This document shows positions 1-64,000 of a stretch of 64,000 nt of DNA, one piece after another (positions within the stretch are counted from its first letter, which is position 1; the number at the start of each line of letters is the position of its first letter). The DNA is taken from contig NZ_CP011451.1 of assembly GCF_001007935.1 (NCBI RefSeq), forward strand, positions 1,364,001-1,428,000, written 5' to 3'. A program made the translations under genes and the position numbers. The DNA comes from Nitrosomonas communis (GTDB taxonomy: Bacteria; Pseudomonadota; Gammaproteobacteria; Burkholderiales; Nitrosomonadaceae). Below the pieces are notes generated by a model that saw only the letters and a program-made list of their open reading frames with translations, had not been told where the DNA came from and searched no databases.

Positions 1-61
1 TGAAAAAATCAATACTGTTCAAGAAGCAATTGATTACGTTAATCAACATACCTCTCACTAA
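1..61 (+). CDS. acpP: Acyl carrier protein, C-terminal end (partial)
   Basis: The first 61 bases are open in one frame and encode the last 19 residues of a protein, EKINTVQEAIDYVNQHTSH, before a TAA. This is the typical helix IV end of the fatty-acid acyl carrier protein, which carries growing acyl chains on a phosphopantetheine arm. The serine attachment site lies outside the window. The call is supported by the adjacent fabF, since acpP-fabF is a standard proteobacterial order. Only the tail is visible, so the rest of the gene cannot be checked. Confidence 0.85.
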   Translation, partial: EKINTVQEAIDYVNQHTSH

Positions 62-91
62 TCTTTCTTTTTTTATCTACTGGAGTATTTT

Positions 92-1333
92 TTGTCCAAA
101 CGTAGGGTAGCTGTTACAGGGATGGGTATTATCTCCCCTGTAGGAAATAATATTTCTGATACTTGGCAGAGCATTGTTGCCGGAAAATCTGGTATTACTA
201 AGATAACTCGCTTTGATGCGTCCCCTTTTTCTTCACAAATTGCTGGTGAAGTTAAAAATTTTGATATTACACAGTACATATCAGCCAAGGATGCACGGCG
301 AATGGATATTTTTATTCATTACGGTATGGCAGCAGCAATCCAAGCAATAAAAGATGCGGCTATAGAAGACTTAGCCGGGCTTGATCCAGAACGCATAGGC
401 GTTAATATTGGTTCTGGAATCGGTGGTTTGCCAATGATTGAAGATACTGATTCTGCTTATCATGCGGGTGGCCCCCGGAAAATCTCTCCATTTTTCATAC
501 CCAGCACTATTATCAACATGATATCTGGCAACTTATCCATCATGTTCGGGTATAAAGGACCTAATCTGGCCATTGTTACTGCATGCACGACTTCAACTCA
601 TACTATCGGCAGCTCCGCGCGCATGATTGAATATGGTGATGCAGATATTATGGTTTGCGGTGGCGCAGAGTCATGTGTAACGCCTCTTGCGATTGGAGGA
701 TTTTCTGCAGCTCGGGCACTGTCATCTCGTAATGATGATCCGGTTTCAGCCAGTCGCCCTTGGGATAAAGGTAGAGATGGCTTTATTTTAAGTGAAGGTG
801 CTGGCATTTTAGTTTTAGAAGAAATGGAGCATGCTAAGCGACGTGGCGCAGAAATATACGCGGAGCTTATCGGGTTCGGTATGAGTGCGGACGCTCATCA
901 CATGACCGCTCCGTGCGAAGATGGCGAAGGAGCTGCTCGGTGTATGTCAAATGCACTTAAGATTGCAGAAGTTAACAACGATGAGGTTGATTATATCAAT
1001 GCTCATGGCACATCAACTCCTCTAGGCGATATAGCAGAAACGCTTGCGGTCAAACGATGTTTTGGCGATCATGCTAAGAAACTTGTCATCAATTCTACCA
1101 AATCAATGACTGGACATTTATTGGGTGCTGCCGGAGGAGTAGAGGCAATTTTTTCTGTGCTCACACTCTATCATCAAGTCGTACCACCGACTATTAATCT
1201 ATTTGAGCCTGACCCGGAATGCGACTTGGATTATGTCCCCAATACTGCCAGAAATATGAAAATAAATTTAGCTATATCAAACTCCTTTGGGTTCGGAGGA
1301 ACTAACGGAACTTTGGTATTCCGGAAAATTTAG
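92..1333 (+). CDS. fabF: Beta-ketoacyl-ACP synthase II
   Basis: This condensing enzyme of cytoplasmic type II fatty acid synthesis elongates acyl-ACP with malonyl-ACP. The 413-residue product has the usual FabF length and a complete Cys-His-His triad: Cys165 in TACTTSTH, His305 in NAHGTSTPLGD and His342 in KSMTGHLLGAAGG, plus the C-terminal NSFGFGGTNG loop. The start is a TTG at 92, preceded by GGAG at 82-85 with normal spacing. No ATG is available near it, and the protein begins exactly where FabF homologues do (SKRRVAVTGMG). It follows acpP by 30 bp and precedes mltG by 15 bp, so it is probably co-transcribed with both. Nothing is unusual except the TTG start. Confidence 0.97.
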   Translation: MSKRRVAVTGMGIISPVGNNISDTWQSIVAGKSGITKITRFDASPFSSQIAGEVKNFDITQYISAKDARRMDIFIHYGMAAAIQAIKDAAIEDLAGLDPERIGVNIGSGIGGLPMIEDTDSAYHAGGPRKISPFFIPSTIINMISGNLSIMFGYKGPNLAIVTACTTSTHTIGSSARMIEYGDADIMVCGGAESCVTPLAIGGFSAARALSSRNDDPVSASRPWDKGRDGFILSEGAGILVLEEMEHAKRRGAEIYAELIGFGMSADAHHMTAPCEDGEGAARCMSNALKIAEVNNDEVDYINAHGTSTPLGDIAETLAVKRCFGDHAKKLVINSTKSMTGHLLGAAGGVEAIFSVLTLYHQVVPPTINLFEPDPECDLDYVPNTARNMKINLAISNSFGFGGTNGTLVFRKI

Positions 1334-1348
1334 CTACCTATCTGGTGT

Positions 1349-2359
1349 ATGTGGGTGCTAAAACGCCTATCTCGGAAACTGAAGTTACTTTTTTTATCCA
1401 TTTTCATTGGAATCATTTTTTTTATCGGTTGGTTTTATTACCTGGCCAATGCTGCAACCCAATTGCCCTTTATCCCATATGAATTTTCGATTGAATCAGG
1501 TAGCAATCTAAAGGACATTTCCAATCAATTAGTTGCAGATCATCTACTCCCTAATGCCTGGTCTTTTATCTTGCTATCAAAGATGCTTGGCTATGAATCA
1601 TTAATAAAAGCAGGTGAATATGTACTTATTGAAGATGCCTCCCCTTTGCAATTACTGGAATACCTTGTTAAAGGGGATATCAGGCAAAATGAAATTCGGT
1701 TCATCGAAGGCTGGACATTTTCTGAACTTAGGAAAGCTTTAGATGAACACCCAGCAATTCGGCACGATACGCTTAATCTCGGTGAACAAGAGATTCTGCA
1801 GCTAATTGGCGCTTCTGAATTAAAAGCAGAAGGCTTATTTTTTCCGGATACCTATTTCTTTCCAAGAAATAGCAATGATGTCAGCATATTAAAACGTGCC
1901 TATCATACAATGCAAAATCACCTGAAAATAGCTTGGTCTTCTCGAAAAGAATCTCTTCCATTAAAGTCAGAATATGAAGGGTTGATCCTAGCTTCGATTA
2001 TTGAAAAAGAAACTGGTAAGAAAAGTGACCGTAGCATGATCGCGGGTGTTTTAATTAATCGACTACGCTTAGGGATGAAACTGCAAGTTGATCCGACTGT
2101 TATTTACGGGATAGGTCAAGATTTTGATGGAAATTTGCGTAAACAGGACTTACTTACTGACCAAGAATACAACACTTATATGCGGTCTGGACTTCCTCCT
2201 TCACCTATTGCCATGCCTGGATTAGCCTCAATTCAGGCAGCTTTTAATCCAGCAGAAACTGATGCGCTTTATTTTGTTGCGAAGGGAAATGGTGAATCGC
2301 ATTTTTCTACTAATCTGAAGGACCATAACCGTGCTGTGCATAAATACCAGAAACAGTAG
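1349..2359 (+). CDS. mltG: Endolytic transglycosylase MltG (YceG family)
   Basis: This inner-membrane lytic transglycosylase cuts nascent peptidoglycan strands. Residues 12-32 form one N-terminal membrane anchor and the rest is periplasmic. A LysM-like region (about 45-100) is followed by the YceG catalytic domain with the motif ASIIEKETGK. Glu219 corresponds to the family's catalytic glutamate. The downstream signatures LQVDPTVIYG and SGLPPSPIAMPG are present. The length of 336 residues matches the family. In most proteobacteria mltG is followed by tmk and holB. Here a glycosyltransferase follows instead, so the conserved block is broken after this gene. Confidence 0.95.
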   Translation: MWVLKRLSRKLKLLFLSIFIGIIFFIGWFYYLANAATQLPFIPYEFSIESGSNLKDISNQLVADHLLPNAWSFILLSKMLGYESLIKAGEYVLIEDASPLQLLEYLVKGDIRQNEIRFIEGWTFSELRKALDEHPAIRHDTLNLGEQEILQLIGASELKAEGLFFPDTYFFPRNSNDVSILKRAYHTMQNHLKIAWSSRKESLPLKSEYEGLILASIIEKETGKKSDRSMIAGVLINRLRLGMKLQVDPTVIYGIGQDFDGNLRKQDLLTDQEYNTYMRSGLPPSPIAMPGLASIQAAFNPAETDALYFVAKGNGESHFSTNLKDHNRAVHKYQKQ

Positions 2360-2411
2360 TAACCATAACACTTCACACTTCTGAATTGATGCTTTCTTAT
2401 AAAGTAAAATA

Positions 2412-5000
2412 ATGCAATTCTCTATTGTCATTCCAACTCTTAATGAATCAGAAAATGTGGATTTACTGTTATCACGTTTATTTGCGCTTGATTTGTTACC
2501 AGGCAGCTTCGAAGTCATTTTTGTTGATGATGGATCAAAAGACGGAACGCCCACTAAAATACGTGAATGGGAAGCACATAATAAACATATTCATCTGGTT
2601 GAGAGGCAAGAGAAACCCGATCTGACTGCCTCAATTCTGGCAGGTGTAGCTATTGCCAAAAGTGATATTATCATGGTAATGGATGCAGATTTGAGTCATT
2701 TACCCGAGCAAGTTCCAGCGATTGTTGCCCCCATCTTGACCGGTAAATATGATGTTGCGGTAGGTAGTCGATATGTTTCGGGTGGAAGTACTCATGGTTG
2801 GCCTTTATATCGCCAATGGTTATCCCGTCTAGGGGGCTTTCTTGCACGCCCTATTTGTGATGTGAGCGATGCGACTTCCGGTTTTTTTGCATTTCGTCGT
2901 GAGCTTATCGCAAATATTGCAGAAAGGGCTCGCGGGTATAAAATTCTTCTTGAATTGTTAATGTCAGGCCAAGGTAATCTTAAAATTATAGAGATCCCTA
3001 TCTCCTTTCATGACCGAACACATGGCACGTCAAAATTATCTCTTTCACATCATCTGATTTACCTCCAACGACTCATTACATTGGCTGGCGGCACAGCTTC
3101 TATCGGCACAGCTAGCCGTTTCGCAATTGTTGGGTTTGTGGGGGTTTTTGTTGATGCTTTTATATTCCAATGGATGATAAATTTGAGCTTTGGGCTCGCA
3201 TTGGCTCATATCACCAGCTTTTTAGCAGCAGTCACAATTAATTATATACTTAATTCTAAATGGTCGTTTCGATCGCACTTGGAGGGCAGCCTTAATTGGC
3301 AACAATTTGGCCGTTTCTTAACTGTGGGATTGTTAGCATTGCTCTTACGTGGCGGCGTGCTGGCATTGCTTGTTTATACTTGGCATTTATCAGCCGAATT
3401 AGCAATATTCCCAGCAATTGCGGCAACGGCCATAATTAATTATCTTGGTTCAGCTTTTTATGTTTTTCCAGAAAGTAAAAATTGCCCCCCGTTAAATGTC
3501 CGATGGCAAGTGGCCGCAGTTGGAGTGGTACTTTTTGTTACTTTGTTGCGCCTAGTCTATCTTGGTCTCGCTCAACTCATTCCTGATGAAGCTTATTATT
3601 GGCAATATAGCCAGCACATGGACTTGAGTTTCTTTGATCATCCCCCCATGGTTGCCTGGCTAATCTGGCTGGGTACTGCAATAGCAGGTCAAAATGAGTT
3701 TGGTGTAAGGATTGGAGCCTTTATCTGTGGTTTAATCACAATGGGCTACTTATATGTATTTGCCCGTAATTTATATAATAAATCCACCGGCATGCGTGCC
3801 ATCATGCTGCTATCTGTGCTGCCATTCGGCTTTGCTTCTGGCATAGTGATAACACCTGATGCACCTTTGATGGCCTCCTGGGCTGCTACTTTATACTATA
3901 TGGAGCGTGCACTTATAGCTGATCGAAAGATAGCATGGTTAGGTATGGGAATTGCTTTTGGCCTGGGCCTGTTATCTAAATATACGATTGGATTATTAGG
4001 GATAGCCGCTCTAGCTTTTGTTATCTTGGATCCCAATGCACGACGCTGGCTGCTTCGGCCTTATCCCTATTTCGCAGCATTCCTCGCGCTCTTGTTGTTT
4101 TCACCTGTTGTTATTTGGAATTTTCAGAACGACTGGGTCTCTTTCTTATTTCAAACAGAACGACTTGGAGGAGGGGGTCATGTATTTTCTGTTCATTACC
4201 TTGTCTTATATGTCGCAATTATTCTAACTCCGATAGGCTTGTATGCTGCTTTGCAGGCACTATGGTATGTTGGTACCAACGGCAAGCATAATCAATGTGA
4301 GCGTAGACGCAATTTATTTATATTTATATTTACGGGCATTCCGCTGATAATTTTTTTGGGTATTAGTACATTTGATACCCCACGATTTCATTGGACTTGT
4401 CCGCTGTGGCTTGCAATTTTACCCACTATCGCCTGGATGATGGGACAAAATAGTGCTCTACAGACAGTCTCTAACCGTTTACGGGCGATTTGGCAACCAA
4501 CTATTATTGTTTCTTTGCTAGCCTATGCATTTGTACTCCATTATGTGGTATTAGGTATTCCTGGCATACCCTACCAATTTCTTGCCGAGCATTATTTCTG
4601 GAAAGAAGCAGCTATTGAAATCGAAAAAATAGCTGAAGAAATCGAGTCTCAGAATGGACAAGCTCCCATTGTAGTAGGAATGAACAAATGGTCAATTGCA
4701 AGCGCTCTATCTTTTTACACTAAAGATAGTAGCAATATGGATATTCGCTCACGCAATATGTTCGGGGACAAGAGCGCCATGTATGATTTCTGGTATCCAT
4801 CACACCCCGCTACTGACCGCCCTATTATTTTAATAGGCATAAAACGCCACACACTCGAGCATGATCGAGCAGGAAACGAAATTGACCGGATGCTTATCCA
4901 ACCCAGTACGATACAATACAAAGCAGTGACACGGAATGGCACGCCCTTACGCCCTCTATACTACCGTACTGCCCAAGGGTATCGTGGCAGATCTATTTAA
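2412..5000 (+). CDS. Fused GT2 (polyprenyl-phosphate hexose synthase-like) + GtrA + GT39 glycosyltransferase
   Basis: A single 862-residue protein joins three modules. Residues 1-230 are a GT-A family 2 domain like DPM1/ArnC, with IPTLNESEN near the start and a DAD motif at 91-93. Residues about 235-355 are a GtrA-type four-helix membrane domain (RFAIVGFVGVFVDAF). Residues about 365-860 are a PMT/ArnT-like multi-spanning transferase with PDEAYYWQYS (391-400) and FFDHPPMVAW. By family knowledge, the first domain would charge a lipid-phosphate with sugar, GtrA would help flip it, and the GT39 domain would move the sugar onto an extracytoplasmic acceptor such as lipid A, O-antigen or protein. 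The acceptor cannot be read from sequence. The gene starts 52 bp after mltG, and its stop lies 3 bp before a MITE-like repeat. Confidence 0.88.
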   Translation: MQFSIVIPTLNESENVDLLLSRLFALDLLPGSFEVIFVDDGSKDGTPTKIREWEAHNKHIHLVERQEKPDLTASILAGVAIAKSDIIMVMDADLSHLPEQVPAIVAPILTGKYDVAVGSRYVSGGSTHGWPLYRQWLSRLGGFLARPICDVSDATSGFFAFRRELIANIAERARGYKILLELLMSGQGNLKIIEIPISFHDRTHGTSKLSLSHHLIYLQRLITLAGGTASIGTASRFAIVGFVGVFVDAFIFQWMINLSFGLALAHITSFLAAVTINYILNSKWSFRSHLEGSLNWQQFGRFLTVGLLALLLRGGVLALLVYTWHLSAELAIFPAIAATAIINYLGSAFYVFPESKNCPPLNVRWQVAAVGVVLFVTLLRLVYLGLAQLIPDEAYYWQYSQHMDLSFFDHPPMVAWLIWLGTAIAGQNEFGVRIGAFICGLITMGYLYVFARNLYNKSTGMRAIMLLSVLPFGFASGIVITPDAPLMASWAATLYYMERALIADRKIAWLGMGIAFGLGLLSKYTIGLLGIAALAFVILDPNARRWLLRPYPYFAAFLALLLFSPVVIWNFQNDWVSFLFQTERLGGGGHVFSVHYLVLYVAIILTPIGLYAALQALWYVGTNGKHNQCERRRNLFIFIFTGIPLIIFLGISTFDTPRFHWTCPLWLAILPTIAWMMGQNSALQTVSNRLRAIWQPTIIVSLLAYAFVLHYVVLGIPGIPYQFLAEHYFWKEAAIEIEKIAEEIESQNGQAPIVVGMNKWSIASALSFYTKDSSNMDIRSRNMFGDKSAMYDFWYPSHPATDRPIILIGIKRHTLEHDRAGNEIDRMLIQPSTIQYKAVTRNGTPLRPLYYRTAQGYRGRSI

Positions 5001-5006
5001 AAGTTA

Positions 5007-5107
5007 TTCCATTTCTAAATCAAAAATGAGACGAAGGCGAGCCGCAGACAGTATAAATAATACGGCAAGGTGAAGCCGACAATGTCAGTTTTGATTTAGA
5101 AATGGAA
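5007..5107 (+). repeat. MITE-like palindromic repeat, copy 1 (forward)
   Basis: This 101-bp element starts TTCCATTTCTAAATCAAAA and ends with the inverse complement of that sequence. It is flanked by TTA at 5004-5006 and 5108-5110. The interior (GGCGAGCC...GGCAAGGTGAAGCC) is shared with copies at 34720, 40788 and 48720. It lies between the stop of the glycosyltransferase fusion and the convergent ZIP gene. It may also fold into a long hairpin in RNA. Confidence 0.9.
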
Positions 5108-5154
5108 TTACTAGCCAATAAACTAAGCTAGCTGGATTTATATTGTGAGACTTT

Positions 5155-5949
5155 TTAATGACTATGCTTGAGCATAGTCTCAACTAGCCAAATAGAACCG
5201 ATTCCTAAGCTAATGAGCACTACTTGTTGGATTGTGTCGCCTATTTCCGGTCGTTTATGCAAGCCCGGAATCAGATCTGCCATCGCCACATAAATCATGC
5301 ATGCTGTTGCAATTGCAAGCATCGGTAAAACAAGATGATTGAGTTGATGCAGCATAAAATAGGCTAATACTCCTCCTACTACCGCCGAGGTACTTGACAG
5401 TAAATTAAGTAAAAGTGCTTGAGTGCGACTGTAACCAGAATTGAGTAAAATAATGAAATCACCAGCTTCTTGCGGGACTTCATGGGCAAAAATTGCAATA
5501 GCAGTCACGATGCCAAGCTGAACATCAACCATAAAGGCTGCAGCAATCAGGATACCATCCACAAAATTATGAAATGTGTCTCCTAACGTAATCATCAGGC
5601 CGCTACGACCATGATCACCTTGGGCCTCATAAATAGAGTGGCCATGCTCTGGATCATGCACTTCACATTCATCCATATGGCAGTGCCGCCACAAGACGAG
5701 TTTCTCCAAGATAAAAAAAAGCAGTATGCCGAGCAGAACGATAATCGTGATTTGCTTTGGATCCTCAGCAAGCTCTAGAGCCTCAGGGAGAGTATTTAAA
5801 AACGCTGCCCCTAACAATGCTCCAATAGCATATGAAACGAGCATAGATACCCAAGAACTACGGGTATTCAAGGTCAATATAGCTGCAAAAAAAATACTTA
5901 TTAGACCACCAAGGAGGCTAGTCAAAATGATCCAGGCAAGAGTCGACAT
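5155..5949 (-). CDS. ZIP family divalent metal transporter
   Basis: This integral membrane protein imports metal ions (zinc, iron or manganese) into the cytoplasm. The 264-residue sequence shows eight probable hydrophobic segments. It has a His/Asp-rich cytoplasmic loop at about 89-113 (WRHCHMDECEVHD, HGH) between helices III and IV. The two ZIP metal-site motifs are HNFVDG (His127, Asp131) and HEVPQEAGD (His156, Glu157, Glu161, Asp164). This matches the ZIP family closely; the exact metal cannot be assigned. No clear Shine-Dalgarno sequence precedes the ATG, and no metal-responsive operator is recognisable upstream. It is convergent with the glycosyltransferase fusion. Confidence 0.92.
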   Translation of the reverse strand: MSTLAWIILTSLLGGLISIFFAAILTLNTRSSWVSMLVSYAIGALLGAAFLNTLPEALELAEDPKQITIIVLLGILLFFILEKLVLWRHCHMDECEVHDPEHGHSIYEAQGDHGRSGLMITLGDTFHNFVDGILIAAAFMVDVQLGIVTAIAIFAHEVPQEAGDFIILLNSGYSRTQALLLNLLSSTSAVVGGVLAYFMLHQLNHLVLPMLAIATACMIYVAMADLIPGLHKRPEIGDTIQQVVLISLGIGSIWLVETMLKHSH

Positions 5950-6185
5950 ATAAGTTATTTTATGGAGAAATAAGGATGATGAAGGTGCGGCACTTCGTGT
6001 TTAGTGCTGTTCCATTCAAGGAATAAAACAGTTTTTCCTGAAGAATATTAATCAGAGTGATGCTAGTGGCTGGTTGCTTGCACCCAACAGTACATTCATT
6101 CTTTGATATGGATTCATTTAGGGATTACTTCGCACTGGATCGCTCCATTTTACACTTGCCCCAGTAGCTTGTTATCATTTAATCG

Positions 6186-6923
6186 TTACGTTAACCAAAT
6201 CAGTGCGGCCATTCTGCCCGTCTGACCATCTCGACGATAAGAATAAAACCTTGTTGGATTACTAAAAGTACACTCATAGCCGCCATAAATTTTAGTCACA
6301 CCCACATTTGTTAGTCGTTGCCGTGCTAATATAAATAAATCCGCGAACCATTTCTTGTTACTTTGACTTGGAGTAAAAGCGAAACTAGATTGGCTATCTT
6401 GCTTCAAGAATATTTCCTGCACTTCTTCTCCGACCTCAAAATGCTTAGGACCAATTGCAGGGCCCAGCCACGCAATAATCTCAGAGCTCTTACAAGCCAT
6501 TTCCGAAATAGAGTTTTCAATTATTCCGTTAGCTAACCCCCGCCAACCGGCATGGGCAACACCTACAACAGTCCCTGCGGTATCACATAAAAATATGGGT
6601 AAACAGTCTGCTACTAATATTGCACACACCTTCCCGCTACAACGGCTCAATGCCGCATCACCTTCAGGCTCTACTACCTTTTTGTCCACCCACACTGGCT
6701 TTGCCCCATGAACTTGCTTCAACCAGCTTGGATCATTCGGCAAATATTGCCGTATTAATGCGCGATTTTGTTGTACTGATAAAAAATCATCCTGTACATG
6801 ATCACCTAAATTTAATTCTGCATAAGTACCATTTCTGTTTTTACTCACGCCACTGTTTCGGGTTGTGAAAATCGCTTTAACATTGGAAGGTGATGGCCAG
6901 TTTGGAATAATCCAGTCGTGCAT
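6186..6923 (-). CDS. pgeF: Peptidoglycan editing factor PgeF (YfiH, DUF152 family)
   Basis: The product is 245 residues of the multicopper-polyphenol-oxidoreductase-like fold. Known members act as a purine nucleoside phosphorylase/laccase-like enzyme, and in Escherichia coli YfiH clears misincorporated amino acids from peptidoglycan precursors. The metal-site motifs are present: KQVHG (His72), ILVADCLPIFL (Cys107) and GVAHAGWRGL (His124). The gene lies 81 bp downstream of the alpha-oxoamine synthase operon on the same strand and may be read through from it. The ATG at 6923 gives the normal family N-terminus (DWIIPNWP). Confidence 0.93.
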   Translation of the reverse strand: MHDWIIPNWPSPSNVKAIFTTRNSGVSKNRNGTYAELNLGDHVQDDFLSVQQNRALIRQYLPNDPSWLKQVHGAKPVWVDKKVVEPEGDAALSRCSGKVCAILVADCLPIFLCDTAGTVVGVAHAGWRGLANGIIENSISEMACKSSEIIAWLGPAIGPKHFEVGEEVQEIFLKQDSQSSFAFTPSQSNKKWFADLFILARQRLTNVGVTKIYGGYECTFSNPTRFYSYRRDGQTGRMAALIWLT

Positions 6924-7004
6924 AAATGAGCGAGTTAATTGGTAGCCAGCCAGAAAATAGCAATTAGTACTACTGCCAGCATACTCAATAAATCCAAGTA
7001 ATTT

Positions 7005-8192
7005 TCACTGAATAATTGATGGATACAACTTAGAAAAAGTTTGACAAACATACTCTATTTGCTCAGCAGTGTGCGCTGCATTTACACTGCACCGAACCAA
7101 TGATTTACCTTCAGGTGCAGCTGGCGGAAGAATCAAATTGACGTAAATATTATTCTCCAACAAGCCGTTCCACAAGGCTAATGCCTGCTGTGGATTATCT
7201 AATATAGTTGCTACGATAGGACCAGGTTCCGGACCAACTTGATATCCCACTATTTTAAGGTGTGAATAGAGTTGCTGTGCGTTTCTCCAAAGCTGTTCAC
7301 GTAATTTACTACCATTACGGAGCAATCTTAAAGCGACACGTGTTGCTGCAATGGTAGCTGGCGAAGGTGAAGCTGTAAAAATATAAGGATGACTCACATA
7401 GCGCAACTGATCAAGTTGCGGATGATTGCTGACACAATAACCGCCTATACCACATAAACTTTTACTAAAAGTACCTGTAATAAAATCAATTTCACTGCTG
7501 AGCTTAGTTTTCTCAGCTAAACCTTGTCCAGTTTCACCTAAAACACCAAGTGAATGTGCCTCATCAAGGAGTAAAGTACTACCATAAGCATTCTTTAAGT
7601 TCACAATTTCAGCTAAAGGCGCTTGATCACCCAGCATACTATAGATACCTTCAACAATAATGAGTGTGTTCTTGCTCCGCTCACCTAATCGTCGAAGACG
7701 TTTTTCTAAATCAGCCATATCATTATGCCGAAAGCGAATGATATCTGCTCCACTTAGAATACACCCATCATAAATACTTGCATGAGAATCACCGTCAATA
7801 AGTGCTACGTCCCCTGCTCCTATTAATCCAGAGATTGTTCCAAGATTTGCTTGATAACCTGTTGTAAAAACAATACATGACAGGCATTGATAAAATTCGG
7901 CAAACTCCATCTCTAGTGCACGGTGTCCTGAATAATTTCCGTTTGCCATTCGAGAGCCAGTGGTACCCGTTCCTTCTTTATCTATCGCTTCATGCGCTGC
8001 TTCTCTACATTCCGGTGCAAAGCTAAGCCCTAGGTAGTTATTAGTGCCAAGAAGCAGAATCCGGCGCTGACCGATTTTCGCTTCTGTTGGAGAATAGATT
8101 TCTTCTATGGGTATTCCAAAGGCACTTAATCCAGTGGGTAATTGAGCTTTCCTGGCTGCGGCTGCTGCATCAAGTTTTTCGAGTAAATTCAT
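7005..8192 (-). CDS. Alpha-oxoamine synthase, serine palmitoyltransferase-like
   Basis: This PLP enzyme of the AONS/KBL/SPT family condenses an amino acid with an acyl thioester and releases CO2. The fold-type I signatures are complete: substrate-entry NNYLGLS, DEAHSLGVLG (Asp210, His213) and the Schiff-base lysine Lys244 in GTFSKSLCGIGGY. The length of 395 residues is typical. The genomic partners point to serine palmitoyltransferase rather than BioF: an ACP whose stop overlaps this start (ATGA), a reductase and an acyl-AMP ligase, with no biotin genes nearby. In Caulobacter, Spt uses acyl-ACP made by a dedicated ligase and carrier. Which amino acid is used here is inference. Automatic annotation as BioF is the main alternative. 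Confidence 0.83.
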   Translation of the reverse strand: MNLLEKLDAAAAARKAQLPTGLSAFGIPIEEIYSPTEAKIGQRRILLLGTNNYLGLSFAPECREAAHEAIDKEGTGTTGSRMANGNYSGHRALEMEFAEFYQCLSCIVFTTGYQANLGTISGLIGAGDVALIDGDSHASIYDGCILSGADIIRFRHNDMADLEKRLRRLGERSKNTLIIVEGIYSMLGDQAPLAEIVNLKNAYGSTLLLDEAHSLGVLGETGQGLAEKTKLSSEIDFITGTFSKSLCGIGGYCVSNHPQLDQLRYVSHPYIFTASPSPATIAATRVALRLLRNGSKLREQLWRNAQQLYSHLKIVGYQVGPEPGPIVATILDNPQQALALWNGLLENNIYVNLILPPAAPEGKSLVRCSVNAAHTAEQIEYVCQTFSKLYPSIIQ

Positions 8193-8446
8193 TTTGAATC
8201 AGACTTGATTCTGTAAATTAAATTAGCAAGATCATACACAGTAACGACATCTGTGAGAGCATTTAGCGGAATAGAAATATCAAAGTTATCTTCTAATTCC
8301 ATAATGAGATTCAATAATTTTATGGAATCAATCGCCAATTGAGTAATAAGATTGGTTTCTGGCGTAATTTCCTGTTCTGCATTGGCAAAACTTGCTAAGC
8401 GTCGACATAATAAATCCAGAATGTCTTCTTGGTTAATTTCTACCAT
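8189..8446 (-). CDS. Dedicated acyl carrier protein (AcpR-like)
   Basis: The product is a small acidic protein of 85 residues. It has the phosphopantetheine attachment motif LAIDSIKLLNLI, with Ser41 as the likely site. It is distinct from the housekeeping AcpP at the window start. The stop codon overlaps the start of the oxoamine synthase by four bases, which implies translational coupling. By position it should shuttle an acyl chain from the acyl-AMP ligase to the synthase. It needs a phosphopantetheinyl transferase, which is not in the window. The ACP fold is certain; its pathway is inferred from its neighbours. Confidence 0.9.
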   Translation of the reverse strand: MVEINQEDILDLLCRRLASFANAEQEITPETNLITQLAIDSIKLLNLIMELEDNFDISIPLNALTDVVTVYDLANLIYRIKSDSK

Positions 8447-8462
8447 TGGTTAATTAAAAAAT

Positions 8463-9383
8463 CTAAAGTTTGATCAATTGTGGCAATGTATCACAGAGGC
8501 GGAAATTAGGATACCAGTTCACTAAATTTTGCCGCAGAGGCGTTATATCGCACACCCAGTCTGGATGTTGTAATTCACATACTTTTCCAGGAGTCAGCAT
8601 TGGCGAGTAACCTAATAAGCGAGACGCCCATAAATTAGCATGAGCAATTAATTGCAGTATTAAATCAGGTAATCTAATACATCTGACAGGCTTTCCTAAA
8701 ACATCTTGTGCAATAGCAGCCACTGATCGGTAGGTATAACCACCCGGCGTGCCATCATCAATCTCAAAAGTTCCTTTAATGGGCTTATCAGTACACAACC
8801 AATATTGAATTGCTGACACCAAATCATTCACATGCAACAATCCGAAATGATTAATTAAATCACCGATTGCAGGTAGCACACCGTAGTGAGTTGCCTTAAA
8901 AAGAGGCTGAAGTTCTTTGTCACCAGGACCATATACAGCTGCAGGACGAAAGATCGTACATGGCATATTGTCTGAACAACTATTGATTAGTTGCTCAGCT
9001 TTAAATTTACTAGTTGCATACCATGAAAGCTTTGATTCTCTTGCTGCCAGAGAAGATACAAAAAGGAAGCGAGGACTTAAGTTTTGCTCCAGGATTGCGC
9101 GCAGGAGATTATCTGTTCCCACTACGTTATTCTGTAAAAAGCTTTCTAAAGAGTTACCTCTTACTGCGCCAGCACAATGTATGACAGCATATGCTCCTGA
9201 GACAAGCCGCCGCAGTGACTCGTGGTTATCCAAGTCTCCATGTACCCACTCTAGATTTTCTCGTTTTACAGATGAGAACTTCCGAGTTAATGCGCGAATT
9301 CTCCATTTACTTTCTAGCAGAGTATCAAGCAATGCTCGGCCGATAAATCCAGTGGCACCCGTTACTGCCACTACTTGTGACAT
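8463..9383 (-). CDS. Extended SDR NAD(P)-dependent reductase/epimerase (CerR-like candidate)
   Basis: This 306-residue extended short-chain dehydrogenase has the nucleotide-binding GATGFIG at 9-15 and the catalytic YATSK (Tyr122, Lys126) preceded by SSLAARES. Family members act on nucleotide sugars or reduce keto-lipids. In the Caulobacter sphingolipid operon a protein annotated as an epimerase is the ceramide reductase CerR. The position here, between an acyl-AMP ligase and an ACP/oxoamine synthase pair, suggests reduction of the 3-keto product, but substrate specificity is not visible in the sequence. It is separated by 13 bp from the ligase and 16 bp from the ACP, so it is clearly in the operon. 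Confidence 0.85.
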   Translation of the reverse strand: MSQVVAVTGATGFIGRALLDTLLESKWRIRALTRKFSSVKRENLEWVHGDLDNHESLRRLVSGAYAVIHCAGAVRGNSLESFLQNNVVGTDNLLRAILEQNLSPRFLFVSSLAARESKLSWYATSKFKAEQLINSCSDNMPCTIFRPAAVYGPGDKELQPLFKATHYGVLPAIGDLINHFGLLHVNDLVSAIQYWLCTDKPIKGTFEIDDGTPGGYTYRSVAAIAQDVLGKPVRCIRLPDLILQLIAHANLWASRLLGYSPMLTPGKVCELQHPDWVCDITPLRQNLVNWYPNFRLCDTLPQLIKL

Positions 9384-9396
9384 TTACGATTATCTG

Positions 9397-11226
9397 TTAT
9401 CTGTCTCCAGATTGAACTACGGATATCTGATCAGCTATATTTGCACGTTGAAGGAATCCTTGACGTGCCGCAAAACGCGACAGCTTACCAGACGATGTTC
9501 TTGGAAGCGTATGAGGTGGCACTAATTCAACAAGGCAGTTAACACCAAAAGCCATATAAACCATTTGTTGCAATCGACTCATGAGTGATTGCCTTTCTTC
9601 CACGGAGGTTAAACGGCACTCAACCACTAATACGACGATTGTTGTATCATCAGATCCACTAATGCCAAAGGCTGATGCTTCTCGTGATCTTACTTCAGGC
9701 TGTTGTTCAGCAAGTTCTTCTATATCTTGAGCACGAATATTTCGGCCGTTAACAATAATAACATCAGTACGACGTCCCGTAATGTACAAATCACCTTCAA
9801 GAATAAAGCCAATATCACCTGTATCAAGCCATTTCCCTGGCTTTAGTGCTTTTTTAGTTTCTTCATGGTTATTAAAGTATCCGGTCATAATGCTATCCCC
9901 CCGGACTAAAACACTTCCAACCATCATCTGAGGTAATTCTTCTCCATTATCATCAACAATCTTAACTGTATGCTCAGGAAGTGGCCTGCCACAATTGACA
10001 AACTCATTAAATTTTCTACCTTCTGCTTGTACCCGAACGGCCATTTTCTTTTCTACTAACGTTTTGGTATCGACTTGGATACTCATTACTCCTTGGTTAA
10101 TCTTCGAAAAAGATACCGCGAGAGTCGATTCTGCCAAGCCATAGCAGGGTAAAAAAGCACGCTCATCAAATCCTGCCGCAGAAAATTTATCTGCAAAATT
10201 TCGTAATATATCTGGCCGAATCATTTCAGCTCCGATACCCGCTGCACGCCAGCAGCTTAGATCGAGCTCCTTCAGATCAGACTCACGAACTCTTAATGCA
10301 CAAAGTTTGAGGCCAAACGGTTGACTAAAAGCAATAGTACATCGGTTACGGCTAATCAATTTTAACCATTGTAATGGTCTAATTGCAAAATCTCGTGTTG
10401 CGAGATAATCCACCGATAACTGTGCAGCCATTGGCGATAATACGAGGCCTACCAAACCCATATCATGATAAAACGGAAGCCAGGAAGCACAACGATCTTT
10501 TGCGCGTACTTCCAATCCATTACGTACGATCCCGCGAAGATTACACATCAAGGCCTGTTCTGTTATAACCACACCACGAGGCATGCGTGTACTACCTGAG
10601 GTAAATTGTAAATAAGCAGTTTCTTCCGGGGAATTAGGTTGAAAAACCACTTCTATCTCTGGAAGCAACTCAAGTTGACTAGGTGTTCCAACCCATTGCA
10701 AATGATCAGTATTTAAACCTTCAGCAGCTTCTTCAAGAAAACCAATAAAATCAAGATTAGCTATTGCAATACTTGCTTGGCTACTTTCAAGCATACCGCG
10801 CAATTGTCGAACATATATCGCATGGCTACCAAGATTAACCGGTATTGGCATTGCAAAAGGAACAAGGCCTGCATAACGGCACGCGAAAAACAATTCAATA
10901 AACTCAGGTGTTGTATCAGCAATTAATGCTACACGGTCTCCGCGCGCCAAACCGAAACTAGACAAGCGGCGAGCGGCCATAAGTGCGCTTTGTTTAAGTG
11001 CACTATAGGAAAGTACCGATCGTACTCCACCCTTTGCATCATAAAAATTGTATCCTGTCGTTCCGGCTGCCGCATATTCCAGCGCATCCGTCAACGTATC
11101 AAAATCTGCTAATCGTTGAGGCAGCGTGTTAGCTGTAGGTGTCGCTGCCATTGACAATTTGCTTGAAGGCTGAGTATCAGATTCTTGCATTAGCGGATCC
11201 CCCAGCGTAATTATTGTCGAACTCAA
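9397..11226 (-). CDS. Fatty acyl-AMP ligase (FAAL-type)
   Basis: This 609-residue AMP-forming ligase activates a fatty acid as acyl-adenylate for transfer to an ACP. The adenylation core carries the phosphate-binding loop LQFTSGSTRMPRGVV at about 206-220, and the hinge region reads LDTGDIGFILEGDLYITGRR. The C-terminal subdomain (from about 490) is of the FAAL type. The start is a TTG at 11226 with GAGGGGAAG just upstream. An ATG twelve codons later, preceded by GGGGG, is an alternative. It is the first gene of the four-gene operon, so the operon promoter should lie in the AT-rich region after 11226. In Caulobacter the equivalent partner is AasR. Confidence 0.87.
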   Translation of the reverse strand: MSSTIITLGDPLMQESDTQPSSKLSMAATPTANTLPQRLADFDTLTDALEYAAAGTTGYNFYDAKGGVRSVLSYSALKQSALMAARRLSSFGLARGDRVALIADTTPEFIELFFACRYAGLVPFAMPIPVNLGSHAIYVRQLRGMLESSQASIAIANLDFIGFLEEAAEGLNTDHLQWVGTPSQLELLPEIEVVFQPNSPEETAYLQFTSGSTRMPRGVVITEQALMCNLRGIVRNGLEVRAKDRCASWLPFYHDMGLVGLVLSPMAAQLSVDYLATRDFAIRPLQWLKLISRNRCTIAFSQPFGLKLCALRVRESDLKELDLSCWRAAGIGAEMIRPDILRNFADKFSAAGFDERAFLPCYGLAESTLAVSFSKINQGVMSIQVDTKTLVEKKMAVRVQAEGRKFNEFVNCGRPLPEHTVKIVDDNGEELPQMMVGSVLVRGDSIMTGYFNNHEETKKALKPGKWLDTGDIGFILEGDLYITGRRTDVIIVNGRNIRAQDIEELAEQQPEVRSREASAFGISGSDDTTIVVLVVECRLTSVEERQSLMSRLQQMVYMAFGVNCLVELVPPHTLPRTSSGKLSRFAARQGFLQRANIADQISVVQSGDR

Positions 11227-12075
11227 GATCTTCCCCTCGAAGTAATGGTGCTGGTCATCTTATTCTAAAACTATTTTAACGCAATAATCCCCAAAGACAT
11301 TCTTATCAATGCGTTAGATAATCATCCATACGCTTCTATTGCTTCTATTTTTCGTTGCTTATTAAATACAACTGTCTCATATTCGCTGACGAAGGAGCTT
11401 ATAGTAAGGGTGATTTCCCTGTCAAGGTTATATTAATTATGTGTTGTTTTATAGCAACAGTCTTATTATCATTAATTCAATCTATAAGACTTTAATTTCT
11501 AATTTAAATTTTATGAGCAAAAATTTAAACTGATGCATAATGAACGTGCATAATTACCGCCACAATGAATAGTAATCTCAAGCTGATCTTAGCCGTAACA
11601 ATAGAACTATTCTTTTTCAAGAAAATAAAATTAGGCGGGAACCAGAATGTTTAATCTGATCCAGGAATAATGTTTAATCAAACTAATAAACCGGAAATGT
11701 TGCAAGCCAGTAGTATCGGATTAATTTCTACCAATTCCGCTTCTTACCTATAAAATAATATTAAGAAATAACCGATAGGCAGGCAATAATGCATTTGGAT
11801 ACAATCTACTCTTCAATGTAAGAAAAGGGATTGTTTTAAAATATTTAATATCTTTAAAAGCAAAAATAGGATATTGCTGTAAGAGTGAAAAAATTAATTG
11901 AATATTGAGTACAGCAATACTCCTTCTCATATGCACCCAAGCCGTTAAAATCAATAAGGCTAATTATGATACGACATATCAGATAGTTAAAGACAAATAT
12001 CAAATATCCATAAGAGGCCAGCTAATCCTGAATTTTTTTCCGATACCTCTCTAAGTAGTATATTTTACATTACTC
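11227..12075. other. AT-rich intergenic region without a recognisable gene
   Basis: About 850 bp lie between the divergent acyl-AMP ligase and the hydrogenase maturation protease. Short open frames exist but have no ribosome site, codon bias or family resemblance. The promoters of both flanking genes must be here, but I could not place convincing -35/-10 pairs. There is no repeat copy and no clear IS remnant. Confidence 0.5.
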
Positions 12076-12531
12076 ATGCCCAGACTGCTGTTATTTGGCT
12101 ACGGTAACCCAGGTCGTGGCGATGACGCACTTGGTCCCAATCTTATTGATCATATTGCATTATTGGGATTTAGCCACGTCGAATGCCAAAGTGATATGCA
12201 GCTCCAGATTGAGCATGTGATGGACGTGGCCAGATGTCATCAGGCATTGTTTATCGATGCAGACTTATCATGCGCGGAACCATTTGTTTATTCCAAAGTA
12301 GTAGCAGAAAAAGACAGGAGCTACTCGACACATGCCATGACTCCATCCACCTTATTACACGTGTATCAGGAAGTGTATGGACAGGCTGCACCACAAACTT
12401 TTTTACTTCGGATTCGAGGCTATCATTTTGAGCTTGGTGCTGCGCTAAGCAACAGAGCAGACGCAAATCTTGAGGCAGCAGTAAAGTTTGTCAGCAGATT
12501 ATGTGAAATGGATGATCTCAAAATCTTATGA
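12076..12531 (+). CDS. Hydrogenase maturation protease (HyaD/HoxW family)
   Basis: This 151-residue endopeptidase family removes the C-terminal extension of the large subunit of [NiFe] hydrogenases after nickel insertion. The signature GNPGRGDDALG is at 10-20. The predicted nickel-recognition residues are Asp17, Asp61 or Asp63, and His86, by comparison with HybD. The gene stands alone: no hydrogenase structural or hyp gene is within the window, and an IS30 remnant begins 300 bp downstream. It could serve a hydrogenase elsewhere or be left over from a lost cluster. The reading frame is intact. Confidence 0.85.
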   Translation: MPRLLLFGYGNPGRGDDALGPNLIDHIALLGFSHVECQSDMQLQIEHVMDVARCHQALFIDADLSCAEPFVYSKVVAEKDRSYSTHAMTPSTLLHVYQEVYGQAAPQTFLLRIRGYHFELGAALSNRADANLEAAVKFVSRLCEMDDLKIL

Positions 12532-12599
12532 AAAACTTCGTACCATCTATCATTTCTTCAAATGGATTTTTGAAGTTTCGTTTCGATAAGAACAGGAGA

Positions 12600-12828
12600 A
12601 TTCAAGTTTGAAGTGTATTTTTATAAGGCTAACAAGAGCAAGAGGCAAGCTACAATAGCAGCTGAGCTTCTTGAACGATCAAATAAAAGAAGTATAGATG
12701 AAGCACTGGCAACAGCTTATCCGAGAGCAACGTATCAGATTCAGAGGTTATGGAAAGCAGGTTTTAAGCAAGAAGAGAATGGTAAATAGTGCCTCTATTC
12801 AGACAAACCGGGGGATAGTGGCCAACCT
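12600..12828 (+). other. Unassigned degenerate region between protease gene and IS30 remnant
   Basis: One frame reads through about 60 residues (TIAAELLERSNKRSIDEALATA...) before a stop, but it has no recognisable start, ribosome site or family. It may be debris of the same insertion event as the IS30 remnant that follows, or of another gene. Confidence 0.3.
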
Positions 12829-13178
12829 ATGCGCAGTCAGAGACCGCGACACAAGTGCTATGCAAACGGAAGAAAGCGGTGTGGCACAATTCGCAACAAG
12901 ATCAGCATCGATGACCCGCACGGAATGGTTGAGCAAAGCACGCGTATAGGTAATTGGGCAAGCGATACTTTGATCGGCAAGCGCCATCTCAAGGGGCACC
13001 GGTCACCATGGCAGAGCAGAAATCGCATCATATTCTCGTAGGCAGACTACCACCTAAACATGCTGAAGGGGTAACAGAAAGGACCCGCCAGCTTTACCCC
13101 CCTCACCAGCACAAATGTCATACTGTAACCTTTGAGAAGGGTAAGGAAATTGCCGGACATAAAACTATCGCAAGCTAA
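12829..13178 (+). pseudogene. IS30-family transposase remnant
   Basis: Two adjacent frames encode the central part of an IS30-type DDE transposase. The first carries RGKRxG-like and GTIRNKISIDD, then IGNWASDTLIGK, where intact relatives read IGxWExDTIIGK. The second carries GAPVTMAEQKSHHILVGRLP and HTVTFEKGKEIAGHKTIAS, corresponding to the ALVTLVERKSR and HTITFDNGKEFAxH blocks. A frameshift near 12990 joins them. Catalytic positions are altered: Glu after W is Ala, and Asp in FDNGKEF is Glu. Both N- and C-terminal parts are missing. The remnant stops abruptly where the HAD gene's 3' end begins. It is inactive. Confidence 0.85.
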
Positions 13179-13827
13179 TAATTGGCCATCCATTCTGTTG
13201 CGCATATCCCTCAAGAGTAGCATCAGGATCAACGGCAACAGGATGCGTCACTTTCTTCAGAAGCGGCAAATCATTCAGAGAATCACTGTAAAACCAGCTT
13301 TCCAGAAAAGAGAGCCAAGTAAGATTATGCTTATCCAACCATTGCTCTAATCGCGTGATTTTCCCTTCTCTGAAGGAGGGTATTCCTGATACTCGGCCTG
13401 TGAATTGACCTTCTTTTTGTTCTGGCTCAGTTGCAATTAGGTGATCAATGCCTAATATCCGTGCAATTGGAGCAGTTACAAAACTATTGGTTGCTGTTAT
13501 GATGATGCATACATTACGTTCAAGTTTATGCTTAGCAACCAGATCATGCGCACCAGGCGCAATCAATGGCATGATTTTTTTTTGAATAAATTCACTGCGC
13601 CATGCATCAAGCTGCTCTCGTGAGTGACGCGCTAATGGCTTTAGCTGAAAATCGAGAAATTCATGAATATCCAGTGTACCCGCTTTGTATTGCTCATAAA
13701 ATTCGATGTTGCGCGCTTCATACACTTCACGATCAAGCACTCTCTGTTCAATTAGAAATTGCGCCCATTGAAAATCACTATCTCCGGCAAGGAGTGTATT
13801 ATCTAAATCAAATAAAGCCAACTTCAT
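13165..13827 (-). CDS. HAD superfamily IB hydrolase (SerB-like phosphatase)
   Basis: This 220-residue haloacid-dehalogenase phosphatase of subfamily IB has the nucleophile motif FDLDNTLL (Asp7, Asp9). Motif II lies around IIITATNSF, followed by a lysine (REGK), and the acidic motif is YSDSLNDLPLL. The family includes phosphoserine phosphatases and lipid or carbohydrate phosphatases; the substrate is unknown. The start overlaps the hda stop by four bases, so the two genes are translationally coupled. The last four codons overlap the end of the IS30 remnant on the other strand, but the C-terminus (GWPIISLR) looks native. Confidence 0.9.
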   Translation of the reverse strand: MKLALFDLDNTLLAGDSDFQWAQFLIEQRVLDREVYEARNIEFYEQYKAGTLDIHEFLDFQLKPLARHSREQLDAWRSEFIQKKIMPLIAPGAHDLVAKHKLERNVCIIITATNSFVTAPIARILGIDHLIATEPEQKEGQFTGRVSGIPSFREGKITRLEQWLDKHNLTWLSFLESWFYSDSLNDLPLLKKVTHPVAVDPDATLEGYAQQNGWPIISLR

Positions 13828-14504
13828 AAGGCTACCTGTAATAATTCGCGCAATAAAGGAAGTGTTATTGGTCGCTGCTTAGCAAGAGAGTAGCGGTCCA
13901 ATGCATCAATTACTCTGATCAGAGCAGGTAAATTACGCTGCTGATGCTGCAGCAAATAATCGCAAATCTCATAAGGCAGCTCAAATCCGCAACTGATTGC
14001 ATGATTCTTCATAGCTTCTCTCTTTTCCTCATCATTTAATTCATGTATCTGATAAACCAACCCCCAGGCAAGACGCGTAACTAAATCTTGCCGTAAAGAC
14101 AGCCGTGCAGGGGATACTTCACCACTTACCAAAAACAATGCATCTCCCTCCTCTCGCACTTGGTTATAAAAGTTAAATAATCTGATTTGGGCAGCCGCCC
14201 CTAATCGCTCTACATTATCAATTGCCATACAACGAATAGAAGCGGCCTCAAACGCAAACTCACTATTAATTTCGCATGAAACATACATTGCTTTGAGTTC
14301 TTGTTGAATAAATGCCTCAACTACTGCCTGCAACAAATGGCTTTTACCACATCCAGAATTGCCCCATACGTAAATAAAACGCTCTAGATTTTGATTGGTT
14401 AAAGCATTTTTAAGCGTTTGTAGCAGCTCAAAATTATGTCCTGGAATAAAATTCTCCAGTGTAGGAGGCCGTGGTGACGAAATATCGAGTAATAGTTGTT
14501 TCAT
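13824..14504 (-). CDS. hda: DnaA regulatory inactivator Hda
   Basis: Hda is an AAA+ relative of DnaA. With the DNA-loaded sliding clamp it stimulates DnaA-ATP hydrolysis and so limits re-initiation of replication. I place the start at the ATG at 14504 (MKQLLLDISSP), giving 226 residues and the N-terminal clamp-binding motif QLLLD that Hda proteins need at their extreme N-terminus. A longer frame reaching 14534 exists but would bury this motif. Walker A is GNSGCGKSH (about 48-56 from this start) and the Walker B segment is CMAIDNVERL. It is followed directly by the HAD phosphatase. In many relatives hda sits beside purM and an AI-2E family transporter; here these are 6 kb away. Confidence 0.9.
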   Translation of the reverse strand: MKQLLLDISSPRPPTLENFIPGHNFELLQTLKNALTNQNLERFIYVWGNSGCGKSHLLQAVVEAFIQQELKAMYVSCEINSEFAFEAASIRCMAIDNVERLGAAAQIRLFNFYNQVREEGDALFLVSGEVSPARLSLRQDLVTRLAWGLVYQIHELNDEEKREAMKNHAISCGFELPYEICDYLLQHQQRNLPALIRVIDALDRYSLAKQRPITLPLLRELLQVAL

Positions 14505-14576
14505 GGATGCATACTGGAACCATTTCAAGAACAATCCTGCATCATTTGTCTATCGATACAATCATCAATATTTACT

Positions 14577-15092
14577 TCAGGACAAACGAACCGTTCTAGA
14601 CTTATAGTCTCCAATTTTTGGCAAATGTATAGTCAATACACCATTCTTGTAATTAGCTTCTGCTCTATCAATATCCACATTGTGTGGCAATGGAATCGAG
14701 CGCTGGAAGGATCCATAAGCACGTTCCATAATATGGTAAGTACTATCATGGGTAACCCTTTCGAAGCGTTTTTCTCCACTTAAATAGAGTTTGTTTCCAT
14801 CAATGGTAATTTGCCAATCTTCCTTCTCAATACCAGGCGCTTCCACGCGCACAACGATCTCCTTATCTGTTTCCTCCACTTCTCCTGCTAGTAAACCCCA
14901 TCGTGGAAAAACGGGTAGTTGACTTTCACTTTCAGTAGTCACTTCATTTTTGTCATCTTTATTACGGCCAAAATGAGTTAGCGCTTCTCCGCTCCGAGTG
15001 AGCAATTCGCGCCAACCATCAGACAGATTTTCCCATGCACGGCCCAACTCACGACCAATGCTTTTTCCTGCCTCTTTTAATGATTCGAGCAT
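14577..15092 (-). CDS. Small heat shock protein (Hsp20/alpha-crystallin)
   Basis: This 171-residue ATP-independent holdase chaperone has a variable N-terminus (about 1-65) with helical SLKEAGKSIG...AWENLSDGWREL. An alpha-crystallin domain spans about 70-165 and includes VRVEAPGIEKEDWQI, LYLSGEKR, AYGSFQRSIPLP and GVLTIHLPK. The ATG is preceded by GGAGGG at good spacing. The end of the gene is 73 bp from the start of hda. Together with the downstream genes to 19677 it looks like part of a stress-response neighbourhood, although no heat-shock promoter was recognised. Confidence 0.95.
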   Translation of the reverse strand: MLESLKEAGKSIGRELGRAWENLSDGWRELLTRSGEALTHFGRNKDDKNEVTTESESQLPVFPRWGLLAGEVEETDKEIVVRVEAPGIEKEDWQITIDGNKLYLSGEKRFERVTHDSTYHIMERAYGSFQRSIPLPHNVDIDRAEANYKNGVLTIHLPKIGDYKSRTVRLS

Positions 15093-15156
15093 AATTCTCC
15101 CTCCATTTCATCATTTAAAAAATAGATTAATCATTATCTTATAATCAAGGATACTA

Positions 15157-15675
15157 TCAACGTGACCAGCTCACTCGTAGCAAGTTTTCTTCCGGATTAT
15201 AGTGAAACTCGAGCTCGCCCTGATAAGAATCATGGATCTTTTCGCCCATCCCACGCGCAAGATGGATATCTGTAGTAGTAATCAATGTGGAATCAGGTTT
15301 TTCTTCAATCTCCATGATGCGCTTAACGGGATGTTCTGCACGCTGGTACTTTTCCTCATGATGCACTAGATGCATGATTTCTTCGCGATGCGCTAAAAAG
15401 AAAGGCCCTTCCAGAGTCAAAAAACCCGCCGGATAATGATCATGAATGCGATGGCAAGCAGAGCACATTTCTTGATGTGCGTTTGCTGGCGCAGGCAACC
15501 ACTGCCAGCGTCCCTCATGAAAAACTGCATTACATTCTGGACAAACGGTTGGTTCATGTAACTTACCTCTGAGCTTATAAGCATCGTGTACTTTCTCCTG
15601 AAAAATACCATCACGTCGAGTAATCGTATAGAAGCCAGGGGGGACCGTAGAAAAACTTTTATTAGAATGACTCAT
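15157..15675 (-). CDS. BCAM0308-like zinc-ribbon protein
   Basis: This soluble protein of about 172 residues has two CxxC pairs, VCPECNAVF and MCSACHRIH, which suggest one bound zinc. A His-rich segment follows (HREEIMHLVHHEEK). The start at 15675 is set by a strong AAAGGAGG eight bases upstream of ATG AGT CAT. A longer frame reaching 15738 lacks any such signal. It resembles proteins annotated as the BCAM0308 family, named after a Burkholderia cenocepacia gene in a low-oxygen-activated region. Function is unknown. Neighbours here (Hsp20, phosphoribosyltransferase, hydrolase) fit that context. Confidence 0.75.
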   Translation of the reverse strand: MSHSNKSFSTVPPGFYTITRRDGIFQEKVHDAYKLRGKLHEPTVCPECNAVFHEGRWQWLPAPANAHQEMCSACHRIHDHYPAGFLTLEGPFFLAHREEIMHLVHHEEKYQRAEHPVKRIMEIEEKPDSTLITTTDIHLARGMGEKIHDSYQGELEFHYNPEENLLRVSWSR

Positions 15676-15919
15676 AGCACATGCCTCCTTTAATAAATAT
15701 GAAATATAAGTGTCATGACTTGATTTAATAAGGCACAAGGTTCAATTTAGATCATATTACTTTTTGATCGATCAAAACTACGGATCTACGGATTCTGCAT
15801 TCTTAAGTCTCATATCCTACCTCTCTTTTAAATGATTAACCAGACTGCCGTCATAAAACTGATTACACTATCCATTTAAGCGGATGGTTTGAGTAACAGC
15901 CAGAAAGGAGGAAAAAGAA

Positions 15920-16549
15920 ATGTTTCATGATCGTAAAGAAGCAGCCATCTTATTGGCAGAGCAACTGAATCCGTATCAGGGTCAGCATCCATTGGTATTA
16001 GCGATTCCACGTGGTGCTGTACCAATGGCGAAAATTATTGCCGATACGCTAAAGGGTGACATGGATGTCGTGCTCGTGCGTAAATTACGTGCTCCTGACA
16101 ACCCGGAATTTGCAATTGGCTCAATAGATGAAACAGGTTGGACTTACCTGGCCGAATATGCCCATCAAGTGGTAAGCAATCCAGCTTATATTGAGCAGGA
16201 AAAAACGTCTCAACTCGAAGTCATGCATGAACGGCGCAACAGTTATACACCGATTCGTCCACCTCTTGATCCACAAGGACGTATCGTGATCATAGTAGAT
16301 GATGGTCTGGCAACCGGCTCTACTATGATTGCTGCTCTGCATGCCGTACGCGCTAAACATCCTCAAAAATTGATATGTGCGGTACCCGTTGCACCACCTG
16401 ATACTTTGGCTAAAGTTACACCTTATGCTGATGAGATCGTTTGCCTGGAGGCACCAGAACTGTTTTACTCAGTAGGACAATTTTATCAGTCATTTCCTCA
16501 GGTTAGTGATGAGGAGGTGATTACGCTATTGAGCAAAAACGACAAATAA
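15920..16549 (+). CDS. Phosphoribosyltransferase-domain protein
   Basis: This 209-residue type I PRTase fold protein carries the PRPP-binding loop VDDGLATGST at 126-135, preceded by the hydrophobic strand RIVIIV. N-terminal LAIPRGAVPMAKIIAD supplies the other conserved loop. AGAAAGGAGG precedes the ATG at optimal spacing, so it is probably well expressed. Such proteins often occur next to, or fused with, the dienelactone-hydrolase-like protein found here on the opposite strand; the two stop codons abut at 16549/16550. The reaction is unknown. It is not one of the housekeeping purine or pyrimidine PRTases. Confidence 0.88.
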   Translation: MFHDRKEAAILLAEQLNPYQGQHPLVLAIPRGAVPMAKIIADTLKGDMDVVLVRKLRAPDNPEFAIGSIDETGWTYLAEYAHQVVSNPAYIEQEKTSQLEVMHERRNSYTPIRPPLDPQGRIVIIVDDGLATGSTMIAALHAVRAKHPQKLICAVPVAPPDTLAKVTPYADEIVCLEAPELFYSVGQFYQSFPQVSDEEVITLLSKNDK

Positions 16550-17188
16550 TTATTTGGGAATACTGAAATGCTGGACAAACCAGTCTGCTGCATGACGCGC
16601 AACCTGTTCCAGCGTGCCAGGTTCCTCAAATAAGTGGGTTGCTCCTGAAATCAAGGTAAGTCGCTTTTCACAATTCAATAGTGAATAAGCTTGTTGATTT
16701 AATTCAATCACCTCGTAATCTGCTCCACCAACAAGTAGCAAGGTAGGAGCATTAACTTCTCTTAAGGCCTGTTCACCAGCGAGATCAGGGCGCCCACCGC
16801 GCGACACGATAGCCGTAATTTTATTCCCCAATTTTGCGGCAGCCTGCAGTGCAGCGGCAGCGCCTGTACTGGCACCAAAATATCCTGCTTGCGATGATTG
16901 CGTCTTTGATTCCCCTTCCAACCATGCGGTGGCGGCAAGCAGACGTCGTGTGAGCAATTCGATATCAAAGCGTGTTGCATAATCCCGATCTTCTTCTTGC
17001 GTCAGCAGATCAAATAATAGCGTGCCGATCCCATGATCCTGTAGCACTTTGGCTACATAGGTATTACGGGGACTAAAGCGGCTACTACCACTGCCATGCG
17101 CAAATAACACCACACCTGCTGCAGCAGATGGTAACACCAATTCACCACCTAGTCGGGCAGCGCCATCCTGAATCAATACCTCACTCAT
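16550..17188 (-). CDS. Alpha/beta hydrolase (dienelactone hydrolase-like)
   Basis: This 212-residue serine hydrolase has the nucleophile elbow GASTGA (Ser107). The acid is Asp157 in VGGADYEV and the histidine is His185 in GATHLFEEP. The oxyanion segment LFAHGSGSSRFSPRN is typical of the small hydrolases paired with phosphoribosyltransferases. The substrate is unknown. The ATG lies one base after the stop of the radical SAM gene, and the ribosome site AGGAGG is formed by the last codons of that gene, so the two are tightly coupled. It is convergent with the phosphoribosyltransferase, with no spacer. Confidence 0.88.
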   Translation of the reverse strand: MSEVLIQDGAARLGGELVLPSAAAGVVLFAHGSGSSRFSPRNTYVAKVLQDHGIGTLLFDLLTQEEDRDYATRFDIELLTRRLLAATAWLEGESKTQSSQAGYFGASTGAAAALQAAAKLGNKITAIVSRGGRPDLAGEQALREVNAPTLLLVGGADYEVIELNQQAYSLLNCEKRLTLISGATHLFEEPGTLEQVARHAADWFVQHFSIPK

Positions 17189-17189
17189 A

Positions 17190-18281
17190 CTAACCTCCTA
17201 TAGTAACCGACATGCGCCGTCTGCCAAATGTCTCGGCATATTCATCAAAACGTCCTGCAATAGCAATATCGCAATCAGGACAATGGCTATTGGAAGTGAG
17301 ACGATAGTGGGCGATTTCATACCAGTCACGCTCAATCAAGGTGGTACTACATGATGGGCAGAAGGTGATATCTCCGTCTTTATTATGCATATTTCCCGTA
17401 TAAACGTAATTGAGCCCTGCCATGTGGGCAATGTTACGCGCTCGAATAAGCGTACTCATTGGAGTGCTTGGCATATCAATCATTTTGTAGTCGGGATGAA
17501 ATGCGGTGAAGTGTATCGGCACCTCCACACCAAGTTCTCTTGCCACCCATTCACTCAGTGCCTGCAACTCTTCTGTAGAATCATTGAGCCCGGGGATTAA
17601 TAATGTAGTTAGCTCAAGCCATACCTGCGTTTCGTGCTTGAGGTATTTCAATGTCTCGAGCACTGGCTGCAAGCGCGAGCCGGTTTGCTTGACATAAAAT
17701 TCCTCTGTAAATGCTTTTAGATCGACATTAGCGGCATCCATTTTAGCGAAGAAATCGCGCCGAGGCTCAGCATGGATATACCCGGCAGTAACTGCGACGG
17801 TCTTAATATTGCGCTCATGACATGCATCGGCCACATCCATGGCATATTCTGCAAAAATGACCGGGTCGTTATAAGTAAAAGCAACACTTTTACAACCCAA
17901 ACGTTCAGCAGTTCGCGCAATAGCTTCCGAGCTTGCCTGATCAGCAAGATTATCGAAATTACGTGATTTGGAAATATCCCAGTTCTGACAAAATTTGCAG
18001 GCAAGATTACACCCTGCAGTGCCAAACGACAGCACGCTGCTGCCCGGATAAAAGTGATTCAGCGGCTTTTTTTCAATAGGATCAACACAGAAACCCGAAG
18101 AACGACCATAGGTCGTCAGCGCCATTTCATCATCTAGCCGGCCGCGCACGAAGCAGACACCGCGCTGTCCTTCATGCAATCTACAATCACGTGGACACAA
18201 ATCACATTGGATACGTCCATCACTCAACCAATGCCAATACTTAGCAGGATATCGTTCTGCACTGCTAATCGGTTCATCCAT
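17190..18281 (-). CDS. amrS: AmmeMemoRadiSam system radical SAM enzyme
   Basis: This 363-residue radical SAM protein has the cluster motif CNLACKFC (Cys91, Cys95, Cys98). It begins with a cysteine-rich segment (CDLCPRDCRLHEGQRGVC) and ends with another CPSC/CPDC zinc-like pair, as in pyruvate-formate-lyase-activating-like enzymes of the AmmeMemoRadiSam system. The reaction of the system is not established. The start ATG overlaps the end of the AMMECR1-like gene by eight bases. The gene belongs to the operon amrB-amrA-amrS-hydrolase. Since amrB is frameshifted in this sequence, the system may be incomplete. Confidence 0.9.
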   Translation of the reverse strand: MDEPISSAERYPAKYWHWLSDGRIQCDLCPRDCRLHEGQRGVCFVRGRLDDEMALTTYGRSSGFCVDPIEKKPLNHFYPGSSVLSFGTAGCNLACKFCQNWDISKSRNFDNLADQASSEAIARTAERLGCKSVAFTYNDPVIFAEYAMDVADACHERNIKTVAVTAGYIHAEPRRDFFAKMDAANVDLKAFTEEFYVKQTGSRLQPVLETLKYLKHETQVWLELTTLLIPGLNDSTEELQALSEWVARELGVEVPIHFTAFHPDYKMIDMPSTPMSTLIRARNIAHMAGLNYVYTGNMHNKDGDITFCPSCSTTLIERDWYEIAHYRLTSNSHCPDCDIAIAGRFDEYAETFGRRRMSVTIGG

Positions 18282-18852
18282 TTAGGTATTCCTCCATATC
18301 TTCAACTTCACGCCATTTGGTTACGGTATAACGCGACAGCTTGATCCCTTCTGCCCAAAAATCTGCAGGTAACCCTGCCTTCCGCTTCAACATGGCGAGA
18401 AATTGATGAGGCTGTGAAAGCTCCTGCCATACTTGGGGCAGAAATGTACTGCGATAGCAACCACATTCAAACACGATGCCATCTATACCAGGTCGCAGCT
18501 GCGCCAGCGCATCCGCTTCGTCTTGCACTAACATCGCCAGCCTCGATGACAGCAACGAAATTTCGATATGGGTATCATCAAACTCAGCGGTAAGCAAAGG
18601 TGCGAAGCATGGATCATGTAAAGCAGCAGACACCGCATTGCGTTTGACATCCATTAATAATGATCGTTGCGCCTCAAGTGAGCCAATACAACCACGCAAT
18701 TTCCCCTCCTGCATCAGCGTAACAAAACACGCACCCAACTCTTGCAGCCAAGGCGCATGCTCATCGCTCTCCGACCGGTACGCAATATTCAAAGCACGAG
18801 CAATCGCAGCCCGCGCAATTGATAATAGCCCTCTTCCTTGCTCAGGCAGCAT
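18274..18852 (-). CDS. amrA: AmmeMemoRadiSam system protein A (AMMECR1 domain)
   Basis: This is an AMMECR1-domain protein of 192 residues from the ATG at 18852 (MLPEQGRGLLSIARAAI). Its hallmark segment is GKLRGCIGSLEAQRSL. A longer frame to 18903 would overlap amrB by 62 bp. The chosen ATG overlaps amrB's TGA by 11 bp, which is usual for this operon. The biochemical role is unknown; human AMMECR1 is the named relative. It lies between the MEMO-like and radical SAM partners that define the three-component system. Confidence 0.9.
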   Translation of the reverse strand: MLPEQGRGLLSIARAAIARALNIAYRSESDEHAPWLQELGACFVTLMQEGKLRGCIGSLEAQRSLLMDVKRNAVSAALHDPCFAPLLTAEFDDTHIEISLLSSRLAMLVQDEADALAQLRPGIDGIVFECGCYRSTFLPQVWQELSQPHQFLAMLKRKAGLPADFWAEGIKLSRYTVTKWREVEDMEEYLNG

Positions 18853-19677
18853 AGTCAGTGTTCCCAAGCGGTGAATTGAGCAATGTGCAAGCAAATGCAC
18901 CATAACCCATTACCTGCCCGCGCGGGCCTGCGGTATCACCCGAGTTGCGCAAATCCAGTAAATGCGGAGTCAAGTGATGTTTGCGTGCAGCCAGCATCAA
19001 GCCATTAATGGGCATCGCACCACAGGCATGTTCATGATCGACAGTGTGGTTTAATTGAAGAATAGAGGAAGCAGTCTGACTATCTTCACGTTGCGCGATA
19101 GCATAGGATAGATAGTGCGACAGATCGGGGCTCACAATAATCAAGGTTTTCTCACTTTCCCATAAACAATCCAATACTTCAGCGATTTCCTCAGCCAAGG
19201 ACATCCCCACGACCAAAGGTACAATCGAGAAATCCGTTAAGTACTTTGCAAAAATGGCAATTGCACTTCCAAGGAATGCACCAACGCATGCGCTTGCGGG
19301 CTGACCGTCACCTGGGGTAAATGTATGATGTCAGTGATGGCGGCTGTATCAATCATCATTTGACCTAGTGGTGAGGTAAAAGCATTAACATCCGGCAACG
19401 CCAAACCACGTACTGCCACATGGTGCGCCGGACCTAGCAAGATGATACGCCGAATACACTCAACAAAGGAACAAAGCGTGATGTACGCTGACGCTGCAAT
19501 CGCACCCGAATAGATATAGCCAGCATGCGGCACAATCAATGCTTTAAGTATTAATTTATGCGACTGGGCAGCGCTCAATAATTGCTCGATATGCTCAGCT
19601 AGTTGTTGCGAATCGGCTGGATGAAATAGCCCTGCTACAGCAGGGGGCGGACGGTAACCATGAAAAATTTCCCTCAA
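18842..19677 (-). pseudogene. amrB: AmmeMemoRadiSam system protein B (MEMO-like), frameshifted
   Basis: Two minus-strand frames together make a full MEMO1-family protein. The first (19677-19237) runs from MREIFHGYRPPPAVAGLF through LIVPHAGYIYSG and LGPAHHVAVRGLALP to HSLEVQLPFLQ, then hits a stop after two more codons. The second frame (to 18842) continues with KYLTDFSIVPLVVGMSL and SPDLSHYL, and ends GYGAFACTLLNSPLG. Adding one A to the AAA at 19245-19247 (minus-strand reading CAAAAG) rejoins them as LPFLQKYLTDFSIVPL, the expected family sequence. It is therefore a recent single-base deletion in a homopolymer or a sequencing error. Metal-site-like His and Asp residues are kept. Confidence 0.85.
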
Positions 19678-19771
19678 TCAGATGACCGCTAATATAAGGG
19701 TAATCTCTTAAAAATTAGGGAAATATCAATTGGAATTAAATCATTGCGAGATTAAAAAACAATAAAAACAA

Positions 19772-20285
19772 TCAAGAACGCATCGTATCCAGATATTGCT
19801 TATGCAAATTGATCACGCTGCTCCATCCTTGAGATTGCATCAGTGTGGCAAATGTCGCAAGTAGCAAATCTACGATTGCATCCAAATAAGATACAAATAC
19901 AAAATCCACGCCAGGAGTCAATTAATACAGCAAATTCTAGCCCAATCACCAATAAACCCATCACTTATAGACCACGTCAGAGCTCTGCCAGCACACGATC
20001 GTTTCATACATAAGGATACAGCCGCTTTCGTCAAATTGGCGGTATCCACTCATTGATTTAGGAAATCAAGAAATTTCTATCATGGAGCAGGTAAAACGAC
20101 ACAATGAGTGCAAGCAATAAATTCATTAAAAAATCTAATATCGCCAGCCGATACTGATATAAGCAATCACTCGGCTAAGATAAAACGCGCCAGTATTGGC
20201 CCAGGAGATAAATCAGTGTTCCAAGCACGCCGATAAAAATGATCTACCAAAGAGAATGTTGATCTTCAGAGTGTTTAGTGTTCAT
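19772..20285 (-). pseudogene. Decayed AI-2E family transporter (PerM-like)
   Basis: The region between amrB and purM translates on the minus strand as fragments of a PerM/AI-2E family permease. The ATG at 20285 opens MNTKHSEDQHSLW, then a TAG stands where Gln is expected. IIFIGVLGTLIYLLGPILA follows, then FYLLHD, GLEFAVLI and finally LLATFATLMQSQGW before a TGA at 19772. There are several stops and the total is about 510 bp instead of about 1.05 kb, so there are internal deletions. Intact homologues are commonly placed divergently to purM, which matches this position. It is non-functional. Confidence 0.82.
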
Positions 20286-20348
20286 TTGCGGTAAAATTAC
20301 ATTTTACTAAAATGTGACACTCTATCCGTAACCAAGTGAGAACTCAAC

Positions 20349-21407
20349 TTGACTTCATCTAACCCCCAACATCCTAAATCAGATCAGCTATCCTATCGCG
20401 ACGCCGGCGTAAACCTTGATGCAGGCAATCTTCTGGTTGAGAAGATCAAACCTTTTGCTCAACGCACATGGCGTCCAGAAATACTCGCCGGCATCGGAGG
20501 TTTCGGTGCACTCTTTGAAGTCCCGCATAAATACCGTCATCCTGTATTAGTATCGGGAACTGATGGGGTAGGCACTAAATTGAAACTTGCCTTTCAATTT
20601 AACCAGCACGACAGTATTGGAATCGATCTGGTTGCCATGAGCGTCAATGATATTCTCGTGCAAGGTGCAGAACCCTTGTTCTTTTTGGACTATTTTGCTT
20701 GTGGCAGACTAGACGTCGATACTGCTGCTCGGGTTGTTCAAAGTATTGCAGCAGGTTGCATGCAAGCTGGATGCGCCTTAATTGGGGGTGAGACAGCTGA
20801 AATGCCCGGCATGTACCCAGAAGGTGAATACGATCTGGCCGGTTTTGCGGTAGGCGTCGTAGAGAAAGATAGCATTATTAATGGCTCTTCCATTACGGAA
20901 AACGATGTCGTTCTCGGAATTACTTCCAATGGCGTGCACTCGAATGGCTTTTCATTAATCCGCAAAATTATTGAAAAACATGCTATTGATTTGAACAACA
21001 AGCTCGAAAATGGCACGCTGATAGAAGCTATTATGGCACCAACCCGTATCTACGTAAAACCTGTACTAGAGCTATTCAGACGATTACCGGTAAAAGGTAT
21101 AGCTCATATTACCGGGGGAGGGTTACTAGAAAATATTCCACGCATTCTGCCTATGAGAACAATGGCTTACGTTAACAAAGAATCTTGGGAAATTCCTCCT
21201 TTATTTCATTGGCTCCAACAGCAAGGCAACGTTACTGATGAAGAAATGTTCCGGGTTTTCAATTGCGGTATAGGAATGGTTTTGGTGGTTGCGCCAGAGT
21301 ATGCAAAAGAAGCCATAGCTGTCTTGCATGATAATGGAGAAACAGTCTGGCAAATCGGTCATATCAAGCAACGTGATGCTAATGAACCAGCTATTCTGAT
21401 TGTTTGA
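20349..21407 (+). CDS. purM: Phosphoribosylformylglycinamidine cyclo-ligase (AIR synthetase)
   Basis: PurM catalyses the fifth step of de novo purine synthesis, the ATP-dependent closure of FGAM to AIR. The 352-residue protein has the N-terminal [58 protein letters not shown] and the C-terminal [14 protein letters not shown] and VFNCGIGM, so all AIR-synthetase blocks are present. The start appears to be TTG at 20349, with AAGTGAG about ten bases upstream. The next Met is well inside the conserved core. It is followed at 13 bp by purN, forming a purMN operon. Confidence 0.96.
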
Positions 21408-21420
21408 TCAGTCATACCTT

Positions 21421-22059
21421 ATGAAATCCTTGGTTATTCTTATTTCTGGTAGAGGTAGCAACATGCAGATGTTGCTCGATGCCAAACTCCCGGCAAAGGC
21501 CATCACTGTGATCAGCAATAATCCGGCTGCAACAGGATTAGAAATTGCAAGATCGCGTCATATCGAAACACATGTGTTAGATCATCGTGCTTATCCCAGC
21601 CGCGAATTGTTCGATGCTGCGCTCGCAGAAAAAATTGATGCCTGCCAACCTGACTTAATAGCACTTGCTGGTTTCATGCGCATTCTTAGTAATAGTTTTG
21701 TTAGCCGTTATCAGAATCGATTAATCAATATTCACCCCTCCTTATTACCCGCATTCTCCGGTTTGAATACGCACGCACGCGCAATCAATGAAGGTGTAAA
21801 AATACATGGATGTACGGTACATTTTGTTACCCCACAGCTTGATCATGGTCCCATTATTATTCAGGCTGCGGTACCTGTCCTGCCAGAAGATACCACTGAA
21901 ACCCTGGCTGCACGGGTTCTCCAACAGGAACATTTGATTTACCCGCAAGCTGTACGCTGGTTTCTGGAAGATCGGCTTATGCTTACCAGTAATAGTATAA
22001 AAATTCGAGAAGCAACTACAGAACAATATGTTTTATATTCGCCTCGGTTAGATCAATAA
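21421..22059 (+). CDS. purN: Phosphoribosylglycinamide formyltransferase
   Basis: PurN transfers formyl from 10-formyl-THF to GAR, the third purine step. I start at the ATG at 21421 (MKSLVILISGRGSNMQ), which gives 212 residues, the normal length. An upstream in-frame TTG at 21400 would overlap purM and add an unconserved stretch. Catalytic motifs are complete: INIHPSLLPAFSG (with Asn, His) and the folate-site aspartate in LDHGPII. It is co-transcribed with purM. About 145 bp of non-coding sequence separates it from rsmB. Confidence 0.96.
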   Translation: MKSLVILISGRGSNMQMLLDAKLPAKAITVISNNPAATGLEIARSRHIETHVLDHRAYPSRELFDAALAEKIDACQPDLIALAGFMRILSNSFVSRYQNRLINIHPSLLPAFSGLNTHARAINEGVKIHGCTVHFVTPQLDHGPIIIQAAVPVLPEDTTETLAARVLQQEHLIYPQAVRWFLEDRLMLTSNSIKIREATTEQYVLYSPRLDQ

Positions 22060-22204
22060 ACATTTGCTTCAAACGCATTGGGCATTCCAAAATTAATTTT
22101 TGCTGTGTCTTTAATCAATGCGGTAGCGCCCGTCGTCAAAAACAAACCATTCTCATAGGCCAATCTGAAGCGCTGACAAAATATTCTCTTTATTATCATT
22201 CACC

Positions 22205-23461
22205 ATGCGCCTAACATTTACTCAACTGGATATGGCCATAGCAGCCATACGTACGATATTACCGCTGGAATCTCCCGCCGATAGCCTGCTACGCGTGTTT
22301 TTCCGTAATCATCCAATGGCAGGCCAAAATGATCGAGCTGCAGTTGCAGAGATTGTATACGGCATTTTACGTCACAGGTTTTTTCTAGAATACCTGGCAG
22401 AAAAAGCAACACCCCGCGCCCTACTTCTCGCCTACCTCGTCAAATTTGAAGGCTTGAATTTGCGCGAACTAACCACCTTCATCAGTGAATCTGAAGCTAA
22501 ATGGCTCGCTCACATTAAAGCGATCAATTTAGGCTCGCAGCCTCTTGCTATTCAAGCAGAATTTCCTGACTGGTTAATGGAAAAATTACAAAAATTTTTA
22601 TCTGATACCGAGATTCTTAGATTGGGTCAGGCGCTCCAGCAACCCGCTCCTTTAGATTTACGCGTTAATACATTGCTTGCAAAACGTCATGAGGTACTTA
22701 CCTTATTAAATCAGGAAGGTATCAAGGCACATGCTACACCCTACTCACCTATCGGGATTCGTCTATCCGGGAAACCCGCTATTAACCAAGATCCGCTGTT
22801 TCTTTCTGGCAAAATAGAAGTACAGGATGAAAGCAGTCAGATTCTAGGCTATCTGCTGGCACCTCGACGTGGCGAAATGGTAGTTGATTTTTGTGCAGGC
22901 GCTGGGGGCAAAGCGCTGATGCTGGGAGCGCTCATGCATTCCCAAGGCCGTATTTATGCTTTCGATATTTCTGAGAAGCGGCTCAATAATCTAAAGCCAC
23001 GGCTTAAGCGCTCTGGTTTGTCCAATTTGCACCCTCAACGCATCAACAATGAAAATGACATCAGGCTAAAACGTCTGTACGGAAAAATAGATCGGGTACT
23101 CGTTGACGTACCTTGCAGTGGATTAGGAACTTTACGCCGCAACCCGGATCTGAAATGGCGGCAAACACCGCAGAGTATTGGAGAATTAAAACGCAAACAG
23201 GCCGCCATTCTTTCTTCTGCTGCAAATCTACTTAAACCCGGCGGCAGACTGGTTTACGCTACCTGCAGCCTTCTACCGGAAGAAAATCAAGACATTGTAA
23301 AACACTTTCTTTCTGATAATCCTCATTTCGCTCAATTAAATTGTGCGAGTCTACTGGCACAACAAAAGATACCGCTTGATACAGGGGAATACTTGCAACT
23401 ATCACCTGCACTTCACCAAACTGATGGCTTCTTTGCTGCAGCTTTGGAGAGAGAAAATTAA
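22205..23461 (+). CDS. rsmB: RsmB/NOP-family rRNA m5C methyltransferase
   Basis: This 418-residue SAM-dependent cytosine-C5 methyltransferase has an N-terminal NusB-like helical domain at about 1-130. The Rossmann catalytic domain follows, with VVDFCAGAGGKAL (SAM loop), DVPCSGLGTLRRNPD and YATCSLLPEEN. Both cysteines of the two-cysteine mechanism are present (PCSG and TCS). RsmB itself methylates C967 of 16S rRNA; the divergence level leaves some doubt about which position this homologue modifies. It is in the position usual for Nitrosomonas-type genomes after purMN. A degenerate repeat begins 13 bp after the stop. Confidence 0.88.
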   Translation: MRLTFTQLDMAIAAIRTILPLESPADSLLRVFFRNHPMAGQNDRAAVAEIVYGILRHRFFLEYLAEKATPRALLLAYLVKFEGLNLRELTTFISESEAKWLAHIKAINLGSQPLAIQAEFPDWLMEKLQKFLSDTEILRLGQALQQPAPLDLRVNTLLAKRHEVLTLLNQEGIKAHATPYSPIGIRLSGKPAINQDPLFLSGKIEVQDESSQILGYLLAPRRGEMVVDFCAGAGGKALMLGALMHSQGRIYAFDISEKRLNNLKPRLKRSGLSNLHPQRINNENDIRLKRLYGKIDRVLVDVPCSGLGTLRRNPDLKWRQTPQSIGELKRKQAAILSSAANLLKPGGRLVYATCSLLPEENQDIVKHFLSDNPHFAQLNCASLLAQQKIPLDTGEYLQLSPALHQTDGFFAAALEREN

Positions 23462-23474
23462 TCTGATCCACTTA

Positions 23475-23541
23475 TTCCATTTCTAACGGTCATTGTCAGT
23501 TTGCTGCCCACCCCATATAATGAAACGCATTTAGAAATGCT
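23475..23541. repeat. Degenerate, shortened MITE-like repeat
   Basis: The sequence begins TTCCATTTCTAA after a TTA and ends near TTTAGAAATG, with a diverged interior. This looks like an internally deleted copy of the 101-bp element. The right boundary is uncertain. Confidence 0.45.
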
Positions 23542-23671
23542 TGCTCGTTATCCGATATTAGAGGCGCCAGAGGTGGCGCTTGGAAGGAATAACTGAATAA
23601 GCATTAATTGACCAATATTCCGTATCGCAGGATTCGACCGCGATATTACTTTGCGCTCAAATTTCGTAGTG

Positions 23672-23770
23672 TTTCACGCTAAATCAAACTGATTTTGTCG
23701 GATTTACCTTGCCGTATCATTGATACTATCTACGGCTCGCCTTTGCGTCATTTTTGATTTCGAAATGGAA
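23672..23770 (-). repeat. MITE-like palindromic repeat, copy 2 (reverse)
   Basis: The interior TGATTTTGTCGG...CCTTGCCGTATCA...CGGCTCGCC and the right terminus TTTTTGATTTCGAAATGGAA, followed by TTA at 23771-23773, match the family in reverse orientation. The left terminus has diverged (TTTCACGCTAAATCAAA). The element supplies the last codons and stop of the GGDEF-EAL gene. Confidence 0.85.
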
Positions 23771-26732
23771 TTACTTTTTTGCCAGAATAGGAATACTCTA
23801 ATTTATTGACAGCACCATCAAGCTTCAGGTGATGGAAGATCTCATTCCCTGCACATGGCTTACCAATATAATAGCCTTGCGCAAAATCAACTCCCATTTT
23901 TTCCAGCAAGATAAGCACTTCCTCATTCTCAACAAATTCAGCTGTAATTTTCTTACCAAATTCCTTTGCCACACTACATAAGGCTTTAACCAATACTCGA
24001 TCAGCAGAGCTATTTGCGAGATCTTTAACAAATGAGCCATCTATCTTAACAGCATCGACCGGCAACTCTCTCAAATAGCGAAAAGATGAAAAACCAACAC
24101 CAAAATCATCCAGCACAAAGCCGCAGCCAAGTTTTTTAATTTCTTCAAGTAGTTGTTTAGTTCCAAAGAAATTCTCAAGAGCCGCAGTCTCTGTTATTTC
24201 AAACATTAAAAGAGTGGGATCGACACCATGAAACATCAGTTCATTTCTAATCAGGGGGAGTAATTCCGGATCTTTGAAAGCATGTGCAGACAAATTGATT
24301 GACAAGCGAATTCGATTACCCAATTTATTGATCATGGCTGCTTGGGCAATGGCCTTGCGCAACACCATATGATCGATCTCGTGGATAAGGCCAATATGTT
24401 CTGCAGCAGCAATAAAAGCACCAGGCGTATAAATAGTGCCGTCTTTATCGCGCATACGTAACAACACTTCATAATGGGTAATCGTTCTATCATATAGCGA
24501 CATAATCGGTTGGAAATAGAGCAAATACTCATCATATAGATTGGCATACTCGATTTTTTCTTTCCAATAGACCAGAGTGTGCATTCGCTCTCTTATTTCA
24601 TCGTCATTGGAAAACAAATGCCAAGTTCCCCGTCCTTTATCCTTGGCCTGATACATAGCAAGGTCGGCTGCAGCCAATAAATCATGCACTGTATTACCAT
24701 GTTCCGGAAAAAGAGCTATTCCAATACTTGCCGCAATTTTGTGCGTCCTATTTTTCACGATTAACTGGGTTTCACTTATGTGAAATAGAATTTTCTTAGC
24801 GACTTCAATAGCTCCACTTGCTGTAATCTCTGGCAGAATCACTGCAAATTCATCTCCTCCCAAACGCGCCTTTATATCTACCGCACGAATAGTATGAGAC
24901 AGCATGTCTGCAACTTTTTTAAGTAAAGAATCACCAGCCTGGTGTCCGCTGGTATCATTAATGTATTTAAATCGATCGAGATCAAAAAATAACAATGCAC
25001 CCGGTTGTTGGTTCTGCTGCGACCAAATGATCATCCGCTCGAGCTCTTCACTGAAACGGCGTCTATTAAATAAGTTGGTCAATGGATCATGATTAGCCAA
25101 CCATATCAAATTACTTTCAACACGCTTGTATTCTGTAATATCCAGGCCAACGGAGAGTACTGATGAATCTTCCTCAGATTGCCACGACAATCGGGAATGC
25201 AACCAAACAATATGTTTTTTTGAACCATCATTACATAAAGTAATTGTCTCATGCCTCAATTGTTCACGTTGACCGTAACATACCTGTTTTAAGTCCTCGT
25301 TAAGATGATATTGCGTCCCATCCAGCAACAGTAACTCAAAAAAAGTTTTACTTTTAATCTCTTCTTCAGTATAACGCATCAGCATTTCGCCATATGCGTT
25401 TAACATCATTATCTTGCCTTTAACATCCTGAGTCAGCACGACAACCTGTGCTGTATTCAGCAAATGCGCAATAAAATCTTTCTCTTTACTTAATTCATCC
25501 CGTTGCTTTACAAGTTGCTTGGTACGGTAAATAACCTTATCCTCCAGCTTCTCAAGCTTATGAGATAGTGCTATTGCCGCTTCATAAAGAAGATCAATCT
25601 CATCCTTTAGCCACTGCTTTCTACCCATTGAGGAAAGCGTCGCTCGGAAAATTCCAAAGCTTCCTCCCGCCAAAAGTGGCAAGGTAAATACGATATGCTT
25701 AAGCTGTGAAAGTGGCTTGGAAAGAATGGCAAATAATAATATTCCTGAAAATATTAAACCAATTAAACCAATGCTGACGATACGCCAAATAGCATCACGA
25801 ATTGCTTCAATGGTCTCTGTGATATCAGTAATGATAACCAAATGTGCCTGATCCGTCACACCTATCCCTTGTAACGGCAAGAGTTTTATCCGCTGATGGC
25901 GTTGATTCGATTGAGTTTGGATTCCTTGCTTGAGACTCACAAGATCTGGATATTCTTTTAACGTTTGATTAAGGACATCAATGTTTTTATCTCTATTGGT
26001 CAATGCTGCCAAGCGTATATCCCATTCAGGAAACCATACATCATTATGTGTGATCTTGTATTTTTTTTCTTTTAGAAATAAACCAATATCCGAACCAAAT
26101 GTTCGCTTAAAACCCAAGAAAACATCAGCTAGTGAGGCGCCAATAACAATCGTTCCTGCACGGACACCTTCTATCAGAAGCGGCTCGATCGTATACTGAA
26201 TACAACTTTCCAGGCAGATCAATGGGTTAGCTGGATGTTCATGAAAATTGACTTTACTCACATGCTCCTTAATAAGCTTGTCACGATAGATGTCTGGCTC
26301 GAAACTATCCCAACCTACTAGGAGTTGATCAAATTGATCATAAAATCTTACCGCTTCAATTCCATTCTGGAGCTGCAATAATGGCCAGTGATGGTCAAAT
26401 GCCTCTTCAATTTGCTTAGTATTTTGTGTTGATAGGGCTACATCCATCCCTTTCAGAAAAGGGAGCATCCTGATGAGTAAATGAGAACTATGTGAAATTT
26501 GCTCAATGAGCTTTTCGACTTCGCGGACATGACGCTGATATTGCTGCTCGCTTTGTTGATCAATATTATTGATGAGTCTCTTATAGCTAATGATGCTGAA
26601 TATCGTAACCACTATCAGCAATATCATGCTGGTTAATAATGAAATTTTCCATTTCAAACTGATAAATTTGGATGATATCCGATCCACAAATTTAGCAAAA
26701 TGAATTAATTTTCCCTGGGCACTTTGTTTCAT
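23748..26732 (-). CDS. Membrane GGDEF-EAL protein with periplasmic sensor and PAS domain
   Basis: This 994-residue c-di-GMP turnover protein is anchored in the inner membrane. It has a transmembrane segment at about 28-48, a periplasmic sensor region (about 50-315), and a second membrane segment at about 318-345. A coiled linker and a PAS domain (about 425-540) follow, then a GGDEF domain with intact RLGGDEFAVIL (about 620) and an EAL domain whose signature reads YEVLLRM (about 755), keeping the catalytic Glu. It could be bifunctional or mainly a phosphodiesterase. The last nine codons (VIPFRNQK and stop) are encoded by the inserted repeat, so the native C-terminus was altered. It lies directly behind the porin gene, 12 bp apart. 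Confidence 0.93.
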   Translation of the reverse strand: MKQSAQGKLIHFAKFVDRISSKFISLKWKISLLTSMILLIVVTIFSIISYKRLINNIDQQSEQQYQRHVREVEKLIEQISHSSHLLIRMLPFLKGMDVALSTQNTKQIEEAFDHHWPLLQLQNGIEAVRFYDQFDQLLVGWDSFEPDIYRDKLIKEHVSKVNFHEHPANPLICLESCIQYTIEPLLIEGVRAGTIVIGASLADVFLGFKRTFGSDIGLFLKEKKYKITHNDVWFPEWDIRLAALTNRDKNIDVLNQTLKEYPDLVSLKQGIQTQSNQRHQRIKLLPLQGIGVTDQAHLVIITDITETIEAIRDAIWRIVSIGLIGLIFSGILLFAILSKPLSQLKHIVFTLPLLAGGSFGIFRATLSSMGRKQWLKDEIDLLYEAAIALSHKLEKLEDKVIYRTKQLVKQRDELSKEKDFIAHLLNTAQVVVLTQDVKGKIMMLNAYGEMLMRYTEEEIKSKTFFELLLLDGTQYHLNEDLKQVCYGQREQLRHETITLCNDGSKKHIVWLHSRLSWQSEEDSSVLSVGLDITEYKRVESNLIWLANHDPLTNLFNRRRFSEELERMIIWSQQNQQPGALLFFDLDRFKYINDTSGHQAGDSLLKKVADMLSHTIRAVDIKARLGGDEFAVILPEITASGAIEVAKKILFHISETQLIVKNRTHKIAASIGIALFPEHGNTVHDLLAAADLAMYQAKDKGRGTWHLFSNDDEIRERMHTLVYWKEKIEYANLYDEYLLYFQPIMSLYDRTITHYEVLLRMRDKDGTIYTPGAFIAAAEHIGLIHEIDHMVLRKAIAQAAMINKLGNRIRLSINLSAHAFKDPELLPLIRNELMFHGVDPTLLMFEITETAALENFFGTKQLLEEIKKLGCGFVLDDFGVGFSSFRYLRELPVDAVKIDGSFVKDLANSSADRVLVKALCSVAKEFGKKITAEFVENEEVLILLEKMGVDFAQGYYIGKPCAGNEIFHHLKLDGAVNKLEYSYSGKKVIPFRNQK

Positions 26733-26744
26733 GCAGATTTCTAC

Positions 26745-28013
26745 TTAAAAGCGGTAAGAAGCCTGGACTGCAAAGAGATTCCAATGTTGATCTGTCGGGT
26801 CCTCATTTTTTGGATTATCCAACGTAGAAAGCCAACCTGTGCCATTCACAAGATGATACTCGCCCCGTAACATTATCGAAGGGGTAATATTCCAGCGTAG
26901 ACCCACTGTCAAATCCTTGGCAAAACGACTGTGGTCAGGGCGATGAAAATCACGCTCAAATTTATTGCCATGACGATCCTTTCTATCTGCATAATAAACA
27001 TCATATCTTAATACAGCCTCCCAAGAAGGGTTAAACCGATAAATACCTTGGAAATAATAGCTCTCACCTGTAATATTAAAATCAGGAACATTATCATTAA
27101 AGAAATTCTCACGCTCGATATGACGGATAGCATACTCGGAAGTGAAGCTCCAACGCTCTGCATTATATTGCACAGAAAAAAATAATGGAGAAAACCGAAA
27201 TGAACCGGTACTTAAGGAATCCGCTGGAGCTGGATCATATCCTATATTAAAGTGGGCTCCACTCACTGCCAGACGTAAACGCCCGCCATCCCGTTCGTAC
27301 ATTATACGACCGATATAAGATAATCTCGTCTTTAGGTCACCAGGAGACTTACCTCCGAGGACACCAACTTCAGTAGAAGTGTCCCCAACCTGCGGGAAAA
27401 CTGTACTGAATTGAGCTGTAATATCCCCCCATTCAGAACGTGATTCGCCATATAATTGCATACCATCTGAAGCAAGGCCAAAATTGCGCACGCGATCGAA
27501 GTAAATTGATTGTGGTAATATAATACTTGGTCTCGTAAAAGGCACATCACGAGTGTCATTATAAAAAGTGAAGGGATTCTTTGTTCTTCCTATACGTACC
27601 CCAAATTCTTTAGCTTCAGATGTGAACACAGTATAATCAAGAAAGCCGTAATCTATGCGAATACCACCTTTACTGTCCTCGCCTGCCTGTCGCGAAATCA
27701 GCTGCATTGAGAATTGGAGGTTTGTCAATGGACGATGCGATGCATTTACCCCGAGCTCTCTAAAAGCAAAACTACCTTCCTTACCGCTACTGTCTCCAAA
27801 AAAATCGTTTTTTTCTTTTTTATCTCCATCTGTCGTCTTAGTCCAACCTTGACTCAGGAAACCATGAATCTGAAGGCCATTCAAAATTTTTTTATCTGTA
27901 TCTGACGCATTAATCCAGGACGAATGTTGCATAATTAACAACATCCCAATTCGGATCAAGTAATTTTTCAAAACACTTGTTCTATTCAACATGGAGAATT
28001 TGGATGCCGTCAT
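26745..28013 (-). CDS. Outer-membrane beta-barrel protein (porin-like)
   Basis: The 422-residue precursor has a hydrophobic N-terminus (about 15-32) and a likely signal cleavage near INASD. The rest is rich in alternating aromatic/polar strands, and the protein ends in YRF, the C-terminal phenylalanine typical of outer-membrane barrels. Segments such as GFLSQGWTKT, MQLYGESRSEWGDITAQF and FQGIYRFNPSWEAVLRYDVYY suggest a porin-like channel. The solute is unknown. The start is uncertain: Met1 at 28013 overlaps the upstream gene by 32 bp, while Met8 at 27992 overlaps it by 11 bp. It sits between a substrate-binding-like protein and a GGDEF-EAL protein. Confidence 0.8.
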   Translation of the reverse strand: MTASKFSMLNRTSVLKNYLIRIGMLLIMQHSSWINASDTDKKILNGLQIHGFLSQGWTKTTDGDKKEKNDFFGDSSGKEGSFAFRELGVNASHRPLTNLQFSMQLISRQAGEDSKGGIRIDYGFLDYTVFTSEAKEFGVRIGRTKNPFTFYNDTRDVPFTRPSIILPQSIYFDRVRNFGLASDGMQLYGESRSEWGDITAQFSTVFPQVGDTSTEVGVLGGKSPGDLKTRLSYIGRIMYERDGGRLRLAVSGAHFNIGYDPAPADSLSTGSFRFSPLFFSVQYNAERWSFTSEYAIRHIERENFFNDNVPDFNITGESYYFQGIYRFNPSWEAVLRYDVYYADRKDRHGNKFERDFHRPDHSRFAKDLTVGLRWNITPSIMLRGEYHLVNGTGWLSTLDNPKNEDPTDQHWNLFAVQASYRF

Positions 28014-28434
28014 CTATATTTACTCTTTTCAAATAACCGATAGCGCCCGATGTTGTGGCAACCCGGACGCGCATTTCTTCTTCAGAATTTACTAGAAAGG
28101 GTGCCTGGCCTGTTCCTGAAAAAATAAGCCGGTCCCATGCAGAACGTAATTGGTATGGAAAGATATTGAGTTTTTCTTTGGCAAAAAGATGGTGCAACGG
28201 CGCTTCGTCAGGAAGCACAAAAACTCTGATAGGGGAACCATCCTGCCATGCTCTAAGGCGCATGCCAAAAATCGCACGTAGCGAGTTTCTGGAAATATTA
28301 CGTATGGCTATACTAGGGTGAACAACCACTTCAACAGAATCATTACCCAAAGTACCGCTTGTGGCAGGGGTTACAACGAGTAACAAAAGCAGCAACAGAA
28401 TACAGCACAAAAAATCAGCGAAGCGTGCTGCCAT
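27982..28434 (-). CDS. Secreted phosphate-binding-like (PBP) small protein
   Basis: This 150-residue protein has a clear signal peptide (residues about 8-27, long leucine run). It is followed by a domain reminiscent of the PstS-like periplasmic binding fold in short form: VEVVVHPSIAIRNISRNSLR, LRAIFGMRLRAWQDGSPI, FPYQLRSAWDRLIFSGTG and GAIGYLKRV. Such mini-PBP proteins are often annotated as phosphate ABC transporter substrate-binding proteins. They are found with porins and GGDEF-EAL proteins, where they may act as periplasmic ligand sensors. No ABC permease or ATPase gene is nearby, which argues against transport. It starts 12 bp after the acyltransferase gene, so an operon is likely. Confidence 0.78.
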   Translation of the reverse strand: MAARFADFLCCILLLLLLLVVTPATSGTLGNDSVEVVVHPSIAIRNISRNSLRAIFGMRLRAWQDGSPIRVFVLPDEAPLHHLFAKEKLNIFPYQLRSAWDRLIFSGTGQAPFLVNSEEEMRVRVATTSGAIGYLKRVNIDDGIQILHVE

Positions 28435-28446
28435 GCTAAATAGGTT

Positions 28447-29244
28447 TTAGCAGGTCATTATGTTTACATAATTATTCGGCAAGTCTTGTTGATGTCTATA
28501 CATCGATTTAAGCTCCTGAAGATTAACCGGCCAAATTCTACCGTTATCTGTCACTAATTCCCAAATATTTGGATGACTTATATACATCCTTTCGAGCATA
28601 TCAAATAAGCTTATATAATATGGACGGCGTAAACCATAATAATCTACAAATGGCCCAATAGGATCATGCTGCATCCCATAAAAACCTAATAGCCTATTTA
28701 AAGCAGGAGTCATTGCAGAAAACCAGTAATAAATTTCAAGTCTGGCACATATCTGAATAAGACCAACCATTAATGCTAACATAGGATGAGGAAAACGCCT
28801 ACGTCGCCCTCTATTAAAGTTTTCCATCGTATTAATGCTGTTATCAAAATACAGATCCTCTTTTCGCTTGAGGAAGTCATTCCGAATCGCTAATCTTGAA
28901 ATTTCAGCTGTATGCGGACGCAAGAGCTTAGAATCTGTAAATTCAGAATAAAAATGAGTATGTAATTCTATGGGTAACTTACTATTTTTAAATAAGTTAA
29001 TAGATAATATCAAACGTGCCGTACCAACAAACGTATTAGAAGAGCGGTGGCGTAGCAGGATATGCACTGAACGATCGTCAAATTCATCTCTTTCTAACTG
29101 GTCTTGATAAGAAGAAGCATCAAAATATCGTTCTGTAATACACCAGATATAATATCTTAAGCTAAAAACCTCTTTCAGTAATTCAGGTGTATCAGCTACC
29201 ACAATTTCAAAATATTCATGAAAGGCTGCCACAATATCATTCAT
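28447..29244 (-). CDS. PEP-CTERM/exosortase system-associated acyltransferase
   Basis: The 265-residue protein is related to autoinducer-synthase/GNAT-like N-acyltransferases and belongs to the group found only with exosortase systems. Recognisable blocks are LLKEVFSLRYYIWCITERYF, ERDEFDDRSVHILLRHR, VGTARLIL, EISRLAIRNDFLKR and the C-terminal FYGMQHDPIGPFVDYYGLRRPYYI. The acyl substrate and acceptor are unknown. Its partners lie upstream on the same strand (31534-39976) but are now separated from it by an IS630 copy and ISL3 debris. It may need its own promoter in the 100 bp before 29244. Confidence 0.85.
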   Translation of the reverse strand: MNDIVAAFHEYFEIVVADTPELLKEVFSLRYYIWCITERYFDASSYQDQLERDEFDDRSVHILLRHRSSNTFVGTARLILSINLFKNSKLPIELHTHFYSEFTDSKLLRPHTAEISRLAIRNDFLKRKEDLYFDNSINTMENFNRGRRRRFPHPMLALMVGLIQICARLEIYYWFSAMTPALNRLLGFYGMQHDPIGPFVDYYGLRRPYYISLFDMLERMYISHPNIWELVTDNGRIWPVNLQELKSMYRHQQDLPNNYVNIMTC

Positions 29245-29351
29245 TACAATTCTTTGAAAGAAAATTTATTAAAAGTTATGATAAATAATTAAAAATAATG
29301 ATTTAACAATCTGTTCCCATACTATACTGGCCGCACTTCAAATTTCGGCAC

Positions 29352-30359
29352 TCAAGCGCAATCGATCACCTGAAAATTATCGGTTAACAAGGAGCGTAGC
29401 GCTTCCTTATAGCAGTTGGAAGCAACAAAGCAATCATCGCAAGCTTGCTTGAACAAGGCAAAAGTTTGATAGTACTTGCCATACAGAATTTCTTTTTTGA
29501 AGAATCGCCAATAGCGCCCAATCAGATTCAGATCGGGTGCATAAGGTGGCAGGAAGATCAATTGGATTTTTAAATCTGACAAGTATTCAGTAACGAGCTG
29601 AGAGTAATAATAGCGGGCATTATCACAGATGACGTATATACGGGCAGCAGCGGGATGTTGTTGCTCGATTTGTTGCAACAACGCTATCGTGGATTGTGCA
29701 TGGATCGTGTCATCATAGCGAATGATTGGGCATAGTCCAGCGCAATCGATAGCGCCATTGAGGTTGATGCATTGTCGACCTGTGTTGCCCGGAATTTGAT
29801 GATCCTGGCCACGTCTGATCCATCCATATCCAGCGATTGGGTTGTGCTGCGGATGCGTGGCGTCCATGAAATAAATCGGATCATCCGGTGCTTTTTTTGC
29901 TTTCAGGGTTTGATAGTATTCAACAAACTCCTTTTGCCGCTCAGCATTGGCTTTGCCTGGAATCAGCCTGGGTTTTTTGTAAAAATAGCCCAATCGATGT
30001 AATAACTGTGTCATGCCACTTTCTCTGTAAGCAACCTGCCACGTCTGCTCCACGTACTGCGCGATTTCTTTAGCGGTGAGATAGAGATTCTCACGCAGAT
30101 GCTGAGTAAGCGCAGCGTCGCTGCCGCCAGCGTCGTTTCTTTGCCAGGCAGCCAATCCGCCTTTACCATATCGCTGGAATTGATTGCGCACCATTTCACG
30201 GTCATTCAACAGGGCGTGTGCAACCTTGGCGGCCGACCACCCTTTACCTAACAGATAAACAACCTTAACCCAACCAGCATAACGCTTATCGGTAGTATGA
30301 CGGTGTTCAAACTCTAACTCAGCGAGTTCTTGATCGGTTAGGCCGTAGCGTGAGGACAT
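29352..30359 (-). mobile_element. IS630-family transposase with altered catalytic residue
   Basis: The 335-residue transposase has an N-terminal helix-turn-helix region and a DDE domain with FMDATHPQHNP (first Asp) and VICDNARYYYS (second Asp). The third block reads LPPYAPDLNLIGRYW, where relatives read NPIERxW or NLIERxW. The catalytic Glu is therefore Gly (GGG for GAG), a single transition, so the copy is probably dead although its frame is intact. Family transposases insert at TA and have terminal inverted repeats; I could not fix the ends here with confidence. It separates the acyltransferase from the rest of the XrtA locus. Confidence 0.88.
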
Positions 30360-31031
30360 ACAACGATTCTATTCTATTCATGACATTGGCGCACCAACTT
30401 AAACCAAATTTTCATTTATGAGGAGTATAAACCAAAGCAATCTACTAATATTTATAGCAATACCCTCTTATAGCAATACTCTCATTATTAATTTAATCAT
30501 TAACCTTATCTAAAATAAAAATCTGTCGTCAAATAATGACGATTTCTTATAATTAAGAAAAATAACATGGAATGATGAAAAAATATATAAAAAAAACAGT
30601 AGCAATAATTGATTAACATGAAATACTTATTAATACAATAACTTAATGATTTTTAGATATCTGTCTCAATATTACAACATCATTTATAAATAAATATTTA
30701 TATATGGCGTCAAGGTATATTATTCATTCATGCCACGCTAGCCCAAGAAGATTGTCAATTAATGGGAGTCGCTTCAGAGCAGGTAATAATTTACATGATT
30801 TCAATTATTTAAAGTATTTACAGCCAGCGTTTGTAATAACTTGTACTTTTGAAATTAGCTACCAGACGGAAGACCAGAACTCTATTCCACCCCATGTTAA
30901 AGGGAGTTTTCTGCAATGAAGTAAATGGTTCATCCGGGAATTGCGTACGTAGCAGCTTAAAGAGATGATAGAAAAGTAGGGCAAGATAGATTGAAATAAC
31001 CACTATTTCCTAATCATGGGGTTATATCAAA
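30360..31031. other. AT-rich intergenic region
   Basis: About 670 bp lie behind the IS630 copy, very AT-rich, with no recognisable gene. Short open frames at 30704-31003 on both strands lack ribosome sites and family resemblance; they may be IS debris. Confidence 0.45.
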
Positions 31032-31282
31032 ATGTCGACGAGTTTGCTCTATCACGCTTTTGGCATAATTGGTTATTTTTATCAAAGCACCCGTTATATT
31101 GCGAACGCTATTGTAGTTGCTATAAAAGAGGATCAGTGGCATCCAAGATGCCCCATTTACCGAAGTTGCAACGTTATTGTGTCGAGGAAAAGTGATCCGT
31201 CGCTTTCGAACGATACCGATAGGTCAAAAGGCTGTTTATATTGATCTTCCAATTCTGGAGGAATACATAAAACAATCATTCT
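31032..31282 (+). pseudogene. ISL3-family transposase, N-terminal remnant
   Basis: The frame from ATG at 31032 begins MSTSLLYHAFGIIGY, the start of many ISL3 transposases, and continues to WHPRCPIY where intact copies have a zinc-ribbon CPxC. A frameshift follows, and the next frame gives RGKVIRRFRTIPIGQKAVYIDLPIL, matching the family's RRFRTLPIG block. The remaining two thirds of the transposase are absent. It is an inactive fragment. Confidence 0.8.
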
Positions 31283-31533
31283 AGACAAAGATTAAAATTC
31301 GTAGTACCAACTGGGGGTGTGACCCATTAATAACTTGTTGTAAAACATAGTGAATTTAAAATGATGTGACAAAGATGGGCTAATATCAATAGCTTGTCGA
31401 TATTTCAGGGCCAACTAGCTATGCAGTATCTGGCTCAAATGCAGCAGTCATCAATACTCATAATAACCGGTTATTTACCAGGCACGCTCGTTTCGATTTC
31501 GTCTCGATAAAGGTTAGTTAGGGAAAATTCGGG
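31283..31533. other. Non-coding region before the decarboxylase stop
   Basis: I see no gene, repeat copy or terminator hairpin in these 250 bases. They follow the ISL3 remnant and may contain further decayed IS sequence. Confidence 0.4.
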
Positions 31534-32769
31534 TTAAACTAACACTTCTAGAGGCTCAGGGTGACTTAGGAAGGCTGTCGGGCTTGCTGTCAGGCCATAC
31601 GCCCCGGACTGGAATACGACAATTAAGTCTCCAATATCTGCCCTGGACAATTCCATCTGATCTGCCAACAAATCAAGTGGAGTACAGAGTGGTCCCACGA
31701 CAGAGACCACTTCTGTTTCGGAAGCTTCTACTTTGTTGCCAACAATGACAGGATAATTTTTACGTATGACTTGACCAAAATTCCCTGAAGCAGCGAGATG
31801 TTGGTGCAATCCGCCATCGGTCACTAAAAACACTCGCCCTTTTGATAATTTTTTATCTAATACACGACACACATAAACCCCCGCTTCCGCTACAACATAG
31901 CGTCCCAGTTCAATTACAAAGCGGATTCCAGGCAACTCCGGTTTTATTTCTGATAATAAACGTTGTAAGTTCTTTCCCACAGCAACAAGATCAAGTGGCT
32001 TTTCGCCGGGAAAATATGGTACTCCAAACCCCCCTCCCATATTCAATGTACGGATCGGAATAGGTGATACTTGTGCAAGTTGCAACCCTAGCTGCAACGT
32101 TTTATCATGGGCATCTTGGATAGCTTCTGCTTTAAGGTTCTGTGACCCACAGAAAATATGCAATCCTTCTAAGTCTAATCCTAGCTTGCTTATACGAGCA
32201 AGCATAGCAGGAACGCGTTCCACGTCAATACCAAACTGTTTTGCTTCCCCGCCCATTTTCATTCCAGAAGATTTAAGCTCAAAATCTGGATTCACTCGAA
32301 CAGCTACCTTAGGACAGATACCCATCTGTTCAGCTAGCGTCGTGATACGCTCCAATTCCCGCTCAGATTCCATGCTGATCACAATACCTGCGGCAATGGC
32401 ACAAGCGAGCTCATGCTCATTTTTTCCTGGACCTGCAAAACTAATCTTGTCAGGAGATATTCCTGCATCCAGTGCCACTTTCATTTCTCCGACAGAGGCC
32501 ACATCCATACCATCCACCAGTCCAGCTAGATGCTGAACAACAGCAGGCATAGGATTAGCTTTCATTGCATAGTGAAGATGAATCTCTTCAGGCAGACAAC
32601 GACGCAGCAAATGGACACGCTCAGTAATCAATTGCCTATCATAAGCATAAAAAGGAGTTTTACCCACTCGCTGGCTAAGTCGTACAAGAGAAATGCCCCC
32701 AACATGAAGGCAATTATTCTGTACAGGAAATTGCTTCATAGGAACATGTTTCGGACGCATCACAGTCAT
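31534..32769 (-). CDS. PLP-dependent decarboxylase, exosortase A system-associated
   Basis: This 411-residue fold-type III decarboxylase is related to diaminopimelate/ornithine decarboxylases. The PLP lysine lies in HYAMKANP, glycine-rich phosphate-binding motifs occur at LNMGGGFGVPYF, and the C-terminal PLCTPLDLLAD includes the active-site cysteine. The group co-occurs with XrtA loci and with the acyl-CoA ligase encoded just upstream. The start ATG at 32769 overlaps the ligase stop by four bases (ATGA), which fixes the start despite further Met codons. The substrate is unknown; a role in making a modified amine or acyl-amine for the EPS system is only conjecture. Confidence 0.88.
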   Translation of the reverse strand: MTVMRPKHVPMKQFPVQNNCLHVGGISLVRLSQRVGKTPFYAYDRQLITERVHLLRRCLPEEIHLHYAMKANPMPAVVQHLAGLVDGMDVASVGEMKVALDAGISPDKISFAGPGKNEHELACAIAAGIVISMESERELERITTLAEQMGICPKVAVRVNPDFELKSSGMKMGGEAKQFGIDVERVPAMLARISKLGLDLEGLHIFCGSQNLKAEAIQDAHDKTLQLGLQLAQVSPIPIRTLNMGGGFGVPYFPGEKPLDLVAVGKNLQRLLSEIKPELPGIRFVIELGRYVVAEAGVYVCRVLDKKLSKGRVFLVTDGGLHQHLAASGNFGQVIRKNYPVIVGNKVEASETEVVSVVGPLCTPLDLLADQMELSRADIGDLIVVFQSGAYGLTASPTAFLSHPEPLEVLV

Positions 32770-34349
32770 ATTTCTACTGATATAAAGATATCTAGAAATT
32801 CCTGAGCTATACTTTTACGATCAATTTTGCCATTTGGATTACGCAAGAGGTGGCCTTGTCGTAGCTTGATTAAACTTGGCACCATGAAAGCGGGAAGATC
32901 GCGCCTGCAGGCCAATAGCAATGCATCGGTATCCAAATTAACCCCTTCAAGCGGTACCACCACTACAATAATCGCCTGACCCAAAGTGGGATGCGGCACA
33001 CCAATTGCTGCTGCTTCAGCAACACACTCTGTTGAATAAATAATCTCTTCGATTTCAGTAGGGCTTACCCGGTAACCCGAAGTCTTGATCATGTCATCAC
33101 AACGGCCTATAAAATATAAATAGCCCTCCTCATCCATACGTACCGTGTCACCCGACCATACCGCTATCTCTGGCATGGTCAAACCAGAGTGTCGTAAAAG
33201 CGGTCTAAAAGATTTTGTGGTCTTTTCAGTATCATTCCAGTAACCCATGGATACTAACGGTCCGCGATGTACTAGTTCCCCAGGCTCACCTGGCGCACAC
33301 TGCGAACCATCCTCGCGCAGTACTAATACTTCCACATTGGGAATCGCCTTGCCAATGGAACTGGGACGTTTGTCGGCTTCCTCCGGTGGCAAAAAAGTTG
33401 AACGGAATGCTTCTGTCAAACCATACATCAGAAATATACTCGTATTGGGGAGTGCACAGCGAAGTTTATTAAGTGTAGCCTGGGGCATTGCCCCCCCCGA
33501 GTTAGTTAGATAGCGTAGCGTTATTACCTTTTCCCATTTTAACTGAGCAAGCTGGATCCATAGTGAAGGAACAGCAGCAAGACCCGTGATGCTTTCCCGG
33601 ATGACTTCATGGATAATATCGCGCGGCAACAAATAGTTCATCAAAACATTGGTTGCACCAACGTAAAAAGCTGTCGACAACTGACTCAAGCCGTAATCAA
33701 AACTAAGCGGTAATACGGATAGAATTCGATCATCTTGATTATTTTTTAGATATTGCGAAACACTTTTTGCCCCGGTGACCAAATTACGATGCGAAAGTAC
33801 CACACCTTTGGGCTTGCCCGTACTACCCGAGGTATATAAGATGGCAGCCATGTCACTATCAATACACCGATAAGAGCGGATTGATCCGGGTAGAGTCATG
33901 GCTTCTTGCCAGCAAATTATATGCACACCGGTAATGACTGGTAAATGTTCAGTTGGTCCTACTACGATCACAGTATGAAGATCATGACATTCTGGCAAAA
34001 CAGAGATGAGCAAATTAAGCCGATCAACTGATGTGACCAATATTCTCACATTACAGTCTTTAAGGATATAAGCCACTTGTGCTGCTTTAAGCAACGGGTT
34101 GATTGGCACAAAAACACCGCCCGCAGTAGAAGCAGCAAAAATGGCAATGACTGCTTCAAACCTTTTCTCAAGATAAATAGCAAGACGCTCTTCTCGCCCC
34201 AGTCCCAAAGCCAGCAATGCATTTGCTGCAAGTTGGATCTCTTGTGCCAGGGCGGCATAATCCAATCTCAGGTGCTGATACACAAGTGCTTCAGTAGTCA
34301 CACCATCATTTGCAGAATTAAAAACCAATTCATGAAAAAGATGCGGCAT
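32766..34349 (-). CDS. Acyl-CoA ligase (AMP-forming), exosortase A system-associated
   Basis: This 527-residue ANL-superfamily adenylating enzyme has the P-loop AAILYTSGSTGKPKGVVLSH, MYGLTEAFRSTF, and VWSGDTVRMDEEGYLYFIGRCDDMIKTSGYRVSPTEIE, ending with the catalytic-lysine region NPNGKIDRKSI. It forms a coupled pair with the decarboxylase. By family context it activates a carboxylic acid for the XrtA-associated pathway; the substrate is unknown. The 520 bp upstream hold a repeat copy and no gene, so the pair probably has its own promoter and is not read directly from prsR. Confidence 0.88.
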   Translation of the reverse strand: MPHLFHELVFNSANDGVTTEALVYQHLRLDYAALAQEIQLAANALLALGLGREERLAIYLEKRFEAVIAIFAASTAGGVFVPINPLLKAAQVAYILKDCNVRILVTSVDRLNLLISVLPECHDLHTVIVVGPTEHLPVITGVHIICWQEAMTLPGSIRSYRCIDSDMAAILYTSGSTGKPKGVVLSHRNLVTGAKSVSQYLKNNQDDRILSVLPLSFDYGLSQLSTAFYVGATNVLMNYLLPRDIIHEVIRESITGLAAVPSLWIQLAQLKWEKVITLRYLTNSGGAMPQATLNKLRCALPNTSIFLMYGLTEAFRSTFLPPEEADKRPSSIGKAIPNVEVLVLREDGSQCAPGEPGELVHRGPLVSMGYWNDTEKTTKSFRPLLRHSGLTMPEIAVWSGDTVRMDEEGYLYFIGRCDDMIKTSGYRVSPTEIEEIIYSTECVAEAAAIGVPHPTLGQAIIVVVVPLEGVNLDTDALLLACRRDLPAFMVPSLIKLRQGHLLRNPNGKIDRKSIAQEFLDIFISVEI

Positions 34350-34719
34350 CGTGCATACTCTATTGGCTAAAGGATAGAAGCCTCAGGTTATGGCTCTAAG
34401 CTGGATTAATCGATTATTCGAGCGCTAGCTTTTTGATCTCGCTTTAAGATCATTATCCGATTACAGAAGTTTCTGATTCTTGAGATATTCCCCAAACACC
34501 ATCTGGACTATTACGAGTTAGGTGTAGCTAATACCCTCTTGTTACCAAATACTATTGTTGTGATACTTACGCACATACCATATTCTAATATCCATGATAA
34601 GGTATATTACTTACCCTGCATGCTTCAATATTTATAAAAATCTTTCATTCAGACAGGATATCATCCTTCGACTAAACGGAAGGGATTTACTGAGATGCCA
34701 GCTGGATACCAAGATTTAA
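34350..34719. other. Intergenic region upstream of the ligase-decarboxylase pair
   Basis: There is no gene in about 370 bp. I searched by eye on the minus strand for a -24/-12 sigma-54 promoter, because PrsR is a sigma-54 activator, and found no site with GG and GC at the right spacing. Confidence 0.4.
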
Positions 34720-34820
34720 TTCCATTTCTAAATCAAAAATGACGCCAAGGCGAGCCACAGACAGTATTAATCATACGGCAAGATGAAGCCGACAAAGTTA
34801 GTTTTGATTTAATAATGAAA
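34720..34820 (+). repeat. MITE-like palindromic repeat, copy 3 (forward)
   Basis: This 101-bp element has terminus TTCCATTTCTAAATCAAAA and the characteristic interior. It is flanked by TAA at 34717-34719 and 34821-34823. The right end has drifted (TTTAATAATGAAA). Confidence 0.9.
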
Positions 34821-34870
34821 TAAGAAATAATAAGCAATTTATCCATTATCTTAAAATAGTATTCGCATAC

Positions 34871-36229
34871 TCATTTGAGACCATGTCGATTCATTAGATC
34901 ATATAAAGTTGGGCGGCTAATACCGAGCAATTCAGCTGCTTTTGCAATATTACCGTCTACCTTCGCAAGCGCTCTAACCACGGCCTTACATTCTTCCCTT
35001 TCACGAACTTCACGTAAGTTCATCGGCTCGGACAGTATCTCCGATTCCTGAAGCCCCAGGTCATCCGGAGTAATTTGCGGTCCTTCAGCCATAATAACGA
35101 CACGTTTTATACAATTCTCCATTTCACGAACATTACCTGGCCAATGGTATGCCTCAATCGCACTCAAAGCTTCCTGACTAAAACTCAGTGAATGGCGCCC
35201 CTCTTTTGCGCAAAACTTGTTTTTGAAATGATGCGCCAGCAGCACTGCATCCCCCACTCGCTTGTGAAGAGGTGGAATTTTAATGGGAATCTCACTCAAC
35301 CGATAAAACAAGTCCTCACGAAAACGACCCTCTCCAATCAACTTCCTAAGGTTTTGATGAGTTGCACTGACAACACGCACATCCACAGGAATTTCTTCCC
35401 GCCCTCCAATACGCTCAATCACCCTCTCCTGAAGAAAACGGAGTAATTTTGCCTGCAACGCTATCGGTAAATCTCCTACTTCATCAAGAAAGAAAGTGCC
35501 CCCTTGAGCTAACTCAATTTTACCTGGCGTTTGCTTAACTGCCCCGGTAAAAGCCCCTCTCTCGTAACCAAACAACTCGCTTTCAAGCAAAGCCTCAGGG
35601 ATAGCAGCACAATTGACAGCTATGAAACGCCCTTGTTTACGTGAACTCATCTGATGAAGTGCTCTCGCCAAGACTTCTTTACCTGTGCCGCTTTCACCTA
35701 GTAACATAACTGTCGCATCTGAAGTCGCAACTTTTTCAACGTTACGACACATTTTGATCATGTCCGGATCGCGCGTAATAATTCCAGAAATTGGGGAATC
35801 CAGCTGAGAAAGTAGCAGATTACGATTTTCACGTTGCAAACCATATAAATAAGAGGCTCTATCAACAATTAAACTTAGCATCTTGGGATCAAAGGGCTTC
35901 TGATGAAAATCATACGCACCCAATTCAATTGCTTTCAAGGCATTTACACGGTTTTGATTACCTGTCAAAACGATTATTTTGGTATCTGGCGCAAGTGCAA
36001 GGATCTGTTGTAAGGTCGCTAATCCCTCAGAAGCACCGTCAGGATCTGGTGGCAAACCAAGATCCATAGTAACGACCGCAGGCTCATGCCGGCGAACTTG
36101 CGCAAGCGCGCTCTCACGATCTACTGCAACGAAAACTTCATAATTATCGAAACTCCAGCGCAATTGTTTCTGCAATCCAGGGTCATCTTCAATTACAAGT
36201 AATTTCTTCTGACTACTACTTACTTTCAT
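34871..36229 (-). CDS. prsR: PEP-CTERM-box response regulator, sigma-54 activator PrsR
   Basis: This 452-residue NtrC-family transcription factor has a receiver domain (1-125) with phosphoacceptor Asp56 in VVTMDLGLPPDPDG. A sigma-54 interaction AAA+ domain (about 150-375) carries Walker A GESGTGKE, GYERGAFTGA and GGTFFLDEVGDL. A Fis-type helix-turn-helix lies at the end (NIAKAAELLGISRPTLYDLMNRHGLK). This family accompanies XrtA/PEP-CTERM systems and activates exopolysaccharide and PEP-CTERM genes from sigma-54 promoters. The partner kinase PrsK is the next gene upstream, 234 bp away. Confidence 0.93.
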   Translation of the reverse strand: MKVSSSQKKLLVIEDDPGLQKQLRWSFDNYEVFVAVDRESALAQVRRHEPAVVTMDLGLPPDPDGASEGLATLQQILALAPDTKIIVLTGNQNRVNALKAIELGAYDFHQKPFDPKMLSLIVDRASYLYGLQRENRNLLLSQLDSPISGIITRDPDMIKMCRNVEKVATSDATVMLLGESGTGKEVLARALHQMSSRKQGRFIAVNCAAIPEALLESELFGYERGAFTGAVKQTPGKIELAQGGTFFLDEVGDLPIALQAKLLRFLQERVIERIGGREEIPVDVRVVSATHQNLRKLIGEGRFREDLFYRLSEIPIKIPPLHKRVGDAVLLAHHFKNKFCAKEGRHSLSFSQEALSAIEAYHWPGNVREMENCIKRVVIMAEGPQITPDDLGLQESEILSEPMNLREVREREECKAVVRALAKVDGNIAKAAELLGISRPTLYDLMNRHGLK

Positions 36230-36463
36230 CTTTTTAGAAAACGCTTCGGTATAACTTACAAGAATATGTTATAAACATAAATTAAAAAGAAGTAAATTAT
36301 ATTAATATTCAATTAATTAAATTATAATTACACTCCAGACAGGCTTTCACTAGTATCACCAAAAGCAATTTGCATGATATCAGATGGAATTTATAAATAG
36401 TTATCAAAAAGACTAAGAATGAAAAACCGGACTAAATTATAAAAGATAGAGAATATAGTTAAT

Positions 36464-38554
36464 CTAAGAGACAACCTTATTTTCTTGATAATTTTTAGAA
36501 AGTGGCAAATAAATTGAGAAAGTTGTTCCTGCAGATTCTTGACTGACAACATCAAGCTGCCCTCCGAGCTCGTTAATATATTCTTTACTCTCAAAAACAC
36601 CAATGCCCATACCTGCTGTTTTAGTAGACTCAAAAGGCTTAAAAAGCTTTTTCTGAATAAATTGTTCGCTCATGCCATGCCCATTATCTTCGATTTCTAT
36701 CAGAGCAGAACTATCTTTTTTTAAGAGTCGAACCCAAACTTGACCATTCTTTGGAGTAGCTTCAATTGCATTCTGAATTAGATGGCTAATCACTCTCTCA
36801 AGACGAGAATAATCAGCCATTACCATTAAATTTGAATGAGTAATTTCAAGTGCAGGCTTGGGTATATGGAAAGATTTCCTCTCCATGATCTGTTGTAACA
36901 GTTGATCAAGAGAAAGAATTCCTAATTTTTCGGATTGATTTCCAGTGCTTAATTTTTCAAGTAACCGTTTCATTTTACTGACTGAAAAACTCACCGTTTC
37001 GATCATATCTTTCTGAAATTCAGGATTATTCTTATGTTTTTCAGCATTTGAAAGTAACAAAGACAATTGAAAAATCAGATTTTTGATATCATGCACGACA
37101 AAAGTTGACATACGATTGAAAGATTCAAATTGACGTGCGATGGAGAGTGCATTAGCAGCTTCGTATTGTGCCAAGTAGCTTGATGCCTGAGTACCCGCAA
37201 CCCTCAATAAATCCCTTACTTCCCAATTTAAACTAATAGTACTCCTAGGTTCAACCAATACGATAAATCCCAGCAATTCTCGATGCAAGATTAATGGCAC
37301 GATCAGTCGAGCTCTTGGAATATCAGATAGCCAATTTGGCAACACCAAGGATGAATATTTCCTTGGGTCGGAGCAAAACTCCTGTAAATCAATCACCCAC
37401 GCCTTTTCTTCTAAGAACTTACAAAATTCATTGTCAGCTTCAATAGTTTTATTTTTTAGAAAAATGTTCCAACAACCAATCAATTGATATCTTCCATTTT
37501 CCTGTCTAAACCATAACCCGCCTGCAGGACTTTCCACAAGTTGTGCAAGCGCTTTGATTGCACGCGCTGTTAGCTCCAGCTCACCTTCTGAAAGAGTTCG
37601 TGTAAAACGCAACCATTCTTCACGGTAATCATAGTTAGAACTATAAAAATGCTTACTAATAAATACTTTAAGCCAAGCACGCGTGACATCAGAAAATAGT
37701 AAAATGATAAGAAGTAGAACAGCACCAAATAAAAAAGTTAGCTGTAAAATTCCTCCCCAAGCCCCACCGGAAAGCCTTAGGTAGTAACCAACAGCCGCCA
37801 TCACAAGCAAATATATGACTGCACTGAGTAAGGCAGACGTATAGAACAAAATATGCCGTGAGATACAAATTCCTATAAACCACTTTGGATTACGGGCAAC
37901 TGCGAGCGCGATCAAAGGAACAGTCAAAGCATCTACCCACCCTCGAGCAATCCATATGTCACTATTTACTTTTCTGAACAAAAGTGCATCACTAAATAAG
38001 TAAAAGTCATATACAAAAATACCTCCTATCCCCAGGCAGATAAGTTTTATTCTCCAGCGTTGTTCAGATGACATGTTTCTGTAATATTGCTCAACGAGAA
38101 CCATGCCAATTACGGCCATTATCACACCTGTAAAAAAGGTGCTATAAGAAGCAGGTTGACCATGCGAGGTAAATTCGCCGTCATAATTTCCATTAAAAAA
38201 AATAGCCAGTATGAAAAAAATAAGATAAAGCACTGCTATGGCGGCTACCGCAGGCCTTATTTTCAGAGGAATAGAATTTTCTTTCCTTTGCTGAAAAGGA
38301 TTCAGTAACGCTATTAAAAATATAGACCAACCTGCATTGCGCAAAATTTCAAGAATTTCTATGAGAAAAGTTAGTGAAAAACCCCAGTATGATTGGCTTG
38401 CGATAGCAACCGCCCAAAAAGCAGAAACTATACAAACAATTGCCAGCAGTGATCCATATAAGCGTCCACGCCAATTCGTCAGCAAAAGGACAAATAAGAA
38501 CAAATAAGCTACTGCTGCTGTAACATAGCTAGCCGCGGTGATTGTTGCCCACAT
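36464..38554 (-). CDS. prsK: XrtA/PEP-CTERM system histidine kinase PrsK
   Basis: This 696-residue sensor kinase has about eight transmembrane helices in residues 1-300 (7TM-like sensor module). A GAF-like domain spans about 320-470 (ELTARAIKALAQLVESPAGGLWF). The dimerisation helix carries His in FVVHDIKNLIFQLSLLLSN (about 487), and the HATPase domain has N-box HLIQNAIEATP, DNGHGM and GMGIGVFESKEYI. The family is specific to exosortase systems and pairs with PrsR. It starts 22 bp after the sugar-transferase stop, so the two are probably co-transcribed. The ATG at 38554 gives a hydrophobic N-terminus as expected. Confidence 0.92.
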   Translation of the reverse strand: MWATITAASYVTAAVAYLFLFVLLLTNWRGRLYGSLLAIVCIVSAFWAVAIASQSYWGFSLTFLIEILEILRNAGWSIFLIALLNPFQQRKENSIPLKIRPAVAAIAVLYLIFFILAIFFNGNYDGEFTSHGQPASYSTFFTGVIMAVIGMVLVEQYYRNMSSEQRWRIKLICLGIGGIFVYDFYLFSDALLFRKVNSDIWIARGWVDALTVPLIALAVARNPKWFIGICISRHILFYTSALLSAVIYLLVMAAVGYYLRLSGGAWGGILQLTFLFGAVLLLIILLFSDVTRAWLKVFISKHFYSSNYDYREEWLRFTRTLSEGELELTARAIKALAQLVESPAGGLWFRQENGRYQLIGCWNIFLKNKTIEADNEFCKFLEEKAWVIDLQEFCSDPRKYSSLVLPNWLSDIPRARLIVPLILHRELLGFIVLVEPRSTISLNWEVRDLLRVAGTQASSYLAQYEAANALSIARQFESFNRMSTFVVHDIKNLIFQLSLLLSNAEKHKNNPEFQKDMIETVSFSVSKMKRLLEKLSTGNQSEKLGILSLDQLLQQIMERKSFHIPKPALEITHSNLMVMADYSRLERVISHLIQNAIEATPKNGQVWVRLLKKDSSALIEIEDNGHGMSEQFIQKKLFKPFESTKTAGMGIGVFESKEYINELGGQLDVVSQESAGTTFSIYLPLSKNYQENKVVS

Positions 38555-38575
38555 ATTAGAAGTAGTATTTGACTA

Positions 38576-39976
38576 TCATCTATTACTTTTACCCAAAAGA
38601 ACCACACCTACAGTCTCTATAAGTATGATGAGATCAAGAAATAAGCTCTGATTTTTTATGTAGTAGAGATCATATTGCAGCTTTTCGATTGCGTCTTCTA
38701 CCGAAAAGGCATAGGGATAATGTACTTGCGCCCATCCGGTTATCCCAGGCTTAATACTATGTCTAACATTGTAGTAAGGCACCTTCTCAATAAGCATATC
38801 AACGAAATAAGGCCATTCAGGGCGAGGCCCCACCAAACTCATTTCTCCTTTAAGCACATTCATAATCTGAGGAAGTTCATCTATCCTTAATCTCCGAATA
38901 ATCTGCCCAATTTTGGTAACATGAGGATCATCTATTGCTGTCCATTGCGTTTGCTCACTTCTTTCCGCATCATTCCGCATACTACGAAATTTAATTATCA
39001 GGAAATTCCTCCCCCCTTTTCCCACTCTTTCCTGTCGATAGAAAACAGGTCTACCATCTTCTATTAAAATGAAAATCATCGTTAATAATATGACGGGTAG
39101 TGTCACAAACAAAAGTAATAGACTTGCAAGCAAATCAAAAATACGCTTAATCATGGTTCTAGAAAAACTTTGATCAAAACCACCACCAAATACTAACCAA
39201 CTTGGATAAAGTGAATCCATACGAATTTGACCGCACTCACGTTCAAATAGATTGGCGATATCTGTCACCTTAATACCATGCATCTTACATTCCAATAACT
39301 CCTGAATAGGAAATCCTCCCCCTCTCCGTTCCTGTGTTGCAATGATTATCTCGTTAGCATCATACTGATTAACCAGATAGGGTAAAGAACTATGTGCTGG
39401 TAATACTACCGAGACAGGCACGTGCCGATCTTCGCCAAAAAATGGAATAAAACCCACGATATCTAGATTACGTAAAGTTGAGCTATTTTCTGTTAAACTC
39501 AAAAGCTCTCCTGCCATACTTCCTGTTCCAAGCACTATCGCGCGCGTCCGAAGAACTTCCAGATTATTAGGCCATCGAAAAAAAATCATGCGTGTTATAA
39601 GAATTAATAATAACGCGAGTAATATCACTATCGTTAATAGCCCACGACCTAGGTATAATTTCGGAAACAGATAAAAAATCAGGGCCATGATTGCAAAACC
39701 CATGGCTAATGATGGCATCAAGCGCAATAATGTAGATTCAATATCCAGCTTTGAATCTTGCTGGTACATACCCATCATGGCCATACATGTAATCATTACA
39801 AAAATAAAAACGATGGCGCCTGGTAACTGAGAAAGGAGCAAATCAATAAAGGAAATTTTAAAATAATGAAAATGAATACTACTACCTAGAAAAAAGACAG
39901 TCATTAGCAGACAAACTTCTATACTAATAAGCAATATCGTGAATTTAGAAATATAATGATTATAAATACGAATCAA
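38576..39976 (-). CDS. XrtA/PEP-CTERM system sugar transferase (TIGR03013 type)
   Basis: This 466-residue polyprenyl-phosphate hexose-1-phosphate transferase starts EPS repeat-unit assembly at the inner membrane. Its layout is N-terminal membrane helices (about 10-145), a CoA-binding-like cytoplasmic domain, a further helix at about 280-305 and the bacterial sugar transferase domain with PVFYRQERVGKGG, FLIIKFRSM, LRRLRIDELPQIMNVLKGEMSLVGPRPE and KPGITGWAQVHYP. The start is TTG at 39976 with AGGAAGG a few bases before it; no nearby ATG fits. It is the first gene of the prsK/prsR unit, so the promoter should lie in the gap after it. Confidence 0.92.
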   Translation of the reverse strand: MIRIYNHYISKFTILLISIEVCLLMTVFFLGSSIHFHYFKISFIDLLLSQLPGAIVFIFVMITCMAMMGMYQQDSKLDIESTLLRLMPSLAMGFAIMALIFYLFPKLYLGRGLLTIVILLALLLILITRMIFFRWPNNLEVLRTRAIVLGTGSMAGELLSLTENSSTLRNLDIVGFIPFFGEDRHVPVSVVLPAHSSLPYLVNQYDANEIIIATQERRGGGFPIQELLECKMHGIKVTDIANLFERECGQIRMDSLYPSWLVFGGGFDQSFSRTMIKRIFDLLASLLLLFVTLPVILLTMIFILIEDGRPVFYRQERVGKGGRNFLIIKFRSMRNDAERSEQTQWTAIDDPHVTKIGQIIRRLRIDELPQIMNVLKGEMSLVGPRPEWPYFVDMLIEKVPYYNVRHSIKPGITGWAQVHYPYAFSVEDAIEKLQYDLYYIKNQSLFLDLIILIETVGVVLLGKSNR

Positions 39977-40787
39977 AACACCCTTCCTAATTAAAATAGT
40001 GTAAGTAAAATAAGCTCAATATGCTTTCCTCTTTCTGATTACTCAATACCACTCTAAATAAAAAATAATCAATGACTTCCCCATTGGGTCTATTATTTGC
40101 ATCCTTATTTTCTAATGTTTAATTGCCTCATTTGCGGAAATTCAGGCAGCATAATCGATTATTTGGATAAGATTTATACTTTTCAAAGTATTAAGTATAT
40201 AGCTGCTACAATTTGCATAATTTTCAATCAATGAATAATTCCTTATCCTGTCCATTAATTCAGGACAACAGGGGCATTGATAACGATACACTGGCCATCA
40301 TTAAAACAAAATCAGATGCAAAAAATTAACAAACTGGCACATATTTATAAGATGGGGATATGTCAACATTACCATTCCTAAGAATATATAACGATTAAAA
40401 ATAAGAAAATCTTAAAAGATCTCCCATCTTCTAAGATTGAGATTGAAATTAATGTCTATTTATGCATCCGAAGCGAGATCATTAACATACAAAAGCTACC
40501 AATCTTTCTAAAGCATCACAGGGTCGCATACGGGGCCGTAGAAATTGCTAATAATGATAAAGAAAACGAAGATATTTTTTGTGGATTTTTGTAGATGAGA
40601 ATAAATTGGTTTTGGAGTAGAACGATGATTTCCACCGAGTTAAACTGATACTCTTCTACTGAGCAGCCTAACCCTTCTTTGATCTATTTGATTAAAACAC
40701 AATACAATTATAATGATCAATGCGCTACGGCATAGAGTCTAGTGTTATATATTTTGATTTTGCAAAAAATTTTCCCTTCGCAAGCAA
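39977..40787. other. Long divergent intergenic region
   Basis: About 810 bp lie between the divergent XrtA sugar transferase and the repeat before dapF. It is AT-rich, with no protein, tRNA or IS remnant that I can recognise. It must hold the XrtA operon promoter. TGGCAC at about 40337 lacks a downstream GC at sigma-54 spacing. Confidence 0.45.
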
Positions 40788-40888
40788 TTCCATTTCTAAA
40801 TCAAGAATGACGCGAAGGCGAGCCACAGCCAGTATCAATGATACGGCAAGGTGAAGCTGACAAAGTCAGTTTTGATTTAGAAATGAAA
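40788..40888 (+). repeat. MITE-like palindromic repeat, copy 4 (forward)
   Basis: This 101-bp element has an intact left terminus TTCCATTTCTAAATC and interior GACGCGAAGGCGAGCC...GGCAAGGTGAAGC. It is followed by TAA; the left flank is CAA, so one flank has mutated. It lies upstream of dapF. Confidence 0.9.
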
Positions 40889-40990
40889 TAATGACACATC
40901 AACTCAATTTCCGTACCAGCCTATCGATCCAGACGAGGCAAGATTAAATTCGCCAGATTATTAAAATCACGACTAATAAATAAAAATTGT

Positions 40991-41845
40991 ATGAAAATAA
41001 AATTTACCAAAATGCATGGGTTAGGTAATGATTTCGTGGTCATTGATGGTATTAATCAAGCCATTTCACTTACTCCTGAGAATATTCGCTGGCTAGCCGA
41101 CCGCCATTTTGGAGTCGGCTGTGATCAGGTGTTATTAGTTGAAAAAGCAACGAACAATGCGGATTTCCGCTACCGGATTTTTAATGCTGATGGCGGTGAA
41201 GTAGAGCAATGTGGGAATGGTGCACGCTGTTTTGTACGTTTTGTGTATGACCATAGTTTAACCAAAAAGAAAGAAATTCGTGTTGAAACAGCAAGCGGCT
41301 TAATCTTTCCCAGATTGGAAAGTGATGGCGAGGTGACGGTCAATATGGGTATTCCCACATTTGAACCGGCAGATATTCCCTTTTTAGCTGAAAAACATGA
41401 TTTGACCTATACACTCGATATTAATAATAAACAAATAGAGATTAGTGTGGTTTCTATAGGCAATCCTCATGCCGTTCAGATTGTATCCGATATCGAAGAT
41501 GCTGCAGTATCCACAGAGGGTAGACTGATAGAATCACATCCCCGTTTTCCTCAACGTGTTAATGCAGGTTTCATGCAAATTATCGATCCTCATCATATTA
41601 AATTGCGCGTTTATGAGCGCGGAGCGGGCGAAACATTGGCCTGCGGCACAGGTGCCTGTGCCGCAGTGATCACGGGTATAGCACGTGGTCTACTGGCATC
41701 TAAAGTCAAAGTCAGTACTCACGGTGGTAATTTATGGGTACAGTGGGAAGGAAAAAATCAACCTGTATTTATGACGGGTCCTGCAGTCACTGTTTTTGAA
41801 GGAGTGACCGAATTATCCCCTAATGAGCATCGAAATGAGAAATGA
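40991..41845 (+). CDS. dapF: Diaminopimelate epimerase
   Basis: This PLP-independent racemase converts LL- to meso-diaminopimelate for lysine and peptidoglycan. The 284-residue product has [16 protein letters not shown] at the N-terminus. The two catalytic cysteines are Cys74 in EQCGNGARC and Cys218 in LACGTGAC. Length and motif spacing are normal. It is unlinked to other lysine genes here. A MITE-like repeat lies about 100 bp upstream and could influence transcription. Confidence 0.97.
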
Positions 41846-42078
41846 ATTACTAATATAAAATAATAACGTAAAATAAGTATAAGATTTTGAGTCCGCTATC
41901 AGCCGAGTTACATCTCAACTAAATAATAAAACGAAGCCCATAATTTCTCCACGGCATTCTATTATAAATAAAAAGTATCGCACGTTTAAGACTATCAATA
42001 CATCTATTGCAGCTGCATTTATCAGCATTATCTAACCTTCAGCCAATTAAAAATCAGGTAAAACAAAGAAATCAGTCT

Positions 42079-43785
42079 ATGCGTACATTACTTACCTACA
42101 TTACGGTTTTTCCGCGACGCAGCGCATTCGTACTGATTGCTCTATTATTAGCAGGAGTCGCTGAAGCGCTTAGCCTGACAGCATTGCTCCCCCTTCTTTC
42201 CGTCGCGGTGGGGGAAGCAGATGAGTCCAGTATAGGACGATTTATGGTTCAAAACCTACAACGTATCGGAATTGAACCTACTATTGATATCATCTTGATG
42301 ATTATTGTTAGTGGCATGCTCATCAAGGGAATGATCCTGCTTCTCACGAACCGGCAGGTAGGTTATACCGTCGCGCATGTCGCTACTGCCCTGCGCCTAA
42401 ATCTCATTAAAGCGTTACTTGCCAGTCGCTGGCAATATTATTTACGTCAGCCAGTTGGCGCGCTGGCCAATTCAGTTGCTACAGAAGCCTATCGCGCGGC
42501 AAATGGTTTCGAGCATAGCGTCGATGTACTTGCGTTATCCATTGTGGTCCTTGTGCACGTTATTGTTGCACTATTCATTTCCTGGCAGGCCACCATTGGC
42601 TCTCTCCTTATTGGCATCATTCTGTTTTACGCACTGCATCGGTTGGTCCGTGCAACCCGGCGGGCAGGAACAAAACAAACTCACTTACTGCGCCATTTAT
42701 TGAGCTATTTATCAGACGTGTTAAGTTCAGTGAAATCCTTAAAAGCAATGGCACGAGATAATGTGGCTGACGCCATTTTGCGTGATCAATCTTATCAATT
42801 AGAAAAAGCCACCCGCAAAGAAGTCATCAGTAGAGCTGCACTACTGGCATTACAAGAACCCATACTCGCAACACTAACAGCAAGCGGCTTATATCTCGCT
42901 TTAGTCGTTTGGAATCTTTCCCTGCCAGAAGTAATGGTGATGGTTTTTTTGTTAACCCGAATTCTTGGGGTGCTTAACAAAATACAACGCCGTTACCAGC
43001 AGCTGGCAGTTCAGGAAAGCGCTTATTGGGCGCTACGTACAGCAATTGACGAAGCTCAGGCTGCAGCTGAAAGAACCACAGGTACTTTAACACCCACTCT
43101 TCAGCAAGGTATCAGCCTTCGTCATATCGCCTTTGATTATGACCGGAAGTCTATTTTCAACGATCTCAATATTGACATACCTATTAATACCTTTACTGCA
43201 GTAATCGGTTCTTCTGGTGTGGGTAAAAGTACTTTGCTCGACTTGCTATGCGGACTTGCAGAACCTAAGTCCGGCGAAATTCTTATTGATGGGGTTGCAT
43301 TACATAATATTGAACTGCGGCAATGGCGGCAGTTAATCGGATACGTATCTCAGGATACAGTACTACTCCATGATACGATACTCAACAATATACTCGTAGG
43401 CGCCTCTGCACTTAATTCTGCTGATGCGGAACGGGCGCTACAACAGGCTGGTGCCTGGGATTTTGTCAACTCCTTCCCAGAAGGTTTACAGACGGTGGTT
43501 GGTGAACGAGGAGGTATGCTTTCTGGTGGACAACGTCAACGCATCGCGATTGCTCGAGCACTAGCTCATCAACCACTCCTGCTGCTGCTAGATGAACCAA
43601 CCAGTGCGCTTGACCCAGAAAGTGAAAAAACAATTTGCGAAACACTGCAAAGACTAGCGCAAGATTACACGATCGTCGCAGTATCACACCAACCTGCAGT
43701 CATCAATGCTGCTGATCGTGTTTTTATTCTTTCCAATGGCCAAGCAGAGCTATTAACCCATACACAAAATAAAAACACTCACTAG
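42079..43785 (+). CDS. ABC transporter, fused permease and ATPase (exporter type)
   Basis: This half-transporter of about 568 residues, with start ATG at 42079 (MRTLLTYITVFPRRSAF), works as a dimer at the inner membrane. Six transmembrane helices occupy about 15-300. The nucleotide-binding domain carries Walker A GSSGVGKST, the Q-loop, signature LSGGQRQRIAIARAL and Walker B LLLLLDEPTSALD. It resembles MsbA/HlyB-type exporters of lipids or peptides, but has no peptidase domain. The substrate is unknown. An in-frame TTG at 42007 would add 24 polar residues and is less likely. It is not obviously in an operon with dapF (more than 200 bp apart). Confidence 0.88.
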   Translation: MRTLLTYITVFPRRSAFVLIALLLAGVAEALSLTALLPLLSVAVGEADESSIGRFMVQNLQRIGIEPTIDIILMIIVSGMLIKGMILLLTNRQVGYTVAHVATALRLNLIKALLASRWQYYLRQPVGALANSVATEAYRAANGFEHSVDVLALSIVVLVHVIVALFISWQATIGSLLIGIILFYALHRLVRATRRAGTKQTHLLRHLLSYLSDVLSSVKSLKAMARDNVADAILRDQSYQLEKATRKEVISRAALLALQEPILATLTASGLYLALVVWNLSLPEVMVMVFLLTRILGVLNKIQRRYQQLAVQESAYWALRTAIDEAQAAAERTTGTLTPTLQQGISLRHIAFDYDRKSIFNDLNIDIPINTFTAVIGSSGVGKSTLLDLLCGLAEPKSGEILIDGVALHNIELRQWRQLIGYVSQDTVLLHDTILNNILVGASALNSADAERALQQAGAWDFVNSFPEGLQTVVGERGGMLSGGQRQRIAIARALAHQPLLLLLDEPTSALDPESEKTICETLQRLAQDYTIVAVSHQPAVINAADRVFILSNGQAELLTHTQNKNTH

Positions 43786-43838
43786 CGTGGAACGATTAAA
43801 TCAGCAAAGTTGGCGCACTGCGATTATCTGCAAGACTG

Positions 43839-43864
43839 TATTTCTAATTGATTTGAAAATGAAA
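43839..43864. repeat. Short remnant resembling MITE termini
   Basis: A left-terminus-like TATTTCTAA joins directly to right-terminus-like TTGATTTGAAAATGAAA, followed by TTA at 43865-43867. This is probably an extreme deletion derivative of the 101-bp repeat. The TTA is the stop codon of the convergent cca gene. The call rests on short matches. Confidence 0.4.
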
Positions 43865-45097
43865 TTAACTAAAACAGTTTGTTATCTCGGCAATGCGTGC
43901 CTCACGCACCCTGGCATTGATTAACTTAGGCAAATCAGTCGGATCCACATCGCTTCGCTTGAGTTCAGCAGCAATGGTGCCTGCATCAACATTTCTAGCA
44001 GCGGTAAATGCTTTAATTAATCGTTCAAATTGTGGATAGGGCTTACCAGCATAGCCTGGGCGACCGTGAAAATCACAAGCGCAGGCCTCGAGAAATGCTT
44101 GAAAACGATTGGGTTTACGGTACGCATCCGTTACCTGCAACATATCGGCAATCGTTGCAGAACGTAGCTCCTCAGCGCGATGCACATCCCCATGGAAGCG
44201 AGCCACCAGTAGTGCCAAATCTCGTTCTTCCTTTGGAATTTTAATACGTTCACTCAGATCTTTCACTAATGCTACGCTGCGCATTTCGTGTCCGATGTGT
44301 CGTGGCCACTCATCCGGAGGGGTTGTTCCCTTGCCAAGATCGTGAGTAAGCGTAGCAAAACGAACAGTTAATGAATACTGGCGTGATGCTGCATAATCAA
44401 TCGCCATCATGACATGCACACCGGTGTCAACCTCTGGATGAGACTGTGCTGGCTGCGGAACACCGAATAACGCATCAACCTCAGGAATAATGCGCGATAG
44501 CGCACTGCATTCGCGCAGAGCATAAAACATGCGAGAAGGATGACGCTCCATCAATCCACGCGCAATTTCCTGCCATACCCGCTCTGGTACCAGTGCTTCA
44601 GTTTCTCCGTTATGCACCATCTCTCTCATTAAATCCAGTGTCTCAGGAGCAATATGAAAACCAAAGCGTGCAGTAAAACGGGCAACACGCAGTACCCGGA
44701 CCGGATCTTCCACAAAAGCTGGACTGATATGACGCAGCACACCTGCTTCAAGATCAGCAATGCCATTAAATGGATCGATAATATTATCATTTTGATCCTT
44801 AGCAATGGCATTAATCGTCAGATCACGCCGGGCTAAATCTTCCTGTAATGTCACCTCTGGAGAGGCAAAGACTTCGAATCCCTTATAGCCACGCGAAACC
44901 TTTCGTTCAGTACGTGCTAATGCATACTGCTCTTGAGTTTGAGGGTGAAGAAAAACTGGAAAATCCTTACCAACAGGGCGAAAGCCAAGCTGCACCATTT
45001 CTTCCGGATGAGAACCCACAACAACATAATCATGATCTTTTACCGGCAGTCCCAGTAATTCATCACGTACTGCCCCCCCTACTCGATAAATTTTCAT
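43865..45097 (-). CDS. cca: Multifunctional CCA tRNA nucleotidyltransferase
   Basis: This enzyme adds or repairs the 3'-terminal CCA of tRNAs. The 410-residue protein starts MKIYRVGGAVRDELLG with the GGAVRD signature and the metal-binding DHDYVVVG. The RRDLTINAIA motif follows, and a C-terminal HD domain (THDLGKG) is typical of the longer bacterial form with phosphohydrolase activity. It lies 10 bp after the lytic transglycosylase gene on the same strand. The stop codon coincides with a TTA next to a short MITE remnant. Confidence 0.96.
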   Translation of the reverse strand: MKIYRVGGAVRDELLGLPVKDHDYVVVGSHPEEMVQLGFRPVGKDFPVFLHPQTQEQYALARTERKVSRGYKGFEVFASPEVTLQEDLARRDLTINAIAKDQNDNIIDPFNGIADLEAGVLRHISPAFVEDPVRVLRVARFTARFGFHIAPETLDLMREMVHNGETEALVPERVWQEIARGLMERHPSRMFYALRECSALSRIIPEVDALFGVPQPAQSHPEVDTGVHVMMAIDYAASRQYSLTVRFATLTHDLGKGTTPPDEWPRHIGHEMRSVALVKDLSERIKIPKEERDLALLVARFHGDVHRAEELRSATIADMLQVTDAYRKPNRFQAFLEACACDFHGRPGYAGKPYPQFERLIKAFTAARNVDAGTIAAELKRSDVDPTDLPKLINARVREARIAEITNCFS

Positions 45098-45107
45098 GAA
45101 AAGACCA

Positions 45108-47021
45108 TTATTGCTTAGGGGAAACAGTTCCCAAGCGTTGTGTTAATGTGAATATAGGTTGGTGACCAAAGTTACTTGCATAATACATTGAATTATTTAA
45201 GACTACTTTGACATAATCACGCGTTTCGTTGAAAGGAATCGTCTCAGCATAAATTGCTCCTTCCAATGGCCTTATGTTATCTCTCCACTGCTTAGCCCGA
45301 CTTGGTCCAGCGTTATAAGCAGCCGCAGCCAATAATGGCTGATTATCAAATATAGTCAATACATGCTTCAAATAATAAGTTCCTAATCGAAGATTGGTAT
45401 TGATATCAGTAACAAGATGATGATGAAAATTCTGCATACCTAATTTTTCTGCAACCCATTTTGCAGTGGCCGGCATTAACTGCATTAAACCCATAGCGCC
45501 AGCGGTCGATTTAACATCAGAAAGAAAGCGACTTTCCTGGCGAATAAGGCCGTATACAAATGCTTCATCAAGCTCCTGATAACGCAATACTTCTCTCATC
45601 TGCTCACGGTAGGGTGCAAGGTAACGCAAATTGAAGTTATGCTGTGATACAGTCTTGATAGCTGTATTGATCGCACGATCATATAATCCATAGCGATAGG
45701 CCACCTCTGCAGCAGCTAACAATTGCGCATCATTAAAATTACGGATTGTCCAGGCCCACTCACGATGTGCTTCTATGAGCAGATTGAGCTGGTATAGCGC
45801 AAGTGCACGCTGAATTCCGGGCACCCGCTGCATATCGCTGATTTCTTGCATGCTGGGTTGATAATTAGTAGCTGGTTCACTAAGCATAACCCCCAACTCT
45901 TCTTTTGCGATTTGCCCATAATAGCTGTGCTCCTGGCTAAGCGGCGCAAGAATCTCATTAGCCGCGACGAGTTCGCCTTTAGTTTTTAACGCTCGCGCCT
46001 TCCAGTAACGCCATACATCAGTTTGCTGCATAGCAGAGGGCATGCTCTCTATGCATTGCATCACGAGATCCCACCTCCCCTCTCGCAGTGCAACCCGAGC
46101 TTTCCAGGCAAGCTTAGCCTCTGTAAGGGGATAGGCCTGCTTGCTGTTTGCAGCATCCAAAAACCAACCTAGGGTCCGGGGATCTTGCCTAATGGCTGCT
46201 CGGTATGCCAGAGCACTCATAAAGTAGGATTGATCGGATTCTGGAAATTGCTTGTGTATTTTGTACCAACGCGCATAAGCCTGATTCGTCCCGCTACGCA
46301 GTAGCTGGGAGAGGGCAAATAACGCAATTTCACGATCAGCCCGGGATCTAAAGTCATGCTGATATTTCTCCAGATAACGTTGCGGATCTTTAGCCGCTTC
46401 CTTGAGTTTCTGCTCATTAAGGGCCTGGTTATCTGGTAAATAGCGGCTAACATGCCTCGCTACCCCCGTATTCCCTGCTTCAAGCGCTAGCCTGATCCGA
46501 GACCAAATATCTGCTGATGATATTTGTCCTGAAGCAATCAACAGATTGAATACGGGAGTACAGCTATTAGGCAGATCACGCTCAGTCAACCAAAGTAATC
46601 GGGCTTCACCCGCTACCTCTCTATCTCTCACAGTTAGACGCTGCTGCAGAGAATAGCAGATGAGCTCCTCATCTTTATTACTCAACTTTGGATATTCTTC
46701 TGCAAATAATGCCCATTGTTGCTTTTTTCCAAGAATTCTTAACCAGTCTCCACGTAATCTATCTGCAACGAGGCTATCCTGATGACGGGCAAGAAAAGCC
46801 CTAATGGTGTTTATATCCGTTGTTCCCAGATATAACCGTAATTGATAATATTCTACATACGGTGCAAGCACATAATTTTGCAAGTTTCTTGCGTAAAATG
46901 CTACACGGACAGCATCTCCCGTCTTAAAAGCCTCTCGTATCGCCAAAAAATCTTCTTCTTGGCCAGCTACAAGCGAATTCATGTAACAGATCAGAAATAA
47001 ATTGAATAAAAATTTTCTCAT
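45108..47021 (-). CDS. slt: Soluble lytic murein transglycosylase (Slt70-like)
   Basis: This periplasmic enzyme cleaves peptidoglycan glycan strands to 1,6-anhydro products. From the ATG at 47021 the protein is 637 residues with a signal peptide (MRKFLFNLFLICYMNSLVAG). A long alpha-helical superhelix (about 25-450) follows, then a C-terminal SLT domain with YGLIRQESRF (catalytic Glu, about 495), AGAMGLMQLMPATA and AAYNAGPSR. A GTG at 47078 opens a longer frame, but it would mask the signal peptide, so I prefer 47021. It is followed directly by cca. Confidence 0.92.
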   Translation of the reverse strand: MRKFLFNLFLICYMNSLVAGQEEDFLAIREAFKTGDAVRVAFYARNLQNYVLAPYVEYYQLRLYLGTTDINTIRAFLARHQDSLVADRLRGDWLRILGKKQQWALFAEEYPKLSNKDEELICYSLQQRLTVRDREVAGEARLLWLTERDLPNSCTPVFNLLIASGQISSADIWSRIRLALEAGNTGVARHVSRYLPDNQALNEQKLKEAAKDPQRYLEKYQHDFRSRADREIALFALSQLLRSGTNQAYARWYKIHKQFPESDQSYFMSALAYRAAIRQDPRTLGWFLDAANSKQAYPLTEAKLAWKARVALREGRWDLVMQCIESMPSAMQQTDVWRYWKARALKTKGELVAANEILAPLSQEHSYYGQIAKEELGVMLSEPATNYQPSMQEISDMQRVPGIQRALALYQLNLLIEAHREWAWTIRNFNDAQLLAAAEVAYRYGLYDRAINTAIKTVSQHNFNLRYLAPYREQMREVLRYQELDEAFVYGLIRQESRFLSDVKSTAGAMGLMQLMPATAKWVAEKLGMQNFHHHLVTDINTNLRLGTYYLKHVLTIFDNQPLLAAAAYNAGPSRAKQWRDNIRPLEGAIYAETIPFNETRDYVKVVLNNSMYYASNFGHQPIFTLTQRLGTVSPKQ

Positions 47022-47192
47022 GCCAGAATTATTAAATTTAATCCAAAATACAAGAGAGTAAACATCATTGGAAACCACAAGTCTTATCTGTCAGCTCTGG
47101 ATTACCGCTCTACCTCATTGCGATGATCTATAGATTAAAAACCACAAAGCTTTATTGCAAGAAAGTAATCCATTTTTCCATTACCTCAATAT

Positions 47193-48536
47193 TTAAATGA
47201 CACCTTGAGCCAGCATAGCATCAGCCACTTTAACAAAACCAGCGACATTGGCTCCATCCACATAATTGATACGACCATCTTCCTGCTCGCCATATTGCAA
47301 ACATGCAGTGTGAATAGCTCTCATAATTTCCTGTAAACGTGCATCGACTTCTTCATGCGTCCAGAAAAGTCGCATCGCTTGTTGGCTCATTTCCAAACCC
47401 GATGTGGCTACTCCTCCTGCATTGCTCGCTTTACCTGGCGCAAACAGAACTTTAGCATGTTCGAAACGTTTCACAGCCCCAGCGGTACAAGGCATATTTG
47501 CGCCTTCTGCCACACAGATCACCCCGTTTTTGATCAAATGTGACGCATCGTCTTCACTAATTTCATTCTGCGTCGCACACGGCAAAGCAACATCTACGGG
47601 CACATGCCATGGTTTCTCTCCTGAAAGAAAACTCGCTCCTATTCTTTGAGCATACTCACTCGCCCGGCCATAAAGATTATTTTTCACATCTGACAATATT
47701 GCGAGTTTTTCAGGTGTGAATCCCGCTTCATCAACCACTGTTCCACTTGAATCCGAAATAGTCACCACTTTTGCACCAAAAGCCATTGCTTTTTCTATGG
47801 CATATTGCGCTACATTACCTGATCCTGATACGGCAATGCGAAGGCCATCTAATGATTGACCGACATATCTAAGCATTTCATCCACAAAATAAACTGTACC
47901 ATAACCTGTCGCCTCAGGACGAACCAATGAACCACCAAAACTGATTCCTTTACCAGTAAACACACAATCTGAACGATTAGTCAATTTTTTTACCATACCC
48001 GCCATATATCCCACTTCGCGGCCACCCACACCAATATCACCCGCAGGAACATCTGTATCAGCACCAATATGACGGAATAGTTCGCTTACAAAAGCCTGAC
48101 AGAAACGCATGATTTCACCGGGACTTCTTCCTTTAGGATCGAAATCTGCCCCCCCTTTACCGCCACCCATAGGTAGTGTTGTCAAAGCATTTTTAAACGT
48201 TTGTTCAAATGCTAAAAACTTGAGAATGGATAGATTAACCGAAGGATGAAAACGAATTCCCCCTTTATATGGGCCAATCGCCGAGTTATGTTGTATACGA
48301 TACCCACGATTAACTTTTACTTCACCGCTATCATCGACCCAGCAAACACGGAAGATAATGATGCGCTCTGGCTCAACGATTCTATCCAGTAAACCATGCT
48401 CAGCATAGCGAGGATTACGGGTAATAAAAGGCCATAAACTTTCAATAACCTCAGTAACAGCTTGCATATACTCTACTTGGCCAGGGTTACGTTCAGAAAC
48501 ATAATTCCTGAACTCCTCAATATTCTTATACCTCAT
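47193..48536 (-). CDS. gdhA: Glutamate dehydrogenase (NADP-type)
   Basis: This enzyme catalyses reductive amination of 2-oxoglutarate with ammonium. The 447 residues are normal for the hexameric bacterial enzyme. Motifs include GPYKGGIRFHPSVN, LPMGGGKGGADFDPKG with the substrate lysine, DVPAGDIGVGGREVGYM, and the dinucleotide-binding VSGSGNVAQYA. The cofactor preference is inferred from similarity to GdhA. GGAG lies shortly before the ATG. It is a single-gene unit with its own spacer. In an ammonia oxidiser this would be a main ammonium-assimilating enzyme. Confidence 0.95.
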   Translation of the reverse strand: MRYKNIEEFRNYVSERNPGQVEYMQAVTEVIESLWPFITRNPRYAEHGLLDRIVEPERIIIFRVCWVDDSGEVKVNRGYRIQHNSAIGPYKGGIRFHPSVNLSILKFLAFEQTFKNALTTLPMGGGKGGADFDPKGRSPGEIMRFCQAFVSELFRHIGADTDVPAGDIGVGGREVGYMAGMVKKLTNRSDCVFTGKGISFGGSLVRPEATGYGTVYFVDEMLRYVGQSLDGLRIAVSGSGNVAQYAIEKAMAFGAKVVTISDSSGTVVDEAGFTPEKLAILSDVKNNLYGRASEYAQRIGASFLSGEKPWHVPVDVALPCATQNEISEDDASHLIKNGVICVAEGANMPCTAGAVKRFEHAKVLFAPGKASNAGGVATSGLEMSQQAMRLFWTHEEVDARLQEIMRAIHTACLQYGEQEDGRINYVDGANVAGFVKVADAMLAQGVI

Positions 48537-48719
48537 CCTGCATTTTCTCCTCTAAAATTAAATAAATGACCATTCCAGCTTTACACATTCTGCCATCAAT
48601 CCATACTATTTCACTGGATTTTTATTCGATTGCAAATTATTTTTTTACCTGAAGAAAACGATATGCTGCGTGCTTATTAGCAAAGTACAAATTAGCCCAT
48701 TAACTATATAAACAAATAA
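48537..48719. other. gdhA upstream region
   Basis: This AT-rich spacer presumably contains the gdhA promoter. No operator or riboswitch is recognised. A MITE-like repeat begins at 48720. Confidence 0.4.
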
Positions 48720-48822
48720 TTCCACTTCTAAATCAAAAATGTCGTGAAGGCGAGCCGAAGACAGTATCATAACCATACGGCAAGGTGAAGCCGACAATGC
48801 CAGTTTTGATTTAAAAATGGAA
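48720..48822 (+). repeat. MITE-like palindromic repeat, copy 5 (forward)
   Basis: This 103-bp copy starts TTCCACTTCTAAATCAAAA, has interior GGCGAGCC...GGCAAGGTGAAGCCGACAATGCCAG and ends in AAATGGAA. TAA is present on both sides (48717-48719 and 48823-48825). Confidence 0.9.
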
Positions 48823-48990
48823 TAAGAATGGCATACGAACAATTTTTTTTACTTAATTATAAATACTAAGAATACTAAGCAAAAAACAGGTTGATAGGAA
48901 TTTTTTATAGAAAAAAGTTAGAGGATACATGACGCATCGTGCACGATTACATCATGCTAGTTTGTTGTGAAAGTATCCGCCAGGCTTTTA

Positions 48991-49091
48991 TTCTATTGCT
49001 AAATCAAAACTGACTTTGTCGGCTTCACCTTGCCGTATGGTTGTGATACTGCCTGCGGCTCGCCTTCGCGTTCATTTGGAAATGGTATACC
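48991..49091 (-). repeat. MITE-like palindromic repeat, copy 6 (reverse)
   Basis: This is a reverse-orientation copy with TTA at 48988-48990, then TTCTATTGCTAAATCAAAA and interior TGACTTTGTCGGCTTCACCTT...CGGCTCGCC. The right end has degenerated (GGAAATGGTATACC), so the boundary is approximate; a TTA follows at 49092-49094. Confidence 0.85.
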
Positions 49092-49391
49092 TTATTTCAA
49101 GCAATCATCAGCAGAAAGTACTTGTGGCCCAAGAGAAGGTTGATAGATTTCGACTATCTTGTAGCGGGATTGCATTCCCTGTTTGATGGATACCTGCCGT
49201 AAGGGTACCTGAAAACGTTCTGCAAGAAATTTTAATAGCACTTTATTTGCCTTACCTTCCACAGGTGGAGCAGAAAGTCTTATTTTAAGCGCATCACCGT
49301 GCAACCCTGCCAATTCGGTATGCTTTGCGCCTGGCTGGATATAAAGCGTTAAAATAAGATTGCAATTGCCATCGTATTGATACCAGCTCAT
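49092..49391 (-). CDS. DUF167/YggU family protein
   Basis: This 99-residue conserved small protein of the UPF0235 family has the typical GAKHTELAGLHGDALKIRLSAPPVEGKAN...LL segments. Function is unknown. Its ATG overlaps the last base of the yggT-like stop, so the pair is co-translated. This yggT-yggU order next to proC is common in proteobacteria. The stop TAA coincides with the TTA next to repeat copy 6, so the native C-terminus may have been changed slightly. Confidence 0.9.
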   Translation of the reverse strand: MSWYQYDGNCNLILTLYIQPGAKHTELAGLHGDALKIRLSAPPVEGKANKVLLKFLAERFQVPLRQVSIKQGMQSRYKIVEIYQPSLGPQVLSADDCLK

Positions 49392-49963
49392 CAGAACATG
49401 ACTGAAATTCCCTGTTGCACATTTCCCACAATCATTAACAGCAACTGTAACAGGATAATGGCGAATAAGGGCGATAGATCAACATTAGCGATAGGCGGAA
49501 TATAGCGTTGAAAAATACTCAGAATAGGTCGTGTGAAACCGTCAAGTATTGGCGCCAATGGGCTGTAAGGATTAATCCAGGAAAGCACTGCTTGTACAAT
49601 CAGCATAATCATCACAATGTACAGCGTCATTCTAACAAGCTCAATTAATGCGAGTAGCCCAAATCCTATGAATGTGCTTATAAGCGATGAATCGAGCCCA
49701 TAACCTTTTAAATTACTTACTCCCACAAGGATAATAAATTGTGTCAACCAGGCCAGCACCAATGTGGAAAGATCAAAGCCCCTCCAAGCAGGAATTACCC
49801 GGCGCACCGGCAGAACGATAAAATTGGTAACGGCTACAAGAAATTTCGATAAGGGATTATAGGAAGGAGTACGCAACAATTGCATATAGAAGCGTAGCAG
49901 CAGCGCAAGGGAAAATAAGCCAAGTACAGTATCTAAAAGAAATATCAGTATTTGATTGGACAT
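49391..49963 (-). CDS. YggT family integral membrane protein
   Basis: This protein of about 190 residues has two YggT repeats, each with paired membrane helices: FLLDTVLGLFSLALLLRFYMQL at the N-terminus and YIVMIMLIVQAVLSWINPYSPLAP in the middle. The family function is not firmly known; links to membrane-protein insertion, osmotic tolerance or division have been suggested for relatives. I start at the ATG at 49963 (AGGGAG upstream), one codon inside a GTG-started frame. It lies downstream of proC by about 40 bp and overlaps yggU by one base. Confidence 0.92.
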   Translation of the reverse strand: MSNQILIFLLDTVLGLFSLALLLRFYMQLLRTPSYNPLSKFLVAVTNFIVLPVRRVIPAWRGFDLSTLVLAWLTQFIILVGVSNLKGYGLDSSLISTFIGFGLLALIELVRMTLYIVMIMLIVQAVLSWINPYSPLAPILDGFTRPILSIFQRYIPPIANVDLSPLFAIILLQLLLMIVGNVQQGISVMF

Positions 49964-50002
49964 CACATGCTCCCTGGAAATTTTGATACTAAGAGTTTAA
50001 AG

Positions 50003-50815
50003 CTATAGGCTGCCTAATTCATCACCCATTTGTTGAGCACGCTTGAAAGCCACATGAACTGCACGCACAATTGCATTTTTAATATCCTCCTGCTCCATCT
50101 TTAGCAGTGCCTGCTCAGTCGTACCACCTTTCGAAGTTACCCGTGATCGTAAGATGCCAACATCTTCTTCACTTTGACCTGCAAGTTGCACGGCGCCTAG
50201 AAAGGTCTGCAAAGTCAGCTGCCTTGCTTGTTCGATACTCAAACCCAACTCCACTCCAACCTGCAGCATTGCTTCCATAAAATAAAAAACATAAGCCGGA
50301 CCGCTACCTGAGATCGCCGTCACCGCGTCCAAAAGCGCTTCCTGTTCCACCCACAATACTAATCCCACCGCGTTCAGAATCGAGGTGGCATTTTCCTTCT
50401 GTTGATTAATCACAGTCGGTAATGCATATAAGCCTGTGACTCCAGCACGAATCAAAGAAGGGGTGTTGGGCATGGCCCGTACGATATAGTCATAGCTTCC
50501 TAGCCAGCGAGATAAATCGGATGTCCGAATGCCCGCTGCGATAGAAATAACCAACTGACCAGCAAGTAAGGGAGCAAGTTGCTTCGCTACAGTAAAAAGC
50601 TGCTGTGGCTTAACGGCTAAAATGATCACATCGCGATCGATAATACCTGCTCTAAGCTCAGTCCCAGTTGTTACTCCAAATTGATGTTTGATTTTTTCCC
50701 GATTTTCTGCATTTATTTCTACCACATGTATTTGTGCTCCAGGGTAGTCTTGCTGCAATAGCCCACCAATCAAGGCACTAGCCATATTGCCACCACCAAC
50801 AAACGTAATATTCAT
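50003..50815 (-). CDS. proC: Pyrroline-5-carboxylate reductase
   Basis: ProC catalyses the last step of proline biosynthesis. From the ATG at 50815 (MNITFVGGGNMASALIGGLL) the protein has 270 residues, the family norm. A longer frame beginning at 50845 adds ten unconserved residues. The NAD(P)-binding FVGGGNMA, AVKPQQL and the C-terminal signature region GSGPAYVFYFMEAM...SRVTSKGGTTEQAL are intact. It heads a unit with yggT and yggU. Confidence 0.95.
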   Translation of the reverse strand: MNITFVGGGNMASALIGGLLQQDYPGAQIHVVEINAENREKIKHQFGVTTGTELRAGIIDRDVIILAVKPQQLFTVAKQLAPLLAGQLVISIAAGIRTSDLSRWLGSYDYIVRAMPNTPSLIRAGVTGLYALPTVINQQKENATSILNAVGLVLWVEQEALLDAVTAISGSGPAYVFYFMEAMLQVGVELGLSIEQARQLTLQTFLGAVQLAGQSEEDVGILRSRVTSKGGTTEQALLKMEQEDIKNAIVRAVHVAFKRAQQMGDELGSL

Positions 50816-50934
50816 GTTATTCCCAAACTTATTATTTCTATGCAAGCAACTACTCGCATTTAGCTAGTTTTAATCATTAACGCCAATACATTCTCAGGTT
50901 AAATTTCGTTGCTTTGGCTTAGGCAACTGTCTTA

Positions 50935-51034
50935 TCCATTTCCAGATCAAAACTTGCTTTGTCGGCTTTACCATACCGTATGATTGATATTGCTTGCAGC
51001 TCACCTTTGCATCATTTTTGATTTAGAAATGGAA
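50935..51034 (-). repeat. MITE-like palindromic repeat, copy 7 (reverse)
   Basis: This 100-bp reverse copy starts TCCATTTCCAGATCAAAAC (one T lost) and ends TTTGATTTAGAAATGGAA. TTA is at 50932-50934 and 51035-51037. The right TTA is the stop codon of the neighbouring DUF2905 gene. Confidence 0.9.
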
Positions 51035-51256
51035 TTAGCGTTTAAATATATTTATGATTATCGTGAGCACGATACTTACGATAATCATGGAAGTAATGGG
51101 GATAAAAACCTTTATTCGTTCTGTTTCTATCCTGATATCGCCAGGCAATTTACCAAACCAGCTTAATAGCCAGGGAGCTACATGCAATATTGCACCCAGA
51201 ATAAGCAATATTGCGCCTGCAATCATGATCCATCGTGCCATAAAATCCATACTCAA
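51035..51256 (-). CDS. DUF2905 family membrane protein
   Basis: This small protein of 73 residues or slightly fewer (Met1, Met3 and Met6 are all possible) has two hydrophobic helices, about 8-28 and 50-70. They are separated by the family's conserved WFGKLPGDIRIETERIKVFIP. Function is unknown. The stop codon is provided by the TTA target duplication of repeat copy 7. The last codons contain an 11-bp inverted repeat (51054-51064 and 51078-51088). Confidence 0.88.
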   Translation of the reverse strand: MSMDFMARWIMIAGAILLILGAILHVAPWLLSWFGKLPGDIRIETERIKVFIPITSMIIVSIVLTIIINIFKR

Positions 51257-51321
51257 AAGTAACGTTCATGTTAGAAAGGTTAGAATAGTATGCTGGCAGA
51301 CCTAATAGATAGGCGAGCAAC

Positions 51322-52137
51322 TCATTTTTGACACTCTGGACAATAAAAACTTGAACGCTGTCCTTGCTTAATCTGTTTAATTATACTGCCACATATTCGG
51401 CATGGCTGGTTTGCCCGGCCATATACCCAATATTGCTGCTGGAAATAGCCTGGACTCCCATCGCATTTAACAAAATCTCTTAAACTGCTGCCGCCAGCTT
51501 CTATTGCTGCACTAAGAATGGTCTTGATGGAGCAAGCCAATTTCTCATATTGACTCAGACTAATTTTACCGGCCATCGTTCTCGGATGGATACCGGCACG
51601 AAATAATGCCTCATTAGCATAAATGTTACCTATACCCACCACAATCCGATTATTCATCAGCACTTCCTTAATACTGCTAATACGATTCCGTGTCCTCTCA
51701 TATAAGCTTTTTCCACCAAAAGATGGACACAACGGCTCCTCACCGAGCTGTGCCAGCAAGGGGTGTTGCATGACATCTCCTGTATTCCACAAAATTGCTC
51801 CAAAACGACGAGGATCTCTAAAACGAAGAATGACACCATTTGCAAGTTCCAGGTCAAAATGATCATGCTTCTGCGGTGGAACTTGAGCAAATATTAAACG
51901 CAAACTTCCAGACATACCCAAATGCACAATCAACGTCCCTTTGCTGCAAATGAGCAGGAGATATTTTGCACGTCGGACGATTGCAGTGATTTCCTGTCCT
52001 ACCAGAACCTCTTCAAGATTACTCTGAATCGGCCATCGCAGGCGGGGATTCCTAACTATCACATGCACGATACGCTGGTTTAACAAATATGGCTCAATGC
52101 CTTGCCGCGTGACTTCGACTTCAGGTAATTCAGGCAT
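51322..52137 (-). CDS. mutM: Formamidopyrimidine-DNA glycosylase
   Basis: This base-excision repair glycosylase/lyase removes 8-oxoguanine and formamidopyrimidines. The 271-residue protein begins MPELPEVEV, with the catalytic Pro and Glu after Met removal, and the beta-hairpin lysine region follows. It has the H2TH motif region [17 protein letters not shown] and ends with a zinc finger [25 protein letters not shown]. Everything needed for activity is present. The start overlaps the last base of the DUF4340 gene, so it is read from the upstream ABC operon. Confidence 0.96.
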
Positions 52138-53000
52138 TATTCCGTAAAGACCGCTTGCTCCTTATAAATCGAAAAAGGATCCAGCAATCGTTTACCGATA
52201 CTACTGGAAAAATGGTAACGTATGCCTTCGTCTTCACGCAATAAGGTTAGCTCAGATTCATTCTGCTCAGCAATCAATTTAATCCTTCTTCCATCTTGCA
52301 GCATAATGCTGATTTTTTCTCCGTCCGTACCCACTTTACCAGAATTCAGTGTCAGATAGCTGGCATGAACCAATTGCCAGTTCTGAACCCATTGATTTAA
52401 CTCATCCTGACTTAATGCTTGCTTCACATGCGGCGAATTCACTTGCCAGTTCTCTTCCTGCTTCAAATGAATATGCGCCAATTCAAACTCAACTGGAATC
52501 TCATCTTCCGCAAATACTTTTGAATCCAGCAGATCGGTGGGCAATACTGGCAACGTCGCAGCGTAGCGGGGTGAAATCAGAAATACCTGCTGCTTTGTTG
52601 CCAGATATTGCTCGCCGGTAATAGGCGCCAGATCACCAAAACTGAACAATTCTTGATCGACTTGCAGCTCAAGAACGGGTGATGCTAGACCATAGCGGCT
52701 CAGATTTACTGGTGGTAAAAGATACTGGCTGGTTGCAGAGAGCATTTCGAGGATGCGTTCAACTTTTACGTCATTCACTCTGCCTTGCACAGGTTCTCTC
52801 ATCTGCCAGCGATTACCCGACCGACTTAATTCAATCAGGGTGTCTTCTCTAGTGATACGGATATGCTGCACTGCTTCCGCAGCGAGCGATGAAATTTTAT
52901 AAGATTCCTCTTCCTGTAACGAAGGTTTAATGTAGAGAAACGCTGCCAGCGCCATGACGGTGACAAACATAATCAGATTAAGCCAGGAATGGGAATGCAT
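52137..53000 (-). CDS. DUF4340 domain protein
   Basis: This 287-residue protein has one N-terminal membrane helix ([20 protein letters not shown]), and the rest is probably periplasmic. DUF4340 proteins regularly follow Gld-type ABC permease genes, as here. Their function is unknown; they are presumed accessory extracytoplasmic subunits. The stop overlaps the mutM start by one base, and the gene lies four bases after the GldG-like gene. Confidence 0.85.
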
Positions 53001-53004
53001 AGGG

Positions 53005-54360
53005 TTACCTTCTCCTACGATGCCACCAAATCATTATTCCGCTCACCAGAAACAGCAAGGGAAGCACAATGAGAAAGCTAATAACCATCACGGTTAATGC
53101 AGGTTCTTTTAATATTAATTGACTATCAATGGTTGCCCGAGGTTGAATAGTAATCAAATCCTCATCACCTGCAAGCCAGTTGACCAGATTCATTCCAAAA
53201 TCGATATTACCGCCATTCCCTAGATAGGTATTTGCCAGCAAATGTCCGCTTCCAACCACAACGATACGCTGCTCGCGCTCATCAATAGTACGTTTCAATG
53301 CCACTGCCACGCTAACCGGACCCGCCACATCATCAGTTTCATTAAAAGTAGGCGCATCATTCAACTCTCCAGTCTCCACCCATCCTTCTGGCGCCACTTC
53401 AACCAATGAAGTACCCTGCCATTTCTCGTTTTCATTGAAAATAATCTGTCGTGCAAAAGGAAATACCGAAATAAAATCAAAATCCTCAGTGATAGCATGT
53501 TGTCCATAAATTGTTCCCAGTGCAAACGTGATAGGCGCTCTCAATCGTTTAGCCTGGGGATCGACCACCACACCAGGTGTGAAAGTCAAATCTAATTTTT
53601 CAGCCAGCGGCAACAGGCCATATAATGATTCTTGGTCTACCAACCATAATAAATTGCCGCCACGCTCGATGTAATCAAGCAATATATCTACTTCACCAGC
53701 CATCAAATCAGTTTGTGGAGAGGCAATGATAAGCACACTTGTATTGGATGGGATTTCCATTGTGCTAGCCAGATTAAGTGCTTCGCCTCTAAAGCCATTT
53801 TCTGTCAATTTCTTGCCAAAGTCTCCCATATCACGATTAGCAATGCCATCTAGCTTACGTTCACCATGGCCTGAAAGTATCATCAATTGCTTTTGATCAG
53901 ATCGAGCCAATCGCATCAATGCATTGGTAAAGGTTTGTTCATTAATAGTGGTAAGATGTTCACTTCGATCATTAAAAGCTATCACCATTTCGCCATTCAT
54001 TCTGACGCCTGCTTCTTCAGCAAGATGAGGCTGCTCAATGGGATCAATAAAGTTAAGCGTAAGATCAGGCTTAATTCGCTGGTAGGCAACAATAAAATCA
54101 CTAATAATTTTTCTGATATCTCCTAGCTGAGGATCCTGGTGAGTGGCATAAACCGTGACCATCACTGGACCATTGAGTTTTTGCACCACATCCAGGCTGG
54201 CCTTACTCAAGCTATTACGATTATTCTGACTGATATCCCATTGTGTACGAAACTCAAACGCCAGATAACCCAGCATACTAACCAATACCAAGAGCAACAC
54301 AACAAATAACCCATTTTGCAACAGCAAATGGAGTCGCAATTTTTTATTAACTGTAATCAT
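53005..54360 (-). CDS. GldG-like ABC transport auxiliary protein
   Basis: This 451-residue protein has a membrane helix near the N-terminus (about 13-33) and another at the C-terminus (about 420-445). The large extracytoplasmic domain between resembles GldG/ABC_transp_aux: VVQKLNGPVMVTVYATHQDP, ILSGHGERKLDG, LIIASPQTDLMAGEVDILLDYIERGGNLLWLVD. Gliding-type names are inherited from Bacteroidetes; no gliding is implied. It sits between the permease and DUF4340 genes in a five-gene operon. The exported substrate is unknown. Confidence 0.87.
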   Translation of the reverse strand: MITVNKKLRLHLLLQNGLFVVLLLVLVSMLGYLAFEFRTQWDISQNNRNSLSKASLDVVQKLNGPVMVTVYATHQDPQLGDIRKIISDFIVAYQRIKPDLTLNFIDPIEQPHLAEEAGVRMNGEMVIAFNDRSEHLTTINEQTFTNALMRLARSDQKQLMILSGHGERKLDGIANRDMGDFGKKLTENGFRGEALNLASTMEIPSNTSVLIIASPQTDLMAGEVDILLDYIERGGNLLWLVDQESLYGLLPLAEKLDLTFTPGVVVDPQAKRLRAPITFALGTIYGQHAITEDFDFISVFPFARQIIFNENEKWQGTSLVEVAPEGWVETGELNDAPTFNETDDVAGPVSVAVALKRTIDEREQRIVVVGSGHLLANTYLGNGGNIDFGMNLVNWLAGDEDLITIQPRATIDSQLILKEPALTVMVISFLIVLPLLFLVSGIMIWWHRRRR

Positions 54361-54396
54361 TCAGATCATGTACCCAAAAACACTGGCAATCCAGGC

Positions 54397-55140
54397 TCAT
54401 CCATGAAGCCGTTTTCCATCCAGGCGACGAATAGTCAATATGAGAAAAGTAAGGATAAAAAGAACCAAAAAAGCGAGACTGAATGAATCAATCAAACCAC
54501 GATTGAAGCTTTCATAATGTCTGAGCAATGAAAAATTTTGTATAACACTACTTGTATTAGTTGCCACCACATCTGCTATCCATAAAACCAGTAATATACC
54601 TAATGTCCCTACCGCAGCAATTGCTGGATGGGAAGTCAAGCTGGATATATATAACCCAATAGAAATAAAACAGGCAGCCAGCAGTGATAAACCGATCATA
54701 TTGCTTAATAGCAAGCCAAGATCCATTGCTCCTCCAATAAGCAAAGAAAGAGACAGCATCACTGCAAGCAGCATAGCTAATAAAAAGAATATCATTAACC
54801 CCAGGAATTTACCCAGTACAATAGCCGTCAAGGAAATTGGGGCAGAGATTAGCAAAGTCATAGTATGGTTACGCCACTCTTCTGCCATCAGGCGCATCGT
54901 TAACAAAGGTGTTGCTACCAGCAATACTAATGAGGCTACCGCAAATACCGGCACTATAATAACTTCTGTCGCCCCGGGCGGATTAGCAATCTGCATGAGT
55001 TGTGATTGCAACTCTAAAAAAGCATCGAGTTGCCCCAAAAAAACCCAAGTTAGCATTAACTGGATCAGTGCAAGAAAAGTCCAGGCCAAGGGTGAAACAA
55101 ACAACAACTTCAGTTCTTTGCTGGCGATAGTCAGAATCAT
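54397..55140 (-). CDS. ABC-2 type permease (GldF-like)
   Basis: This integral membrane permease of about 247 residues has six probable helices. Typical ABC-2 content includes SKELKLLFVSPLAWTFLALIQL, TPLLTMRLMAEEWRNHTMTLLISAP and VLGKFLGLMIFFLLAMLL. I favour the ATG at 55140. An ATG at 55164 overlaps the ATPase gene by 20 bp and is also possible. It pairs with the ATPase encoded immediately upstream. Confidence 0.88.
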   Translation of the reverse strand: MILTIASKELKLLFVSPLAWTFLALIQLMLTWVFLGQLDAFLELQSQLMQIANPPGATEVIIVPVFAVASLVLLVATPLLTMRLMAEEWRNHTMTLLISAPISLTAIVLGKFLGLMIFFLLAMLLAVMLSLSLLIGGAMDLGLLLSNMIGLSLLAACFISIGLYISSLTSHPAIAAVGTLGILLVLWIADVVATNTSSVIQNFSLLRHYESFNRGLIDSFSLAFLVLFILTFLILTIRRLDGKRLHG

Positions 55141-55144
55141 TTTC

Positions 55145-55909
55145 TTAATTCCCGGTATGTCCATTTCTTAGAGTAAATTGCTCAAAAATTTGCTCAAGGC
55201 TGAGATTTTTTTGTTTGAGTTCTGCTAGCGCAGCGCTAAACACCATCGTGCCTTGATTCATGATTTGAACTCGATCACATACACCTTCGACTTCCGGCAG
55301 TATATGTGTAGAAAGAACCACACTAGAAGTTTTACCAAGCTCACGAATTAGTATTCGAATTTCTCTTATTTGATTAGGATCTAATCCGATAGAAGGTTCA
55401 TCAAGAATAATAACCTCAGGCTGATGAATAATCGCCTGGGCAATGCCTACACGTTGTTGATACCCTTTGGATAATGTATTGATCAGCCGTTTTCCTATAT
55501 CATTGAGACCGCAACGTTGTTTAACTTCGGTCAATACGGAATCGATTCTTGATAGATTAATATGGTGCAATCTAGCAGCAAACCGGAGATATTCATCTAC
55601 TGTTAATTCCTTATACAATGGTGGGTTTTCAGGCAAATAACCAATATAGCATTTGGCTTGTTGAGGATGTTTAAGCAAATCGACCCCACAAATTTGCACA
55701 CTACCACTCGTTGGAGCCAAGTTACCTGTCAGCATCTGCATCGTCGTGCTCTTTCCTGCACCATTAGGACCTAACAAGCCTAATACTTCACCTCGCCTTA
55801 ATTCCAGATCAACTTGGTGCACTGCAGTATGCTTACCGAAATTGCGGCTGAGGTTACAAGCAGAAATAGTCACATTAGGAATATCATTCACTAGCACACT
55901 CGGTTTCAA
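55145..55909 (-). CDS. ABC transporter ATP-binding protein (GldA-like)
   Basis: This 254-residue ATPase has Walker A GPNGAGKST, Q-loop YLPENPPLY, signature LSKGYQQRVGIAQAI and Walker B VIILDEPSIGLDP. The LSKGYQQR signature and PENPPLY are typical of the Gld/Nos-like ABC-2 group. It is the first gene of the operon ATPase-permease-GldG-DUF4340-mutM. Its promoter should be in the 425 bp toward the OmpA-like gene. Confidence 0.92.
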   Translation of the reverse strand: MKPSVLVNDIPNVTISACNLSRNFGKHTAVHQVDLELRRGEVLGLLGPNGAGKSTTMQMLTGNLAPTSGSVQICGVDLLKHPQQAKCYIGYLPENPPLYKELTVDEYLRFAARLHHINLSRIDSVLTEVKQRCGLNDIGKRLINTLSKGYQQRVGIAQAIIHQPEVIILDEPSIGLDPNQIREIRILIRELGKTSSVVLSTHILPEVEGVCDRVQIMNQGTMVFSAALAELKQKNLSLEQIFEQFTLRNGHTGN

Positions 55910-56334
55910 AAATTAACGATTAATAAATTGATGTTCATACACCACCGCTAACAGCAGCAATTCAATAAACATCCATTAATTTTTCAGATAAAATATTTAT
56001 AAACATCATGATGGCACCGAAGATTAAACGAATCATTGTCATCATCATTGCCATCAATTATTCCAATTAAATTTTAACTTTAGAACATTCTCTTTAGAAA
56101 TTGTCTAAAGAGCTATCATATCAACCTATTCTATCAGGCCGTTCCAATTGATTGCCACAGTGTTGCGCAATAACAACAAACTGGTTTGACAAAAACAAAA
56201 ACATGGACTCATAATCCGCTCAAGTAATGCATTAATTATCAATTTATTAATGAGTGTCACGAGATCGCATCAGCAGCAAATGATTTTGTGGGGGTTGTTT
56301 TGAGTGAATCAAAATTACAAAAAAGGACAATAGC
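55910..56334. other. Divergent intergenic region with a perfect inverted repeat
   Basis: There is no gene here. An inverted repeat CTCTTTAGA-AATTG-TCTAAAGAG lies at 56090-56112, between the divergent ABC operon and the OmpA-like gene. It is not followed by a T-run, so an operator is more likely than a terminator. AAAGGAC lies before the OmpA-like ATG. Confidence 0.5.
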
Positions 56335-57042
56335 ATGAAAAAGAGAACGTCGACCAGGAAATATCTAATAGAAGCAATCGTTTTATCGCTACTCTTAATT
56401 TCAACAATGGCTTTGGCTGAAACACAAGCTGGGACATATTATAAGCAAGGCGAAAGTGATGCAGCGAAAATACCAGGTTATAATGTAAATGATCGTGGAG
56501 TAATATCCAGAAACACTACAGGTTTATGTTGGCGTACCAGAGATTGGACAGAAGAAAATGCGGATTGTTCATGTGACCCACAGGCTCCTAAATGTCAAAA
56601 ACCGGTAGAACAGGTTGCCGCGCCTACTCCCCCTGCTCCGATCACCGAACCAGAAAAAATCACTTTTTCTGCGGATGCGCTATTTGATTTTGACAAGGCT
56701 GTCCTTAAACCTCAAGGAAAGGAATCTTTGGATGACTTTGCCAATAAACTGAGAAATATTAAATACGATCTTATCATTGCTGTCGGTTATGCCGATCGTA
56801 TCGGTTCGGATGACTATAATAAACAACTCTCCATGAGACGTGCTGAAGCAGTTAAGAATTATCTGGTTACTGCCAATGGCATCAGCCCAGACCGCATTTT
56901 TACGGACGGGAAAGGAGAGGCTAACCCTGTGACGGGTGACAGTTGCGCAGGTACCAAGAAAACCAAAGCATTAATTGATTGCTTGGCACCTGACCGTCGG
57001 GTAGAAATTGAAGTAGCAGGCACACAGGAAGGTAACTACTAA
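56335..57042 (+). CDS. OmpA-family outer-membrane/peptidoglycan-associated protein
   Basis: The 235-residue precursor has a signal peptide ending about residue 28 (STMALA-ETQ) and a 70-residue mature N-terminal segment with cysteine pairs (CWRTRDW, CSCDPQAPKC). A proline-rich linker (APTPPAPITEPE) follows, then an OmpA C-terminal domain at about 105-230. That domain holds ALFDFDKAVLKPQG, VGYADRIGSDDYN, LSMRRAEAVKNYL and DRRVEIEV, which bind peptidoglycan. There is no beta-barrel, so it is a periplasmic or lipid-anchorless OmpA-like protein. A strong terminator follows. Confidence 0.93.
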   Translation: MKKRTSTRKYLIEAIVLSLLLISTMALAETQAGTYYKQGESDAAKIPGYNVNDRGVISRNTTGLCWRTRDWTEENADCSCDPQAPKCQKPVEQVAAPTPPAPITEPEKITFSADALFDFDKAVLKPQGKESLDDFANKLRNIKYDLIIAVGYADRIGSDDYNKQLSMRRAEAVKNYLVTANGISPDRIFTDGKGEANPVTGDSCAGTKKTKALIDCLAPDRRVEIEVAGTQEGNY

Positions 57043-57072
57043 GATTAGTTTCAGATTTCATACAAGACAAAA

Positions 57073-57099
57073 AGCCCTGCCGTTCCGCAGGGCTTTTTT
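57073..57099 (+). terminator. Rho-independent terminator after the OmpA-like gene
   Basis: The stem AGCCCTGC/GCAGGGCT has a six-base loop and is followed by TTTTTT. It starts 31 bp after the stop codon. Confidence 0.93.
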
Positions 57100-57163
57100 G
57101 TTAAAATGTAATAAAAAGGGCCGGTCTGTAACTGGCGCCTCAATTTTGAAGCACCTCGGATCA

Positions 57164-58022
57164 TTCCGGATGAACCAGAAAACTTGTATTGATCGATCCG
57201 GCTATAGTGATTAATGATGGCATGGGCAAAGTTATCCTGCCAAATTTACAGATATGAATACAGCTCACTTCTCTTAATCATATTAGCCTGAATTATCATG
57301 TGATCATCCCAAGCTTACTCAACTTGTGCACTCAATATCATAACTATTACGCTGATCAGCTCGATTTACCCGTGCATATTCACCTGCATGAAGCTCACGA
57401 TGAAATGATATACAGCCTAAATACCTGTGAACTTTGTCCACTTGCACGTTTATATCAGCATGGTTTGCTTGGCTCCAGGCTGATTGGGGTACATATGATC
57501 CATTTGATCGAAAGTGAAATTAAATTACTCTGACAACAAGATTGTAATAATGCACATTGTCCTTCACCTGATCGCAAGCTAGCGATCGGATTTGCTCTGG
57601 TTAGTGATTTATTAGCACATGGACTCAATGTCTGTATTGGTACAGATGGTTACTCTAAACGGAGCCATTGCATGGGGCTCGATAAAATCATGGATTCCTT
57701 TAGCGATTGGCAAAGCCGCAGATATCAAAAAACCCATCGATTTCTCGAGTCTTACACTCTCTCCTTGCTTTGATCCTATTTCACATCTTGTTTATGTTGC
57801 AGACCACGAACTTGTTATTCGATTTCCAAATCAAAAACGACGCGAAGGCAAAACATAGACAGTAGCAATAATACGGCAAGGTTAAGTCGACAAAGTTAGT
57901 TTTCAAAGTCAGCTTTCATTTACAAATGGAATTACTCGTGTCCGGGTCAATGGCAAACTATTGCTGGATAACAGAGAACTTGCTACTCTGAACGAAAATA
58001 ATCAATCGAGCACAATATATTA
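57164..58022 (+). pseudogene. mtaD: Decayed TRZ/ATZ-family amidohydrolase (MtaD-type deaminase)
   Basis: The stretch before ubiG carries ordered fragments of a 5-methylthioadenosine/S-adenosylhomocysteine deaminase-like protein. They are RIIPDEPENL and AIVINDG at the start; IIPSLLN; ADQLDLPVHIHLHEAHDE...PLARLYQHGLLGSRLIGVHM; then LAHGLNVCIGTDG; MVTLNGAIA; CFDPISHLVYVADHELV; and RVRVNGKLLLDNREL ending with TAA. Frameshifts, stops and a large deletion (the HTHAAM region) make it inactive. A MITE-like element interrupts it at 57818-57931. This gene normally precedes ubiG and gph in betaproteobacteria, which supports the identity. Confidence 0.85.
57818..57931 (+). repeat. MITE-like palindromic repeat, copy 8, inside the mtaD remnant
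   Basis: This 114-bp copy has termini TTCGATTTCCAAATCAAAA and TTTACAAATGGAA and interior GACGCGAAGGC...ATACGGCAAGGTTAAGTCGACAAAG. It is flanked by TTA at 57815-57817 and 57932-57934. Removing the element and one TTA gives CTT GTT ACT CGT GTC CGG, which reads LVTRVR in the frame of the amidohydrolase. Confidence 0.92.
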
Positions 58023-58067
58023 ATGGCAAAAACGCCTCAATAGCAAAAATATAGGGTAGAAAATCTT

Positions 58068-58775
58068 ATGGAAGATGATGGTATCAATGCAGATCCGATC
58101 GAACTGGAAAAATTCAGCCAACTTGCCCATCGTTGGTGGGATCCTAATAGTGAATTTAAACCACTACATGACATTAATCCATTACGGCTTGATTACATCG
58201 ATCAACTAAGTGGAGGGTTGAAGGAAAAAACTGTGGTAGATGTCGGCTGTGGCGGTGGCATATTATCTGAAGCAATGGCTGCACGTGGGGCAAAAACAAC
58301 AGGCATTGATTTGAGTGATAAGGCACTCAAAATTGCTAAACTTCATCTGCTCGAAAGTGGGCAGCAAGTTGATTATCGAAAAATAACGGTTGAGATGCTT
58401 GCTAAAGAACAGCCGCACCATTTTGATATTGTCACTTGCATGGAAATGCTGGAGCATGTACCCGATCCTGCCAGCGTAATAAAAGCATGCGCCCAGCTAA
58501 CTAAACCCAATGGCTGGGTCTTTTTCTCGACCATTAATCGCAACCCGAAATCTTATCTCTTTGCCATTCTCGGGGCAGAATACATCCTTAAATTATTACC
58601 CAAAGGGACTCACGAATACGCTAAATTTATCAAGCCTTCTGAACTTGCGCGTATGGCGCGTGCCGCAGGATTAAATGATGCCAAAATTATTGGTATGACC
58701 TACAATCCTCTTACTAAAGTGTATGCGCTCGAGGCTGATACCAGTGTCAACTATATCATGGCATTTCCAGCTTAA
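58068..58775 (+). CDS. ubiG: Ubiquinone biosynthesis O-methyltransferase
   Basis: UbiG carries out both O-methylations of ubiquinone synthesis. The 235-residue class I methyltransferase has the N-terminal [21 protein letters not shown]-type signature (split here as [13 protein letters not shown] and [13 protein letters not shown]). SAM motif I is [13 protein letters not shown], acidic TTGIDLS follows, and [12 protein letters not shown] and [15 protein letters not shown] are UbiG-specific. It is followed by gph at 10 bp, a conserved betaproteobacterial pair. Confidence 0.96.
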
Positions 58776-58785
58776 AAGCGGATAA

Positions 58786-59433
58786 ATGATTAAAGCAATT
58801 CTTTTCGATTTTGATGGCACAGTTGCCGATACTGCGCCTGATCTGGGTCATGCGCTTAATCGACAGCGCATAGCAAGAGGGTTATCTCCTTTACCGATTA
58901 CCCTTATCCGCCGTTACGCATCGGCTGGATCACGTGGATTATTACATCTTGGTTTCAATCTCAAACCTGATGATGTAACCTACGAAGCGATGCGCGAGGA
59001 ATTTCTACGCTTTTACGCCGAACGTTTGTGTCATGATACTTGCTTATTTCCAGGCATAGCTAATGTAATTGATCAGCTCGATATTCGCAATCTGCCTTGG
59101 GGAATAGTAACCAACAAACCCGCTCGCTTCACTCGCCCCCTCGTGCAAACATTAGGGCTACACCAGCGGGCAGCCTGCATTATCAGCGGCGATGAGACAG
59201 CTCATACCAAACCCCATCCGGAACCCTTGCTCACCGCATGCCGTCAAATGGATATTTCCCCACAGAACTGCATTTATCTCGGGGATGATCTTCGTGATGT
59301 CCAAGCCAGCATGGCAGCTGGAATAAAACCGATTGTTGCGCGTTATGGCTATTTAGGTAATGATGCACCACCTGAATCCTGGGGCGCAGATCATCTCATT
59401 AATCATCCAGAAGACTTGCTCAATTATATTTAA
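58786..59433 (+). CDS. gph: Phosphoglycolate phosphatase (HAD-IA)
   Basis: This 215-residue HAD phosphatase has motif I LFDFDGTVADTAPDLG, motif II/III segments IVTNKPARF and HTKPHPEP, and motif IV YLGDDLRDVQASMAAG. Gph removes 2-phosphoglycolate formed by Rubisco oxygenation or DNA repair; in an autotroph the first source would matter. The placement behind ubiG supports Gph (or the related MurNAc-6-P/AU-type phosphatase MupP) over other HAD enzymes. The next feature is ssrA. Confidence 0.9.
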   Translation: MIKAILFDFDGTVADTAPDLGHALNRQRIARGLSPLPITLIRRYASAGSRGLLHLGFNLKPDDVTYEAMREEFLRFYAERLCHDTCLFPGIANVIDQLDIRNLPWGIVTNKPARFTRPLVQTLGLHQRAACIISGDETAHTKPHPEPLLTACRQMDISPQNCIYLGDDLRDVQASMAAGIKPIVARYGYLGNDAPPESWGADHLINHPEDLLNYI

Positions 59434-59516
59434 GACACTTCGTTAGAATCAACTCAGAGATTCTGTTAAAATTATATTCTTGAACTTTTTCGTATCCATA
59501 CAATCATATCAATCAG

Positions 59517-59522
59517 TATAAA
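59517..59522 (+). promoter_or_regulatory. Candidate -10 box of ssrA
   Basis: TATAAA lies nine bases before the mature tmRNA 5' end. No good -35 is at 17 bp spacing. Weak call. Confidence 0.35.
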
Positions 59523-59530
59523 TTATCTTG

Positions 59531-59892
59531 GGGGGCGATTCGGCTTCGACGTGGGTTGCAAAGCAGTGCAGGGCATACCGAGGATCAGTTACCTCGTAAA
59601 TACATCTGAAAAAAAATAGTCGCAAACGACGAAAATTACGCTTTAGCCGCTTAATCCGGCTGAACTCCACACCGGTGGGCCTCAACGCCGGGTCTGGCAA
59701 CAGACAGTGGAGTCACTAACGAGGATCGTATTTCGCAGGGTTACTTTGCGAAGTACTAAATAATAGGTAACTCGCCTTTCATCAGCCTGCCAGCTGGCGG
59801 GTGACAGGTTAAATCAAATAAACTTGGCTAAGTATGTAGAACTGTCTGTAGAGGGCTTGCGGACGCGGGTTCAATTCCCGCCGCCTCCACCA
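59531..59892 (+). ncRNA. ssrA: Transfer-messenger RNA (tmRNA)
   Basis: This 362-nt one-piece tmRNA rescues stalled ribosomes. The 5' end GGGGGCGATTCGGCTTCGACG and the 3' end with T-arm GGTTCAATTCCCGCC form the tRNA-like domain. The acceptor stem GGGGGCG pairs with CGCCTCC, followed by A and an encoded CCA. The tag frame at 59622-59654 reads ANDENYALAA and a TAA, the form usual in betaproteobacteria. A terminator follows directly. tmRNA genes are frequent island integration sites, and the sequence downstream changes to IS debris and GC-richer DNA. Confidence 0.97.
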
Positions 59893-59900
59893 ATACCAAA

Positions 59901-59929
59901 AACCAACCTTTCATCCGGTTGGTTCTTTT
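59901..59929 (+). terminator. Rho-independent terminator of ssrA
   Basis: The stem AACCAACC/GGTTGGTT with an eight-base loop is followed by CTTTT, eight bases after the tmRNA CCA end. Confidence 0.85.
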
Positions 59930-60283
59930 GTGCCTACTCTCGCGTATTTGCGCGGGTTCCTGAGGATTCTTGCGGACTTCGTAGTTTCAAGAGATTCCCT
60001 AAATTCGCTCAGTTTTTCTCTCTCTGCGCCATTATTCTCTCCACCCCTTCCTGTCATTTAAGTGCGAAGTCCACAAGCTCATATTTTTTAGATGATAAAA
60101 ATCAATGAATTACGCGCGGACGAATCAAACGGTTTATTTTCAGTATTGGTAGGTGGAGGAAACAGCACCTAGGCGGAAAGAACAAAAAAGAATATGAAAA
60201 ACTACGCCTCATTAGTCTTTTGCACCTCAATGCTGCGCGCACGAATTATAGCAAAGCTCAAATAAATTGATTATACCTTACAG
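59930..60283. other. Non-coding junction region after ssrA
   Basis: There is no recognisable gene. The region leads from the tmRNA terminator to IS debris. No duplicated tmRNA 3' end was seen here, so an island boundary is not proven. Confidence 0.4.
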
Positions 60284-60385
60284 ATGACTTATCCATTTTC
60301 ATTTCGCTGCAAAGTCTTATCCGTTCGAAAGGAGGAGGGACTTACAATCGCGCAGGTTGCGTTAAGCAACTCTTTAAAATCGAAT
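60284..60385 (+). pseudogene. IS630-type transposase N-terminal remnant
   Basis: The ATG at 60284 opens MTYPFSFRCKVLSVRKEEGL followed by TIAQVALS. This resembles the helix-turn-helix start of short IS630-type transposase open frames. The match is lost after about 30 codons. It differs from the IS630 gene at 29352. Confidence 0.6.
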
Positions 60386-60430
60386 CATTTCATATAAAGT
60401 AGGCTATATCTGTCTAGAGACAAAGCTTCC

Positions 60431-60700
60431 ATGCTGGCCTTCTATGATTATCCTGCCGAAAACTGGCAGCATATAAGAACAACTAATCCGGTTGAATCTG
60501 TCTTTGCTACTGTCATAATAAGAACAGATAAAACCAAGAATTGTGGAAGTCGGACAACAACACTAACCATGCCGTTCAAGTTCATGGAAACTGCTCAAAA
60601 TAATTGATTTCGATTAAGAGGCTATAAGCTGTTAGCAGATGTCATCTCCGGCGTTAAATTTGTTAAACAAACAGGAGATCAAAAACAGGTAGCCGCTTGA
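60431..60700 (+). pseudogene. IS256-family transposase, C-terminal remnant
   Basis: The frame reads MLAFYDYPAENWQHIRTTNP and VESVFATVIIRTDKTKNCGS, the well-conserved IS256 C-terminal block (AFYDFPAEHWxHIRTTNPIEStFATVRxRTxxTKG). After an in-frame TGA, FRLRGYKLLADVISGVKF and a final TGA follow, matching the family's last helix. The rest of the element is missing. Confidence 0.88.
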
Positions 60701-60742
60701 CCCTCCATACACCACATTTGATTATAGCTCATTCGGTCTCTA

Positions 60743-63700
60743 TCACCTTGTAGGTACGCGTACTGGCAGAGCTCCAACCGAGTCGATTTGAGCTCTGGAT
60801 AAATTAACAAGTCTCAAGGCCTCGTCAGGATGAAACCCGGCAGCCCGAAGGGCGTAAAAGGCCTTGATGTCTTCGAAAGCAATGTTCGGAAAGAGAAGCG
60901 TTCCATTGCCTGTAGCCTCAATTTGTAAAGACCCTACGTTTGGTTGGTTTATTGTCTCGCCCCGATACGCCCGGTTTATATTCCGTTGGGCTGTACTTGC
61001 GAGATCATGCTGCGCATTTGTAAAGCTAGGGACACCTTGTTCAATCGTAATTGCGGAATTGTGATTCGGATTTAGTCTTGCTCGACCTGGAGAAAAACTA
61101 GCAGATTGATGAATATGATGCCCAGCGACGTCACTATAAGCTCCGGCGTTAGCGATGGGGCCAGCCGTGAAGCCACCGCTGCCCCCCGGCCCAAGCGCAA
61201 TGGGGCCGCGTGATGGAATCGGATTTAGGTTGCCGCGAATCCTTCCTGCCGGCAGCAAAGGCTGGTTGACGGGCGGCAGTGCCGGTGGGCCAGCCGTGAA
61301 GCCTCCGCTGTCCCCCGGCCCAAGCGCAATGGGGCCGCGTGATGGAATTGGATTGAGGTTGCCGCGAATCCTCCCAGCCGGCAGTAAAGGCTGGTTGACG
61401 GGCGGCAGTGCCGGTGGCACATGTGCCATTGTCACGCCAGGCAGTTGCCCGCCGACGGTTTTAGGACTTATTGCAACGGCTGCCGACTCCGCCTGGGTCC
61501 CTACCGTCACGACCTTGGCGTTCAGCGCCTCACGCGTTATTCCATAACGATAAACCATTGTTCCATCTTCCAAAAGCACTACCGCCGCATTCCTGGCGCG
61601 ATATGCAGCCAACGTCTCTGCCACCGTCGCCGGTCCTACCCGACCGAGCCCCGCGACGCCTCCTCCCGCGAACCCGGCGATAAGCCCCAAGGTCTCGCTG
61701 CCCGTGACGTTGGTCACGACCGTATCGGCGGCGTAACCAACGGCAGCTGACTCCACGAACAGCCATGGATTAGCTACGGCGGAGGCAGTGAGAGCAATGG
61801 CCGCACCCGTACCCACCACCGCGACCGACGACGTTATCCCGAAAGCAGCTATGCCGGTGGTATGACGCAGGTTCCTTTCGATCACGATGGATTGCTCGAG
61901 CCGTTCTTTGGCGAAAGCCCGTTTCACTTGGGCGTCGTGTTCATCGGTGCGCGGTGGAACCTTCAGGCCATAGCGTTTAAAATTCTCGTAGTTGTAGCGC
62001 ACGCGGAATTGCTCAAACGTCGAGACATTAGCAATGCCTTGCTTCGCCCTGTACTGGGCCGGCGATGTAATGTCATGTATTTCGATGATTTCGGGTTTTA
62101 TACCCTCATTGAATTGCGGCAAACAAACATCCTCACCGCCCCCCATGGCGCCGCAGTAGAATTGCTCCGTAAACTCTTCCATCAATACTCCGTCAAGGTT
62201 TCTGGTGATGGTTTTCTGTATGTAGTCTGCAGCGATATCCTCGTAGCCTATTCGTTCGAACTCGGCCCCAACCTCCCAGCCAGACGGCGCAACCTTTACG
62301 TTGCTTTCCGCGACTTTCGGTGCTACTTTGGCTTCATCGAATTTCCGATCCACAGTCTTGGGCGATTCACTCCGCAGCGCATCAAATGCATTCTGGATAA
62401 ACACTTGTCCCAAGCCCATGGCCAGTTGTTGAGAGAGCGCATTCCAGGCGCGCGCGTTTGGGTTCCAGACCCATCCCGTGTTGGGATTGAGCGCCTGCTG
62501 AGCCAGATCCGAGAAAAAACCACCCAACACCGGGGTAGCAGCACCGCCCAAAGTAGCCGTCAACAAGCTCGATTTGAACGGCTCTGGCTTATTCTCGGGG
62601 TGGATGATTTCCTGGATCTTATAGTTGAAGGCATAGGTGGTCGCAGCAGCTCCAGCCTGGGCCAATGACTGCACCCACAGGGGTCCCCGCACAGCAGTGG
62701 CTGCCCCGCTCAGCCCGCCAGCAAGGGCTCCTGTTAGCCCCGCTTCGGCCACCGCTCCTGCATCACTTAATTTATAGTCATCCCATCCCTTCTCGCTTGA
62801 CAAGCTTATATAAAATGACTGGCTGGCGAATCTACCGGCGGCCGCTGCGATCCCCATCCCCAACGGGCCCAGTGTCGACAGCGTCACACCCAGCACCATG
62901 GACGTGGCAATTCCCACGACAGGCGCAAACTGCTGAACGGTTTTTTCCCAGAAGGTCGGTGGGGGAGGCGGCATGGGCGCGCCCACCCATGGCGTGTTGG
63001 AGATAATCGTGTTAGGGTTATAGGGCGAAAACGTGTCGACGTTGTTGTGCAAATTGGTCACGACGTTGGGAATGCGTAGGCTTCGTCCAACCTGTGACTC
63101 CAGCGAATCGGAGGGACCGGTGGTCAAGCCATTGGCGTCAGCGATCAAGTACCACAACTGCTCGTCTCCCAGGAACGCCTTCGCAATGCTAGCCGTGGTA
63201 TCACCGGTGAGGACCGCATAGCTACTGGGCTGTGAACTTGGATAAGTGGAGCTGACAGGCGTGAAGTTGATACCAAAGTTGGCGTGCAAGCCTTTTCTGG
63301 TAAAGCTGCTAGAGGGGACGTTGCCGATCGCCTCTCCGCTCGTGTTGTAGAAGAAGCTGTTGTATTTGTCATCCCGAATTCCCCCATTCGGCCGCATGTC
63401 AATCTTAGCCTTGTCGAGCACGCGACCCGATCCGTCGTAGTCGAAGAAGACCATCTCCGTATTGCCCGGGCCGTCCACCGAACGCTGCCACACCAGGTTG
63501 CCACGCCCGTCATAGATGTTGGTTTTTTGCGTCGGTGTCGATTTCTTGAGGTTGGATTCAACGAGAATAGCTCTTTCCCTCAGCGCCCCTGCCTTGAATA
63601 CATAGCCGTAGGTATAGGTATTCTTGAAACCCTGAACGGGATCAGTTCCCAGCCCATCCCCTTGGGTATAGGTGTAGGATCGCAGTATGCCGTGGTTGTC

Positions 63701-64000
63701 ATAGAGGTTTTTAGTTTCTGAATTTGTGTGCGGTCTCGTGGAATGGGTTGAGGTTTGCTTGTCGAACAGGCCTGCGGCGTTATAGTGATCTTTTACCTTC
63801 ACTAGTGACTGGGGCTCCATCCTCATGTTAAAGGCGCTGACGAAGCGGAAATGGCTATATTGACTACTCTCAGAAAGATTGCCCAACAAATCGTAGCTGC
63901 GCGTTTCCGACGGCATAAAGGGACTCGGACCGGGGTCGGGTGGTATCTCTTCAAGTTTCTCCAAGAACTGTTTGTTGGAGCGCACCCCAGCCTGTTCGAT
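60743..64000 (-). CDS. Rhs/YD-repeat protein with LysM and C-terminal toxin-like region (partial)
   Basis: The frame is open to the window end, so the N-terminus is missing; at least 1085 residues are visible. They begin with YD-type repeats (RSYDLLGNLSE, YDGRGNLVWQRS, FDYDGSGRVLDKA). A LysM-like segment follows (SYAVLTGDTTASIAKAFLGDEQLWYLIADANG, split as two blocks), then a PPPPP linker and a hydrophobic stretch VVGIATSMVLGVTLSTLG. A proline-rich tandem repeat of 43 residues x2 precedes a C-terminal domain with AGHHIHQSASF, reminiscent of HNH/endonuclease-VII-like GHH toxins. By family logic it is a secreted or contact-dependent polymorphic toxin. Base composition is visibly GC-richer than the rest of the window, suggesting transfer. 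No immunity gene follows; IS debris does. Confidence 0.75.
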   Translation of the reverse strand: MEQAGVRSNKQFLEKLEEIPPDPGPSPFMPSETRSYDLLGNLSESSQYSHFRFVSAFNMRMEPQSLVKVKDHYNAAGLFDKQTSTHSTRPHTNSETKNLYDNHGILRSYTYTQGDGLGTDPVQGFKNTYTYGYVFKAGALRERAILVESNLKKSTPTQKTNIYDGRGNLVWQRSVDGPGNTEMVFFDYDGSGRVLDKAKIDMRPNGGIRDDKYNSFFYNTSGEAIGNVPSSSFTRKGLHANFGINFTPVSSTYPSSQPSSYAVLTGDTTASIAKAFLGDEQLWYLIADANGLTTGPSDSLESQVGRSLRIPNVVTNLHNNVDTFSPYNPNTIISNTPWVGAPMPPPPPTFWEKTVQQFAPVVGIATSMVLGVTLSTLGPLGMGIAAAAGRFASQSFYISLSSEKGWDDYKLSDAGAVAEAGLTGALAGGLSGAATAVRGPLWVQSLAQAGAAATTYAFNYKIQEIIHPENKPEPFKSSLLTATLGGAATPVLGGFFSDLAQQALNPNTGWVWNPNARAWNALSQQLAMGLGQVFIQNAFDALRSESPKTVDRKFDEAKVAPKVAESNVKVAPSGWEVGAEFERIGYEDIAADYIQKTITRNLDGVLMEEFTEQFYCGAMGGGEDVCLPQFNEGIKPEIIEIHDITSPAQYRAKQGIANVSTFEQFRVRYNYENFKRYGLKVPPRTDEHDAQVKRAFAKERLEQSIVIERNLRHTTGIAAFGITSSVAVVGTGAAIALTASAVANPWLFVESAAVGYAADTVVTNVTGSETLGLIAGFAGGGVAGLGRVGPATVAETLAAYRARNAAVVLLEDGTMVYRYGITREALNAKVVTVGTQAESAAVAISPKTVGGQLPGVTMAHVPPALPPVNQPLLPAGRIRGNLNPIPSRGPIALGPGDSGGFTAGPPALPPVNQPLLPAGRIRGNLNPIPSRGPIALGPGGSGGFTAGPIANAGAYSDVAGHHIHQSASFSPGRARLNPNHNSAITIEQGVPSFTNAQHDLASTAQRNINRAYRGETINQPNVGSLQIEATGNGTLLFPNIAFEDIKAFYALRAAGFHPDEALRLVNLSRAQIDSVGALPVRVPTR
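61158..61415 (-). repeat. 129-bp tandem duplication inside the Rhs-like gene
   Basis: Two units (61158-61286 and 61287-61415) differ at only a few positions. Each encodes the 43-residue block PPVNQPLLPAGRIRGNLNPI followed by PSRGPIALGPGxSGGFTAGP. The reading frame is kept, so the linker before the putative toxin is simply lengthened. Confidence 0.92.

Follow-up and report, generated by a model that had tools for sequence, protein, structure and literature searches.

A short mobile element family in Nitrosomonas communis shares 3-bp TNA target duplications with a subgroup of IS630-like elements

Background

Short elements that carry no gene and depend on transposases encoded elsewhere are familiar in bacteria. 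RUP of the pneumococcus and Nezha of cyanobacteria are bacterial MITEs that derive from IS630/Tc1-mariner elements. The Correia elements of Neisseria are palindromic intergenic MITEs of about 100–150 bp in a betaproteobacterium, and duplicate TA. Duplications of 3 bp at TNA are made by IS5 elements of the IS1031 type.

Set beside the general descriptions of RUP and Nezha, the Nitrosomonas element described here is alike in its size (about 100 bp or slightly more), terminal inverted repeats, lack of a gene, many copies and IS630-family ends; it differs in its host and in its target duplication, which is 3-bp TNA rather than TA. With the Correia elements, as generally described, it shares the type (a short palindromic intergenic MITE of a betaproteobacterium), although its duplication is again 3 bp instead of TA and its ends differ from those we know for Correia. 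MITEs as a kind are thus known; what is new is a 3-bp TNA duplication common to this MITE and a subgroup of IS630-like elements.

For the presumed mobiliser, the nearest described systems are IS630 and ISY100, which insert at TA and duplicate 2 bp (PMC2170065). The subgroup resembles them in its DDE_3 and winged-helix domains and in its NF033545 score, but duplicates 3-bp TNA. The Fot elements, of the eukaryotic pogo superfamily within the IS630-Tc1-mariner group, make 3-bp duplications, mostly TAA (341 of 385; PMC7386202), and belong to the same wider group as the presumed mobiliser of the MITE; they are eukaryotic, however, and form a separate clade. Among the papers listed in literature searches, titles and opening lines of abstracts mention neither this MITE in Nitrosomonas nor any 3-bp duplication by an IS630 element.

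An insertion beside ubiG

The window is the whole 64,000-nucleotide stretch analysed, positions 1,364,001–1,428,000 of the 4,067,838-bp, single-contig genome of N. communis. Copy 8 of the element occupies 57818–57931 (+ strand; 114 bp) between two copies of TTA, at 57815–57817 and 57932–57934 (both +). Its ends read TTCGATTTCC...AAATGGAA in the window, with termini TTCGATTTCCAAATCAAAA and TTTCATTTACAAATGGAA. It lies within a decayed TRZ/ATZ-type amidohydrolase gene (57118–58050, +, approximate bounds from alignment with intact 440-aa orthologues), upstream of an intact gene with the putative name ubiG (58068–58775, +; 235 aa) that served as the anchor for orthologous loci.

A preliminary description, made from the letters alone, had placed an element at these ends between two TTA copies; its coordinates and codons hold on re-reading. 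The hydrolase frame reads SHLVYVADHELV upstream and TRVRVNGKLLLDN downstream, and deleting copy 8 with one TTA leaves GAA CTT GTT ACT CGT GTC CGG. The same description had offered this restoration of the frame as direct evidence of insertion. It is true locally, but it is weak proof: 114+3=117 bp is 39 codons, so any removal of 117 bp would keep the frame, and the gene is broken elsewhere. Moreover, 13 of the 117 bp are a duplication missing from the sister genome, G018. That genome shares the insertion in a 101-bp form; relative to an intact hydrolase gene (L003), alignment gives 117 extra bases in the window (114+3) and 104 in G018 (101+3), and the difference of 13 bp is a tandem duplication inside the window copy. 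The proof of insertion is instead the empty site in relatives.

Searching 61 Nitrosomonas genomes with ubiG gave a match in 60, and 30 loci were fetched, including the window's own. When the intact hydrolase of L003 was aligned by tblastn to the 29 other loci, 26 spanned the site of copy 8, and 25 of these 26 were free of any gap; the remaining one is G018 (L002), which carries the insertion. (A tblastn match to the L003 hydrolase was absent from L011, L022, and L026.) Intact genes beside ubiG in related Nitrosomonas had been proposed as the check, and they are continuous where the preliminary description expected continuity. Nucleotide alignment places the same gap opposite copy 8 in the 11 empty relatives aligned there.

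The trinucleotide at the empty sites is a different matter. The preliminary description would have counted an empty site lacking TTA against its reading, and, taken literally, that is what relatives have: TGA in 14, TCA in 8, TAA in 2, and TTA in 0 of 24 sites (24 of the 25; L024 escaped the pattern used). All 24 are TNA, as the GTN AGY codons for Val-Ser dictate. At that point the window lineage has GTT ACT, and a TTA target would require a base change in this lineage before insertion. (The trinucleotide pattern could match uninterrupted genes only; the tblastn alignment repeated the site test free of that bias.)

Four other copies can also be compared with empty sites. Contig C140 of G061 aligns to most of window 31,486–60,163 at 92–95% identity (one piece at 84%), and copies 3, 4, 5, and 7 are absent from it; all four are present in G018. 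Two of the empty sites are exact to the base: GATT-TAA-GAAG for copy 3, and TGTC-TTA-GCG for copy 7. The other two differ from the window flanks by one base: TAA for copy 4 (flanks CAA/TAA), and TAT for copy 5 (flanks TAA/TAA). The comparison covers these four copies; copies 1 and 2 are not covered by the contig, and opposite copy 6 the sequence fails to align.

The element family

Eight copies, including copy 8, are present in the window. Copy 1 (5007–5107, +; 101 bp) is flanked by TTA on both sides; copy 3 (34720–34820, +) and copy 5 (48720–48822, +) by TAA on both sides. Copy 4 lies at 40788–40888 (+). Copy 7 (50934–51034, −) has flanks CTT/TTA, with one T lost, where G018 has TTA/TTA. One end has diverged in copy 2 (23677–23770, −, left bound approximate) and in copy 6 (48991–49087, −). 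A separate repeat in the window, at 61158–61415, is a 129-bp unit in tandem, 95% identical, inside a long ORF (60743–63985, −).

Genome-wide, the 19-bp end TTCCATTTCTAAATCAAAA has 546 matches at no more than three mismatches, 267 of them forward and 279 in reverse orientation; the reversed control has 2. As the ends are not all paired, the copy number is estimated at roughly 300. Structure was studied in the window together with 40 regions picked around good end matches, a non-random sample. These hold 69 end-bearing places, 55 of them with both ends. The commonest length, 101 bp, accounts for 39 of the 55 pairs, and such an element leaves no room for a transposase gene. The 39 copies of this length are on average 85.7% identical among themselves and 91.8% identical to their consensus, whose outer 24 bases pair as terminal inverted repeats at 23 of 24 positions. 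Copy 1 has the long hairpin fold that inverted repeats would lead one to expect (−36.6 kcal/mol, z −9.0). The family tends to stay out of genes: with the element taken out, 3 of 55 junctions fall in an ORF of 150 aa or more, compared with 520 of 1,014 positions drawn at random from these regions.

The sample contains some variants. L034 1514–1583 (70 bp) and L058 1509–1576 (68 bp) are shortened copies, apparently through internal deletion, and the former keeps TAA/TAA. Repeats with similar ends and another interior (for example CTGATAATCCTCTAGCC) occur at L032 1513–1768 (256 bp), at L157 from 410, and at L155 up to 2176; perhaps they are a second MITE family on the same transposase. In addition, a segment of about 3.5 kb, with both a MITE and an insertion sequence in it, occurs twice in the genome, at about 9 kb and at about 4,048 kb (L031/L056; L115/L119).

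Both sides of the element commonly carry the same three bases. An exact 3-bp flanking repeat is present in 33 of the 55 full copies (TAA 18; TTA 12; GAA, TGA, and AAA one each), and in 32 of 52 once an atypical 256-bp pair and two rows that lie in duplicated segments are left out; no copy of the 55 has a 4-bp repeat. When right flanks were shuffled among copies, matches averaged 15.3 over 1,000 shuffles and never exceeded 26 in 5,000; the average is high because TNA is preferred. The other 22 of the 55 copies have no exact repeat, and TNA stands on both sides in 39 of 55. The middle base of the trinucleotide agrees directly in 40 of 55 copies and is complementary in 4 of 55, so the trinucleotide represents target that was duplicated, rather than an outward continuation of the palindrome. 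The exact ends and the insertion with target duplication claimed in the preliminary description are thus borne out independently by the empty sites of copies 8, 3, 4, 5, and 7 and by these repeats. Copy 8 is a non-autonomous transposable element, a MITE.

Distribution and age

The MITE was found in 22 of 85 Nitrosomonas genomes. A first look, mostly unscored, gave 403 candidates in G061, 355 in G000, 332 in G018, 139 in G080, and 27 in G011. Within a single region of G011, three copies are 96–99% identical to each other, suggesting that the MITE may have been active more recently there.

Copy 8 was already in place when this lineage split from that of the sister genome G018. For copies 3, 4, 5, and 7 the likelier course is insertion between two splits, the earlier from G061 and the later from G018; exact loss of all four in G061 is less likely.

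A candidate mobiliser

Remnants in two loci (L126 and L137) pointed to an IS630-type element with ends TTCCATTTCTATTTCATAAGTGAA. A 117-aa piece of its transposase was searched in the 85 genomes; it matched in 15, and 30 loci were fetched. Among these, seven places were judged to be full-length IS630-like elements of 1.07–1.14 kb with TTCC-type ends. Six of the seven have equal TWA flanks (TAA at L196, L199, L218, and L197; TTA at L209 and L210), a count that excludes weaker end pairs (L199, L206, L218, L220) set aside by eye; the seventh, L211, has TTA/TGA. Beyond these, three near-identical copies fetched from G020, of five matches there, all have 3-bp duplications (TTA, TAA, TTA); no match to the MITE was found in that genome. 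For an empty site of the IS itself, L210 was compared with G061: the match to the syntenic contig stops precisely at the element's left end, but about 1.1 kb precedes the next matching block, so the comparison gives no clean empty site.

The coding content of these elements is that of the IS630 family. First frames carry HTH domains and second frames DDE_3 (PF13358 in three of three, E 4e-22 to 7e-23), and both elements tested against NF033545, transpos_IS630, exceed the cut-off of 100, at 131.7 and 135.3 bits. The two transposase frames overlap in L196, L197, L200, and L210, suggesting that a frameshift may join them.

Their ends resemble those of the MITE. Compared in register with six Nitrosomonas IS630-like elements, the MITE end matches the four closest at 16–19 of 24 bases and the other two at 13–16. 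Matches of at least 16 of 24 occur at 17 of 60,000 window positions, element copies included, and other IS ends of the host genome match the MITE end at 4–9 of 24. Elements in records from Nitrospirae (L267), Geobacteraceae (L256), and Chlorobiaceae (L291, L294) have an end that matches it at 18 of 20. When one MITE copy was compared with the six Nitrosomonas elements by short-word BLAST, the only match outside the ends was one isolated 11-bp word.

The duplication likewise extends beyond Nitrosomonas. A scan of GTDB contigs gave 80 loci, of which 71 were examined: 49 had both ends, and 22 had no end pair. An exact 3-bp duplication is present in 22 of the 49 (TAA 12, TTA 7, TCA 2, TAT 1), against a 2-bp match in 4 of 49; the 49 pairs include some doubtful ones and some repeats of elements counted before (L271 has the ends and length of L196). 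The exact 3-bp duplication is lacking in 27 of the 49 loci, no flank match at any tested length appears in 17, and TNA stands on both sides in 29. This IS630 subgroup duplicates 3-bp TNA instead of TA, and is therefore a variant, non-canonical member of its family.

The common IS630 of the host genome behaves otherwise. It is TATAGC-ended, and TA flanks all 28 of its end pairs, none of which shows a 3-bp match (the loci L148 and L168, which supply a few of these pairs, overlap). As a mobiliser of the MITE this dominant element was rejected, having different ends and TA duplications. Another IS630-type trace, a DDE_3 match within the window (29463–29879, −), lies in a 338-aa open frame (L171) and gives no alignment longer than 400 bp with the other 29 fetched loci.

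Within the host, the part of the 59 DDE_3 matches that was inspected includes no copy in which ends nearly identical to those of the MITE accompany a transposase that is open. In the host genome, the four IS remnants whose ends come nearest are broken or lack one end; L210, in which both frames are open, matches the MITE ends at 13–15 of 24. Unpaired ends in G011, G038, G053, G021, G017, and G051 were considered as IS ends, and the three loci for which ORFs were listed (L071–L073) show no recognised transposase. Among the matches listed from an end-pattern search of 74 genomes with few or no MITEs, the hits looked like chance.

MITE and IS are found together in 10 of 85 genomes (Fisher p 0.0003), but common descent confounds this association, and it is given no weight as proof. 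Counting against this mobiliser, no IS of the subgroup was detected in 12 of 22 MITE-bearing genomes, and 5 of 15 IS-bearing genomes have no MITE.

A model, and alternatives

Together, the shared ends and the length of the duplication suggest a general model. It is very likely that copy 8 is one of about 300 101-bp MITEs moved in trans by an IS630 subgroup that targets TNA with a 3-nt stagger. A member of the subgroup with the same terminal sequence (5'-TTCCATTTCTAAATCA...) would supply the transposase in trans; the enzyme would cut the MITE out and join it to a TNA target with the 3-nt stagger; and repair of the staggered target would copy TTA onto both sides of copy 8. The elements with ends TTCCATTTCTAAATCA... 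and 3-bp TNA duplications are the likely mobiliser, an assignment drawn, like the cut-and-paste chemistry and the stagger, from sequence comparison. A somewhat less secure proposal concerns history: probably the subgroup (in records from Nitrosomonas, Gallionella, Rhodoferax, Nitrospirae, Geobacteraceae, and Chlorobi) went from a 2-bp stagger at TA to a 3-bp stagger at TNA without losing the IS630 catalytic domains, and a 101-bp derivative multiplied in the lineage of N. communis until it numbered hundreds of copies.

TNA duplications are also the mark of IS1031-type elements, and transposases of the PF01609 class are numerous here (101 matches), so an IS5-type transposase of this kind might move the MITE, its likeness to IS630 ends being convergence. 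This is improbable. Scanning 50 PF01609 loci (30 + 20; about half of the 101 matches) for elements with TTCCATTTCTAAATC ends gave a single good TTCC-type pair, and that pair, at L111, proved to be a MITE holding another insertion sequence with ends of its own; pairs at the same distance elsewhere are weak. The two PF01609 families with many copies have other ends, whereas the IS630 subgroup has both the ends and the duplication. (The nested element, a 1-kb PF01609 insertion sequence at L111 1031–2140, ends in TAACGTGAGTTCGACATAAG.) Least probable of all is that the element is a REP-like or structured-RNA palindrome (for instance a terminator or a processing site) which a REP-type tyrosine transposase has spread, its TTA repeats being incidental. 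The intergenic bias and the strong hairpin of copy 1 would suit such an element, but copy 8 folds no better than its shuffles (z +0.4), and Rfam at gathering thresholds finds only tmRNA in the window (the tmRNA gene itself, RF00023, scores 237 bits at 59531–59892, +). A REP would be expected to lack a target duplication; 3-bp duplications and exact empty sites are both present here, and to our knowledge neither is expected of REPs.

A further question, compatible with movement by an IS630 transposase, is what copy 8 did to its host gene. The intact orthologue, of 440 aa with an Amidohydro_1 domain, matches NCBIfam NF006549 at 683 bits (cut-off 540); the name of that family, TRZ/ATZ family hydrolase, replaces the mtaD of the preliminary description. 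Relative to L003, the window gene has a 395-bp deletion, a 116-bp deletion, six indels of 1–2 bp, and a 3-bp insertion as well as copy 8, and a TGA at 57531–57533 ends its frame. These lesions are mostly common to G018, which is free of that stop. Copy 8 does sit inside the gene, as first described, but with the gene otherwise wrecked it does not follow that the insertion killed it. There is a reasonable case that the gene died first and copy 8 landed in neutral debris: the other lesions are many and mostly shared, the family avoids ORFs, and in G061 the hydrolase remnant is missing together with the site of copy 8 (57,271 is joined to 57,996, with 7 bp between). Against it, neither an intact gene with the insertion nor a broken gene lacking it was seen.

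Implications

For annotation, the amidohydrolase gene beside ubiG is a pseudogene common to the window genome and G018. More broadly, what was an anonymous repeat can now be described as a family of mobile elements whose ends are defined, whose insertions have relative dates, and for which there is a candidate mobiliser. IS630 transposases of bacteria that target 3-bp TNA would also provide a natural contrast to their TA-cutting relatives for asking how the Tc1/mariner fold sets its stagger.
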